This document shows positions 1-42,887 of a DNA stretch of 42,887 nt, in pieces. The DNA is from a virus. The notes beneath the pieces are model-generated. The model was not told where the DNA came from. It saw nothing but the letters and a program-made list of their open reading frames with translations, and ran no database searches. A program made the translations under genes and the position numbers. How positions within the stretch are numbered: position 1 is the stretch's first letter; every line of letters begins with the position of its first letter. The stretch spans positions 1 through 42,887 of IMG/VR virus record IMGVR_UViG_3300048023_000715. One strand, 5' to 3'.

Positions 1-1
1 C

Positions 2-235
2 CACCAAACAAATGATTATGCGGAATACTACGTTGCCAACGCTGACGGACAAGGCAACGCAGGATGGTTGCAACTTCCTGCAACTAATGGTACAAGAGGA
101 CTTCAAGTTCCTTATTTTACAACTACACAAAGAAACGCTATTTCTAATCCAAGACCTGGAGAAATTATTCTTAACATAACTGACAATGAACTACAATTCC
201 GTACTCAAACAGGTTGGGTAGCACTTGGTTCTTAA
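2..235 (+). CDS. C-terminal end of a virion structural (tail fibre-like) protein, partial
   Basis: An open frame enters from the left edge and ends at TAA 233-235. The visible 77 residues end with TQRNAISNPRPGEIILN, then TDNELQFRTQTGWVALGS. This short module (a prescribed list of residues, then an aromatic strand ending in GW) is typical of C-terminal regions in tail-fibre and baseplate-associated proteins of marine T4-like phages. The start lies outside the window, so length and full domain order are unknown. The next gene is also structural and lies behind a late-type promoter, so this looks like the end of the preceding late gene. Confidence 0.7.
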   Translation, partial: HQTNDYAEYYVANADGQGNAGWLQLPATNGTRGLQVPYFTTTQRNAISNPRPGEIILNITDNELQFRTQTGWVALGS

Positions 236-250
236 TAGTCTTCCGTAAGT

Positions 251-258
251 GATAAATA
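251..258 (+). promoter_or_regulatory. T4-like late promoter element GATAAATA
   Basis: GATAAATA lies 19 bases before the ATG at 278 and is followed by the Shine-Dalgarno-like CGGAG. It matches the T4 late promoter core (TATAAATA, relaxed to NATAAATA in marine relatives), which gp55-type sigma factors read. It sits in the only gap between two structural genes. Confidence 0.6.
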
Positions 259-277
259 TAAAAAACGGAGAAAAATA

Positions 278-946
278 ATGGCAATCCAAGTTATCAATGT
301 GGGCAACCTTGCTAATGACGGCACAGGGGATGATTTAAGAGAAGCATTTATTAAGGTAAATCAAAACTTTGATGAACTAGATCTAAGAGCTGCAAATGTC
401 GAAGGTGCAAATGTAGGCATAGGCGGCTTCACATTATTCAAAGACAAAGTAGGTAGTACACTTAATTTTAGAGCATTACAACCTGATCCGCTTGCACCTG
501 GCACAGTAGCATTTAGAGTTAGTGATGATGGAAACACATTATTCTTAAAAAGCACACAAGCAACACTAGTTTTTACGGACGGTGTAAATACTATAACAAG
601 CAATGTTAGCGAGCCTATAATATTCCAAGGCGCTGTAAACACAGGCGCAGTGGTGAGTGTTGATAATAATACTAAAACTATATCAATTGATAGTCAATTG
701 GTTAGAGAAAATTCACCGGCAGTGAGTGCAACGTTAAATATGCAACAAAATAATATAGTAAACTGTGGCACAATCAATGGTGTAAATGTAACCGATCTTG
801 CAGATGTTGCATCTCTTGATTTTGGAGGTGTTGGTAATACTATAACAAGTATTATTGATTATTTAAATATTGTAACAGATGTCGATTTCGGAACTGTCAC
901 ATCTCCGGTTAATGTCACGCTTGATGAAGGCTTGATTGTAAGTTGA
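278..946 (+). CDS. Tail fibre/baseplate-associated structural protein
   Basis: A 222-residue protein. Its N-terminus carries NDGTGDDLREAFIKVNQNF (residues about 13-31), a helical motif that recurs at the start of many structural proteins in marine T4-like phages. The rest is Asn, Thr and Val rich, beta-type sequence without transmembrane segments, as expected for a fibrous virion protein. A GGAG ribosome site and a late-type promoter precede the ATG. The downstream gene begins 12 bases after the stop, so the two are probably co-transcribed and may form one fibre or baseplate appendage. The exact position in the virion cannot be read from the sequence. Confidence 0.65.
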   Translation: MAIQVINVGNLANDGTGDDLREAFIKVNQNFDELDLRAANVEGANVGIGGFTLFKDKVGSTLNFRALQPDPLAPGTVAFRVSDDGNTLFLKSTQATLVFTDGVNTITSNVSEPIIFQGAVNTGAVVSVDNNTKTISIDSQLVRENSPAVSATLNMQQNNIVNCGTINGVNVTDLADVASLDFGGVGNTITSIIDYLNIVTDVDFGTVTSPVNVTLDEGLIVS

Positions 947-958
947 GGATGAATTTAA

Positions 959-3900
959 ATGTTCAATGTAAGTAATGGATCTACAATTCTAACAATCAAT
1001 AGTGATGACCAAAGTCAAATATTTTTGCCATTACCGATTACTACAGAGAATAGCACAAATAGTATAAGTCAGTTTATAGCAGAAAATGTAGGACCTAATA
1101 CACAGGTATACATCGATATGGATAATACCATAGCAGATTTTAATAAAGGATTAGCAGCTTTATTTGCACTTAGCAATGCTAGAGATATACAGACATTAGA
1201 CAGTGTAAAAATTACTGCAATTCAAAATGCAATGCCAGGATTTTTTTCAAATTTAGAAAAACTCCCCCAAGCAGATAGATTAGTATCTTTATTAACTAGT
1301 TACAAAATACTAACAACTGATACTGGTTTGTTAAACGGAAATGGAGAAAAACAGGATTGGGCTAGTGCAAATTTCCAGCCTACAGGTCCAGTTTTATTTG
1401 CAGAGAATTTTGATAAAGGACCGTATGCACAGACAGATAGTGTGCTGATAGACGATAGTCCTACATATGTAAAACAATTCAGAGACCAAGGCGGATCAGC
1501 ATTTAGATATATTTGGTCAGAAATAGTAGATGGCAGTTTACCACCCGGATTAACATTAGTAGATAACACTATTGTCGGTGCACCAGTAAGTCAAAATACA
1601 ACTACAACTAGTACATTTACAGTTAGAGTACACGACAATGAAGGCTATTATGATAGAGAGCTTGCTATAAAAGTTATTGCTGATCCTACATATACCGTAT
1701 GGACAAAAGAGTCACCTTACAATTTAGGCAGGTTTTTAGAAAGAACAACAGTTACAATTGATTTACCTATTGATCTTACTGCTAATGCAACTACTAGTGT
1801 AATTGCAGGAGACTTGCCTTCTGGTTTGAGATTAGAAAATAATCAAATCAAAGGGTCTGCGTTTGAAGTAAAAAGGCTTACTACTTTTTCTTTTGTTATA
1901 AGAGCAACTTTTAATGGCACAATTAGCGATCGTACCTTTGAAATTACTATTGAAGGCGAAGATGCTCCTGAATGGCTAACACCCGAAGGCGATTTAAATA
2001 TAGGTTCTACATTTACAGAAAGTTTTTGGTTTGATCAAACAAACTCAAACTTTGGTATATATTCTACAATATCAACTGTAAATTACAAAGTAACAGTAGC
2101 ACCTGGTACTAATCAGTATGGTACAGGTAACAAATATTACATAGAAGGCTTCGATGGCCCTAGTCCTACTTTAGAATTAAGAGAAGGAAATACTTATAGA
2201 TTTGATGTATCGGACATATCTGTTGCGACTCACGGTTTGAGATTCTCAACTACTCCAAACGGTATTTGGGACAGCGGGCAAGAATATACTGAAGGCGTTA
2301 CTGTGTTTGGAGTTGCAGGAGCGGAACTAGCCTATGTAGAAATAACTATTCCAGTAGGTGCACCTACTTTATATTACTATTGTATAAATCATTCTGGTAT
2401 GGGAGGTCAAGCAAATACTCCTGTTAGCTATTCCTCTTACACTAAACAAACAGTTTTATACAATGAAGGTGTTCCTAGTAATACCACTGGTGATAACGGA
2501 GAATATTTATTTGATACAGTAAACAATGTATTTTATTTTAAGTATGATGGATTGTGGAAATTACTTAACCAGGATAGTCTAAGAGGTGTTTACGGTAATG
2601 ACACAATATTAGAAGTTAGCGCAACAAGACCAAATCCTTTAAATGTAGATTTTTGGTTTAACATCAATCCTGATAACAACGGCTTAGATTTAAGATTAAC
2701 TAGATTCAATGCAAACACAGAAGTATGGGTGCCAAAAAAATATAGTTTAACAAAAACAGCACCAATTGACCCTGAAGACAAAGATGTATGGATTCAGTAT
2801 TTTGACAATGATACAAGATTAGTATTTAGGTTTTGGGACAGAGACGAATTACAATGGGACGACTTACCTTACACTGCAAGTCCTGTTCCCCCAGAAAGAG
2901 CAAGCAATGCATTCTTCGTTTTAGATAACAGTAGAGTAGATTTTGATCTAGAAGTTATTGATCCAGATTTAACAGCTGGAGAAACTTTAACATTTTATAT
3001 TGCAGAGGGCGACGGAGAATTGCCTCCTGGATTGACTTTGTCAAAAGAAGGTAACATTAAAGGTATAGTAGATCCTATTTTAGCATTAGATTCAGACAAT
3101 TATGATCCTTATGGGGATAGTACTAGACAACAACAAGGTGTTACTGATACTGAAGGTTTTGATAGTGATCCGTATGATGCACAGTTTTATGGATTCGGAT
3201 TGCCTAGTAGAAATCCAAGAAAATTAAATAGAGAATATGAATTCTTTGTTACTGTAGCAGATGATGTAAGTGATAACAGAAGGCGTTTTGCTATTTACGT
3301 TGTAAGTGACGATTTCCTAAGAGCAGATAACACTATAATGAGATCTGCTACAGGGTTGTTTACAGCAGATGTAACATATCTAAGAAAACCTATTTGGTTA
3401 ACTAGAGGTAACTTAGGTAGTATCAGAGCAGATAATTATCAAACAATTTTTATTGATGTATACGATCCAAACTATTTGTTAGGCAATGTAAAATATAACA
3501 TTCGTGAATACAACGATGACGGGTCGAGAAGTATAATTCCAAATGGATTGGATTTTGATACTGATACTGGAGAACTAGCAGGAATAATTCCTTATCAGCC
3601 TGCGGTAGAAGTAGATTACAAATTTACAATTGAGGCAACAAGAAGTGAAGCTGATCAAGAAGTATTTGAAATAAACACAAATATTTTTGAAGACACACTT
3701 GCAGGTATGACTACAGTAAAAGTTAACAAAATTTCTAGAAGTTTAGATGATGGAGTTGATGATGTAGAAGCACTTAAAAAGACACAAGTTACGATTGAAA
3801 ATAATGATTACCTTATTGAACAAATAAATGAAGATAATCTTTTATACGATACTTTACAATTAGGTTTTCCATTACTACCGAGTCCTTTTCTAAAGCCACT

Positions 3901-5878
3901 AACATTAAGCACTAATATAACTATTGGCGATAGTATTGCTTTATTTTACAGAAATAATTTAACTGAAACAGAAATAGCACAATGGGTATCAAGAAACATA
4001 AATTATGGCACCACAGCTAATTTTGTTAAAGAAATTAATTTTGTAAATAATTATAGATTCGTAGGCGAAAGTAATCAAAGTTTAGGAATTAATTTTACAG
4101 GAACAGGAATATCAATTATTCCTGGTGAGCCAATTCAAACATCTGTAAAACGTGCTTTAAGTAAAGTTGCAAATATAGATGAAGATTTAATTATTGTTGA
4201 CGCTACTGACTTAACAAGCATAGTTGTGAACATTCCACAAACAGCCCTAACGAACAATAGAAACTTGCTTGAAAGTGTATTTGAAACTGAAGACAGTTCT
4301 CCAGTTTATAGTGTTGTAGACGAAGATACTGTTAAAGCATTATTTACAAATAGTTGGACCGTGAATGTAGCAAAAGATACGCAATTTGCATTAGGTGCTA
4401 TTAAAGATAAAAGTATTACCAAAAGAATTTTAGAAACACAAAGTGAATTTACTAGTACTAGTAAAACATTTACCCTAAAAGTTTTAGGTAATGTTGATAG
4501 TACAATTAGATGGATTACTCCAGAAACATTACCTTCCTTAGGCGCTAATAGAATAAGTTATTTAAATGTTCAAGCTGAAACAACTTTAGAAGGTGCTAAT
4601 CTAAGATATGATTTAATATCAGGAAAATTACCTGTTGGTTTACAATTAAAGCGTAATGGCGAAATAACTGGAACAGTTAAGCAATTCGGTACTACTGCGG
4701 ATCCCGGACTAACAACTATAGATGATAGAACTACTACATTTGACGGTACTAGCACTACATTTGATAGAAAATTTACATTCAAAGTTTTAGCAAGAGATAG
4801 ATTTGGTTATAGTGCATTATCAAGAACATTTAGTATTACCATTATTGATCTTGATACAAAATTATACAGCAATGTTTATATGCAACCATTTTTAAATACT
4901 GCACAAAGAAATTTATATAATGAATTTATTAATGATTATACAATTTTTGATGCAAGTTTAATTTATCGCCCATATGACACTAATTTTGGATTACAAAAAG
5001 ATTTACGTACACTTGCTTATGCAGGAATTGAACAAAAAAATATTGAAAGTTTTGCTGCTGCGGTTACATTAAATCATACTAAGAAAAAGTTTACATTTGG
5101 TAGTTTAAAAACTGCTGTTGCTAAACAACCCGGAACAAATGATATTGTATATGAAGTTGTATATGTAGATGTGATTGACCCTGGCGAACCAGAAACCGGT
5201 GAAACACAAGACCGAGCATCTATACGCACAGGTACAGATTTAAAAATTAACCAAGTAAAAAAAGAAGCAAGAGATGACGATAGTGCAAAAGCACAAGGTC
5301 AAGGATTTTTTAGTATCAGCACTAGAAACGGGGTAATTATAAAAGTTAGAGACGAAGCAGGCCTACTAATTAAAACAAGAGCAGGTGATTTAACATTACC
5401 TACAAACGGGGGTATTGCAATTATTGGTAGAAATGGTACAGTATCAGTACAGACAACCAGTTTATCAAATGATGCAAGTGGCGATCCGTATCGCTTTAGA
5501 CCAAACGGTGATGTAGTCACTGTTGATCAAACAAGTGTAATCACAAGTCAGTCAAAAGATAGATTTAGATATCTTAGCAATATTGGAACAATGCGTAAAC
5601 GTATTGCTGCCATTGGTGCTAATGAAAGAGAATTTTTACCATTATGGATGCGTACTGCACAAGATGGAAGTTTATCAGAAATTGATTATGTAACAGCATT
5701 ACCATTATGCTACACTAAGCCAGGTGGAGCACAAACAATTAAAGAAAATATAGAAAACGCTAAGTTTGACTTTAAGCAAATAAATTATGAAATTGATAGA
5801 TATATTGTTGATAAAACAGAAAATAATAATCAAGAAACATTTATTTTATTTCCACGTCATTCTTTTAACAGTGGTTAG
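959..5878 (+). CDS. Giant tail/adhesin structural protein with embedded HAD-like, Ig-like and cupredoxin-like domains
   Basis: This 1639-residue protein is the largest in the window. Residues about 48-184 look like a 5'(3')-deoxyribonucleotidase-type HAD domain: YIDMDNTIADF (nucleophile D53, D55), a Thr strand near 119-120 and VLIDDSP (D165, D166). It resembles the free enzyme encoded at 24757-25491. Then come He_PIG/cadherin-like beta repeats with the signature LPxGLxL...GxIxG near residues 193, 285, 685, 859 and 1222. Residues about 380-484 resemble a cupredoxin, with H425 and a terminal CINHSGMGG giving C475, H478 and M481. The C-terminus (FLPLWMRT, then ALPLCYTKPG) is of a type seen in cyanophage tail-associated proteins. 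It probably forms a long tail fibre or baseplate appendage that touches the host surface. Whether the HAD domain is active is unknown. Confidence 0.75.
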   Translation: MFNVSNGSTILTINSDDQSQIFLPLPITTENSTNSISQFIAENVGPNTQVYIDMDNTIADFNKGLAALFALSNARDIQTLDSVKITAIQNAMPGFFSNLEKLPQADRLVSLLTSYKILTTDTGLLNGNGEKQDWASANFQPTGPVLFAENFDKGPYAQTDSVLIDDSPTYVKQFRDQGGSAFRYIWSEIVDGSLPPGLTLVDNTIVGAPVSQNTTTTSTFTVRVHDNEGYYDRELAIKVIADPTYTVWTKESPYNLGRFLERTTVTIDLPIDLTANATTSVIAGDLPSGLRLENNQIKGSAFEVKRLTTFSFVIRATFNGTISDRTFEITIEGEDAPEWLTPEGDLNIGSTFTESFWFDQTNSNFGIYSTISTVNYKVTVAPGTNQYGTGNKYYIEGFDGPSPTLELREGNTYRFDVSDISVATHGLRFSTTPNGIWDSGQEYTEGVTVFGVAGAELAYVEITIPVGAPTLYYYCINHSGMGGQANTPVSYSSYTKQTVLYNEGVPSNTTGDNGEYLFDTVNNVFYFKYDGLWKLLNQDSLRGVYGNDTILEVSATRPNPLNVDFWFNINPDNNGLDLRLTRFNANTEVWVPKKYSLTKTAPIDPEDKDVWIQYFDNDTRLVFRFWDRDELQWDDLPYTASPVPPERASNAFFVLDNSRVDFDLEVIDPDLTAGETLTFYIAEGDGELPPGLTLSKEGNIKGIVDPILALDSDNYDPYGDSTRQQQGVTDTEGFDSDPYDAQFYGFGLPSRNPRKLNREYEFFVTVADDVSDNRRRFAIYVVSDDFLRADNTIMRSATGLFTADVTYLRKPIWLTRGNLGSIRADNYQTIFIDVYDPNYLLGNVKYNIREYNDDGSRSIIPNGLDFDTDTGELAGIIPYQPAVEVDYKFTIEATRSEADQEVFEINTNIFEDTLAGMTTVKVNKISRSLDDGVDDVEALKKTQVTIENNDYLIEQINEDNLLYDTLQLGFPLLPSPFLKPLTLSTNITIGDSIALFYRNNLTETEIAQWVSRNINYGTTANFVKEINFVNNYRFVGESNQSLGINFTGTGISIIPGEPIQTSVKRALSKVANIDEDLIIVDATDLTSIVVNIPQTALTNNRNLLESVFETEDSSPVYSVVDEDTVKALFTNSWTVNVAKDTQFALGAIKDKSITKRILETQSEFTSTSKTFTLKVLGNVDSTIRWITPETLPSLGANRISYLNVQAETTLEGANLRYDLISGKLPVGLQLKRNGEITGTVKQFGTTADPGLTTIDDRTTTFDGTSTTFDRKFTFKVLARDRFGYSALSRTFSITIIDLDTKLYSNVYMQPFLNTAQRNLYNEFINDYTIFDASLIYRPYDTNFGLQKDLRTLAYAGIEQKNIESFAAAVTLNHTKKKFTFGSLKTAVAKQPGTNDIVYEVVYVDVIDPGEPETGETQDRASIRTGTDLKINQVKKEARDDDSAKAQGQGFFSISTRNGVIIKVRDEAGLLIKTRAGDLTLPTNGGIAIIGRNGTVSVQTTSLSNDASGDPYRFRPNGDVVTVDQTSVITSQSKDRFRYLSNIGTMRKRIAAIGANEREFLPLWMRTAQDGSLSEIDYVTALPLCYTKPGGAQTIKENIENAKFDFKQINYEIDRYIVDKTENNNQETFILFPRHSFNSG

Positions 5879-5886
5879 TAATTAAT

Positions 5887-5894
5887 CATAAATA
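5887..5894 (+). promoter_or_regulatory. T4-like late promoter element CATAAATA
   Basis: CATAAATA begins 8 bases after the TAG stop of the giant tail protein and 26 bases before the next ATG. AGAGGAAAA, a ribosome-binding site, follows. Its position in a short intergenic gap before a structural gene fits late transcription. Confidence 0.6.
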
Positions 5895-5912
5895 TATAGA
5901 GGAAAAGAATTT

Positions 5913-6500
5913 ATGGCAAGTAATATTATATCGCAAACAATAGACGACACGTATCCAATTGCAGGGGTTGATAACGACACCCAAGGATTTCGTGACAACT
6001 TTAACATTATAAAAACTGGATTAGCAACTGCTAATAGTGAAATCACAACTTTGCAGGATAATACTGCCAAAACTAATGTTACAACAACATTTAATAATAA
6101 CACAATTTCAAATGTAAATTTATTAAGTAGTCAAAAAGAGAGTGTCGAATCAAATGTTTTGGGTGATACTTCAATAACATTAAGTTTTCAATCAGGACAC
6201 TACTTTAGACTTGTAAATATTAACAACACTATTACTGTAACTTTTGATGATTGGCCAGAAACAAGCAATTTTGCCGAAATGGTTGTACACTTTTCGGGTA
6301 ACGGTAGTGGTACACAAGCTGTAACCTTTGCAAGCCCAGGAGCAGCTAACATTTATACAGATAACAACGGTGCGTGGACAAATAGGGCAATTAATGTTCC
6401 TGCTACTGCCGATCAAAGTATTTCAGTACGTGCGTGGACATACAACAATGGTGTTGATGTGTATATGGAATACCAAGGCCAATTTGTAACAACAACATAA
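5913..6500 (+). CDS. Tail fibre-like structural protein with phage fibre N-terminal motif
   Basis: A 195-residue protein. The N-terminus includes GVDNDTQGFRDNFNIIKTGL (about residues 18-37), a motif found at the start of many marine T4-like structural proteins and reminiscent of the LREAFIKVNQNF helix in the gene at 278. A short coiled-coil-like stretch (about 34-52) follows, then a compact beta-rich C-terminal half with TITVTFDDWPE and QAVTFASPGAANIYTDNNGAW. No enzyme motif is seen. It has its own late-type promoter and ribosome site. It overlaps the next gene by one base (TAATG), which suggests translational coupling. Confidence 0.65.
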   Translation: MASNIISQTIDDTYPIAGVDNDTQGFRDNFNIIKTGLATANSEITTLQDNTAKTNVTTTFNNNTISNVNLLSSQKESVESNVLGDTSITLSFQSGHYFRLVNINNTITVTFDDWPETSNFAEMVVHFSGNGSGTQAVTFASPGAANIYTDNNGAWTNRAINVPATADQSISVRAWTYNNGVDVYMEYQGQFVTTT

Positions 6501-6724
6501 TGCATCCATTAATTGATGACTTAAATAATTTTACGGACACACAACTTCAAGAAAAAGTTGTAACTTTACAAAAAAGGTATTTTACAACAATGAATGTTGA
6601 AGTTCAATCGCAAATTAGTTTGTTAATAGACACATTCCAAATGGAAATTGAAACTAGAAACAGAAACAAAAAAAGGGATCAAAGTCCGGATAATGATCTT
6701 GACAATTTGATAAATGTATCGTAA
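6500..6724 (+). CDS. Small conserved hypothetical protein
   Basis: A 74-residue acidic and polar protein predicted to be almost entirely helical: an amphipathic segment from DLNNFTDTQLQEKVVTL to about residue 55, then a charged Lys/Arg and Asp tail. There is no transmembrane segment or known motif. Its ATG overlaps the stop of the preceding structural gene, so it is probably translated by coupling and expressed late. It could be a small chaperone or a regulatory partner of the tail proteins, but nothing in the sequence proves this. Confidence 0.6.
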   Translation: MHPLIDDLNNFTDTQLQEKVVTLQKRYFTTMNVEVQSQISLLIDTFQMEIETRNRNKKRDQSPDNDLDNLINVS

Positions 6725-6733
6725 TATACATAT

Positions 6734-7291
6734 ATGCTTATGAAAACAGATGAATTAGGTATTCCACGATTCTCTAACCGTGATTTGTTAGATATGATTT
6801 ATAGTGGCAATGTAGAAAAATGCCACGTGGTTCTATGTGACGAATCAGACGATGTAGACAAGTTTAACAAGGCTATGGAAGAACAGGGTCTTGACAAATT
6901 ACAAAAGTATATTCCATTAGATGTAGATCAAAAAACTTTTGACGGTGTATGTCAAAGTGAATGGTTTATGCCTGATGAATACAAAACACTTGGATACGAA
7001 AGTTGGATAGCATCACGACTTATGGAAAAACTACAAATAGATAAGATTGACACTACGACATTACCAGAATGGAAAAGAGTAGAAGAGGAACTTGAAGCGT
7101 TTAGAGAACGCGGTATGGTGGACTTGCTACGCTATATGATCTATCTTGTAGACTTTATGCGTGAAAATGATATTATATGGGGTGTAGGACGTGGATCAAG
7201 TGTAGCAAGTTATGTATTATACTTAATTGGCGTACATCGTATTAATAGCATTAATTACAATTTAGACTGGCGTGAATTTTTACGTGACTAA
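6734..7291 (+). CDS. DnaE-fragment-like protein (bacterial Pol III alpha palm motif)
   Basis: A 185-residue protein. Its C-terminal third reads DIIWGVGRGSSVASYVLYLI, then the pattern IxxINYxLDWREFL. This matches the conserved GRGS block of bacterial replicative polymerase DnaE (VGxGRGSAAxSLVxYxLGIT, IDPIxYxLxFERFL). In DnaE the catalytic PDxDxD motif follows directly, but this protein stops at REFLRD, so the catalytic aspartates are absent. The N-terminal part (TDELGIPRFSNRDLLDMIYS) is not recognised. The role is unknown; it could be a nucleotide- or DNA-binding remnant or a decoy of host Pol III. ATG codons at 6734 and 6740 are both possible and neither has a strong ribosome site. Confidence 0.6.
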   Translation: MLMKTDELGIPRFSNRDLLDMIYSGNVEKCHVVLCDESDDVDKFNKAMEEQGLDKLQKYIPLDVDQKTFDGVCQSEWFMPDEYKTLGYESWIASRLMEKLQIDKIDTTTLPEWKRVEEELEAFRERGMVDLLRYMIYLVDFMRENDIIWGVGRGSSVASYVLYLIGVHRINSINYNLDWREFLRD

Positions 7292-7294
7292 ATA
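7287..7294 (+). promoter_or_regulatory. T4-like late promoter element ACTAAATA
   Basis: ACTAAATA overlaps the TAA stop of the DnaE-fragment gene and lies 22 bases before the ATG at 7317, with TAGGAG between. It fits the relaxed late-promoter pattern seen in front of several other genes here. Confidence 0.5.
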
Positions 7295-7316
7295 TATACT
7301 ATATTAGGAGAACCCT

Positions 7317-7757
7317 ATGGCTATGAAACCAAAGACAAAAAAAGTTTACAGATCAATGCAAGGTAAAATTGTAGATATCGATAAACTTATCAAAAGAAAT
7401 GAACTTACCCCTGCTGTAGGAAATGCTCGTGTAAATGCCCGTGGTGACGAACTAGGCGCAGGCGGTAAAATTATTCGTAAAAGAGAAGAAGTTGTTAGAG
7501 ATTATTATGACGGTAGCAGACCAGTTGCCGACGAAATTCCTACTAAATCGACGGAATCTTTAACATCGGCAGAAGCAGCTCAAATAGCTGAATTTGACGA
7601 CGAACCTGTTCCGCCTAAACCAGTACCAAAGCCGGCGGTAAAACCTGTCCAAAAGAAGGCAGAACCAAAAACTGTTGAAGAAGTAATCGAAGAAGTCTCG
7701 GTCGAAGATGATTGGATCGAAGACACTGAAGGAAATTTTGTAAAGAAAGGTAACTAA
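7317..7757 (+). CDS. Conserved marine T4-like phage protein of unknown function
   Basis: A 146-residue protein. The N-terminal half is basic and contains a block recognisable in many marine T4-like phages: RNELTPAVGNARVNARGDEL followed by GAGGKIIRKREEVV. The C-terminal half is acidic with a Pro/Lys segment (about residues 98-122, PVPPKPVPKPAV) that looks like a flexible linker. No enzyme motif or membrane segment is seen. A strong AGGAG ribosome site and a late-type promoter precede it, and its stop overlaps the GroES-like gene (TAATG). A virion or assembly role is plausible but unproven. Confidence 0.65.
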   Translation: MAMKPKTKKVYRSMQGKIVDIDKLIKRNELTPAVGNARVNARGDELGAGGKIIRKREEVVRDYYDGSRPVADEIPTKSTESLTSAEAAQIAEFDDEPVPPKPVPKPAVKPVQKKAEPKTVEEVIEEVSVEDDWIEDTEGNFVKKGN

Positions 7758-8134
7758 TGAGCTCAGACGGTATGGGTGGTGGATTTAAAATTACACCAAA
7801 AGTAAAGGGTAAACTCAGCCCTATAAAAAATAGAGTAATTGTAAGTGATATGCATTTTGGAGAACAAGTTACTACAGGTGGCTTGATACTTACAGGTGAT
7901 GATGGTACACAACGTGGAATTTATCCACGCTGGTGTCGTGTACACGCAGTTGGTCCTGAAAACAAGGATAATTATTCAGTTGGAGATTGGATCCTTGTAG
8001 AACACGGACGTTGGACCCGTGGAATTGATGTCGATGAAGGAACCGGTGAATCAACACTACGTATGGTAGAAGCAGAAAGCATTATGGGTTGGAGCAAAGA
8101 ACAACCCCAAGGTGCTAGTATTGGAAAAGCATAA
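7757..8134 (+). CDS. GroES-like cochaperonin (T4 gp31-type role)
   Basis: A 125-residue protein with the GroES fold pattern: SPIKNRVIVSDMHFGEQVT, then the mobile-loop signature TTGGLILTGDDG (compare T.GGIVL in GroES), a central V.AVGPE and SVGDWILVEHG. GroES-type proteins cap the GroEL chamber. In T4, gp31 replaces host GroES so that the major capsid protein gp23 can fold, and a similar role is likely here. It is somewhat longer than bacterial GroES (about 97 residues) because of N- and C-terminal tails. The start overlaps the preceding stop. Confidence 0.7.
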   Translation: MSSDGMGGGFKITPKVKGKLSPIKNRVIVSDMHFGEQVTTGGLILTGDDGTQRGIYPRWCRVHAVGPENKDNYSVGDWILVEHGRWTRGIDVDEGTGESTLRMVEAESIMGWSKEQPQGASIGKA

Positions 8135-8135
8135 T

Positions 8136-8498
8136 ATGACTAATCCATTTAAAGATATTGACACGTTTGGAACAGCGTGTGACCAACCAGCAAGTGAAGC
8201 AAACTATAAAATGTATCTTGATTTAATTCGAGAAGAAACAGACGAACTGGAAGAAGCTCTTATAGACAACGATAAGGTAGAACAACTAGACGCACTAGTG
8301 GATATCCTTGTTGTTACTATGGGTGCTATTCGTGCCGCAGGCTGGGACGCCGAAGGTGCCTGGAAAGAAGTAATGGACACAAACTTTGCTAAGATTGATC
8401 CAAACACAGGCAAGGTACGTAAACGTGAAGATGGCAAAGTTCTAAAGCCGGAAGGATGGAAGGCTCCACAACTTGCTAAATTTATAGGAGACTTATAA
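8136..8498 (+). CDS. MazG-fold nucleotide pyrophosphohydrolase (PRA-PH/HisE-like)
   Basis: A 120-residue all-alpha protein with the metal-binding pattern of the all-alpha NTP pyrophosphatase family: LIREETDELEEAL (EExxE) and, one helix later, QLDALVDILVV (ExxD-like). These enzymes release pyrophosphate from nucleotides such as dNTPs, (p)ppGpp-related substrates or phosphoribosyl-ATP. The ATG at 8136 is chosen because it starts one base after the preceding stop; an upstream in-frame TTG at 8112 would overlap the GroES-like gene. A second, shorter MazG-fold protein is encoded at 10159. The substrate cannot be read from the sequence. Confidence 0.7.
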   Translation: MTNPFKDIDTFGTACDQPASEANYKMYLDLIREETDELEEALIDNDKVEQLDALVDILVVTMGAIRAAGWDAEGAWKEVMDTNFAKIDPNTGKVRKREDGKVLKPEGWKAPQLAKFIGDL

Positions 8499-9184
8499 TG
8501 GTATCAAGAACCGCAAATATTGCAAGTCGTGCATACGATGAAGGCTTGCGTAAATTTATGATTAATATGTATAATCACACTGCACTAGGATTAGCAGTAA
8601 GTGGTTTTATTGCATACCTAACTTTTACAACAGGTATGATTTATAGTATGGGCAGCTTAATGTGGCTGTTTATGTTTGCTCCTTTAGGAATGATATTATA
8701 TTATAGTTTCGCAGGACGAAACTGGAGCTTACAAGGTATTACACGTTTTTACTACATTTTTACAGCAGTAATGGGTGTAAGTATGAGTACAATTTTTGTG
8801 GTGTATACAGCGACGAGTATAACTCAAGTATTTTTTATCACAGCAGCAACATTCGCAGCCGCCAGTCTCTACGGATATACAACAAAACGTGATCTCACCA
8901 CTATGGGTAGTTTTCTCATTGTAGGCTTGATTGGTATTATTATTGCTAGTATTGTAAATATTTTTCTAGCAAGTTCCGCATTTGCATTTGCAATTAGTAT
9001 TATCGGTGTGCTTATTTTTGTAGGTATGACAGCTTGGGATACGCAGACAGCAAAGAACTTGTATATTTCGGCACCTAATATGGATGTAGCTGAAAAATAT
9101 GGTGTGCAAATGGCACTTAGTTTATACTTAGATTTTGTAAATCTATTTCAATTCCTATTAATGTTATTAGGAAATAGAGAATAA
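8498..9184 (+). CDS. Bax inhibitor-1 / YccA-YbhL family membrane protein
   Basis: A 228-residue integral membrane protein with about seven hydrophobic helices between residues 27 and 225. The family signature lies near the end: VGMTAWDTQTAKNLY, then MALSLYLDFVNLFQFLLMLL. Bacterial BI-1/YccA members act at the inner membrane; E. coli YccA modulates FtsH proteolysis, and other members have been linked to ion leakage. A phage copy may steady the host membrane or temper FtsH-type quality control during infection, which is inference. The length is normal for the family. It overlaps the MazG-fold gene by one base. Confidence 0.85.
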   Translation: MVSRTANIASRAYDEGLRKFMINMYNHTALGLAVSGFIAYLTFTTGMIYSMGSLMWLFMFAPLGMILYYSFAGRNWSLQGITRFYYIFTAVMGVSMSTIFVVYTATSITQVFFITAATFAAASLYGYTTKRDLTTMGSFLIVGLIGIIIASIVNIFLASSAFAFAISIIGVLIFVGMTAWDTQTAKNLYISAPNMDVAEKYGVQMALSLYLDFVNLFQFLLMLLGNRE

Positions 9185-9189
9185 TTTAC

Positions 9190-9218
9190 TTGACTCCTAT
9201 TAGTTATTACGCTATAAT
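9190..9218 (+). promoter_or_regulatory. Strong sigma70-type promoter
   Basis: TTGACT (9190-9195), a 17-base spacer and TATAAT (9213-9218) give a near-consensus host-type promoter. Predicted transcription starts near 9225, about 19 bases before the exonuclease ATG. It would drive the overlapping gene series that runs to the terminator at 13385. Confidence 0.8.
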
Positions 9219-9237
9219 GTAAGAAACTAGTAGGAGT
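9193..9237 (+). promoter_or_regulatory. Inverted repeat that can hide the dexA-like ribosome site in read-through mRNA
   Basis: ACTCCTATTAGTT (9193-9205) pairs with AACTAGTAGGAGT (9225-9237) with one mismatch or wobble, across a 19-base loop. The right arm contains TAGGAG, the ribosome site of the gene at 9244. The -10 box lies in the loop and predicted transcription starts at the first base of the right arm. Read-through RNA would therefore form the hairpin, while RNA from the internal promoter would not. An ATTTTT run follows, so weak terminator activity is also possible. Confidence 0.65.
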
Positions 9238-9243
9238 ATTTTT

Positions 9244-9768
9244 ATGATTCACGGAATGATTGATCTTGAAACACTTGATGTTACCCCAAGTGCAAGTGTA
9301 TTAACAGTTGGCGGAGTTAAGTTCGATCCTTACGGCGATTCAGAACCACATAGTGAGTTTTATTACAAGTTGGATTTAGATACACAAGACCGCAGTGTAA
9401 ATGACGATACAATTGCTTGGTGGGCAACTCAAGATAAAAAAGTACAAGACGAAGCATTTGGCACAGAAGGCAGAGAACACGTTGATGTGTTTTTAGATAG
9501 TTTGCCTAAATGGATGGTAGGTGTTGATGTGTTATGGGGACACGGCTATGGTTTTGATATTACTATACTTGAAGATATGTTAAGGCAGCGTGGAAAAAAC
9601 ATTCCGTGGCAGTTTTGGCAAGTACGTGATAGCAGAACATTATTTGCTATGGCAAAAGTAGATCCACGTAAAGCAATGCAAAGTGATTTGCATAATGCAC
9701 TAGCAGATGCATACTTCCAGGCAAAAGGTGTCCAAATGGTTTACAAGGAGTTAGGTCTTTGCGCATAG
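9244..9768 (+). CDS. dexA: DexA-like 3'-5' exonuclease (DEDD superfamily)
   Basis: A 174-residue nuclease. The first acidic motif is MIDLETLDVTPSASVLTVGG (D7, E9), the usual start of T4 DexA and Rv2179c-type exonucleases. The second is WGHGYGFDITILEDML with an acidic residue, and the third is HNALADAYFQAKGV (H-x4-D). Members remove nucleotides from 3' ends of DNA or RNA; T4 DexA degrades DNA and is nonessential. It is the first gene of a sigma70-driven block and has a TAGGAG ribosome site 7 bases before ATG. Confidence 0.8.
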   Translation: MIHGMIDLETLDVTPSASVLTVGGVKFDPYGDSEPHSEFYYKLDLDTQDRSVNDDTIAWWATQDKKVQDEAFGTEGREHVDVFLDSLPKWMVGVDVLWGHGYGFDITILEDMLRQRGKNIPWQFWQVRDSRTLFAMAKVDPRKAMQSDLHNALADAYFQAKGVQMVYKELGLCA

Positions 9769-9983
9769 AAGGATTGACTGAAGAACAGTGTCGCATATTA
9801 GATAAAATGTGGGTGGCTGACACAGTAGAAGAATTATATGATTTTTTCAAATCATTATCTGAAGAAGAATACAATATGGCGATTGTATTACAAGAACTAT
9901 TAATACAAGAAATAAGCGAAGAAGAATCTAAAAATTTAAAACTAGCACAAAATATGCTAAACAACATAGGAGTAAAAATATGA
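9759..9983 (+). CDS. Small acidic helical protein, TTG start
   Basis: A 74-residue very acidic, helical protein (LTEEQCRILDKMWVADTVEE, then FKSLSEEEYNMAIVLQELL). The start is TTG at 9759, placed 8 bases after AAGGAG and overlapping the exonuclease end; no suitable ATG exists. It ends in TGA overlapping the next ATG. No known domain was recognised. Because it is translationally locked between the exonuclease and small replication-region genes, it may be a partner or inhibitor protein, but this is only context. Confidence 0.6.
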   Translation: MRIEGLTEEQCRILDKMWVADTVEELYDFFKSLSEEEYNMAIVLQELLIQEISEEESKNLKLAQNMLNNIGVKI

Positions 9984-10159
9984 CAGATGGTCCATTTAAG
10001 AATGCATTCAACGCAGATACCGAAGGAGTTGTCAGACGAGAGATTATTACATATCGTATGAAAGACGGAATGATGGTAAAAGAAGAAGCAAGTCGTGATT
10101 ATTACAAGTCTGGTGATTACCACGATACGCAAAACAACAAACCACTAGCAGTACAGTGA
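9980..10159 (+). CDS. Small conserved hypothetical protein (59 aa)
   Basis: The frame starts with ATG at 9980 behind AGGAG (9968-9972), overlaps the previous stop as ATGA and ends at TGA 10157-10159. The protein includes VVRREIITYRMKDGMMVKEE and ASRDYYKSGDYHDTQNN. The pattern of a short strand, DGMM turn, strand, then DYY..GDYHDT resembles small proteins common in marine T4-like phages. No function is known. Both overlaps and the ribosome site strongly support a real gene. Confidence 0.75.
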   Translation: MTDGPFKNAFNADTEGVVRREIITYRMKDGMMVKEEASRDYYKSGDYHDTQNNKPLAVQ

Positions 10160-10440
10160 TGCAAGAAAGTCCAATAAACACACTTCAGCAGTTAATGACA
10201 ATTACTATGGAAGAGTGTGGGGAACTTACACAACGATGCAGTAAGATTATGCGCAAGTATAAAACTTTAGACTTGATCGATGAACAACAACGTGCTAAAC
10301 TGTTAGAGGAAGCAGGCGATGTATTTTGTATGCTAGAACTTATGAGTGAGCACGGTATATTTGATTGGTATGAAATTTTAAATCGTGCAGATATAAAACG
10401 TGATAAATTAAAAAAGTGGAGTACACTAATAAATGCTTAA
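10159..10440 (+). CDS. MazG-like NTP pyrophosphohydrolase (short form)
   Basis: A 93-residue all-alpha protein with the MazG-type metal motif: TMEECGELTQRCSKIMRK (EExxE-like) and LLEEAGDVFCMLELM (ExxxD). Such proteins hydrolyse nucleoside triphosphates to monophosphates; phage versions have been proposed to alter nucleotide pools or alarmones. ATG at 10159 overlaps the TGA of the preceding gene; a GTG one codon upstream is possible. It is the second MazG-fold protein in the window and lies in the replication operon, in contrast to the late-block copy at 8136. Confidence 0.7.
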   Translation: MQESPINTLQQLMTITMEECGELTQRCSKIMRKYKTLDLIDEQQRAKLLEEAGDVFCMLELMSEHGIFDWYEILNRADIKRDKLKKWSTLINA

Positions 10441-10666
10441 AACTTGGGACATACACGGAATTAAAAACGATATAGATAGAATTTTCTTAAATGAATCTGA
10501 TCAAAATCTAACCGGTGATGAAACTTTTAATTGCAAAAAAGATTTATATCGTATAAAATGGTATGTAGAAGAGGCGCTTGCCAAGTGTCATAGTTATGAA
10601 GGCGAAACAGAATTTGTTAAAAAACACGAAAGAATTGCAATGATAAAGGCATTAAGCGAAAGATGA
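10433..10666 (+). CDS. Small conserved hypothetical protein
   Basis: A 77-residue, charged, largely helical protein (KTWDIHGIKNDIDRIFLNES, then YRIKWYVEEALAKC). No transmembrane region, metal motif or known domain is visible. It overlaps the MazG-like gene by 8 bases and the gp44 gene by 4 bases, so it is embedded in the replication operon. It lies where T4 relatives may carry clamp-loader accessory genes, but it is much too short and unlike gp62, so no such claim is made. Confidence 0.6.
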   Translation: MLKTWDIHGIKNDIDRIFLNESDQNLTGDETFNCKKDLYRIKWYVEEALAKCHSYEGETEFVKKHERIAMIKALSER

Positions 10667-11577
10667 AAGAATTATGGGTAGAAAAATATCGTCCAAAAAC
10701 AGTGGACGGGTATGTATTTAGAGATGACGCACAACGTAATCAAGTAAAGACTTGGATCAAAGACAAAACTATTCCACATTTGCTGTTCAGTGGCAATGCT
10801 GGAATTGGTAAAACTACTCTTGCTAAGTTGTTGTTTAATGAGCTAGATGTTAATCCATTAGACATACTTGAGATTAACGCAAGTCGCACAAATAGTGTAG
10901 ATGATGTGCGTGATAAGATTGTTGCGTTTGTACAGATGATTCCTTTTGGTGACTTTAAGGTTGTACTACTTGATGAGGCTGATTACTTGTCGCCAAACGC
11001 ACAAGCGGCATTACGTGGTGTGATGGAGGAGTATCATACTACAAGTAGATTTATTTTAACTTGTAACTATCCCAACAGAATTATTCCTGCTATCCACAGT
11101 AGATGCCAAGGCTTCCATATTGCTAAGATTGACCAAACAGAGTTTACAGCAAGAGTTGCAGAGATTCTTATCACAGAAGGTGTGACTCCAGACTTGGATA
11201 CACTTGACACTTATGTAAAAGCAACTTATCCAGACTTGCGTAAGTGTATCAACACAGTACAAATGAACAGTGTAGAAGGTGTGCTTACAAAACCTAACGA
11301 AGGTGACAGTGGCGAAGCAGACTGGAAACTGGATATGGTTGAGCTGTTCAAGGCAGGCAAGATTCACGATGCTAGAAAACTGTTGTGTGGTACTGTGAGA
11401 GCAGAAGAAATGGAGGAAATATATCGTTGGCTTTATGACAATATTGAACTTTTCGGAACAGACGAACAACAGGATCAAGCAGTGCTAATTATTAAGCAAG
11501 GGTTGGTGGATCATACATTAGTTGTAGATCCAGAAATAAACTTAGCAGCAACATTAATTAGATTAGGAGCATTATGA
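10663..11577 (+). CDS. 44: Sliding clamp loader ATPase subunit, T4 gp44-like
   Basis: A 304-residue AAA+ ATPase. It starts with [14 protein letters not shown], the canonical beginning of clamp-loader subunits. Walker A is GNAGIGKTT (44-52), Walker B is VVLLDEAD (100-107), sensor 1 is [10 protein letters not shown] and the arginine-finger SRC is at 146-148. In T4, four gp44 subunits and one gp62 load the gp45 clamp onto primer-template junctions. Its length is close to T4 gp44. A gp45-type clamp is encoded at 36830, while no gp62 candidate is recognised in this window. Confidence 0.9.
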
Positions 11578-11915
11578 CATATGTAGTAAATGATCAGTGT
11601 ATCAAGTGCAAACATATGGATTGTGTAGAAGTGTGCCCTGTAGATTGTTTCTATGAAGGGGAAAATATGCTTGTGATTAATCCAATTGAATGTATTGATT
11701 GCGGTGTATGTGAACCTGAATGTCCTGCAGATGCAATCCTTCCTGACACAGCTCCTGGTATGGACAAGTGGGTCGAATTTAATCAAAAATATGCAGATAT
11801 GTGGCCGGTTATTACTGAAATGCGTTCTGAAGATGTACCCGAAGATGCAGACGAATGGCACGGTGTAGAAAATAAAATGGAGCATTTTTCTGAAGCTCCA
11901 GGAAAGGGAGATTAA
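11574..11915 (+). CDS. fdxA: Seven-iron ferredoxin, FdxA type ([3Fe-4S][4Fe-4S])
   Basis: A 113-residue ferredoxin matching the bacterial FdxA family end to end. It begins [20 protein letters not shown] and then has CPVDCFYEG and [17 protein letters not shown]. All nine family cysteines are present (C9, C12, C17, C21, C25, C40, C43, C46, C50), including the spacing that gives one [3Fe-4S] and one [4Fe-4S] cluster. The C-terminal tail ([18 protein letters not shown]) also follows the family. It probably carries electrons in the host cytoplasm; the partner is unknown. It overlaps gp44 by one codon behind AGGAGC and is followed by ThyX three genes later. Confidence 0.92.
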
Positions 11916-12124
11916 TGTTAAGCAAAAAATGTAAATTACACTTAGACTCAGTAGGCGAAACAGGCTTACAACATATGGGTAAAGCATTGATGGTGGCACT
12001 AAAACTACAGTTACTTGTACCTGTGGTTATTATACATAGTGTAGCACCAAGATATTTTACAAAAACAGCAACCAATGTAATGCGGAGTATTTTAGATGAC
12101 AGAAAACAAAAAACTAATAAATGA
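11915..12124 (+). CDS. Small DUF6356-like membrane-associated protein
   Basis: A 69-residue protein with a helix GLQHMGKALMVALKLQLLVP leading into VVIIHSVAPRYFTKTAT. The pattern (H.DSVGE...H...A......L...IH...P..FT.T.S) resembles the short DUF6356 family found in alphaproteobacteria and phages. The hydrophobic centre (about residues 24-42) may be membrane inserted. The start overlaps the ferredoxin stop (TAATG). Family assignment is by eye and function is unknown. Confidence 0.55.
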   Translation: MLSKKCKLHLDSVGETGLQHMGKALMVALKLQLLVPVVIIHSVAPRYFTKTATNVMRSILDDRKQKTNK

Positions 12125-12278
12125 TTTAGTTAGAATAAATGTACTGGAAGAAGAAATAGAGTATTACAAAAGTTTATTGCAGCCTCACGATACAGGACAT
12201 ATTCATACTACAATTGGATTCCTAAGTCAAAGACTATCAAATTTAAAAGGAGAATTAGCAGAATGGCCGTTCGCTTAG
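12096..12278 (+). CDS. Small coiled-coil hypothetical protein
   Basis: A 60-residue protein with two helical segments, INDLVRINVLEEEIEYYKSL and FLSQRLSNLKGELAEW, separated by a His-rich turn (PHDTGHIHTT). The heptad-like spacing suggests a short antiparallel coiled coil. It overlaps both the preceding gene and thyX. No homologue with known function was recognised. The ribosome site of thyX lies within its last codons, so translation coupling with thyX is likely. Confidence 0.55.
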   Translation: MTENKKLINDLVRINVLEEEIEYYKSLLQPHDTGHIHTTIGFLSQRLSNLKGELAEWPFA

Positions 12279-12955
12279 TAAGCTATAGTAAAGCAACAAA
12301 AGATTTTGAAGCAGAAGGATTAACAGACCTTCAAGAATTAATTGCGTTTTGTGCTAAGGTATCAAACCCTGCTGCGCAAATCAATTCAGAAACAAGCGAA
12401 CGCTTGATTAAGTACTTGATTAAACATCAACATTGGTCTCCTTTGGAAATGGTCAATGCTGTGATTGAAATTGAAACTACTAGAGATATTGCACATCAAA
12501 TTGTAAGACATAGGAGTTTTGCTTTTCAAGAATTTAGTCAGCGTTATGCTAATCCTGAAGAAATGGGCGAAGTATTTGTTACTAGCGAAGCACGTTTACA
12601 AGACAATAAAAATAGACAAAACAGCATTGATTTGGACTTATCAGAAGATGGTATGGCCGAACTAGTAGTAAAGTGGGAAGAAATGCAACAAGATGTATGT
12701 TTTGCTGCTGGTCGTGCATATGAATGGGCAATTAACAACGGTATTGCAAAAGAAGTAGCAAGAAAAGTATTGCCAGAAGGATTGACTAAAACAAGATTGT
12801 ATATGAACGGTACTATTCGTAGTTGGGTGCATTACATTGAACTACGTAGTGCAAACGGTACACAAAAAGAGCATATGGAAATTGCAAAAGCTTGTGCAGA
12901 AGTAATAGCTGAAATTTTTCCATTAGCAAAAGATATTGATGCCGCCGACCATTGA
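12263..12955 (+). CDS. thyX: Flavin-dependent thymidylate synthase ThyX
   Basis: A 230-residue ThyX. The family signature RHRSFAFQEFSQRY is at residues 82-95 (RHRxxSxxExSxRY type). Other conserved parts are HWSPLEMVNAVIEIET, REVA-like KEVARKVLPEGLTKT and YIELRSANGTQKEHMEIA. ThyX makes dTMP from dUMP using methylenetetrahydrofolate and NADPH with FAD, and supplies thymidine nucleotides for phage DNA synthesis. The AAAGGAG ribosome site lies upstream of the ATG. It sits in the same early operon as gp44 and the ferredoxin. Confidence 0.93.
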   Translation: MAVRLVSYSKATKDFEAEGLTDLQELIAFCAKVSNPAAQINSETSERLIKYLIKHQHWSPLEMVNAVIEIETTRDIAHQIVRHRSFAFQEFSQRYANPEEMGEVFVTSEARLQDNKNRQNSIDLDLSEDGMAELVVKWEEMQQDVCFAAGRAYEWAINNGIAKEVARKVLPEGLTKTRLYMNGTIRSWVHYIELRSANGTQKEHMEIAKACAEVIAEIFPLAKDIDAADH

Positions 12956-13205
12956 AACAGAAATTTACTTTATTGAACGTTTTGCCTATTTTCCTGTTCG
13001 TAGTACTTTCAGCAAAAAACGTATATGGTTAAAAAAGTTTTGGCAAGGTGAGATATTTTACGATGCAATGGGCAGGCCGCCAATAAAAGGTAAATCCTGG
13101 AAACTCTTGTACACAGAAAATGAATATCTAATGTATTTGATACGTAAAGAAAAACCTGATGTGCAAGGTGAATGGATCCCAAAATATCCTAGTTTGTTGC
13201 CATAA
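12939..13205 (+). CDS. Small hypothetical protein, tandem paralogue of the next gene
   Basis: An 88-residue basic, aromatic-rich protein. The block RFAYFPVRSTFSKKRIWLKK, then FYDAMGRPPIKGKSW and YTENEYLMYLI aligns by eye with the next gene (RFALLP, WL, YYDWPPRK, YTEANGIVAML). Both look like one compact beta-rich fold. ATG at 12939 overlaps the end of thyX; an in-frame TTG lies one codon earlier. No known domain was recognised. Confidence 0.6.
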   Translation: MPPTIETEIYFIERFAYFPVRSTFSKKRIWLKKFWQGEIFYDAMGRPPIKGKSWKLLYTENEYLMYLIRKEKPDVQGEWIPKYPSLLP

Positions 13206-13210
13206 ACGAA

Positions 13211-13405
13211 ATGGTAAAAAGCCTTTATAAAGATTGTTGGCAAAGACGGTTTGCTTTGTTACCAAAGTGTACAAATAATGGCGATGTACTTTGGTTAGTA
13301 CATTACTATGAATACATACAATATTACGACTGGCCTCCGCGAAAAGTTATGAATAAAACAATTTACACGGAGGCTAATGGTATTGTTGCTATGCTAAAAA
13401 CATAG
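13211..13405 (+). CDS. Small hypothetical protein, tandem paralogue of the preceding gene
   Basis: A 64-residue protein, shorter than its neighbour but with the same order of features: CWQRRFALLPKC, VLWLVHYYEYIQYYDWPPRK and TIYTEANGIVAMLKT. A local duplication is the simplest explanation. Its TAG stop lies inside the right arm of the intrinsic terminator at 13385-13415, so it is the last gene of the early operon. The ribosome site is weak. Confidence 0.6.
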   Translation: MVKSLYKDCWQRRFALLPKCTNNGDVLWLVHYYEYIQYYDWPPRKVMNKTIYTEANGIVAMLKT

Positions 13406-13415
13406 CAACTTTTTT
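13385..13415 (+). terminator. Intrinsic terminator ending the 9.2-13.4 kb operon
   Basis: GTTGCTATG (13385-13393), a 7-base loop and the perfect complement CATAGCAAC (13401-13409), followed directly by TTTTTT. It works for the plus strand. On the minus strand the U-run equivalent is missing, so phoH is probably not stopped here in the same way. It lies between convergent genes. Confidence 0.9.
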
Positions 13416-14133
13416 ACACTAAATCGCCGTAAATTTCTAATACTTCTTTTACAACTTCGTGTCTTTCAATATCTCCTTGTTTGAAATTACACACATCAAT
13501 GTGTTTGGTGTCTTTACGTTGTATTTGCGTAACAAAATCAATAAGCCCATTATCTTTTATTCTGTCCGCTTGTGCTAAGTCACCTGTGACGACCATTTTA
13601 CTTTCGCTACCAATTCTAGTAAGTAGCATTTTCATTTGATTCGGAGTAGCATTTTGCATTTCGTCAGCAATGATATATGCGTTTTTAAATGTTCGTCCAC
13701 GCATATATGCAAGAGGTGATATTTCTATTACACCTTCTTTTATCATACCTTCAATTTCGCCAGCATAGAAATACTCTCTAAATACATCAAAAATAGGTCT
13801 TGTCCACGGCGCCATTTTTTCTTCCAGTGTACCTGGTAAGAATCCAAGATCCTCGTCAGCACTTACTGCCGGTCTTGTCACAATAATTTTATCCACATCA
13901 TTTTGTATAAAACTTTTTACAGCAGATTGACAGGCTAATAGTGTTTTACCTGTACCTGCAGGACCAATACCAAATACAATGCTTTTAGCATCATTCATTA
14001 ATGATAACACATATTTTTCTTGATTTCTGTTACGGGGGATAATGTCAATAGTTTTTGACTTTTTTGGAAGAAAGTTGTTAAATTTTACAACGTTGTTGCT
14101 TGCTTGCCTTTTGGCTTTAGCTTTTGCACCCAT
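13414..14133 (-). CDS. phoH: PhoH-like P-loop ATPase
   Basis: A 239-residue protein of the PhoH family and the only minus-strand gene here. Walker A is GIGPAGTGKTLLA (about 55-67); RPAVSADEDLGFLPG and ADEMQNATPNQMKMLLTRIG are family hallmarks, and VTGDLAQAD follows. PhoH is very common in marine phages, with an RNA- or phosphate-linked role proposed but not settled. The ATG at 14133 is chosen because AAAAAGGAG lies 7 bases upstream; a GTG at 14169 would give 12 more residues but has no ribosome site. The basic N-terminus (MGAKAKAKRQ) is unusual. Confidence 0.9.
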   Translation of the reverse strand: MGAKAKAKRQASNNVVKFNNFLPKKSKTIDIIPRNRNQEKYVLSLMNDAKSIVFGIGPAGTGKTLLACQSAVKSFIQNDVDKIIVTRPAVSADEDLGFLPGTLEEKMAPWTRPIFDVFREYFYAGEIEGMIKEGVIEISPLAYMRGRTFKNAYIIADEMQNATPNQMKMLLTRIGSESKMVVTGDLAQADRIKDNGLIDFVTQIQRKDTKHIDVCNFKQGDIERHEVVKEVLEIYGDLV

Positions 14134-14169
14134 TAAATGTCTCCTTTTTATGGAAGCAGATGAGACCAC

Positions 14170-14183
14170 GCAGGTCCCCCTGC
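14170..14183 (-). promoter_or_regulatory. Small GC hairpin with GNRA-type loop in the phoH leader
   Basis: Read on the minus strand, GCAGG-GGGA-CCTGC forms a 5-bp GC stem closed by a GGGA (GNRA) loop, about 37 bases before the phoH ATG. Just upstream on that strand is TGTAAATA, a poor match to the late element. It may stabilise the 5' end of the phoH message; this is suggestive only. Confidence 0.35.
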
Positions 14184-14252
14184 AATGTATTTACATCAAA
14201 GGGTAAATCATTAAGTACGTGTTGAATTCTGTAGAGGTTAGATTAGTATCGT

Positions 14253-14260
14253 GATAAATA
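14253..14260 (+). promoter_or_regulatory. T4-like late promoter element GATAAATA
   Basis: GATAAATA lies 20 bases before the ATG at 14280, with GCGAGGA as ribosome site between. It is in the divergent gap between phoH and the late block and would start the transcript that leads to the lysis genes. Confidence 0.65.
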
Positions 14261-14279
14261 TACTAAAGCGAGGACTACT

Positions 14280-14786
14280 ATGGCTATCTTAGATACTTTA
14301 GACGTAATAAAAAATTTACAAACTATTCACGACGACGATAAGGCTTTTACAGTCTTAAAGGATTTTGAAAGAGTAATTGATAGCTTAGGGCTTTATGTAT
14401 TTGATAATTGGAGCGAGGGCGAATTAGCAGCAGGTCCTAGAATTGAAAGACATTGGGTATCTTGTTCATTTATGTGGCCACGTAAAAATATGCCAGATCC
14501 TGCTGGCGGTAAAATTTTATTAGATTATGGTTGCAAGTTATCGTACGAAAAAAGTGAAATAATTAAAGCTAGACAAATCCGCAAACCAAGCGATATTCGT
14601 CCAGGTACAAAAAAAGGTAAACTAGATAAATTGCCTGTTTGGATAGTAGAAATTAAAATGCCCAAAAGTTTAATATTAGACATTTATAGCGGCGATAGAG
14701 ATCTTTACAACAACAAAGAAGAAAAAGAAGAACAAACAATAGCGCCAACTGAAACTGCACCACAGGCAGATCCGGGAGTAGTATAA
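14280..14786 (+). CDS. Conserved marine T4-like phage protein, probably virion or assembly
   Basis: A 168-residue protein. The central part (VFDNWSEGELAAGP, then RHWVSCSFMWPRKNMPDPAG and LLDYGCKLSYEKS) forms a compact alpha/beta block that I recognise in pattern from marine T4-like phages, without a known function. The C-terminus is a charged linker and a Thr/Pro/Ala tail. It follows a late-type promoter and overlaps the next gene (TAATG). Late expression and its neighbours suggest a structural or assembly role. Confidence 0.55.
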   Translation: MAILDTLDVIKNLQTIHDDDKAFTVLKDFERVIDSLGLYVFDNWSEGELAAGPRIERHWVSCSFMWPRKNMPDPAGGKILLDYGCKLSYEKSEIIKARQIRKPSDIRPGTKKGKLDKLPVWIVEIKMPKSLILDIYSGDRDLYNNKEEKEEQTIAPTETAPQADPGVV

Positions 14787-15481
14787 TGGGTTTAAAAAAT
14801 GGCGACTTACGTGATCTAGTAAATCCGGTTTTTGAAATAGATAATTTTAAAAGTAAAATGGGCGACGACGAAGATATTTGTGTCATAAGTTTTAGTGTCA
14901 AAGAAGCTAATGCTGCAAATGATTTAGTTGAATTTATTGAAAAATCTTATGATTTTGTTTTAGATGCAGATTCAACTGCCAGCGAACTTGATAACGGTAT
15001 ACACAAAGTATTTGTAGAAATTGAAAGAAATAACAGTGTTAATGACAATATTGTTGAAATGATATACGGTGTAGGCGAATTGACTGCAAACGAATCTTTC
15101 AAGTTTAGATACTATAAAAACTTTCGTAGTTACGATGCGAATATTGGAAATTTACAAGAAATGGTACCAATTGATGCAAGGACATATAGTTTAACAGTTG
15201 TAGAAAACGCAGAAACATTTTTTTCAAATCTACCAGGAAAAGTAGATTTCATTGGAGAAAATGTAATTGTAAAAAAAGTTTATGCTGATGCATTACAATT
15301 TGCTATTAAAGATTTTGATAAAACAGAACATATTAAAATAGAAGAAAAAATTAACATAGATGCATATCCTGAAATATTATTTTTAACTAAATACCTTGGA
15401 GACTACAACGTTACTAAATATGGTGACAAGACGTTAACACTGGAAAATAATGGACATACACTCGTGGTCGAAAGACTATAA
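14786..15481 (+). CDS. Conserved hypothetical late protein
   Basis: A 231-residue acidic protein (MGLKNGDLRDLVNPVFEIDN at the N-terminus). It alternates beta strands and short helices with repeated acidic turns. No enzyme motif, signal peptide or membrane segment is seen. Its start is coupled to the stop of the preceding gene and its end overlaps a cysteine-rich small gene in another frame. These three probably form a late unit and the first two may interact. No function is assigned. Confidence 0.55.
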   Translation: MGLKNGDLRDLVNPVFEIDNFKSKMGDDEDICVISFSVKEANAANDLVEFIEKSYDFVLDADSTASELDNGIHKVFVEIERNNSVNDNIVEMIYGVGELTANESFKFRYYKNFRSYDANIGNLQEMVPIDARTYSLTVVENAETFFSNLPGKVDFIGENVIVKKVYADALQFAIKDFDKTEHIKIEEKINIDAYPEILFLTKYLGDYNVTKYGDKTLTLENNGHTLVVERL

Positions 15482-15608
15482 CGGAACATATTGTAAAAAC
15501 TGTGGATACCCAGGACACTGTGGTATACCGAATTATGCTTCACCAACAATAATAAAAATATGTGAATGTTGCAGATGTGAAGCCTGTGCCCCGGAAAAAA
15601 AGGAATAA
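15450..15608 (+). CDS. Cysteine-rich mini-protein (52 aa), zinc-ribbon-like
   Basis: ATG at 15450 lies inside the end of the preceding gene in another frame; the stop is TAA 15606-15608, three bases before the endolysin ATG. The protein starts MDIHSWSKDYNGTYCKNCGY and has eight cysteines: CKNC, one at GHCG, then CECCRC and C near the end. CxxC pairs with a His suggest one or two zinc sites. It ends with AGG-containing sequence that supplies the endolysin ribosome site. Function is unknown; the gene organisation supports translation. Confidence 0.65.
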   Translation: MDIHSWSKDYNGTYCKNCGYPGHCGIPNYASPTIIKICECCRCEACAPEKKE

Positions 15609-15610
15609 CT

Positions 15611-16474
15611 ATGGCTAAAGAAGATTTTGATTTTGATTTTGAACCGTGGATGGCAGAAGAACTTATCCACAGAAGTGATTGGAAAGATTGGTATGAAGCA
15701 ATGTGCGAAATACTTCCATTGTGGGATATTAACACCATTCCAAGAGTAGCAGCATTTATTGCACAATGCGGACACGAAAGTGGCGGTTTTAGAGTAGTAA
15801 GTGAAAACTTAAATTACAGTGCAAAAGCACTTAATGTAATCTTTCCAAAATATTTTAAACGAGCAGGAAGAGATGCAAATGAATATCATAGACAACCTGA
15901 AAAAATTGCAAACGTTATTTACGCAAATAGAATGGACAACGGCGATACCAATTCCGGCGATGGCTGGAGATTTAGGGGCGGTGGCCTTATTCAACTTACA
16001 GGCAGATACAATTATACGGAATTCGCAGAAGATGTAGAAATGAGTGTAGAGGAAGCAGTAGATTATGTGCGGACCAAAAAAGGTGCGCTAGATAGTGCTT
16101 GCTGGTTCTGGGATGAAAACAACATCAACAAACATTGTGATAATATGGACATACTCAAAATGACCAAACGCATCAACGGTGGTACAATCGGACTAGATGA
16201 TCGTAAGAAGCATTGGGCACACGCATTAGATGTGCTAGGCGGCGATATGGAAATGGAAGTAGAAGAAGAAAAAGAGTTAAATACCAATCAAACTATTCGT
16301 CAAGGTTCACGTGGTCCGTTAGTAGCAGAAGTACAAGAAATATTGAACATTTCGCCTGCTGATGGTATCTTTGGTCCAGGAACTGCTAGACTTGTTAAAG
16401 AATGGCAAAGTGCAAACGGCCTAGTAGCAGATGGTATTGTAGGACCAAACACGCTGGGAAAGTTATTAGGGTAG
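15611..16474 (+). CDS. Endolysin: GH19-type glycosidase with C-terminal peptidoglycan-binding domain
   Basis: A 287-residue murein hydrolase. Residues about 25-210 match chitinase-class-I/GH19 lysozymes: FIAQCGHESGGFRVVSENLN with catalytic-type Glu E56, and FRGGGLIQLTGRYNY (122-135). After an acidic linker, residues about 220-287 are a PG_binding_1 domain (IRQGSRGPLVAEVQEIL, DGIFGPGTARLVKEWQ, DGIVGPNTL). It probably cuts the glycan backbone of host peptidoglycan. There is no signal peptide, so release needs a holin. It starts the lysis group, followed by spanins and a second hydrolase; a tail-associated lysozyme role is the alternative. Confidence 0.85.
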   Translation: MAKEDFDFDFEPWMAEELIHRSDWKDWYEAMCEILPLWDINTIPRVAAFIAQCGHESGGFRVVSENLNYSAKALNVIFPKYFKRAGRDANEYHRQPEKIANVIYANRMDNGDTNSGDGWRFRGGGLIQLTGRYNYTEFAEDVEMSVEEAVDYVRTKKGALDSACWFWDENNINKHCDNMDILKMTKRINGGTIGLDDRKKHWAHALDVLGGDMEMEVEEEKELNTNQTIRQGSRGPLVAEVQEILNISPADGIFGPGTARLVKEWQSANGLVADGIVGPNTLGKLLG

Positions 16475-16485
16475 GTGGTTTAGGT

Positions 16486-16974
16486 ATGGGCTTGAAACTT
16501 GCAGGAGTAATGTTTTTAATAATGTGCGCTATGGGCGGCATTGGTTATTGGTACTATAATGATACACAAGAACGTATTGCAATACTCAACGAAAACAATG
16601 CTAAACTAGAAATAGCAGTTGAAACAAATGAAGCAGCATTGGAAAGTCTACAAACAAGTTATGCTAGTGCCCAAGCAGAAAATACTAGATTAAACGAAGC
16701 GTACACAAGTATACGCAGACAGAATCAAAGACTTGCTGACAAACTTCAAGAAATAGATTTGACAGCAGCAGCAATAGCAAATGCTGAAGGTATTGAACGT
16801 GCTGTTAATAGAGGCACTACAAATGCAGGTAGATGTTTTGAACTTCTATCAGGCGCAGATCTAACAGAGAAAGAAAGGAACGCAGAAAATGACATCGCTT
16901 TTAACAAAGAGTGTCCTTGGCTTTACGATACTTATAAGTCTCGCGGCTTGCTCAAGCAAACCACAGCAGATTGA
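16486..16974 (+). CDS. Inner-membrane spanin (Rz-like)
   Basis: A 162-residue protein from the ATG at 16486. Residues about 4-22 form one transmembrane segment (LAGVMFLIMCAMGGIGYWYY), followed by a long coiled coil (about 28-100, ILNENNAKLEIAVETNEAAL) and a globular end with two Cys (GRCFELL, ECPWLYDTY). That is the architecture of i-spanins, which span the periplasm and join an outer-membrane lipoprotein to fuse membranes at lysis. The lipoprotein gene overlaps its 3' end in another frame, as in Rz/Rz1 pairs. Confidence 0.8.
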   Translation: MGLKLAGVMFLIMCAMGGIGYWYYNDTQERIAILNENNAKLEIAVETNEAALESLQTSYASAQAENTRLNEAYTSIRRQNQRLADKLQEIDLTAAAIANAEGIERAVNRGTTNAGRCFELLSGADLTEKERNAENDIAFNKECPWLYDTYKSRGLLKQTTAD

Positions 16975-17281
16975 AATAAGCACATCGCCAGTTGAAAAAC
17001 CTACACTATCTCTGCCTCCTGTTGACGAACTTAATATGCGCAAGTTAGAATGGATTGTTATCAATGAAGGCAATGTTGATGCTGTAATAGCTAGGCTTGC
17101 AGCAAGTGGAAAACCGTTTGCTATATACGGTCTAACTGGTGACGGCTACGGCGACCTAGGACTCAACTTCAGCGACATACGTGCGCTTGTACAACAGCAA
17201 CAAGCAATTATAGCAGCCTACGAAGGCTATTATACAAAAGCAGAGGAAGCATTAGATCAAGCAGTTATTGTGGACGAGTAG
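16889..17281 (+). CDS. Outer-membrane spanin lipoprotein (Rz1-like)
   Basis: A 130-residue protein that starts inside the i-spanin gene in another frame. It has a clear lipoprotein signal, VLGFTILISLAACSSKPQQ, with the lipobox LAAC at about residues 18-21. The mature N-terminal region is Pro-rich (STSPVEKPTLSLPPVDELN), as in o-spanins. The C-terminal part, with helical segments (ALVQQQQAIIAAYEGYYTKAEE), is longer than the classic Rz1. It would reach the outer membrane and pair with the i-spanin. Confidence 0.78.
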   Translation: MTSLLTKSVLGFTILISLAACSSKPQQIEISTSPVEKPTLSLPPVDELNMRKLEWIVINEGNVDAVIARLAASGKPFAIYGLTGDGYGDLGLNFSDIRALVQQQQAIIAAYEGYYTKAEEALDQAVIVDE

Positions 17282-17771
17282 TTTCTTAACCGTACTCGCA
17301 GGGTGTAATGTAACTCCAAATGTAGATCCAGTAGTTTCAGCACAAACTTATATAGGACTTAAAGAAAGACAAAACCGCAACGAGCTCGAAGCTTTTGTAG
17401 GAGTAGATCCTGTGCGTACAGAATGGTGTGCGGCGTTTGTAAATGCTGTGTTGGAAATTGAAAACATACCAGGATCTGAAAGTGTAAGTGATGTTCCGCT
17501 TATGGCACGTAGTTTTTTGACTTGGGGAGAAGCAGTTGATCCTGAACTTATACAACGTGGAGATATTGTAGTATTTCCAAGAGGCAATAGCGGTTGGCAA
17601 GGTCACGTTGGATTTTTTGTTGAAGAGCAAAATGGACTTTGGGTGATACTTGGAGGGAATCAAAGAAATGAAGTGCGGTATGACCTTTTCAACCCTAATA
17701 AAGCAATAGGTATAAGAAGATACGTTATACAAACAGAAGCACGGGGAAGTTTACCTTTACTGTTACAATAA
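17268..17771 (+). CDS. Lipoprotein CHAP/NlpC-P60-like peptidoglycan hydrolase (TIGR02594-like)
   Basis: A 167-residue protein. The N-terminus FLTVLAGCNVTP has a lipobox LAGC at residues 10-13, with a short signal. The enzyme part has the Cys-His peptidase layout: TEWCAAFVNAVLEIENIPGS (catalytic Cys), a WGEAVDP...GDIVVFPRG turn and GHVGFFVEE (catalytic His). Such domains cut peptide bonds in peptidoglycan. The TTG start at 17268 overlaps the o-spanin stop and gives a very short signal, so the true start is uncertain. Together with the GH19 enzyme it would give the phage two murein-cutting activities. Confidence 0.7.
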   Translation: MWTSSFLTVLAGCNVTPNVDPVVSAQTYIGLKERQNRNELEAFVGVDPVRTEWCAAFVNAVLEIENIPGSESVSDVPLMARSFLTWGEAVDPELIQRGDIVVFPRGNSGWQGHVGFFVEEQNGLWVILGGNQRNEVRYDLFNPNKAIGIRRYVIQTEARGSLPLLLQ

Positions 17772-17774
17772 ATA
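17767..17774 (+). promoter_or_regulatory. T4-like late promoter element AATAAATA
   Basis: AATAAATA overlaps the TAA stop of the hydrolase gene and lies 34 bases before ATG 17809, with AAGGG as ribosome site. The base before the core differs from the T4 consensus, so it is weaker evidence than the other sites. Confidence 0.45.
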
Positions 17775-17808
17775 CCAGTGCAGTGAGAAACATCAGAAAG
17801 AAGGGCAG

Positions 17809-18153
17809 ATGTGGAAGCAATTTAAAAAATGGTTTAACGTCGACAACATCATAGATGTCACTGTCGACTTGTTTTTAATATTGTTTGACGTATTGTCTTC
17901 GCCTATTCTAATTGTAATGAGATTAGCACGTTGGATAATAGGAAATTATCTTCTAGGCGGTGTAAAAAACAAAATAAAGAGAGTAGCACATTGGGCAGAA
18001 GGCAAACATCCATTAGTACAAATTTGGGTATGGACAATGATAATATGCATAGGAGCAGTAATCCTTACATTGATGTGGCTTTTTGGACAAGCGTTTGGAG
18101 AAGTAGTAATGGAAATCTGGGGACACCAAGCATTAAATATTGAAGAAGACTAA
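17809..18153 (+). CDS. Small membrane protein, two transmembrane segments, holin candidate
   Basis: A 114-residue protein. Hydrophobic segments are FLILFDVLSSPILIVMRLA (about 22-40) and WVWTMIICIGAVILTLMWLF (about 73-92), separated by a basic loop (KNKIKRVAHWAEGKH), with an amphipathic N-terminus. Size and topology fit a class II holin, and the gene directly follows the murein hydrolase and spanin genes. Holins have little sequence conservation, so the role comes from context. Two further small membrane proteins follow, and any of the three could be the holin. Confidence 0.6.
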   Translation: MWKQFKKWFNVDNIIDVTVDLFLILFDVLSSPILIVMRLARWIIGNYLLGGVKNKIKRVAHWAEGKHPLVQIWVWTMIICIGAVILTLMWLFGQAFGEVVMEIWGHQALNIEED

Positions 18154-18156
18154 ATA
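18149..18156 (+). promoter_or_regulatory. T4-like late promoter element ACTAAATA
   Basis: ACTAAATA overlaps the stop of the preceding membrane protein gene and is followed by AAGGAGGG, the best ribosome site in this region, before ATG 18172. Its position suggests separate late expression of the next two membrane genes. Confidence 0.5.
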
Positions 18157-18171
18157 CAAGGAGGGCAAAAT

Positions 18172-18468
18172 ATGTGGGATATGATTACACAAATGGCAGG
18201 AGATAGATTATGGATCTATACTGCAATAGTAGGATCTATTATTGGTCTTGCATTTTCAACTTGGTTTAGTACAACACGAATGGCGTTGTGGTTGTATGCA
18301 AAGTTTGACAATGCAATGGATTTCTTAGTAGAACGTTGGGGCTGGACTTGGTTAGAACAACCTGAAGATGCGTGGCGCAAGAAATATCCAAAAATAACAT
18401 CAAAAATAGATACAATAGAGGCTAGATTAAACAAATTGGAGGGCAAAAATGCCAAGAAAAAAACCTGA
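18172..18468 (+). CDS. Small single-span membrane protein
   Basis: A 98-residue protein with one transmembrane segment near the N-terminus (LWIYTAIVGSIIGLAFSTWF, residues about 13-32). A Trp-rich amphipathic region (FLVERWGWTWLEQPEDAW) follows, then a short coiled coil and a Lys-rich tail. It ends inside the next gene, so the two are coupled. Antiholin, holin or membrane-anchored virion protein are all possible. It has an excellent ribosome site. Confidence 0.6.
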   Translation: MWDMITQMAGDRLWIYTAIVGSIIGLAFSTWFSTTRMALWLYAKFDNAMDFLVERWGWTWLEQPEDAWRKKYPKITSKIDTIEARLNKLEGKNAKKKT

Positions 18469-18907
18469 ACAACTTAAGAGCGGCGGTTCAGCCCCTGCGC
18501 CTAAACCGGCAGAAACAAAGCCAGCAGCAGCACCAGCTGCGGTTGCTACAGCACCAGTTGTACCTGCACCAGCACCGCAACCTGTTAGTGGATATCATCC
18601 TGCAGACTTGAATGGCGATGGTCAAGTAGATGCTGAAGAAAAAGCAATGGAATTAGAGTTTAGACGCAAGATGCTAGAAGACCAAGATGCTATGCGAGAT
18701 GCGCAGCGTAGTATGGCTTGGTTTGCACTTGGAGGTATGTTATTATATCCATTTAGTGTTGTACTAGCAGTGTTTTTGAACCTAGATCAAGCTGCCACTG
18801 TATTAGGTAGTATGGCAGCAACATACTTTGTTTCAGTTGCAGCTATAGTTGCAGCGTTCTTTGGTGGGCAAGCATATACTCAATCAAGTTCAAACAAAAA
18901 ACGTTAA
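18449..18907 (+). CDS. Membrane protein with Pro/Ala-rich N-terminus and EF-hand-like loop
   Basis: A 152-residue protein. Residues about 14-47 are Pro/Ala/Lys rich. Then HPADLNGDGQVDAEEKAM (about 50-67) matches a single EF-hand or dockerin-type calcium loop (DxNxDGxxDxxE). A helix (RRKMLEDQDAMRDAQRSMAW) leads into two transmembrane segments, ALGGMLLYPFSVVLAVFLNL and GSMAATYFVSVAAIVAAFFG. This overall pattern occurs in T4-like cyanophages. A calcium-sensing role in lysis or membrane attachment is conceivable but not shown. The start overlaps the preceding gene. Confidence 0.65.
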   Translation: MPRKKPEQLKSGGSAPAPKPAETKPAAAPAAVATAPVVPAPAPQPVSGYHPADLNGDGQVDAEEKAMELEFRRKMLEDQDAMRDAQRSMAWFALGGMLLYPFSVVLAVFLNLDQAATVLGSMAATYFVSVAAIVAAFFGGQAYTQSSSNKKR

Positions 18908-18910
18908 TGC

Positions 18911-18917
18911 CTAAATA
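18911..18917 (+). promoter_or_regulatory. Possible late promoter CTAAATA close to the dnaJ start
   Basis: CTAAATA ends 9 bases before the ATG at 18927. If it acts like a T4 late promoter, transcription would begin within about 5 bases of the ATG, and no ribosome-binding site is visible. That would mean a nearly leaderless message, so the call is tentative. Confidence 0.35.
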
Positions 18918-18926
18918 AGTAATAGT

Positions 18927-19724
18927 ATGGACTATTACAAAAGACTAGGCGTGGGTAAAGAAGCATCTCCTGATGATATCAAACGGGCTTATAAAAAGCT
19001 GGCTATGCGACACCATCCTGACAGAGGCGGCGATCAAAAAGTTTTCCAGTCAATTAGTGAAGCTTATGATACACTAAAAAATCCGGACAAAAAAGCTGAG
19101 TACGACAATCCGCAAGCTCAATTTAACACAGGAAATATGAATGACATATTTTCACAATTTTTTAATCAAGGAGTGAGACGACAACAAAGACGCAATGCTG
19201 ACGTTACTATAAATGTTACAGTTTCTTTAGAAGATATAGCACAGGGCAAAAATATTGTAGGAAGATATAGATTAAGGTCAGGAGAAGAAGTCGTTGCAAA
19301 CATAAATGTGCCAGCAGGACTAGAACACGGTACAATTTTACAATTAAGTGGATTAGGAGATAACACTTATACAAACCTACCTAGAGGAAATTTATTAGCA
19401 AAAATTATTATTAAAAGTCACCCTAAATTTGTAAGAGATAGGTTGCATTTACGCACAAATTGTAGTATAAATGTATTAGGACTTATTTTAGGCACAGAAA
19501 TGGTTATCGAAAAATTAGGCGGCGGACCTCTTAACATTAAGATACCTCCAGGCACAAATCCAGGCACAATATTAAGTATTCCGGGCTACGGAATCAAGGA
19601 TTATAAAACACAACATACAGGTAATTTGTATGTAGAGGTAAAAGGAATAACACCTAAATTAGATAGGTATGAAGATTTAGATAGGATAAAACAACTTTAT
19701 GATGAAATTAATTCTCGCACCTGA
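18927..19724 (+). CDS. dnaJ: DnaJ/CbpA-like J-domain cochaperone
   Basis: A 265-residue protein. An N-terminal J domain (DYYKRLGVGKEASPDDIKRA) carries the HPD tripeptide at residues 30-32, followed by a G/F-like linker. Two beta-type C-terminal substrate-binding domains follow (INVPAGLEHGTILQLSGLGD, then KIPPGTNPGTILSIPGYG). The zinc-finger region of full DnaJ is absent, so it is CbpA-like. The J domain would stimulate host DnaK. It heads a run with peptide deformylase and a ClpA-like unfoldase, each overlapping the next. Confidence 0.88.
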   Translation: MDYYKRLGVGKEASPDDIKRAYKKLAMRHHPDRGGDQKVFQSISEAYDTLKNPDKKAEYDNPQAQFNTGNMNDIFSQFFNQGVRRQQRRNADVTINVTVSLEDIAQGKNIVGRYRLRSGEEVVANINVPAGLEHGTILQLSGLGDNTYTNLPRGNLLAKIIIKSHPKFVRDRLHLRTNCSINVLGLILGTEMVIEKLGGGPLNIKIPPGTNPGTILSIPGYGIKDYKTQHTGNLYVEVKGITPKLDRYEDLDRIKQLYDEINSRT

Positions 19725-20235
19725 TGTAATGTTAGAAAACCCAGTAAGGGCATTTGATACAGCAAATATGCATCCTGCACCTATTGCCTATGATATGATG
19801 GCATTAATGAGACAACATAGTGGACTTGGATTAAGTGCTAATCAAGTAGGATTTGACGGACAAATTTTTGTAATGAAAACTTTATTGAATAAAGATTACG
19901 GCGATGTCACTACAGTAATTAATCCGCAAATAAAAGGCATTAGTAAAGAAATGGAACTAGGAATTGAAGGTTGTTTAAGCCATCCTAACTTGTTTTTGAA
20001 AGTAAGACGTCCTATGAGTTGTATGGTAGAGTTCGATACACTTACAGCTGATGGTAAAAATATTATACACGTAGAAACAAAATATGATGATATCGATGCC
20101 AGAATATTTTTACACGAGTACGATCATTTACAAGGTGTACAATACATTAATAGAGTATCTAAATTAAAATTAAACTTGGCAGAAAAGAAAAGAAACAAAA
20201 AAATTAAAAGGAAAGTAAATGGTAGAACCATCTAA
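19699..20235 (+). CDS. def: Peptide deformylase
   Basis: A 178-residue enzyme with all three deformylase motifs: GLGLSANQVG (42-51; the usual GxGxAAxQ with one A changed to S), EGCLS (90-94, metal ligand C92) and HEYDHLQG (139-146, H139, E140, H143). It removes the N-formyl group from new proteins using a bound metal ion. Phage deformylases are known in marine phages, where they have been linked to D1 turnover in cyanophages, though the role here must differ if the host is not photosynthetic. A basic C-terminal extension (LNLAEKKRNKKIKRKV) is present. Confidence 0.92.
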   Translation: MMKLILAPDVMLENPVRAFDTANMHPAPIAYDMMALMRQHSGLGLSANQVGFDGQIFVMKTLLNKDYGDVTTVINPQIKGISKEMELGIEGCLSHPNLFLKVRRPMSCMVEFDTLTADGKNIIHVETKYDDIDARIFLHEYDHLQGVQYINRVSKLKLNLAEKKRNKKIKRKVNGRTI

Positions 20236-22465
20236 AGAATTACAACTTGTATTTGACAAAGTAGTAAAAGATGCAAAAAAACTACGACACGAATATGTCA
20301 CATTAGAGCATTTACTATATGCAATGTTGTGTGAAAATAATTTCTGTGATCTTGTAACTGGATATGGTACAGATGTTGAATATATCAAGAAAAATTTAGA
20401 AAATTTTTTAAAAACAAAACTTGATAATATTGTTGTAGAAAAAGGAAAAGATTATAAACCTGCTAAGACACAAACAGTAGAACGTGTATTGAATAGAGCG
20501 TTTACACAAGTGCTTTTTAGTATGCGTAATATGATCGAAATTTCAGATGTTTTTTTAAGCATACTTAGTGAAAAGAAAAGTTATGCTTATTTTATAACAC
20601 AGCAAGCAAATGTAAACAAACAGCAGTTTGCAGATTACATTAGCACTGAATTTAATAGGCAAATTGATGACGAGAGCCCTGAGAATTTAGGTATTGCAAA
20701 TAAAGCACTTAAAGAGTTTACAGATGACTTAAACGCTGCTGTAAAAAACAATAAAATTGATCCCATTATTGGACGTAGTGAAGAATTAGAACAAGTTGCT
20801 CTTGCACTTGGACGTAGAACGAAAAGCAATGTATTAATGGTTGGTGAACCAGGTGTTGGTAAAACTGCTATTGCAGAAGGACTAGCATTTAATATTGTTA
20901 ATGGCAATGTGCCGGAATTTCTCAAGGAATATAATGTTTATACATTAGATATTGGTAGTATGCTTGCTGGATCTAAATACAGAGGTGATTTTGAAGAACG
21001 TTTTAAATTAGTCATTTCTGCATTGCAGAAAAAAGGCAAAACTATTATGTTTATTGACGAAGCACATATGATTAGTGGTGCAGGAGCAAGCGGAAGCAAT
21101 AGTAGCAATGACTTAGCAAATATGTTAAAGCCTGCTTTGACAAAAGGCAACCTTAAAGTTGTTGCAAGTACAACTTGGGAAGAGTATCGTAAATCCTTTG
21201 AAAAGGATCGTGCATTAATGCGTAGATTCCAAAGAGTAAACGTAGATGAACCATCAGAAGAAAATACAGTCAAAATCCTTACTGGTATTAAACAGTATTA
21301 TGAAAGTTATCATAATACAACTATTACAGAAGAAGCAATTGCTGCTGCGGTAAAACTCAGTGTAAAATACCAAACTGACAAAAAATTGCCAGATAAAGCA
21401 ATTGACTTAATAGATGTTGCGTGTAGTAGGTTCAAAGTAAATGATCAAATAGAAAATAAAGTTGTCACTGAAGACAATATTCAATTTGAACTGGCAAAAA
21501 TGATTAACTTACCTGAAGAGCAAGTCAAAGAACGTGAAAGTGAAAATTTAGCACACTTAGAAGATAACTTAAAAAATGTTGTGTATGGACAAGATAAAGC
21601 TATAGAAGATATTGTAGACAAAATACTAGTTGCACAAGCAGGACTAAAAAGTGAAAACAAGCCAGTAGGATCTTTTGTGTTTATGGGGCCAACAGGTGTA
21701 GGAAAAACAGAACTTAGTAAACAATTAGCAGAACAACTAGGTGTGAAATTAGTGCGGTTTGATATGAGCGAATTTCAAGAAAAGCATAGTATCAGTAAAC
21801 TGATTGGATCGCCTCCTGGATATGTTGGATTTGAAGAAGATGCAGGACAATTAATTATTAAATTGCAAGAGAATCCAAACTGTGTACTACTATTAGATGA
21901 AGTCGAAAAAGCACATCCAGATGTATCACAAATCTTATTACAAATTATGGATAATGGCAAAATCACAGGGTCTAATGGTAAAGAAGCAGATGCTCGTAAT
22001 TGTACACTTATTTTAACAACTAACTTAGGCGCACAAGAAGCAGAAAAAAATGCTATCGGATTCGGCGAAGATATTGATAAAGAATATGAAGATACAGACT
22101 TTAAAAAATACTTTGCACCAGAGTTCCGTAACAGACTAGACGGTGTAATTACATTTGGTAAACTTGATAAACCTGTTATGATGAAAATTGTTGGTAAGTT
22201 TTTACTAGAACTTAAAAAGCAAGTACAGGAAAAAGACATTGCAATCGAAATTACAGACGAAGCACTTGACTTCTTAGTTGATAAAGGGTTTAATCCCAAA
22301 ATGGGTGCTCGTCCTTTACAACGTGTAATTGATAATCAAATTAAAAGACCATTAAGTAAAAAGATGTTATTTGGCAATTTAAAAAACGGAGGTAGTGTTA
22401 CTATTGATTTTAGGAATGATGAGATACAATTAGATTGTTTAGTTGAAGAAAATGAAACTGTTTGA
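20219..22465 (+). CDS. clpA: ClpA-like AAA+ unfoldase with ClpP-docking motif
   Basis: A 748-residue Hsp100 protein with the ClpA layout: an N-domain (VTLEHLLYAML), first AAA+ module with Walker A GEPGVGKT (209-216) and Walker B IMFIDEAH, then second module with Walker A GPTGVGKTE (about 490) and LLLLDEVEKAHPD. There is no ClpB-type middle coiled coil. Between TTNLGAQEAEKNA and the APEFRNRLD block lies IGF (613-615), exactly where E. coli ClpA has the IGL tripeptide that docks on ClpP. It could therefore deliver proteins to host ClpP. No clpP is in this window. It overlaps both neighbours. Confidence 0.9.
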   Translation: MVEPSKELQLVFDKVVKDAKKLRHEYVTLEHLLYAMLCENNFCDLVTGYGTDVEYIKKNLENFLKTKLDNIVVEKGKDYKPAKTQTVERVLNRAFTQVLFSMRNMIEISDVFLSILSEKKSYAYFITQQANVNKQQFADYISTEFNRQIDDESPENLGIANKALKEFTDDLNAAVKNNKIDPIIGRSEELEQVALALGRRTKSNVLMVGEPGVGKTAIAEGLAFNIVNGNVPEFLKEYNVYTLDIGSMLAGSKYRGDFEERFKLVISALQKKGKTIMFIDEAHMISGAGASGSNSSNDLANMLKPALTKGNLKVVASTTWEEYRKSFEKDRALMRRFQRVNVDEPSEENTVKILTGIKQYYESYHNTTITEEAIAAAVKLSVKYQTDKKLPDKAIDLIDVACSRFKVNDQIENKVVTEDNIQFELAKMINLPEEQVKERESENLAHLEDNLKNVVYGQDKAIEDIVDKILVAQAGLKSENKPVGSFVFMGPTGVGKTELSKQLAEQLGVKLVRFDMSEFQEKHSISKLIGSPPGYVGFEEDAGQLIIKLQENPNCVLLLDEVEKAHPDVSQILLQIMDNGKITGSNGKEADARNCTLILTTNLGAQEAEKNAIGFGEDIDKEYEDTDFKKYFAPEFRNRLDGVITFGKLDKPVMMKIVGKFLLELKKQVQEKDIAIEITDEALDFLVDKGFNPKMGARPLQRVIDNQIKRPLSKKMLFGNLKNGGSVTIDFRNDEIQLDCLVEENETV

Positions 22466-23138
22466 ATCTAAAAAATTACATTATAATAAGTACCTTTATA
22501 AATTAAGTATACGCAACCAATGTTCGTCTTTCTTTAGGACAGAGTTCCAAAAAGAAGGTACGTTGAGTTATGCAAAAGGCAAATTAGACGAATGTAATAG
22601 ACATCATAATTTTAAGAAAACTGGAATAGATCTTTCCGGAAATCTTTTTAGAGAAAGAATCGATAATCAACATTATTATGATGCAATAACAATATATAGA
22701 CATTTAGTCAAAACAGAAATTGATTATTTAATACGTGTTGAATTAAATAATTTAATGTTGTATGCTAATGATAGAAAATTTTTAATTGGACTATCTAATA
22801 AATTAAAAGTAAATTGGATAGAATTTTATGAACCAGATCCATTGCAGGTAAGCCTTTTACAAAATAATAAAAATATCATTTTAGTAGATACTCCTCCAAA
22901 TTATGAATACAAAATTACACTGGGAAGACAACGTGGTAAGCCTGCACTAGCAAAATGGTTAGATAGCAATCCTCATTTAGGTAGAATAGGTGCAAAAGCT
23001 AAGGAAACGTGTGCTTCCTCAGGTTATGTAAAAGGTTATTATTTTTATGTTCGCGACACAAAAGCATTATTATTAGCACAAATGATAGTAGGCGATAACA
23101 TACAAAGAATAGAGCAATTAGTTTACACAGATAAATAG
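22452..23138 (+). CDS. Conserved hypothetical protein
   Basis: A 228-residue basic protein beginning MKLFESKKLHYNKYLYKLSI. It has a mix of helices and strands and ends with SGYVKGYYFYVRDTKALLLA followed by QMIVGDNIQRI. The pattern appears familiar from T4-like marine phages but has no known function. ATG at 22452 overlaps the ClpA-like gene; an in-frame TTG at 22443 is less likely. Its stop overlaps a late-type element. Being coupled to the unfoldase gene, it might be an adaptor or substrate, but no motif supports that. Confidence 0.5.
   Translation: MKLFESKKLHYNKYLYKLSIRNQCSSFFRTEFQKEGTLSYAKGKLDECNRHHNFKKTGIDLSGNLFRERIDNQHYYDAITIYRHLVKTEIDYLIRVELNNLMLYANDRKFLIGLSNKLKVNWIEFYEPDPLQVSLLQNNKNIILVDTPPNYEYKITLGRQRGKPALAKWLDSNPHLGRIGAKAKETCASSGYVKGYYFYVRDTKALLLAQMIVGDNIQRIEQLVYTDK
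23130..23137 (+). promoter_or_regulatory. Late promoter element GATAAATA close to the next start codon
   Basis: GATAAATA overlaps the stop of the preceding gene and ends 5 bases before ATG 23143. The geometry of a T4 late promoter would place the transcript start at or near the ATG itself. There is no visible ribosome site, so a leaderless message or chance match are both possible. Confidence 0.4.
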
Positions 23139-23142
23139 TATT

Positions 23143-23715
23143 ATGCACTATTTAAGTATTACCTTTGCAAACTTTGATCATCAACTTGTAGCAGAAACTC
23201 TATCTACTACAAACAATAAACTATTTGAAAATGTAAGTGAGTACACATTAGAAGAAAGTAAAAACTCTTTGACAGTTACCATTGACACTATGTTTGCACT
23301 AAATGAGGATGAAATAAAAGGAGTAGCAATGAAACTGTTCGAACTAGGACTAAATGATTTTGAAATAAATGCAACAGAAGAGTTTGATAATGTTAATGAA
23401 GTAACATTAGAAGATAACCAAGACTTTCACGAATATTTTGGATATCCAGGATATGTGGATGACGAAGGTGTATGGGAAGCAGAATATCAAGGACGTAAAG
23501 TCAAACTAGGCAAGCCAATGGCAGGCGATACTAAAAAGTTTAAAGTATATGTTAAGAATCCAAAAGGCAACGTAGTTAAAGTAAACTTTGGACAAAAAGG
23601 TGCAAGGATTAAAAAAGACAATGCAGCACGTAGAAGAAGTTTCCGTGCAAGACACAACTGTGATAATCCAGGACCACGTCATAAGGCACGTTACTGGAGT
23701 TGTAGAAAATGGTAA
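23143..23715 (+). CDS. Virion-associated protein candidate with C-terminal Arg/Cys-rich module
   Basis: A 190-residue protein. The N-terminal half is acidic and folded; from about residue 130 it is basic. The ending follows a pattern I know from many marine T4-like proteins: KFKVYVKNPKGNVVKVNFGQ, then RRRSFRARHNCDNPGPRHKA and RYWSCRKW. In this window it is one of several different basic tails attached to unrelated bodies. The module carries two Cys (C174, C187) that could bind zinc. Late expression and neighbours suggest a head or internal virion role. Confidence 0.55.
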   Translation: MHYLSITFANFDHQLVAETLSTTNNKLFENVSEYTLEESKNSLTVTIDTMFALNEDEIKGVAMKLFELGLNDFEINATEEFDNVNEVTLEDNQDFHEYFGYPGYVDDEGVWEAEYQGRKVKLGKPMAGDTKKFKVYVKNPKGNVVKVNFGQKGARIKKDNAARRRSFRARHNCDNPGPRHKARYWSCRKW

Positions 23716-24233
23716 AAATAAATGAATTTCACGATATGGATATTCCTAAAGAAATTTATCCAGCTCCTGATTATGATGTAAAAGAAGATCTTAAAATTTA
23801 CATAAGAAATGACCCAATGTTTTATAGGAAATCATTTTTTCCGGCTTTTGAAGATTATAAGAAAACCAAGAAACCTAAATGCTTGTACGATATGGTAAAC
23901 AACGGTTTAAAAAATTATTGTTCTAAATTTGAATTACCTTTTGCACCAAACGAATTATTAAATAAAAAAGATATAACAGTTCTTGTAAGTGAATTAATAC
24001 AAGACGAATTACAAGAAGTAAATGAAGGTGTTATGGATTTTGTGCAGAATGTTGGTAACAAAATTATGCACGGTGGAAAAGATCCGTTTAAAGATTATAT
24101 GGACTTTGCAAAAAAACGCCTAAATTTTAAAACAGACAAACAGTTACTAAATGATATGCGAAAAAAGTTTCCAAAAGCAGCTCCTGCAGATTTAGCACGA
24201 GCAATTAGCCAGGCGAGAAAAGCAGCAGTCTAA
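23709..24233 (+). CDS. Hypothetical virion/head protein candidate
   Basis: A 174-residue protein starting MVKINEFHDMDIPKEIYPAP. The INE triplet at residues 4-6 fits the [I/L/F]xE pattern cut by T4 prohead protease. The C-terminal part is helical and basic (DYMDFAKKRLNFKTDKQLLN, then KAAPADLARAISQARKAAV). No enzyme motif is seen. It overlaps the previous gene by 7 bases and the next by one (TAATG), so the genes are made together. A scaffold or internal-head role is inference from context. Confidence 0.5.
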   Translation: MVKINEFHDMDIPKEIYPAPDYDVKEDLKIYIRNDPMFYRKSFFPAFEDYKKTKKPKCLYDMVNNGLKNYCSKFELPFAPNELLNKKDITVLVSELIQDELQEVNEGVMDFVQNVGNKIMHGGKDPFKDYMDFAKKRLNFKTDKQLLNDMRKKFPKAAPADLARAISQARKAAV

Positions 24234-24439
24234 TGGATATTGCCGACTTAAAACATCTTGCAGGTATACGTAATAAATTTACAGGGTTCACTCCGTATGT
24301 CCCTGAGAATATAAGTGTAACAGGCACAGAAAAATCTCGTATTCAACGTAAAAAGAAAATACAACCTGGCACAGAAGAATGGTTTAAACTTTGGTTTAGT
24401 CAGCCACACTTAACAGGAGAAAAACCAGTTGAAGATTGA
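24233..24439 (+). CDS. Small conserved hypothetical protein with LAGI motif
   Basis: A 68-residue basic protein. It begins MDIADLKHLAGIRNKF; a similar DFAALAGIKINE stretch occurs in the gene at 26677. The C-terminal part contains RIQRKKKIQPGTEEWFKLWF and SQPHLTGEKP, a block that looks conserved in marine T4-like phages. No function is known. It overlaps both neighbours and probably belongs to the same late unit. Confidence 0.5.
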   Translation: MDIADLKHLAGIRNKFTGFTPYVPENISVTGTEKSRIQRKKKIQPGTEEWFKLWFSQPHLTGEKPVED

Positions 24440-24770
24440 ACACATAGATGAAGGTGTAGGACGTATTGTAAAAGGTGTAAACACTACTCCTGATGTCGGT
24501 GTGAACCAAACCAGTATTGAAGCAGCAAAGTTTGGCAACAAAGTAGACAAAGACGGACGTCCTCCTACTCTAAGTAAAAAAGTAAAAGGTAACAGCACAA
24601 ACGTTCTTTATAATTTAGGATTAGCAGAAAGCACACAACCACGTTATACAGCAATGGAATGGGCTTGCATAGAAGGTGGGCATAGTTTAGAAGATATTGC
24701 AATCAAGCCCAAAAAACCAGGAAGCATATTTTCAGCTATTACAAATGGAGACTTGGATGCGATTTTCTGA
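24429..24770 (+). CDS. Hypothetical late protein, TTG start
   Basis: A 113-residue protein starting at TTG 24429 (no ATG fits the conserved overlap with the preceding gene). It begins MKIEHIDEGVGRIVKGVNTT; IDE at residues 6-8 fits the [I/L/F]xE pattern. The middle is Lys/Thr/Asn rich and probably flexible, and the end has TQPRYTAMEWACIEGGHSLE. No enzyme motif is seen. Its end overlaps the next gene's start. Confidence 0.5.
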   Translation: MKIEHIDEGVGRIVKGVNTTPDVGVNQTSIEAAKFGNKVDKDGRPPTLSKKVKGNSTNVLYNLGLAESTQPRYTAMEWACIEGGHSLEDIAIKPKKPGSIFSAITNGDLDAIF

Positions 24771-25491
24771 GATTAAAAATTTTGCTTCTTTGAAAGAGGA
24801 AGTAGGATTAAATCCAAATACAAAAATATATATTGATATGGATGGTGTACTTGCTGATTTTTTTGGTGAATGGGCAAAGATTATGCAAGTTGATCATTTC
24901 ACTCAAATTAATAAACAACACAATATAGATGATGCTCTACAAAAGATAAGAGACACTGACGAATTTTGGCTAAACTTGCCTTTATTACCACAAGCAAAAG
25001 ATTTACTTGGTTTGGTAAAAAAAGTAAAAAATGAATATTATATTTGTAGTACTCCATTAGCTGATGATCCAAAGTCTGAACCACATAAGCGTGAATGGAT
25101 CAAAAAGAATTTAGCATTTTTCCCTCCAAAAGATGTTTACATTACACACAATAAACCACAGTTTGCAAAAAATGATGATGGAACATCTAATATATTAATT
25201 GATGACTATGGTGTCAATATAAATGCTTGGGAAGATGCTGGCGGAATTGGTTTCAAGTATAAAGATCACAAGTTTGAAAGAACAGCAAAAGCAATTAAAC
25301 AAGCAGTCGGTGAAAACTTTGCTGATGGTAAGAAAAAAGGCAAAAGTCGTCCTGGTAGAGTAAAGAAGTCGGGTGCTAGTTGTAATGGTAGTGTAACAGC
25401 ATTACGCAAACGTGCTAAGAACGCAAGTGGCGAAAAGGCTAAAATGTATCACTGGTGTGCTAATATGAAGTCAGGACGTAAGAAGAAATGA
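24757..25491 (+). CDS. HAD 5'-nucleotidase-like enzyme with basic Cys-containing C-terminal module
   Basis: A 244-residue protein. Residues about 24-185 are a 5'(3')-deoxyribonucleotidase-type HAD domain: IYIDMDGVLADFFGEW (nucleophile D27, D29), a YYICSTPLADDP strand and NILIDDYGVNI (acidic motif IV). This would dephosphorylate nucleotides. The C-terminal 45 residues are a separate module (RPGRVKKSGASCNGSVTALR, MYHWCANMKSGRKKK) seen on other marine T4-like proteins. The N-terminus MRFSEIKNFASLKEE has FSE and LKE. ATG 24757 is chosen because GGAG lies 6 bases before it. The HAD domain resembles one inside the tail protein at 959. Confidence 0.75.
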   Translation: MRFSEIKNFASLKEEVGLNPNTKIYIDMDGVLADFFGEWAKIMQVDHFTQINKQHNIDDALQKIRDTDEFWLNLPLLPQAKDLLGLVKKVKNEYYICSTPLADDPKSEPHKREWIKKNLAFFPPKDVYITHNKPQFAKNDDGTSNILIDDYGVNINAWEDAGGIGFKYKDHKFERTAKAIKQAVGENFADGKKKGKSRPGRVKKSGASCNGSVTALRKRAKNASGEKAKMYHWCANMKSGRKKK

Positions 25492-25601
25492 CAAAAGAAG
25501 AACTTGCACACTACATAACTAAATATAAAGAACACGAAGCACGTAGAGCAAGTACAAACGAACGCAACGCATATTGGAGAAAATACAATGAAGATAAATG
25601 A
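25488..25601 (+). CDS. Mini-protein (37 aa), charged and helical
   Basis: The frame ATG 25488 to TGA 25601 overlaps the stop of the HAD gene (ATGA) and the start of the next gene. The protein is MTKEELAHYITKYKEHEARR and a further ASTNERNAYWRKYNEDK. It would be one charged helix. Perfect coupling with both neighbours supports translation, but the ribosome site is weak and the length short. Confidence 0.45.
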   Translation: MTKEELAHYITKYKEHEARRASTNERNAYWRKYNEDK

Positions 25602-26106
25602 GATTGCAACAGATAATTTTGATTTAACACCTCAAGAACGTAAATTAGTTACGTTAGGTCACATTCTAAAAACCCAGGCATCTACTGTTAAAGATGATGC
25701 ATTAAGCAATGCTATGGCAAGAGTTGGAGATGAACTCACAAGTTATGGTGCAACATTTGGTCCTAAAAACTTAGCAGATGTAGAAAAGAAAAGTCGTATT
25801 CCTAGAGAAGTAATTAAAAAGTTAGTTGCATTTGCGCAAAAAGTACAAGCAGAACAAAGTAAACTCAAAGCTGATCACAAAGATGGCGGATTAGATGATA
25901 CAAACAATACTGATAATGATTTTGATGCACCGAGTGATGACGAGATTGATCGCGATGCAAAAATGTATGCTAAAGGCGAAAGTATGCACGAAACTACAAG
26001 TGCAGGTTCAGTAGCAGCAGTAGCACAGCCAATGGCTCCTATGCAAAGTAGAACTGGTACAGCAAAAACTAATTCCCCAAAATCTAAGAAAAAGAAAAAG
26101 TCCTAA
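25588..26106 (+). CDS. Hypothetical virion-associated protein with N-terminal INE and C-terminal Lys tail
   Basis: A 172-residue protein starting MKINEIATDNFDLTPQERKL. INE at 3-5 fits prohead-protease-type sites. The body is helical (residues about 15-95), then an acidic linker (TDNDFDAPSDDEIDRDAK) and a terminal module HETTSAGSVAAVAQPMAPMQ with a Lys-rich end (SPKSKKKKKS). The TSAGSVA block recurs in marine T4-like proteins. It looks like a modular head-associated or internal protein. No enzyme motif is seen. A late-type promoter follows it. Confidence 0.5.
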   Translation: MKINEIATDNFDLTPQERKLVTLGHILKTQASTVKDDALSNAMARVGDELTSYGATFGPKNLADVEKKSRIPREVIKKLVAFAQKVQAEQSKLKADHKDGGLDDTNNTDNDFDAPSDDEIDRDAKMYAKGESMHETTSAGSVAAVAQPMAPMQSRTGTAKTNSPKSKKKKKS

Positions 26107-26114
26107 AGCTCTTA

Positions 26115-26122
26115 GATAAATA
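26115..26122 (+). promoter_or_regulatory. T4-like late promoter element GATAAATA
   Basis: GATAAATA lies 29 bases before ATG 26151 with GGAG (26141-26144) between. It sits in a true intergenic gap. One of the better placed late elements in the window. Confidence 0.65.
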
Positions 26123-26150
26123 GTATAGTAATTACTATTTGGAGCATATA

Positions 26151-26666
26151 ATGAAAGACAAAATCAAAGAAGGTCTTGCGGATCTAGCAGACGCCGCAGA
26201 ACGTGATCACGAAGTACAAATGGCACGTAGTGATTTGTATAAAATTGCCAAGTATTCTATCAAACTTCACGAAATGATGAAAAACGTAAGTGAAGCAGAA
26301 GGCATTGAGGGATGGCAACAAGCTAAAATAACAAAAGCAGCAGATTATTTAAGTAGTGTATTCCATAGCTTAGATTATGAAATGAATATGGATTCACCAA
26401 AAATTCCAGAGTCTGTCAAACCAAAAAAGTTTACTAAAATTTTAAGTGACGGAGAAATCAAATCATACAAAGGAAGTTTAGCTATGAAAATGAAAGAAAT
26501 AACAGAGTCAAAAGACTTATGTCCTGATTGTAGTAAGCCAAGTTATACTACACTCCCAGAAGAAAAGCAAAAAGGTGTTGACGGCAAAGTATGCTGGAAA
26601 GGCTACAAGCGTATGGGCACTAAGAAAAAAGGCGGTAAAACTGTAGACAACTGCGTAAAAATGTAA
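26151..26666 (+). CDS. Conserved marine T4-like phage protein, head-associated candidate
   Basis: A 171-residue protein. It starts MKDKIKEGLADLADAAERDH and continues VQMARSDLYKIAKYSIKLHE and KAADYLSSVFHSLDYEM, a helical block I recognise as conserved in marine T4-like phages without a function. The end is a Cys/Lys module: LCPDCSKPSYTTLP, then GKVCWKGYKRMGTKKKGG and NCVKM. CxxC and two further Cys suggest a zinc ribbon. ATG 26151 is chosen because GGAG precedes it; an in-frame TTG at 26139 lies in the ribosome site. Confidence 0.6.
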   Translation: MKDKIKEGLADLADAAERDHEVQMARSDLYKIAKYSIKLHEMMKNVSEAEGIEGWQQAKITKAADYLSSVFHSLDYEMNMDSPKIPESVKPKKFTKILSDGEIKSYKGSLAMKMKEITESKDLCPDCSKPSYTTLPEEKQKGVDGKVCWKGYKRMGTKKKGGKTVDNCVKM

Positions 26667-26676
26667 GGAATTCGCA

Positions 26677-27405
26677 ATGGATTACAATGCATTACAACAC
26701 AAACTATTTGCAATGGATCCAGTGGATCCACAACAAGAATTAGCACAACTACGAGCACAAGCAGGTGGCAATGCTCCGGCACCTGTTGAAAAAGTAGACT
26801 ATATTGCAGAAAGTGCCGCGGTGCCAGAAGGCTCATTACAAATGGATAAAGATTACAGTGTTAGAGATTTTGCAGCACTAGCAGGCATTAAGATAAATGA
26901 AGGTCAAAAACACGGTGACTATGCTCGTGGTAAAGATCCAATGCCTAAAGCAGAACCAGGGCGGACTAAACATCCATTAAAAGACAAGTTAGTTGGCGAA
27001 GATGATGATGCATTTACGACTGCTATTGACAAAAGCTTTGGTCAAGGAAGTATTGCTAAAAAAATAGGATTTAGCCCAACTGGTGAATTGTATAAAGCAA
27101 TCTATCGTGCGATTAAAGCCATTATGCCAGATGCAAGTGAACAAGAAATTAACAAAGCAGCAACAGCAGCCGCAACAAGTATGGAAGAATCTGTAAATGA
27201 GCGAGAACTTTCCAAAGGTGAAGAAAAAGAAAAAGAACGTCTTGTTAAAGGTATGAAGAAAAACAAAAGCGACTTTAAAGATCGTTACGGTGATGATGCA
27301 GAAGCAGTAATGTATGCTACAGCAACTAAAAATGCAAAAGAATCAAGTGTTGACAGTATTAAAGATCAGTTGTATGCTGCACTTAGTGTAAAAATGGGAA
27401 TGTAA
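26677..27405 (+). CDS. Conserved hypothetical virion/head-associated protein
   Basis: A 242-residue protein. Features in order: an acidic helical N-terminus (PVDPQQELAQLRAQAG), a SVRDFAALAGIKINEGQKHG block with INE at 73-75, a helical centre (GSIAKKIGFSPTGELYKAIY, then MPDASEQEINKAATAAATSM) and a basic module (ELSKGEEKEKERLVKGMKKN, then DDAEAVMYATATKNAKES) common in marine T4-like proteins. The modular design matches its neighbours. The last base of the stop abuts the next ATG, so the two genes are joined. Function is unknown. Confidence 0.55.
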   Translation: MDYNALQHKLFAMDPVDPQQELAQLRAQAGGNAPAPVEKVDYIAESAAVPEGSLQMDKDYSVRDFAALAGIKINEGQKHGDYARGKDPMPKAEPGRTKHPLKDKLVGEDDDAFTTAIDKSFGQGSIAKKIGFSPTGELYKAIYRAIKAIMPDASEQEINKAATAAATSMEESVNERELSKGEEKEKERLVKGMKKNKSDFKDRYGDDAEAVMYATATKNAKESSVDSIKDQLYAALSVKMGM

Positions 27406-30129
27406 ATGAAACTTTTTGACGTCTTAAAGGAAGATGCTTTAAGAGCTTTTGCTAGTAATAGAAACATTAATGTTTACGTTGGTCCTGATAGTAATGACCA
27501 AGAATTAATTAAATCTATACAGCGGGCTTTGGCAAAACATTCTCTAGCAAAAGGCGAAAGAACAGAAGGTAATTGGTGGCCTAATAACGACAAAGCGTGG
27601 ACAGGCGGCGAAACAGGTATATTTGATGCTAATTTAGGAAATGCTATAAGAACGTGGCAAGAAAGCATTAACATCCAAATTGCCGATTTACCTGCTAATT
27701 CGACTACACGGCCTTTGACAGTAAATGGAGTTATTAATCAAGAAGATGGTAAAATACTACTGGCTCCTTTGAATAATTTAGGTTTTTTAGAAAATAGAGA
27801 ATTACAAACTGCACTAGATAATTTTGTAAAAATACGTAGAGCATTTGATGAAAATAGATTTGCAAACGGTGATGTTAACAATGTTACTGATTATGCTACT
27901 TTTATACAAAATATTGGCAGAGATGGATGGGCAGCAGTATTAACTCCGATTGTTAATCAACGATTTACAGGACAATTTGAAGGCACAACAGCTGACTTAA
28001 TAAAAGATTATGTAGATGATAGTATTGATTCAATTATGAACAAATCAAGAAATGTAGATTTACTTTTTGATAATCTACGTGCTATTTTGCGTCCTTTACC
28101 TCCAACAACTAAAGTTCCTAGTAAAATAGCAGGCGATACTACATTAATTCCTGGCTTTGAAAGATTAAGACTTTTACAAACCACTTATTTAGGTCCTAAT
28201 ATAAATAGAGAAGATTTAAATAAACCAAAACTATTATACATACATTTTGCTAGTATTGCACAATACCAATTTGAACGTGGATCACAAACAATACAAGACA
28301 GACTACAAAAACAAGCAGAAGAAGATGCTAAGTCCGAGCAAAATGATGTAGCAAATATAGATCAAATTACAGCAAGGCAGTTGGCTGAAAAAATAGAAGA
28401 AGCATTTGAGAATCGTTATTTTGCTGTGTTTACTTCTGCTCGTGTTGAAAGCAACGATGTTAGTATAGAAGAAGCTATGATGCAACTTGCAAATGCAAAA
28501 GATTATGATATAGTTGCATCTGAATATAATAGTTTAACAGGTAATAATTTAAGTTTACGTATGGTAGACGAATTAGACGAAGCTTTGTATGAACGTATAT
28601 TTGTTTCTCATCTACTTAGAATAAAAAGAATAAATCCACGTATATATCATAGCGCAATACAATTTGGACAACAAGATAGCATAACTGTTACTGCGCCAAA
28701 CAGTGATAAAGAATTTGAAATAATGGCCGTAATGACTAGAACAAGGCCAGATATAGAACCAGAGGTTTTTGATGTTATATTAGAAGATGCATTACTACGA
28801 TCAGCAATTGAATCAACCGGTGGCACACTTCCTGATTTATATGCAGCACCTACATTAGACGAAAGAATTTCAGCAATAAATGCATTCATAGATGTTATGA
28901 ATAATACATATCCTGAAATGGTAAGATTTTACGCACATTTGCCACCATTTGCAGAGTATGCTCCGTTAGGCCCATTGAGACTTAAAGGTATTATTGAAGA
29001 AGGCACAGTATATGCAAAATCAGGTACTGATCCTACTGCATTTTTTGAAAGCGCAATTGCTAGAGATAGACAATGGTTAGTGGGCAATGGCGAAGATAAT
29101 GACGGCGATGGAGAGATAGATGGCGGAAATGCTAACATTTATTTCGATGAAAGATACCAAGACGAAGGACTAGGAAGTAGAGCATTTGAAATACCAGACG
29201 GTGAGGAAGAAATAGCTTTAACTGACGAAGAACTTGATATTGTTAGAGATCTAGCAAGCCAAAAAGAAGACATTATTTTAGCAGCAGTTGACCTTATATT
29301 CGAACAAAACAATCCAAGTAAATTATACATTGACACAATTTATCCTGGATTCAAACAACAGACAGGTGAATTTATTGAATTTGAACTTGGTGGAAAAGGC
29401 GACAATGCGTGGACAAACAAATTCTTTTCTGAAAACACAACTGATAGCAATCCGTTAATGGCAAAACTATTAACAAAATTTGCTGAGAGTAAAGGCAAAA
29501 GTCCGTTAGAGGTAATTGCTTTTGTTGCACCAAAAGGTGTTGCAGATGAATTCAAAAAGGCATTAGATAGAACTACATTCTTAGGTGTGTTTAATAATGT
29601 CGACGAGGAGCACCTTAGAAGACTTGTAAAATCATTAGTTAGCAGAGAAGATTTTGATCTAGTAGACAAATATTTTGATGGTGATCTACAACGTGTAATA
29701 GAAGAAAAAGATTGGTGGAGATCAGACGAAGACTCACTGGCGCTATTAGATAAAATAGGCATTAATCCCAAAGAACAAGACGCAGAGGATAACAAAGAAG
29801 AGATAATTAATTCCGTAGATGAAATTAGTAGTGTGCTTGACGAATTACAAAATTTCAGAGGTGATATTGCGGGCAGAGGTGAGCTTATATCCTCAATTAA
29901 TTTATTAGCATTTATGAAAAAACTCGAAGAATTATACAAGTCTGTAGGATTAGACGACGAATACGGGAATGACAATACTATAGAAGATGCATTAAGCATA
30001 CTTGAACCTTATCTGTTTAAGTATAACGATACTAGTATGAATGCTAGACTTGATGCTGCATTTAAAGATATACCAGATTTTGAAGAAGCAAGAGAAATTT
30101 ATATGACATTATGGGAAGAATTCAATTAA
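27406..30129 (+). CDS. Large virion protein candidate with PG-binding-like N-terminal domain
   Basis: A 907-residue acidic protein. It starts MKLFDVLKEDALRAFASNRN (LKE at 7-9). Residues about 30-125 have the repeat pattern of a peptidoglycan-binding domain: DQELIKSIQRALAKH, TGIFDANLGNAIRTWQESIN and VNGVINQEDGKILL. The rest is helical with acidic loops (for example DNDGDGEIDGG near 565, a possible calcium loop). There is no signal peptide or membrane segment. The size, late location and PG-binding-like start suggest a large injected or internal virion protein. The role is inferred. Confidence 0.55.
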   Translation: MKLFDVLKEDALRAFASNRNINVYVGPDSNDQELIKSIQRALAKHSLAKGERTEGNWWPNNDKAWTGGETGIFDANLGNAIRTWQESINIQIADLPANSTTRPLTVNGVINQEDGKILLAPLNNLGFLENRELQTALDNFVKIRRAFDENRFANGDVNNVTDYATFIQNIGRDGWAAVLTPIVNQRFTGQFEGTTADLIKDYVDDSIDSIMNKSRNVDLLFDNLRAILRPLPPTTKVPSKIAGDTTLIPGFERLRLLQTTYLGPNINREDLNKPKLLYIHFASIAQYQFERGSQTIQDRLQKQAEEDAKSEQNDVANIDQITARQLAEKIEEAFENRYFAVFTSARVESNDVSIEEAMMQLANAKDYDIVASEYNSLTGNNLSLRMVDELDEALYERIFVSHLLRIKRINPRIYHSAIQFGQQDSITVTAPNSDKEFEIMAVMTRTRPDIEPEVFDVILEDALLRSAIESTGGTLPDLYAAPTLDERISAINAFIDVMNNTYPEMVRFYAHLPPFAEYAPLGPLRLKGIIEEGTVYAKSGTDPTAFFESAIARDRQWLVGNGEDNDGDGEIDGGNANIYFDERYQDEGLGSRAFEIPDGEEEIALTDEELDIVRDLASQKEDIILAAVDLIFEQNNPSKLYIDTIYPGFKQQTGEFIEFELGGKGDNAWTNKFFSENTTDSNPLMAKLLTKFAESKGKSPLEVIAFVAPKGVADEFKKALDRTTFLGVFNNVDEEHLRRLVKSLVSREDFDLVDKYFDGDLQRVIEEKDWWRSDEDSLALLDKIGINPKEQDAEDNKEEIINSVDEISSVLDELQNFRGDIAGRGELISSINLLAFMKKLEELYKSVGLDDEYGNDNTIEDALSILEPYLFKYNDTSMNARLDAAFKDIPDFEEAREIYMTLWEEFN

Positions 30130-30809
30130 AAAAAACTATTGATGTTTACGATTTAGAAGAACGAGAACTTTACAAAAAACTTCCACACTTACATAAGTGG
30201 TGGAACAAATTATACCTAGCCGAAACAATGGGCTACAGTTGTGGTCCAGGTGCTACAGAAATTCCAGCAACAAAAGAATATGTAATTAGACCAATATATA
30301 ACTTAGGCGGAATGGGTATTTGTACGACAATAAAGGTTTTAGAAAAGGGTGATATTTCAAGTGTACCTCCAGGATATTTTTGGTGCGAGTATTTTGAAGG
30401 TAGACATTTTTCAACAACATATTATAAAGAAGACAATGAATGGAAATGTTTGCATAATTGGCAAGGCTGGAATGATAAATCAAATGTAATTAAGTTTACA
30501 AGATGGAAAAAAAGTGATAGTATACCTGTACTACCAGAACCGTTAGCAGCAATAGATATACCTATAATAAATGTAGAATACAAAGAAAATAATCCTATAG
30601 AATTACATTTTAGACCTAGCGGTAATCCAGATGGAACATCAGAAGATAGATGGAATGAATATATACCTATATGGCAAGATACATCAACAAGTTATAAAGA
30701 ATCGCTTGTAACCGAAGGATATCAATGGATAGATAATCCTTACGAAGATTGGTACGAAGATATCGAGCCATATTTCAAAGAACAAAGATTAGGGTATTAT
30801 GTACGGTAG
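30111..30809 (+). CDS. Conserved hypothetical protein
   Basis: A 232-residue aromatic-rich protein. A block near residues 45-75 (TEIPATKEYVIRPIYNLGGM, then GICTTIKV) has a faint resemblance to ATP-grasp strands, but the catalytic C-terminal motifs are not seen. It contains many Trp and Tyr (WCEYFEGRHFSTTYYKE; YIPIWQDTSTSYKESLVTEG). Similar proteins occur in T4-like cyanophages by pattern. The start overlaps the end of the 907-residue gene, and the end overlaps the next gene. Confidence 0.45.
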   Translation: MGRIQLKKTIDVYDLEERELYKKLPHLHKWWNKLYLAETMGYSCGPGATEIPATKEYVIRPIYNLGGMGICTTIKVLEKGDISSVPPGYFWCEYFEGRHFSTTYYKEDNEWKCLHNWQGWNDKSNVIKFTRWKKSDSIPVLPEPLAAIDIPIINVEYKENNPIELHFRPSGNPDGTSEDRWNEYIPIWQDTSTSYKESLVTEGYQWIDNPYEDWYEDIEPYFKEQRLGYYVR

Positions 30810-31245
30810 AATAGATTTATCTAAAATAGACTATGAGTTAGATCCGGATATTGTATCTGTAAGACCTACACTAAAAGAAGCCTCAGAAGTATTTGTAACA
30901 TATTGTAAACACAAAAATTTCGAAAGTGTACATCCTTTATATCAAGATGATATCGATCTTTATGCTTGGAATTGTTTGTATGAAAATAACAAACTTATTG
31001 CTTGGGAGCAGACACTGCTCTATCCAAATGATAAAGTAGGATTTAGTCAACAATTTGCTTGGAATTATGAACAACCTTGGAAGCGTATTGGTTGGCGTTT
31101 TAGTCACCACGTTCCTGCTTGGATGAAGTCACAAGGATATAAGTATCTTTACTTAGGTGACCACCAAGAATATAAAGCAGAAATTGTAGGATATGAAATA
31201 TTGGCGCATATAGATAAACACGTAGACGGGTCATTTAAAGCTTGA
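30799..31245 (+). CDS. Hypothetical protein, possible GNAT-like fold
   Basis: A 148-residue protein. It has the order NKLIAWEQTLLYPNDKVGFS, then KRIGWRFSHHVPAWMKSQGY and KYLYLGDHQEYKAEIVGYEI. This arrangement (strand, strand, helix with RxGxxxxxH, GYKYLYLG strand, YKAEIVGYEIL) recalls GNAT acyltransferase folds, but the R-x-x-G-x-G/A acetyl-CoA loop is not convincing. It starts inside the preceding gene and ends just before an early promoter. Function is not assigned. Confidence 0.4.
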   Translation: MYGRIDLSKIDYELDPDIVSVRPTLKEASEVFVTYCKHKNFESVHPLYQDDIDLYAWNCLYENNKLIAWEQTLLYPNDKVGFSQQFAWNYEQPWKRIGWRFSHHVPAWMKSQGYKYLYLGDHQEYKAEIVGYEILAHIDKHVDGSFKA

Positions 31246-31270
31246 CATTTTGACAATATTCTATTATTAT
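31242..31270 (+). promoter_or_regulatory. Sigma70-type promoter before dsbA
   Basis: TTGACA (31242-31247), 17-base spacer and TATTAT (31265-31270); it overlaps the stop of the preceding gene. A TAAGGAG ribosome site precedes ATG 31296. It would drive dsbA, the membrane protein and perhaps the polymerase. Confidence 0.7.
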
Positions 31271-31295
31271 AAAACAAATAACTAAGGAGTACTAT

Positions 31296-31562
31296 ATGAG
31301 TGACCGTGTGTATGGCCCTGAAGAAAAGGCCAAGTTAGAACGCCTGGTAAAAGAAGGCGTAACTGTATTACAAGAAATTGAAGATCTGCAGGGCGGACTA
31401 AAAGAAACTGTTAAAGCAGTTGCAGAAGAACTAGATGTAAAGCCAAGTCTTATTAATAAAGCAATAAAAGTTGCACAAAAGCGTGACTGGAGTAGAGTAT
31501 CAGATGAATTTGAAGATCTGGAAACAATCGTAGCTACTACAGGTTACGATAAAAATGAATAA
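31296..31562 (+). CDS. dsbA: DsbA-like double-stranded DNA-binding protein
   Basis: An 88-residue, helical, charged protein. VYGPEEKAKLERLVKEGVTV, then LKETVKAVAEELDVKPSLIN and KAIKVAQKRDW fit the pattern of the T4 DsbA family: a helix, a short helix-turn-helix-like part ending in a basic stretch, then an acidic helix. T4 DsbA binds double-stranded DNA near late promoters and assists late transcription. The gene lies next to DNA polymerase and has a sigma70 promoter and a strong AAGGAG site. Family assignment is by pattern only. Confidence 0.65.
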   Translation: MSDRVYGPEEKAKLERLVKEGVTVLQEIEDLQGGLKETVKAVAEELDVKPSLINKAIKVAQKRDWSRVSDEFEDLETIVATTGYDKNE

Positions 31563-31833
31563 AATAATAAACTTCTTTAAAGAAAGCTATAGACTTTCTC
31601 CCGTTGCATTCTATTGCGAACTAGTTGAAACTATATTGCTAGTTTCTGCGAGTGCAATTCTTACAGTAACAGTATTAGATCCTGCAACAAAGATTTTTAT
31701 TCCGTTGTATCTAGTAGGTAGCATACTTGGTGTGGTTAGTACAATAATTCGCAAAGCAGGATTTGCCATTGTATTATGTGCTTGGTTTGTTGTAATGAAT
31801 TCGATTGCTCTTGTACAGCTCTTTGTGCTATAA
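31555..31833 (+). CDS. Small membrane protein (3 transmembrane segments)
   Basis: A 92-residue protein with a basic N-terminus and three hydrophobic helices: FYCELVETILLVSASAILTV, FIPLYLVGSILGVVSTII and AGFAIVLCAWFVVMNSIALV. The loops have few charges. It overlaps dsbA by 8 bases and ends just before the polymerase promoter. It could affect the host membrane early in infection; no family is recognised. Confidence 0.6.
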   Translation: MNKIINFFKESYRLSPVAFYCELVETILLVSASAILTVTVLDPATKIFIPLYLVGSILGVVSTIIRKAGFAIVLCAWFVVMNSIALVQLFVL

Positions 31834-31834
31834 T
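31805..31834 (+). promoter_or_regulatory. Extended -10 promoter before DNA polymerase
   Basis: TGCTATAAT (31826-31834) is an extended -10 element (TGnTATAAT). The -35 is poor (TTGCTC at 31805-31810, 18-base spacer). It lies inside the end of the membrane protein gene, 20 bases before the polymerase ATG. AAAAAGGAA is the ribosome site. Confidence 0.6.
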
Positions 31835-31853
31835 ATAAAAAAAAGGAATATAA

Positions 31854-34535
31854 ATGCCATATGTAGATGCATTTTTTGATAGAGACGCTGATATTATTCG
31901 TGCAGTAGAACGCAAAGACGGAAAGCGACTTTATAATGAATATCAAGCCAAATACACTTGGTACTATGAAGATCCACGTGGCAAATACAAAAGCATCTTC
32001 GGTGATCCGTTACAACGTGTAGTATGTAAAAACACAAAAGACTTTCGAAAAGAACTTGCTATTAATAAAGGCAAGAATATGTTTGAATCGGATGTAAATC
32101 CTATATTTCAATGTTTAAGTGAAAATTACTTGAACCAAGATGCACCAAAGTTGAATGTGGCGTTTTGGGATATTGAAACTGACTTTGATCCAGAACGTGG
32201 ATTTGCTCCAGTTGAAGATCCATTTATGCCTATTACTGCTATTACAGTACATTTGCAATGGTTAGATATGTTAATTACAGTTGCTATGCCTCCCAAAGGG
32301 TTGCCAATTGAAGAAGCAAGGGCAATGTGTAAAGAACGCTGGGGCGATACTTGTATATTATATCCGAATAGCAAACAAGGTGAAGGAGATATGCTGGAAG
32401 CATTTCTTGACCTAATTGAGGATGCTGATATTCATAGTGGTTGGAACAGCGAAGGCTATGACGTTCCATACACTGTTAATAGAATACAACGTGTATTAAG
32501 CAAAGATGATACCAGACGTTTCTGTTTATGGGGGCAGTTGCCTAAGCGTAGAGAATATGAAAAGTTTGGCAAGACAAGTGAAACGTATGATACTATCGGA
32601 AGAGTACATATGGACTATCTTAACTTGTATCGCAAGTACACATATGAAGAACGTCACACATATAGACTAGACGCTATTGGTGAAATGGAAGTAGGCGAGA
32701 ACAAGACTGTGTATGAAGGCACACTTGATCAGCTTTACAACAACGACTTTGAAAAGTTTATTGAATACAACAGACAAGACGTTGCACTGCTAGACAAACT
32801 TGATAAGAAACTACGTTTTATTGATCTTGCAAATGAAATTGCGCACGACAACACAGTGCTATTACAAACAACAGCAGGTGCAGTTGCAGTTACAGAGCAA
32901 GCTATTGTTAACGAAGCACACAGGCGTGGTATGCAGGTGCCTAACAGAATGAATCACGAAGGCAACACAGCAGCAGCAGGCGCTTATGTTGCATTTCCAA
33001 AAAAAGGCGTACACGAGTGGATTGGTTCAATGGACTTAAACAGTCTGTATCCAAGTATTATTCGTGCATTGAATATGGCGCCGGAAACTATTGTAGGACA
33101 GATTCGTCCAGTATTAACAGATGAGTTTTTGCACAATGCAACTACACTAGAAAAGAAAAGTTTTGCAGGTGCTTGGGAAGGCAAGTTTGCTACGCTAGAA
33201 TATGATGCTGTAATGGAACAACGCAAAGATGTATCGTTGCACTTGGACTTGGAAGATGGCACCAGTCACGTACTAAGTGGTGCAGAGATTTGGAAACTAA
33301 TTTTTGACAGTAATCAACCTTGGATGCTTAGTGCTAATGGTACAATTTTTACTACAGAAGTTGAAGGTGTTGTTCCAGGGTTACTAAAACGTTGGTATGC
33401 TGAACGTAAAGAACTACAAGCAAAAATGCGCAAAGCCATTGATGCAAACAATAGCACAGAAATAGCGTTTTGGGATAAAAGACAACTTGTTAAAAAGATT
33501 AACTTGAACAGTTTGTATGGTGCTATTCTTAATCCAGGTTGTAGATTTTTTGATAAACGTATCGGACAGAGTACAACACTAACAGGTAGATGTATTGCAA
33601 AACATATGAGTGCAGAAGTGAATAAGATTATTACCGGTGAATATAATCACGTCGGTAAAGCTATTATATACGGCGATACAGATTCTGTTTATTTTAGTGC
33701 ATATCCTGTATTAAAAGATGAAATTGCTACAGGTAGTATTCCGTGGGGCAAAGACAATGTTATTACGCTGTATGATCAATTATGCGAACAAGCAAACACA
33801 ACTTTCCCAGACTTTATGCGTGAAGCCTTCCATTGTCCACGTCCACGCAGTGAAGTGATTGCAGCAGCAAGAGAAGTTGTTGCAGACACAGGCTTGTTTA
33901 TTACAAAGAAACGTTATGCAGTGCGTGTTTATGACTTAGAAGGCGATAGAAAAGACAAAGAAGGTAGTTTAGGTAAAGTTAAGGCAATGGGCTTGGACTT
34001 GAAACGCAGTGATACCCCTGTGTTTATGCAAGACTATTTGAAAACATTGCTTGATAGGGTATTAGGACTAGAAGATGAAAAAAATCTATTAGAAAGTATT
34101 AGTGAGTTTAGGCGTGAGTTTAAAGAACGTCCGGGTTTTGAAAAAGGTTCACCCAAACGTGCAAATAAGATTGGACACTATCAACGTCTTGAAGAAAAGC
34201 AAGGTAAAGCAAATATGCCTGGACACGTAAGAGCAAGTATCAATTGGAATACACTTAAACGTATGAACGGCGACAAGTATTCACAAGAGATTGTAGATGG
34301 TATGAAAGTTATTGTTTGCAAACTAAAACAGAATCCACTGGGGTATACAAGTGTAGCATATCCAACAGACGAATTACGTATTCCAGAATGGTTCAAGGAA
34401 CTGCCATTTGATGGCGATGCAATGGAAGAAGTTATTATTGACAACAAACTAGACAACTTGATTGGCGTGTTGAAATATGATTTAGAAAGCACAAAACAAA
34501 AAACAACATTTAATAATTTATTTGAATGGAATTAA
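31854..34535 (+). CDS. 43: Family B DNA polymerase, T4 gp43-like
   Basis: An 893-residue replicative polymerase. Exonuclease motifs: FWDIETDFDPERGF (D106, E108), HSGWNSEGYDVPY and EYNRQDVALLDKL. Polymerase motifs: A, SMDLNSLYPSIIRALNM (D394); B, KKINLNSLYGAILNPG; C, IYGDTDSVYFS (D608, D610). The length is near T4 gp43 (898), with no intein or split. It replicates phage DNA with proofreading and works with the gp44 loader and gp45 clamp. It has its own extended -10 promoter. The C-terminus (TTFNNLFEWN) may dock on the clamp. Confidence 0.97.
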   Translation: MPYVDAFFDRDADIIRAVERKDGKRLYNEYQAKYTWYYEDPRGKYKSIFGDPLQRVVCKNTKDFRKELAINKGKNMFESDVNPIFQCLSENYLNQDAPKLNVAFWDIETDFDPERGFAPVEDPFMPITAITVHLQWLDMLITVAMPPKGLPIEEARAMCKERWGDTCILYPNSKQGEGDMLEAFLDLIEDADIHSGWNSEGYDVPYTVNRIQRVLSKDDTRRFCLWGQLPKRREYEKFGKTSETYDTIGRVHMDYLNLYRKYTYEERHTYRLDAIGEMEVGENKTVYEGTLDQLYNNDFEKFIEYNRQDVALLDKLDKKLRFIDLANEIAHDNTVLLQTTAGAVAVTEQAIVNEAHRRGMQVPNRMNHEGNTAAAGAYVAFPKKGVHEWIGSMDLNSLYPSIIRALNMAPETIVGQIRPVLTDEFLHNATTLEKKSFAGAWEGKFATLEYDAVMEQRKDVSLHLDLEDGTSHVLSGAEIWKLIFDSNQPWMLSANGTIFTTEVEGVVPGLLKRWYAERKELQAKMRKAIDANNSTEIAFWDKRQLVKKINLNSLYGAILNPGCRFFDKRIGQSTTLTGRCIAKHMSAEVNKIITGEYNHVGKAIIYGDTDSVYFSAYPVLKDEIATGSIPWGKDNVITLYDQLCEQANTTFPDFMREAFHCPRPRSEVIAAAREVVADTGLFITKKRYAVRVYDLEGDRKDKEGSLGKVKAMGLDLKRSDTPVFMQDYLKTLLDRVLGLEDEKNLLESISEFRREFKERPGFEKGSPKRANKIGHYQRLEEKQGKANMPGHVRASINWNTLKRMNGDKYSQEIVDGMKVIVCKLKQNPLGYTSVAYPTDELRIPEWFKELPFDGDAMEEVIIDNKLDNLIGVLKYDLESTKQKTTFNNLFEWN

Positions 34536-34540
34536 TACAA

Positions 34541-34915
34541 ATGACTACAGAAGCTATCAACAAACGACGATATAAGTCACGATTAAAAGCAGGTGATAAT
34601 TTCCAAATTGCTGGCGACATTATTAAAGATGACAAAAGATATCGTGTAGTAGACAACACTGAACTTACCAACTTAGTAGTAAGCACTACTAGGTTAAATG
34701 CAAAACAAAGTACAACAGGACATATGCACGCCGGCCAAGAAGAAGTATATATCTTTACAAAGGGTGAAGGCAAAATGTCACTTGATGGCGATGACATCAA
34801 AGTAAAAGCTGGCAGTACTGTATTAATACACGATAATGTATTTCATAGAGTACATAACACAAGCGACACTGCATTAGAGTTTACGTGTGTATTTGACGGA
34901 AAGAGACACAAATGA
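34541..34915 (+). CDS. Cupin (sugar isomerase-type metal site)
   Basis: A 124-residue protein with one cupin barrel. The two motifs are GHMHAGQEEVYIFTKGEGKM (H61, H63, E67) and AGSTVLIHDNVFHRVHNTSD (H102), which form a typical metal site. It resembles type II phosphomannose-isomerase-like and sugar-epimerase cupins. It lies before a cytidylyltransferase and a phosphomannomutase, so sugar-phosphate chemistry is likely. ATG 34541 gives GGA about 10 bases upstream; an ATG at 34526 inside the polymerase gene is possible. Confidence 0.75.
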   Translation: MTTEAINKRRYKSRLKAGDNFQIAGDIIKDDKRYRVVDNTELTNLVVSTTRLNAKQSTTGHMHAGQEEVYIFTKGEGKMSLDGDDIKVKAGSTVLIHDNVFHRVHNTSDTALEFTCVFDGKRHK

Positions 34916-35322
34916 AAGTAGGATTTACTTGTAGTACTTTTGATTTGTTACACGCAGGACATATTGGTATGTTGCGTGAAGCAAAGGCAAATTGCGATTA
35001 TCTTATTGTAGGACTGCAAAGTGATCCTACAATTGATAGACCTGATACAAAAAATAAGCCTGTACAAACAATGGTAGAACGTTATGCACAACTTAATGGA
35101 CTTAAATTTGTAGATGAAATTGTTCCGTATCAAACAGAGGAAGACTTGATAGACATACTAGAACTGTTTCAAATAGATGTTAGATTCTTAGGCGAAGAAT
35201 ATAGAGAAAAAGAATTTACTGGTAGAGCTACTTGTGCCGCAAGAGGAATTGAAGTACACTTTAATAGACGTGAACACCGTTTTAGCACAAGTGATTTAAG
35301 AAGAAGGGTATGTGACAGATGA
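34912..35322 (+). CDS. Nucleotidyltransferase (glycerol-3-phosphate cytidylyltransferase-like)
   Basis: A 136-residue enzyme of the TagD/HldE-like cytidylyltransferase family. It starts KVGFTCSTFDLLHAGHIGML with the HxGH motif (H14, H17) and has a YLIVGLQSDP strand. Near the end is FSTSDLRRRV, in place of the ISTTxLIxR loop. It activates a phosphorylated sugar or polyol with CTP or ATP. The overlaps (ATGA) with cupin and phosphomannomutase genes show one operon. Confidence 0.85.
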   Translation: MKVGFTCSTFDLLHAGHIGMLREAKANCDYLIVGLQSDPTIDRPDTKNKPVQTMVERYAQLNGLKFVDEIVPYQTEEDLIDILELFQIDVRFLGEEYREKEFTGRATCAARGIEVHFNRREHRFSTSDLRRRVCDR

Positions 35323-36032
35323 ATAAATTTATATTCGATGTTGATGGCACACTTACACCAAGTAGACAAAAAATAGATCCAGAATTTAAAGAGTTTTTTA
35401 AATCATTTATGGCACACAACAAAGTTTGGCTAGTTACCGGAAGTGATTATGCAAAAACTGTAGAACAATTAGGAAAAGATATTACCGAGTCGGTAGTTAC
35501 GTGTTACAATTGTAGTGGTAACGATGTATGGTTCAAGGGCAAACGTGTGAATAGTAAGAATTTTTCAGCTCCTAAAGAATTATATAATCTTATGGAGGGA
35601 TGGTTGCAGGCAAGTCCATTTCCTTTGCGTACTGGTAATCATATTGAAGAACGCACAGGAACTATTAATTTTAGTATAATAGGACGCAATTGTAATTTAC
35701 AACAACGAAAACTATATATTAAACACGATTTAGCAAACAAAGAACGTGAAAGTATTTCACTAGAAATTAATATGAAATTTCCAGATATTACTGCTACTGT
35801 TGGTGGGGAAACTGGAATAGACATTTACAATAAAGGCGCAGATAAAAGTCAAATACTTGATGATTTTAACAACGATGATAAAATTTACTTCTTTGGTGAT
35901 AAAGTATCTCCAGGAGGCAACGATTGGCCGCTTGCAGTAAAACTAGACAAAAATCGTTGTTTTAATGTAAAAGATTGGCGAGACACGTGGGAAAGATTAA
36001 GTTACTTTCAGGAGGCAAAGTTAGCAGGATGA
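35319..36032 (+). CDS. Eukaryotic-type phosphomannomutase (HAD IIB)
   Basis: A 237-residue enzyme of the PMM1/PMM2-type family. FIFDVDGTLTPSRQKI is the HAD motif I (D7, D9), and WLVTGSDYAKTVEQLG, SPFPLRTGNHIEERTG, NFSIIGRNC and GGETGIDIYNKGADKSQIL are the family hallmarks. It interconverts mannose-6-phosphate and mannose-1-phosphate, giving a precursor for GDP-mannose. This type is typical of eukaryotes and some bacteria, unlike the usual bacterial ManB. It overlaps the nucleotidyltransferase and the dehydrogenase genes by 4 bases each. Confidence 0.85.
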   Translation: MNKFIFDVDGTLTPSRQKIDPEFKEFFKSFMAHNKVWLVTGSDYAKTVEQLGKDITESVVTCYNCSGNDVWFKGKRVNSKNFSAPKELYNLMEGWLQASPFPLRTGNHIEERTGTINFSIIGRNCNLQQRKLYIKHDLANKERESISLEINMKFPDITATVGGETGIDIYNKGADKSQILDDFNNDDKIYFFGDKVSPGGNDWPLAVKLDKNRCFNVKDWRDTWERLSYFQEAKLAG

Positions 36033-36790
36033 TTATAGCAGGGTATGGATTTGTAGGCAAAGCACACGAACTATTATTTACAGGTCATAGGCGAGAAATT
36101 TTAATATACGATCCTCCAAAAAATATGCACGCCGACTTAGAAAATACAAGTGCTGTTATTATTTGTGTACCAACGCCGCCAGCAGATGATGGTACTTGCG
36201 ATATGAGTGCAGTTTTTGATGTTGTATCTAAAATACCCGATTATACGCCAATAATGATTAAAAGCACAATAAGTTTAGACGGATGGCACAGTTTAAAGGA
36301 AAAATTTCCTAATCATAGATTATGTTTTAGTCCAGAGTTTTTACGGGCTGCAAACTTTATGAACGATGTTAAACATCTCGACAGTGTTATTTTAAGTGGT
36401 GATACAGATTATTGGAGAGACCAATATAGTTACAATTGGTCTAAGATGCAGTTAGCTATTGTTAAGCCAGAAGAAGCTATTGCAATAAAATATTTTCGTA
36501 ATGCATTTTTAGCAACTAAAGTTAGTTTCTTTAACGAAATATACGATTTCTGTGAAGGACATAATATAAACTTTAATCAAGTCCGAGCAGGAGTAGCATC
36601 AGATGATCGCATATCTGATAGTCATACCTATGTATATCCAGAAGATGGTATCAGAGGCTGGGGAGGCCATTGCTTTCCCAAAGACACAAGTGCGCTATTA
36701 AAAATGGCAGCAGAAAAAAATATTAATCTAAATACACTGTCAGCGGCAGTGTATTACAACACAAAACTAAAACAATTACTTGACAACTAA
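36029..36790 (+). CDS. UDP-glucose/GDP-mannose dehydrogenase family, truncated
   Basis: A 253-residue protein. The Rossmann motif is IIAGYGFVGKAHE, then AVIICVPTPPADDGT, CFSPEFLRAANF and the active-site segment GWGGHCFPKD (C215). These dehydrogenases oxidise the sugar C6 to a carboxylate. Family members are about 390-450 residues; the C-terminal nucleotide-sugar binding domain is missing here, as the protein ends 38 residues after the catalytic Cys. ATG 36029 overlaps the preceding stop as ATGA; AGGAGG lies upstream. It may act on another sugar or as an oligomer with an altered site. Confidence 0.8.
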   Translation: MIIAGYGFVGKAHELLFTGHRREILIYDPPKNMHADLENTSAVIICVPTPPADDGTCDMSAVFDVVSKIPDYTPIMIKSTISLDGWHSLKEKFPNHRLCFSPEFLRAANFMNDVKHLDSVILSGDTDYWRDQYSYNWSKMQLAIVKPEEAIAIKYFRNAFLATKVSFFNEIYDFCEGHNINFNQVRAGVASDDRISDSHTYVYPEDGIRGWGGHCFPKDTSALLKMAAEKNINLNTLSAAVYYNTKLKQLLDN

Positions 36791-36808
36791 GGCAAAATTT
36801 AGTATAAT
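36780..36808 (+). promoter_or_regulatory. Consensus sigma70 promoter before the sliding clamp
   Basis: TTGACA (36780-36785), 17-base spacer and TATAAT (36803-36808): a perfect consensus. It overlaps the stop region of the dehydrogenase gene. ACAGGAGA is the ribosome site before ATG 36830. It is the strongest host-type promoter in the window and would drive the clamp, DpdA-like and downstream genes. Confidence 0.9.
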
Positions 36809-36829
36809 ACAACGATACAGGAGAACACT

Positions 36830-37558
36830 ATGCAAGATATTCTACAAGACATTGTGAGTCATACACACAGATTAGGTTTTATTACTACATTGAAGGTTAC
36901 AGCAGAAGACGATACTCAAATTGATAGTATGGCTGATGATCGTAGTGTAATTATGACTGCAACAACACATTCACCGGTTGGAGAATTTGTTGGTACATTT
37001 GGTATGCCAGATTTAGGCAAACTGGATTATCATTTAAAGAATCCAGAGTACAAAGATGAAGCAAAAATTGAAGTTGTGCAAGCCGAGCGCAACGGCGAAG
37101 TTATGCCAACACATATTCATTTTGAAAACAAAGCAGGCGATTTTGAAAATGATTATCGCTTTATGAACAAAGCAATCATTGAAGAAAAACTAAAAAGCGT
37201 TAAATTTAAAGTTAACACATATGACGTAGAGATTCAGCCTAATATGGCAGCAATTGAACGTATGAAACTTATGTCTGGCGCACACAGCGAAGAAACAGTA
37301 TTTCAAGTAAAAACAGAAGACGGTAATTTAAACTTTTACTTTGGAGACGAAGCTACACACGCAGGTACATTTACTTTTGAATACGGCATTACAGGTTCAT
37401 TAACACATACTTGGGCTTGGCCTGTGGCACAAACACTTGCTATTTTGAATTTAGATGGCGACAAAACAATGAGTATTACAGATCAAGGCGCTATGAAGAT
37501 TAGCGTAGACAGCGGTATGGCAACATACGACTATATCCTTCCAGCACAACAAAAATAA
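36830..37558 (+). CDS. 45: Sliding clamp, T4 gp45-like
   Basis: A 242-residue beta-rich protein. VGTFGMPDLGKLDYHLKNPE, then FENKAGDFENDYRFMNKAII and a C-terminal half ending SVDSGMATYDYILPAQQK match the repeated beta-alpha-beta arrangement of PCNA/gp45-type clamps in marine T4-like phages. It would form a ring that tethers gp43 to DNA and, in T4, also activates late transcription. The length fits gp45 (228). It has a perfect sigma70 promoter. The identity relies on fold-like pattern, as clamps are poorly conserved. Confidence 0.7.
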   Translation: MQDILQDIVSHTHRLGFITTLKVTAEDDTQIDSMADDRSVIMTATTHSPVGEFVGTFGMPDLGKLDYHLKNPEYKDEAKIEVVQAERNGEVMPTHIHFENKAGDFENDYRFMNKAIIEEKLKSVKFKVNTYDVEIQPNMAAIERMKLMSGAHSEETVFQVKTEDGNLNFYFGDEATHAGTFTFEYGITGSLTHTWAWPVAQTLAILNLDGDKTMSITDQGAMKISVDSGMATYDYILPAQQK

Positions 37559-39015
37559 TGAAAACAAATCTTACTGAAACACAAAATGATTATGCTGTAT
37601 TTTTGCCTAGTATAAGTGGCTTTTATGCTACGTTTGTAGGCAAACAACGTTATGGCGAATACGTTGATTACAATCGTGTTCCAGCTGGCTTAAATGGTGT
37701 AGAAGGTCTTAACTTTTTGAACTCTAAAGAAGGAGCGTTCCACTATAAATGGGCGCTCTATTCTGCAGGACACGCAGACTTAGATGTAAATAAGCACGTT
37801 GAAAAAGAAGATATGTTGCGAAACCGAGATAGAGAAAATAGTTGGTTGTTAGGCGACTCTGGTGGTTTTCAAATTGCTAAAGGACTTTGGGAAGGCGACT
37901 GGACTAATCCAAATTGTCCAAAAGCTGCCAAAAAGCGTGAACTGGTTGTAAACTGGATGGAAGAGTATATGGACTACGGAATGATGTTGGATATTCCAAC
38001 TTGGACATTCCAAGATCCTAAAGCAGCAAAAGCAGCAAACATTCACAGTTATCAAGATGCTGTAGATGCAACACACATTAATGCAAAATACTATATGGCT
38101 AATAGACGTGGCAACTTCAAAGTGCTAAACGTGTTGCAAGGCAGCAATCACGCTGATGCAGACAGTTGGTATGAAGAATTCAAAGACTATTGTGATCCTG
38201 CAAAATACCCAGAAACACACTTTGATGGATGGGCAATGGGTGGACAAAATATGTGCGATGTTGATCTAATTTTGCGTAGACTTGTTCATCAAATACACGA
38301 TGGATTATTAGAAGAAGGTGTACACGATGTAATGCACTTCTTGGGTACAAGTAAATTAGAATGGGCTGTGTTGCTAACAGATATTCAACGTGCAGTGCGT
38401 AAGTATCATAATAAAAACTTTATGATTACATATGACTGTGCAAGCCCTTTTTTAGCAACTGCAAATGGACAAGTGTATCATACTATACGTATTGAAGATC
38501 GCGGTAAGTGGAGCTATATGATGGCGCCGGGTGCAGATGATAAAAAGTATGCCACAGATAGTAGATTATTTAAAGATGTGGTAGAAACAGACGGAATACT
38601 AAAAGCGTTTGAAGATTCGCCTATTAGTAAACATTGCAAAGTAAGTGATATTTGTTATTACAAACCAGGCGATGTAAATAAAATTGGAAAGGAAGGTAAA
38701 ACTTCTTGGGACTCATTTAGTTATGCATTACAAATGGGCCACAATGTATGGACGCATATAGAAAGTACACAACGAGCAAATGAACGTTATGATACAGGAC
38801 AATATCCATATATGTTAATCGATGAGCGTTTTGAACGTATTGAATTTAAACAAGTTGTAGATGAAATTTTTAGTCTTAAAGATAGACAAAAAAGTTTAGA
38901 TCTAATCACTAAATATTCAAAGTTCTGGATGCAAGTAATTGGTACAAGACTTAATGTTGGTAAGAAAACAGTAAATGCCAGCACTAAGTTTGGAGAACTA
39001 TTTGAGGAGACTTAA
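37558..39015 (+). CDS. TGT-superfamily protein, DpdA-like DNA 7-deazaguanine transglycosylase candidate
   Basis: A 485-residue protein of the tRNA-guanine transglycosylase superfamily. Motifs in order: LGDSGGFQIAKG (D100, the general acid/base position of TGT), VLNVLQGSN (compare GIVQGG), DGWAMGGQN (compare GIAIGG), MHFLGTSK and MITYDCASPFLATANGQVY (D293, nucleophile position). The TGT zinc motif CxCxxC is not seen. Phage members of this family, DpdA, put 7-deazaguanine bases such as preQ0 into DNA and protect it from restriction. It follows the clamp by overlap and lies near a QueD-like gene. Confidence 0.8.
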   Translation: MKTNLTETQNDYAVFLPSISGFYATFVGKQRYGEYVDYNRVPAGLNGVEGLNFLNSKEGAFHYKWALYSAGHADLDVNKHVEKEDMLRNRDRENSWLLGDSGGFQIAKGLWEGDWTNPNCPKAAKKRELVVNWMEEYMDYGMMLDIPTWTFQDPKAAKAANIHSYQDAVDATHINAKYYMANRRGNFKVLNVLQGSNHADADSWYEEFKDYCDPAKYPETHFDGWAMGGQNMCDVDLILRRLVHQIHDGLLEEGVHDVMHFLGTSKLEWAVLLTDIQRAVRKYHNKNFMITYDCASPFLATANGQVYHTIRIEDRGKWSYMMAPGADDKKYATDSRLFKDVVETDGILKAFEDSPISKHCKVSDICYYKPGDVNKIGKEGKTSWDSFSYALQMGHNVWTHIESTQRANERYDTGQYPYMLIDERFERIEFKQVVDEIFSLKDRQKSLDLITKYSKFWMQVIGTRLNVGKKTVNASTKFGELFEET

Positions 39016-39225
39016 ATGTCAGATGTTGGAAAATTAAAAGCGCACTTAGACGAATTAAGAAAAAAACATAAAGAACTTGACATAGAAATACAAAAACTGT
39101 ATACTCATCATATTACAGAAGAATTAAGAAGATTGAAAACTGAAAAACTTTGGTTAAAAGATGAGATTTATAGAATTGAAAAACAATTGGTAGAACAAGG
39201 TGTATATGTAAATGGATATCACTGA
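39016..39225 (+). CDS. DUF465/YdcH-like small coiled-coil protein
   Basis: A 69-residue helical protein. GKLKAHLDELRKKHKELDIE and LRRLKTEKLWLKDEIYRIEK match the small DUF465/YdcH pattern: two helices with LxxKHxxLDxxI and LKxxKLxLKDEI. Such proteins are common in proteobacteria, and their function is not settled. It starts right after the DpdA-like stop and overlaps the next small gene. Confidence 0.65.
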   Translation: MSDVGKLKAHLDELRKKHKELDIEIQKLYTHHITEELRRLKTEKLWLKDEIYRIEKQLVEQGVYVNGYH

Positions 39226-39385
39226 AAAAGAACTGCGTATAACTACTTTAGAAATGGCGGTAGAAGATTTGGATAAAATTATTGCTAATATGAAAGAAAA
39301 AAATTATCCAGATGCAGAAATCAACGAATATGTAAAAAAACGTTGGAACACTTGGAATGAAATATATCAGGTAAAAAAACAATGA
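39212..39385 (+). CDS. Small hypothetical protein (57 aa)
   Basis: ATG 39212 to TGA 39385, overlapping both neighbours (ATGA at the end). The protein begins MDITEKELRITTLEMAVEDL and continues with a charged helical region and a Lys end. It could pair with the preceding coiled-coil protein. Length is below 60 residues, but codon pattern, overlap and the continuing gene order support it. Confidence 0.6.
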   Translation: MDITEKELRITTLEMAVEDLDKIIANMKEKNYPDAEINEYVKKRWNTWNEIYQVKKQ

Positions 39386-39906
39386 AAAGAGTATACGATC
39401 AAGGTGTAAAAGAAGATGTAACTATGTTTATAGGTACAGAAGTAGAACACACTCCGCAGTTTGGAAAGAAAACACTTTTTGTAGTAGGTGTAAAAAATAT
39501 AGACGAAATTATGAGTACAGCAGATAAGTTTGGTTGTAAACATATATACTGTGGTGCTAATATGAGTTTTGATGTCACAAGCAATACATTAAGCCAGTGG
39601 AAACCTTGGGAAGATATGATACTTCCTTTGTTAAGTCAAGGATATTGGGTTACATTAGATATTGATGTTAAACAAGTCGAAGGATTACTTGAAAGCGGTT
39701 TTACTGAATACAATAGATTTATTCCAATGATTAGTGTAAAATTACCATACATTAGTCAATTAGGATACAATGCTTGTCTAAAATTAGATGACAGAGATTT
39801 TGATAGCACTAATCCAGGTGTATGGGTGCATAGGATGCACGATCTAAAAGAGAAAGCCGTTTTTACTGATTGGTCTAAATACACTACAGACGAAATCATA
39901 GGTTGA
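39382..39906 (+). CDS. Conserved hypothetical protein (T4-like cyanophage type)
   Basis: A 174-residue protein with an alpha/beta pattern: MFIGTEVEHTPQFGKKTLFV, then GCKHIYCGANMSFD, WVTLDIDVKQVEGLLESG and FIPMISVKLPYISQLGYNAC. Similar proteins occur in T4-like cyanophages by pattern and have no known function. Alternating strands and helices suggest a Rossmann-like or barrel fold. It lies between the DpdA-like and QueD-like genes, so a part in base modification is possible but unproven. Confidence 0.5.
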   Translation: MKRVYDQGVKEDVTMFIGTEVEHTPQFGKKTLFVVGVKNIDEIMSTADKFGCKHIYCGANMSFDVTSNTLSQWKPWEDMILPLLSQGYWVTLDIDVKQVEGLLESGFTEYNRFIPMISVKLPYISQLGYNACLKLDDRDFDSTNPGVWVHRMHDLKEKAVFTDWSKYTTDEIIG

Positions 39907-39910
39907 CATT

Positions 39911-40369
39911 ATGGAACAAGAACGTTATTATGAATATATGAAACGTCGAATGAGAGAAGAGGACGCTAAATTGAGTATTACAAATAGATTAGAAAATGCA
40001 AAAAGAAGTATTTGGGTAACCTTTACTAAAGAAGGTATTCACAAGTATCCAGCAGCACTTGACGATCCTGCGCTGGCAACAGGTGACGAATATGATGTAA
40101 GTTTCTTAGGATACCCACATCGTCATACATTTCATTTTAAAGTACAAATTCAAGTAACACACAACGATAGAGACATTGAATTTATTCAATTCAAGCGTTG
40201 GTTAGAATCATTGTATGTAGGTGATATCCTACAACTAGACTACAAGAGCTGTGAGATGATCGCAGATGACTTGTATCAAAAGATTAACGACAAATATCCC
40301 GGCCGGTTTGTTGTTATTGATGTCGCCGAAGATGGCGAAAACGGCTGTCAAATTGTATACCCAGGATAA
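39911..40369 (+). CDS. T-fold protein resembling QueD (6-carboxytetrahydropterin synthase-like)
   Basis: A 152-residue protein. The order of motifs matches QueD: a first zinc-His strand (VTFTKEGIHKYPAAL, H44), a second GYPHRHTFHFKVQIQV (H70, H72, compare HGHSFMVRLEI), DIEFIQFKRWLESLY, then SCEMIADDLYQKI and VVIDVAEDGENGCQIVY (compare VMVKETCTAGCIY). The three zinc histidines are kept, but the catalytic Cys and LDHxxLN of QueD are not seen. So it is QueD-like in fold with uncertain chemistry. QueD makes a preQ0 precursor, which would suit the DpdA-like gene upstream. Confidence 0.5.
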   Translation: MEQERYYEYMKRRMREEDAKLSITNRLENAKRSIWVTFTKEGIHKYPAALDDPALATGDEYDVSFLGYPHRHTFHFKVQIQVTHNDRDIEFIQFKRWLESLYVGDILQLDYKSCEMIADDLYQKINDKYPGRFVVIDVAEDGENGCQIVYPG

Positions 40370-40382
40370 GGAATAAGGTACA

Positions 40383-40571
40383 ATGACTATCAAGAATCCG
40401 GTAGTAACTAAAATTTTTAACGACTTAGACGAGCTGCACGATTTTTGTCGTACAGAAGGCTATCCATTTAATGAAGCAGATTTATACAAAAAAGATGCTC
40501 GTGTATGGGGAGCTTTTACAAAGTATAAAAATTGGATCCGAGCTAAGAATCGGAATAAAGGACGTAATTAA
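40383..40571 (+). CDS. Small conserved hypothetical protein
   Basis: A 62-residue basic protein. VTKIFNDLDELHDFCRTEGY, then FNEADLYKKDARVWGAFTKY and a basic end form a short helical domain whose pattern occurs in marine T4-like phages. No function is known. AAGG precedes ATG; the stop overlaps the next gene (TAATG). Confidence 0.55.
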   Translation: MTIKNPVVTKIFNDLDELHDFCRTEGYPFNEADLYKKDARVWGAFTKYKNWIRAKNRNKGRN

Positions 40572-41734
40572 TGCGTAAACTGTTTTATATGGGCTTAGAG
40601 CCTTATGAAGGCAGGTACACACTACAGCTAGAAGAATGGAGTAGGCGTACTTTCCAGCGTCGAAACATTGACTGGGTAAGTGTACCTGGTACAACTATTG
40701 ATAATACAAAAGCAATACAAGTAGGCCAGGTGTTAGATGCACACGGCCGTTCCTACTTTGCTATGTCGCAAATGATGAACTTGGTGCAAATGATGCGTAA
40801 CGGCGAAGTGACAGGTGAAGATGTTATTTTCTTTGAAGATATGTTTCAGCCTGGTATGGAGTCGTTGCCTTACATTATGGATCAGATTCCAGCAGAACAA
40901 CAGCCACAAGTTTGGATACGTTGTTTGGCACAGGCAGTAGACCCAGATGACTTTGTACACGTTTGGGGTATGGGTAAATGGATGAGTTTGTATGAAGAAA
41001 TGTGCAACGAGTTTGTTACTGGTGTATTAGCAAGTAATGAAGAAATGGTTGCACATATGAAAATAGCAAACTGGAAAGCACCTATTTACAACATTAGCGG
41101 ACTTGCATTTGATAAAACAGAAGTGCAACTTAGAGTAGGCGAAATTAAGCCTTGGGATGAACGTGAGAATCGTGTTGTTTTTGCAGCACGTTTTGATCAA
41201 GAAAAACAGCCAGACTTTTTTATGGATATTGCTGAACAACTTAATGACGAAAACATTGAGTTTGCTATTCTACAAGGTGGTCCATTAAGAAGTAATAATC
41301 AAAAATATATTGATAGAGCAAGAGCTCTTGAAAAAGCAGGTTGCTTAAAAATTTATGAAAACTTAAAAAAGAATGATTACTATCATATTGTAAATCATAG
41401 TAAAGTTTTGTTTAATTGTGCATTGCAAGATTGGACAAGTAATACAGTAAGTGAAGCAGATGCATTAGGTTGTAATGTATTGTTTCCTGCATATAGAAGT
41501 TTTCCTGAGATATTTGCAAACGATCATACAAGAATGTATGTGCCTTGGAGTGTTACAGATGCAGTTAACAAACTACAGCCATTGCTAGATTCTCCGCACA
41601 AAGACTTAGGTGCAATCAGTAATTGGACTAGTGCAACTATTGATCGTTACATTGATATTATGCAAGGCAACGGTGAAAAGTGGCGTAGAGACAGCAATCG
41701 TTATAGAGATCACGTAGCGGAGACAAAGTATTGA
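40571..41734 (+). CDS. GT-B glycosyltransferase-like protein
   Basis: A 387-residue protein. The second half looks like a GT-B nucleotide-sugar domain: NRVVFAARFDQEKQPDFFMD, FAILQGGPLRSNN and then SNTVSEADALGCNVLFPAYR, the usual strand-helix-EAxAxGxP region of GT4-type transferases. The N-terminal half contains EDVIFFEDMFQPGMESLPYI. It probably moves a sugar onto phage DNA, protein or a host glycan; the target is unknown. It follows the QueD-like gene and precedes the epimerase. Confidence 0.7.
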   Translation: MRKLFYMGLEPYEGRYTLQLEEWSRRTFQRRNIDWVSVPGTTIDNTKAIQVGQVLDAHGRSYFAMSQMMNLVQMMRNGEVTGEDVIFFEDMFQPGMESLPYIMDQIPAEQQPQVWIRCLAQAVDPDDFVHVWGMGKWMSLYEEMCNEFVTGVLASNEEMVAHMKIANWKAPIYNISGLAFDKTEVQLRVGEIKPWDERENRVVFAARFDQEKQPDFFMDIAEQLNDENIEFAILQGGPLRSNNQKYIDRARALEKAGCLKIYENLKKNDYYHIVNHSKVLFNCALQDWTSNTVSEADALGCNVLFPAYRSFPEIFANDHTRMYVPWSVTDAVNKLQPLLDSPHKDLGAISNWTSATIDRYIDIMQGNGEKWRRDSNRYRDHVAETKY

Positions 41735-42606
41735 AAGTTTTAGTTACAGGTGCAACAGGATACATAGGAAGTCACGTTTGTAAACTACTTAAACAACGTG
41801 GACACTTTGTAGTGGGCTGGGATATTAATATTCACGGCGAACACAATGATGTATCCGCATACTGTAACGAATTTTCTAATGTTGATGTTACTGGGCAATA
41901 TGTAGGCGGCATTTATGATGCTGTTGTGCATTTAGCAGGACGTAGTGTAGTACCAGATAGTATGAAGGAGCCAAGCGAATACTATAGAGTAAATGTAATG
42001 GGTACACTTAATCTTTTAAATAAAATAACTTGTCCACACATATTATTCGCTAGTACAAGTAGTGCTTGGGAAATGGAATCACCTTATGCAAGGAGTAAAG
42101 TGGCAGCAGAAGATGTAATCAAGGAGAAAGCAGATGGATACACCATCTTTAGATTTTTTAACGTATCTGGTACTGACGGCGTTCATCGTCAACTGGGTAC
42201 TCCTACCCATCTTATTCGTGTCGCTGCTATGGTGGCTGCTGGCAAGATTCCAGACATTAAGATCTTTGGTACGGACTATGCTACTAGGGATGGCACTTGC
42301 ATTCGCGATTATATTCATATTGTTGATTTGGCTTGTGCCATTGTCAACGGAATCGAACGTGGTCCCGCAAATACGCCATATGAATGTCTTGGTAGTAACG
42401 TAGGATATAGTGTACGTGAGGTAATCAGCACTATGGAACAAGTTACTAATAAAAAGTTAAATATAATCGAAGCTGATCGTAGAGTTGGTGATGCAGTTTC
42501 TAGTGTAGTTGATAATTTAAGTGATTTGGTTATATTAGAAAAAAATATAGAAGATATGTGTTTAGATCAATATAAATTAGAAAGGAGCAAAAATGCATTC
42601 GAGTGA
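41731..42606 (+). CDS. NAD-dependent sugar epimerase/dehydratase (extended SDR, GalE-like)
   Basis: A 291-residue enzyme. The N-terminus MKVLVTGATGYIGSHVCKLL carries TGxxGxxG. The catalytic part is STSSAWEMESPYARSK (Ser, Y119, K123), followed by FFNVSGTDG and DGTCIRDYIHIVDLACA, the family's DxxRDYIHVxD motif. It changes a nucleotide sugar, probably a UDP-sugar C4 epimerisation. The start is TTG 41731, which overlaps the glycosyltransferase stop; GGAG lies upstream. It works in the same area of metabolism as the genes at 34541-36790. Confidence 0.88.
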   Translation: MKVLVTGATGYIGSHVCKLLKQRGHFVVGWDINIHGEHNDVSAYCNEFSNVDVTGQYVGGIYDAVVHLAGRSVVPDSMKEPSEYYRVNVMGTLNLLNKITCPHILFASTSSAWEMESPYARSKVAAEDVIKEKADGYTIFRFFNVSGTDGVHRQLGTPTHLIRVAAMVAAGKIPDIKIFGTDYATRDGTCIRDYIHIVDLACAIVNGIERGPANTPYECLGSNVGYSVREVISTMEQVTNKKLNIIEADRRVGDAVSSVVDNLSDLVILEKNIEDMCLDQYKLERSKNAFE

Positions 42607-42868
42607 ATTAGAAGGAACTGATAATTTATATTATTGGGTATTACGTGCTATTGAATTTTTAGATGATGGAGAATTTTTAGAAGGAATTATGTGGTTTGAA
42701 GAACAAGCAAAACATATTTTAGATAATATTCAAGAATGGCCAGAAAATCCTCAATTACTAGAAGATTGTAAAGATGCTCGTGAAATGATTCAAAACGAAG
42801 ATTGGCCCGGTGTATTAGAAGCAATTGAAAATCTTAGAATGCATATGGAAAATATGGAGTACTTATAA
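42593..42868 (+). CDS. Small acidic helical protein
   Basis: A 91-residue acidic protein with helices NLYYWVLRAIEFLDDGEFLE, HILDNIQEWPENPQLLEDC and PGVLEAIENLRMHMENMEYL, spaced like a TPR-type hairpin. No known motif is present. AGGAG ribosome site; overlaps both neighbours. Function is unknown. Confidence 0.6.
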   Translation: MHSSELEGTDNLYYWVLRAIEFLDDGEFLEGIMWFEEQAKHILDNIQEWPENPQLLEDCKDAREMIQNEDWPGVLEAIENLRMHMENMEYL

Positions 42869-42887
42869 TGCGTGATCACGCAGAAAA
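42868..42887 (+). CDS. Start of a further gene, truncated by the window
   Basis: ATG 42868 overlaps the preceding stop as TAATG and continues for only 20 bases (MRDHAE) to the window edge. The coupled start suggests the operon goes on. Nothing further can be read. Confidence 0.4.

Follow-up and report, generated by a model that had tools for sequence, protein, structure and literature searches.

A nucleotidase-type HAD domain inserted into the first Ig-like domain of a giant phage tail protein

A giant tail protein with an inserted HAD domain

The window that we analyzed is a 42,887-nucleotide stretch of viral DNA (positions 1–42,887 of IMG/VR record IMGVR_UViG_3300048023_000715), near the start of which an ORF (959–5878) encodes a giant Ig-rich protein of 1639 amino acids; the ORF and all of the features described within it lie on the + strand. 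A Pfam scan found tandem He_PIG domains (PF05345) in five stretches of this protein (E=3e-18), which is what characterizes the He_PIG tail proteins of tailed phages, and a PHROG scan returned matches to tail-fibre families. The upstream neighbour (278–946, + strand) resembled the N terminus of the baseplate-wedge/tail-fibre connector family PHROG 677 (E=6.7e-07). From the gene order and the PHROG tail matches of both proteins, we infer that the 1639-aa protein lies on the outer part of the tail, and its identity as an adhesin is plausible. Its C-terminal part (4505–5875; FLPLWMRT ... INYEIDRYIVDK) defines the family and is conserved in 206 relatives in IMG/VR; more distantly, the homology extends to a protein of Agrobacterium phage Atu_ph07 that is annotated as a proteinase precursor. 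Because the DNA polymerase of the window (31854–34535) was closest (44–50%) to those of the jumbo phages Sinorhizobium phage Phosso and Atu_ph07, we regard the virus as a marine relative of the Phosso/Atu_ph07 group. The virion of Atu_ph07 contains 131 proteins, according to its published description (PMC6102473).

The preliminary description had proposed that a nucleotidase-like HAD domain is built into this tail protein, which was borne out by profile search and structure modelling alike. When the whole 1639-aa protein was scanned, residues 47–182 matched PHROG 2643 (5′-3′ deoxyribonucleotidase) with an E value of 7.3e-11. BLASTP of the first 194 residues against the protein that starts at the ATG at 24757 in the same window, which is a free-standing enzyme of the same type, gave 31% identity over 160 columns (E=7e-13), with residues 40–184 of the tail protein aligned to residues 12–168 of the free enzyme. 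The Pfam NT5C score of the fused copy was 16.9 bits, under the cut-off of 24.8, whereas the free copy scored 35.1 bits, above it; six of the seven fused relatives likewise gave weak NT5C matches (best E=5e-05). Among PDB chains, a profile built only from fused copies placed the solved 5′(3′)-deoxyribonucleotidases first, although weakly (2jao, E=0.0019), and a profile of 77 relatives, dominated by free enzymes, matched them with E values of 1e-10 to 1e-7. The BLASTP, PHROG 2643, and PDB-profile matches thus indicate that the HAD observation is real rather than a chance similarity.

Together with a Rossmann-like core, all four motifs that define the HAD superfamily (DxDx[T/V] in motif I, T/S in motif II, K in motif III, and DD in motif IV) were found in the fused domain. 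Motif I is D53-M-D55-N-T57 (1115–1129), the DMD of which is invariant in the 77 sequences, and motif II is T119-T120 within LTT (1313–1318), position 119 being T in all eight Ig-fused copies and S or T in all others. The motif III lysine, K131 (EK..W; 1349–1351), is invariant in the 77 sequences and was aligned by profile with the lysine of GEKYRW in 2jao; a second lysine, K153 (1415–1417), is also invariant and corresponds in the profile alignment to the lysine of RDK in 2jao. Motif IV is L163-I-D165-D166 (LIDD; 1445–1456), with DD invariant in the 77 sequences. The catalytic positions were unchanged in each of the eight fused homologs used. In the 77-sequence alignment only 11 of the 138 HAD columns are invariant, and D53, D55, K131, K153, D165, and D166 fill six of them (hypergeometric p=3.6e-07). 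The same test on 34 dereplicated tail-borne copies alone gave p=4e-05. The domain is under purifying selection (dN/dS about 0.2–0.29), and with values of 0.20–0.29 as opposed to about 0.1–0.2 for most of the protein, it evolves faster than the rest.

An AlphaFold2 model of residues 1–247 based on the 77-sequence alignment reached a mean pLDDT of 95.5 and a pTM of 0.89, superseding a run with only six sequences that had yielded a worthless model (pLDDT 40). Foldseek searches of the PDB with this model returned HAD phosphatases, with AphA first (E=3e-4), and searches of viral models returned phage HAD/nucleotidase proteins, including 5′(3′)-deoxyribonucleotidases, with E values down to 3e-9; the non-HAD remainder matched Ig-like domains. 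AphA is an extracytoplasmic HAD phosphatase that acts on nucleotides. The likeness to this class B acid phosphatase (PDB 2aut, 1z5g), despite its being the top PDB match, is one of fold only, at about 17–19% identity, and AphA has a different cap and oligomer. We assign residues 47–184 (1097–1510) to a complete HAD domain, the type of which is probably NT5C/5′(3′)-deoxyribonucleotidase. With the NT5C family (Pfam PF06941, PHROG 2643; solved structures 2jao, 1mh9, and 4l57) the Ig-fused copies share the HAD core, the DxD, T/S, K, and DD motifs, and a PGFF.NLE.LP.A cap signature. Known members of that family, however, are soluble enzymes or the products of phage accessory genes, whereas here the domain, with its Pfam score below the cut-off, interrupts an Ig-like domain in a protein of virion type.

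The nesting was evident in both the profile matches and the model. The first He_PIG domain of the intact protein is missing its N-terminal part: the Pfam match does not begin until profile position 31, and an Ig HMM specific to the family covered only positions 37–88, at residues 188–239. When residues 1–35 of the window protein were joined in silico to residues 184–245, the HMM match grew to positions 7–88. Joining the flanks raised the score by 6–8 bits in four homologs, a gain that shuffled left flanks equaled in only 0–3 of 300 trials, and shifted the Pfam match from 45–86 to 10–86 with a small gain in bits. In the AlphaFold2 model, strands 8–14 and 21–24 precede the HAD domain and the remaining Ig strands follow it. 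Because joining the flanks completes the HMM match and the modelled Ig strands lie on both sides of the insertion, we conclude that the HAD domain sits inside the first Ig-like domain, not beside it, and splits it into an N-terminal half (residues 1–35; 959–1063) and a C-terminal half (residues 185–243; 1511–1687). The second Ig-like domain (residues 246–337; 1694–1969) is uninterrupted and matched the family HMM over almost its full length (115 bits).

Further along, residues 370–487 (2066–2419) form a second optional insert, which is missing from L013 and L014 in the alignment. It matched tail-fibre PHROGs 30742 and 693, contains a cupredoxin-like metal-ligand pattern (H ... C-x2-H-x2-M, in YYYCINHSGMG), and resembles segments in cyanophage and Pelagibacter phage tail fibres; searches for this insert in Pfam and, by sequence, in the PDB found no match.

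Distribution and relatives of the fused HAD domain

Relatives of the C-terminal part that we examined mostly begin with an intact Ig domain and lack the HAD; others begin with a different N terminus, and it is the HAD that sets the window's protein apart from these He_PIG tail proteins. A search for the same fusion in related phages uncovered one HAD-bearing clade with intact catalytic residues; it consists of the window's virus, L005/L093/L095, L013/L014, and L017/L018, with L096 being a fragment of the HAD-bearing kind. An assembly chimera was considered and rejected, as several independent contigs, drawn from different metagenomes and diverged in sequence, carry the fusion. L015 and L016 are syntenic and 73% identical in the C-terminal part, but the HAD is cleanly missing from both, and their proteins begin at the equivalent of the second Ig-like domain. 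On the tree of the C-terminal part the HAD distribution needs two changes, and the simplest account is one gain and one clean loss. The domain is therefore dispensable, having been lost in one lineage. In three other relatives of the giant protein (L037, L038, and L039 at 5953; 1454 aa), the HAD-bearing N-terminal extension is replaced by a different, unrelated-looking one, which suggests that N-terminal domains are swapped in this family.

A search with the alignment of fused copies also found the tail-type HAD as the C-terminal half of a second protein, of ~345 aa, at 69 IMG/VR loci from other marine phages. The N-terminal half of this protein is PHROG 28581, a domain that Pelagibacter phage HTVC027P and phage 023Pt_psg01 encode without a HAD; HTVC023P and Roseobacter phages CRP-901/902 gave shorter matches to it. 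The gene sits between the capsid/adaptor genes and the tail genes: in L133, genes for the portal, the major head protein, and small connector-region proteins lie upstream, and those for a tail protein and tail fibres lie downstream. The ~345-aa sister is thus a connector-region protein and no obvious adhesin. Because the same enzyme type occurs in this second, unrelated virion protein, we think it probable that an enzyme that removes phosphate was recruited to the virion exterior. A 350-aa nucleotidase of phiM5 was considered as a third fusion and rejected, its gene lying within a replication module.

The window's free-standing enzyme (24757–25491, + strand; 244 aa) also matched PHROG 2643 (E=1.9e-21), and the preliminary description had interpreted the two HADs as products of a duplication in which one copy joined the tail protein. 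The motifs cited for this reading, DMDNT in motif I, LTT in motif II, and LIDD, are indeed present in the tail protein, but the shared PNT linker is not conserved in relatives (SSNST in L013, for example) and is therefore incidental. The duplication itself fared poorly. Rather than being nearest to the free enzymes of the same phages, the Ig-fused HADs formed one clade with the 345-aa-fused HADs, apart from the 24757 family (ultrafast bootstrap 100, SH-aLRT 99), and profile–profile comparison placed the two tail groups nearer to each other (E=2.5e-31) than to the free group (E=6.7e-21 and 1.9e-19). The length of the catalytic loop and a LIDD..TY..QF..AGG..F.Y pattern were also common to the two tail groups and not found in the free enzyme. 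With the closest HAD relatives in the ~345-aa structural protein instead of the 24757 enzyme, a local duplication followed by fusion is left unsupported, and we consider it very improbable, notwithstanding the 31% identity of the copies. The exclusion is moderate rather than firm, because the AU test leaves standing the alternative in which the Ig-fused and free copies form one group (p=0.245).

The Methylophilales phages Melnitz each have two separate free HAD/nucleotidase genes (L009:5953–6465 and L010:3971–4498), annotated as hypothetical in the record examined; the second, a free gene of 170 aa, was considered as a tail fusion and rejected.

Possible role of the fused HAD domain

We slightly favor a reading in which the complete NT5C-type HAD phosphatase domain is displayed on the virion and acts as a phosphomonoesterase at the cell surface. 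The large protein associated with the baseplate or tail fibres would carry the domain in a loop of its N-terminal Ig-like domain, and the HAD would bind Mg2+, which is plentiful in seawater, and hydrolyze phosphomonoesters through a phospho-Asp53 intermediate. Its substrate would be a phosphorylated group at the cell surface, such as the terminal phosphate of a glycan or lipid in the envelope, or a nucleotide, and it might trim or release the surface during adsorption in the manner of the glycosidases, esterases, and phosphodiesterases of phage tails. Homology, fold, nesting, conservation, and the presence in two host proteins are results of computation, whereas activity, metal use, substrate, and host-surface action are predicted. 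Nucleotides need not be the substrate, because the loop between motifs II and III is unlike that of the free phage enzymes. More tentatively, and with somewhat less confidence than an even chance would warrant, marine phages may share a mobile, virion-displayed nucleotidase-type phosphatase module, inserted into at least two unrelated structural proteins, that during adsorption would act as an extracellular enzyme on host-surface phosphates or nucleotides.

The main rival to surface catalysis is that the HAD fold was retained as a ligand-binding adhesin for phosphate, nucleotides, or phosphorylated host glycans, with catalysis secondary or absent. Such a role would suit the conserved pocket and the placement of the HAD amid Ig-like and cupredoxin-like domains, which resemble binding modules; that the HAD changes more quickly than its scaffold is also what one sees in exposed receptor-binding parts. 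A pure binder, however, could afford to lose some catalytic residues, whereas all 34 dereplicated tail-borne copies retain the nucleophile, the other acidic residues, and both lysines, and we consider this explanation unlikely. Conservation of the catalytic residues beyond chance also speaks against the domain being only a structural spacer or oligomerization unit, which its position in an Ig loop and its clean absence from L015/L016 would otherwise fit; we regard that role as quite improbable. The enzyme might instead work as a nucleotidase inside the infected cell before assembly, recycling nucleotides, with its place in a structural protein being incidental. Free phage relatives do sit among genes of nucleotide and DNA metabolism, and the window's own free copy shows the usefulness of such an activity, but this virus already owns a free enzyme and the tail-type HAD is carried by two separate structural proteins. 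The latter suggests that the HAD acts at the virion, and an intracellular role seems to us highly doubtful.

Tail-borne hydrolases that modify phosphate- or acyl-bearing surface polymers include tail-spike GlpQ-like phosphodiesterases and esterases, the folds of which are unrelated to HAD, and to our knowledge no HAD member is known among them. The literature that we searched describes no HAD or nucleotidase fused to a tail protein; likewise, 50,697 phage records contained no such fusion, and no isolate in the collections searched carried either the Ig-type or the ~345-aa fusion. The protein described here provides a case of an enzyme domain lodged inside an Ig domain in a tail protein. If surface catalysis is correct, HAD-type phosphomonoesterases would join the enzymes carried on phage tails, and marine phages would act on phosphorylated surface groups or extracellular nucleotides when attaching; the close relatives with and without the HAD offer a ready-made comparison.

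Multi-domain architectures also occur among relatives of the free nucleotidase. In L191, L197, L202, L204, L205, and L223 these are proteins of up to 1188 aa with stretches that by eye resemble other enzymes and with a common basic C-terminal domain (ENFADGKKKGKSRPGRVK...GEKAKMYHWCANMKSGRKK), an arrangement reminiscent of polyvalent proteins.
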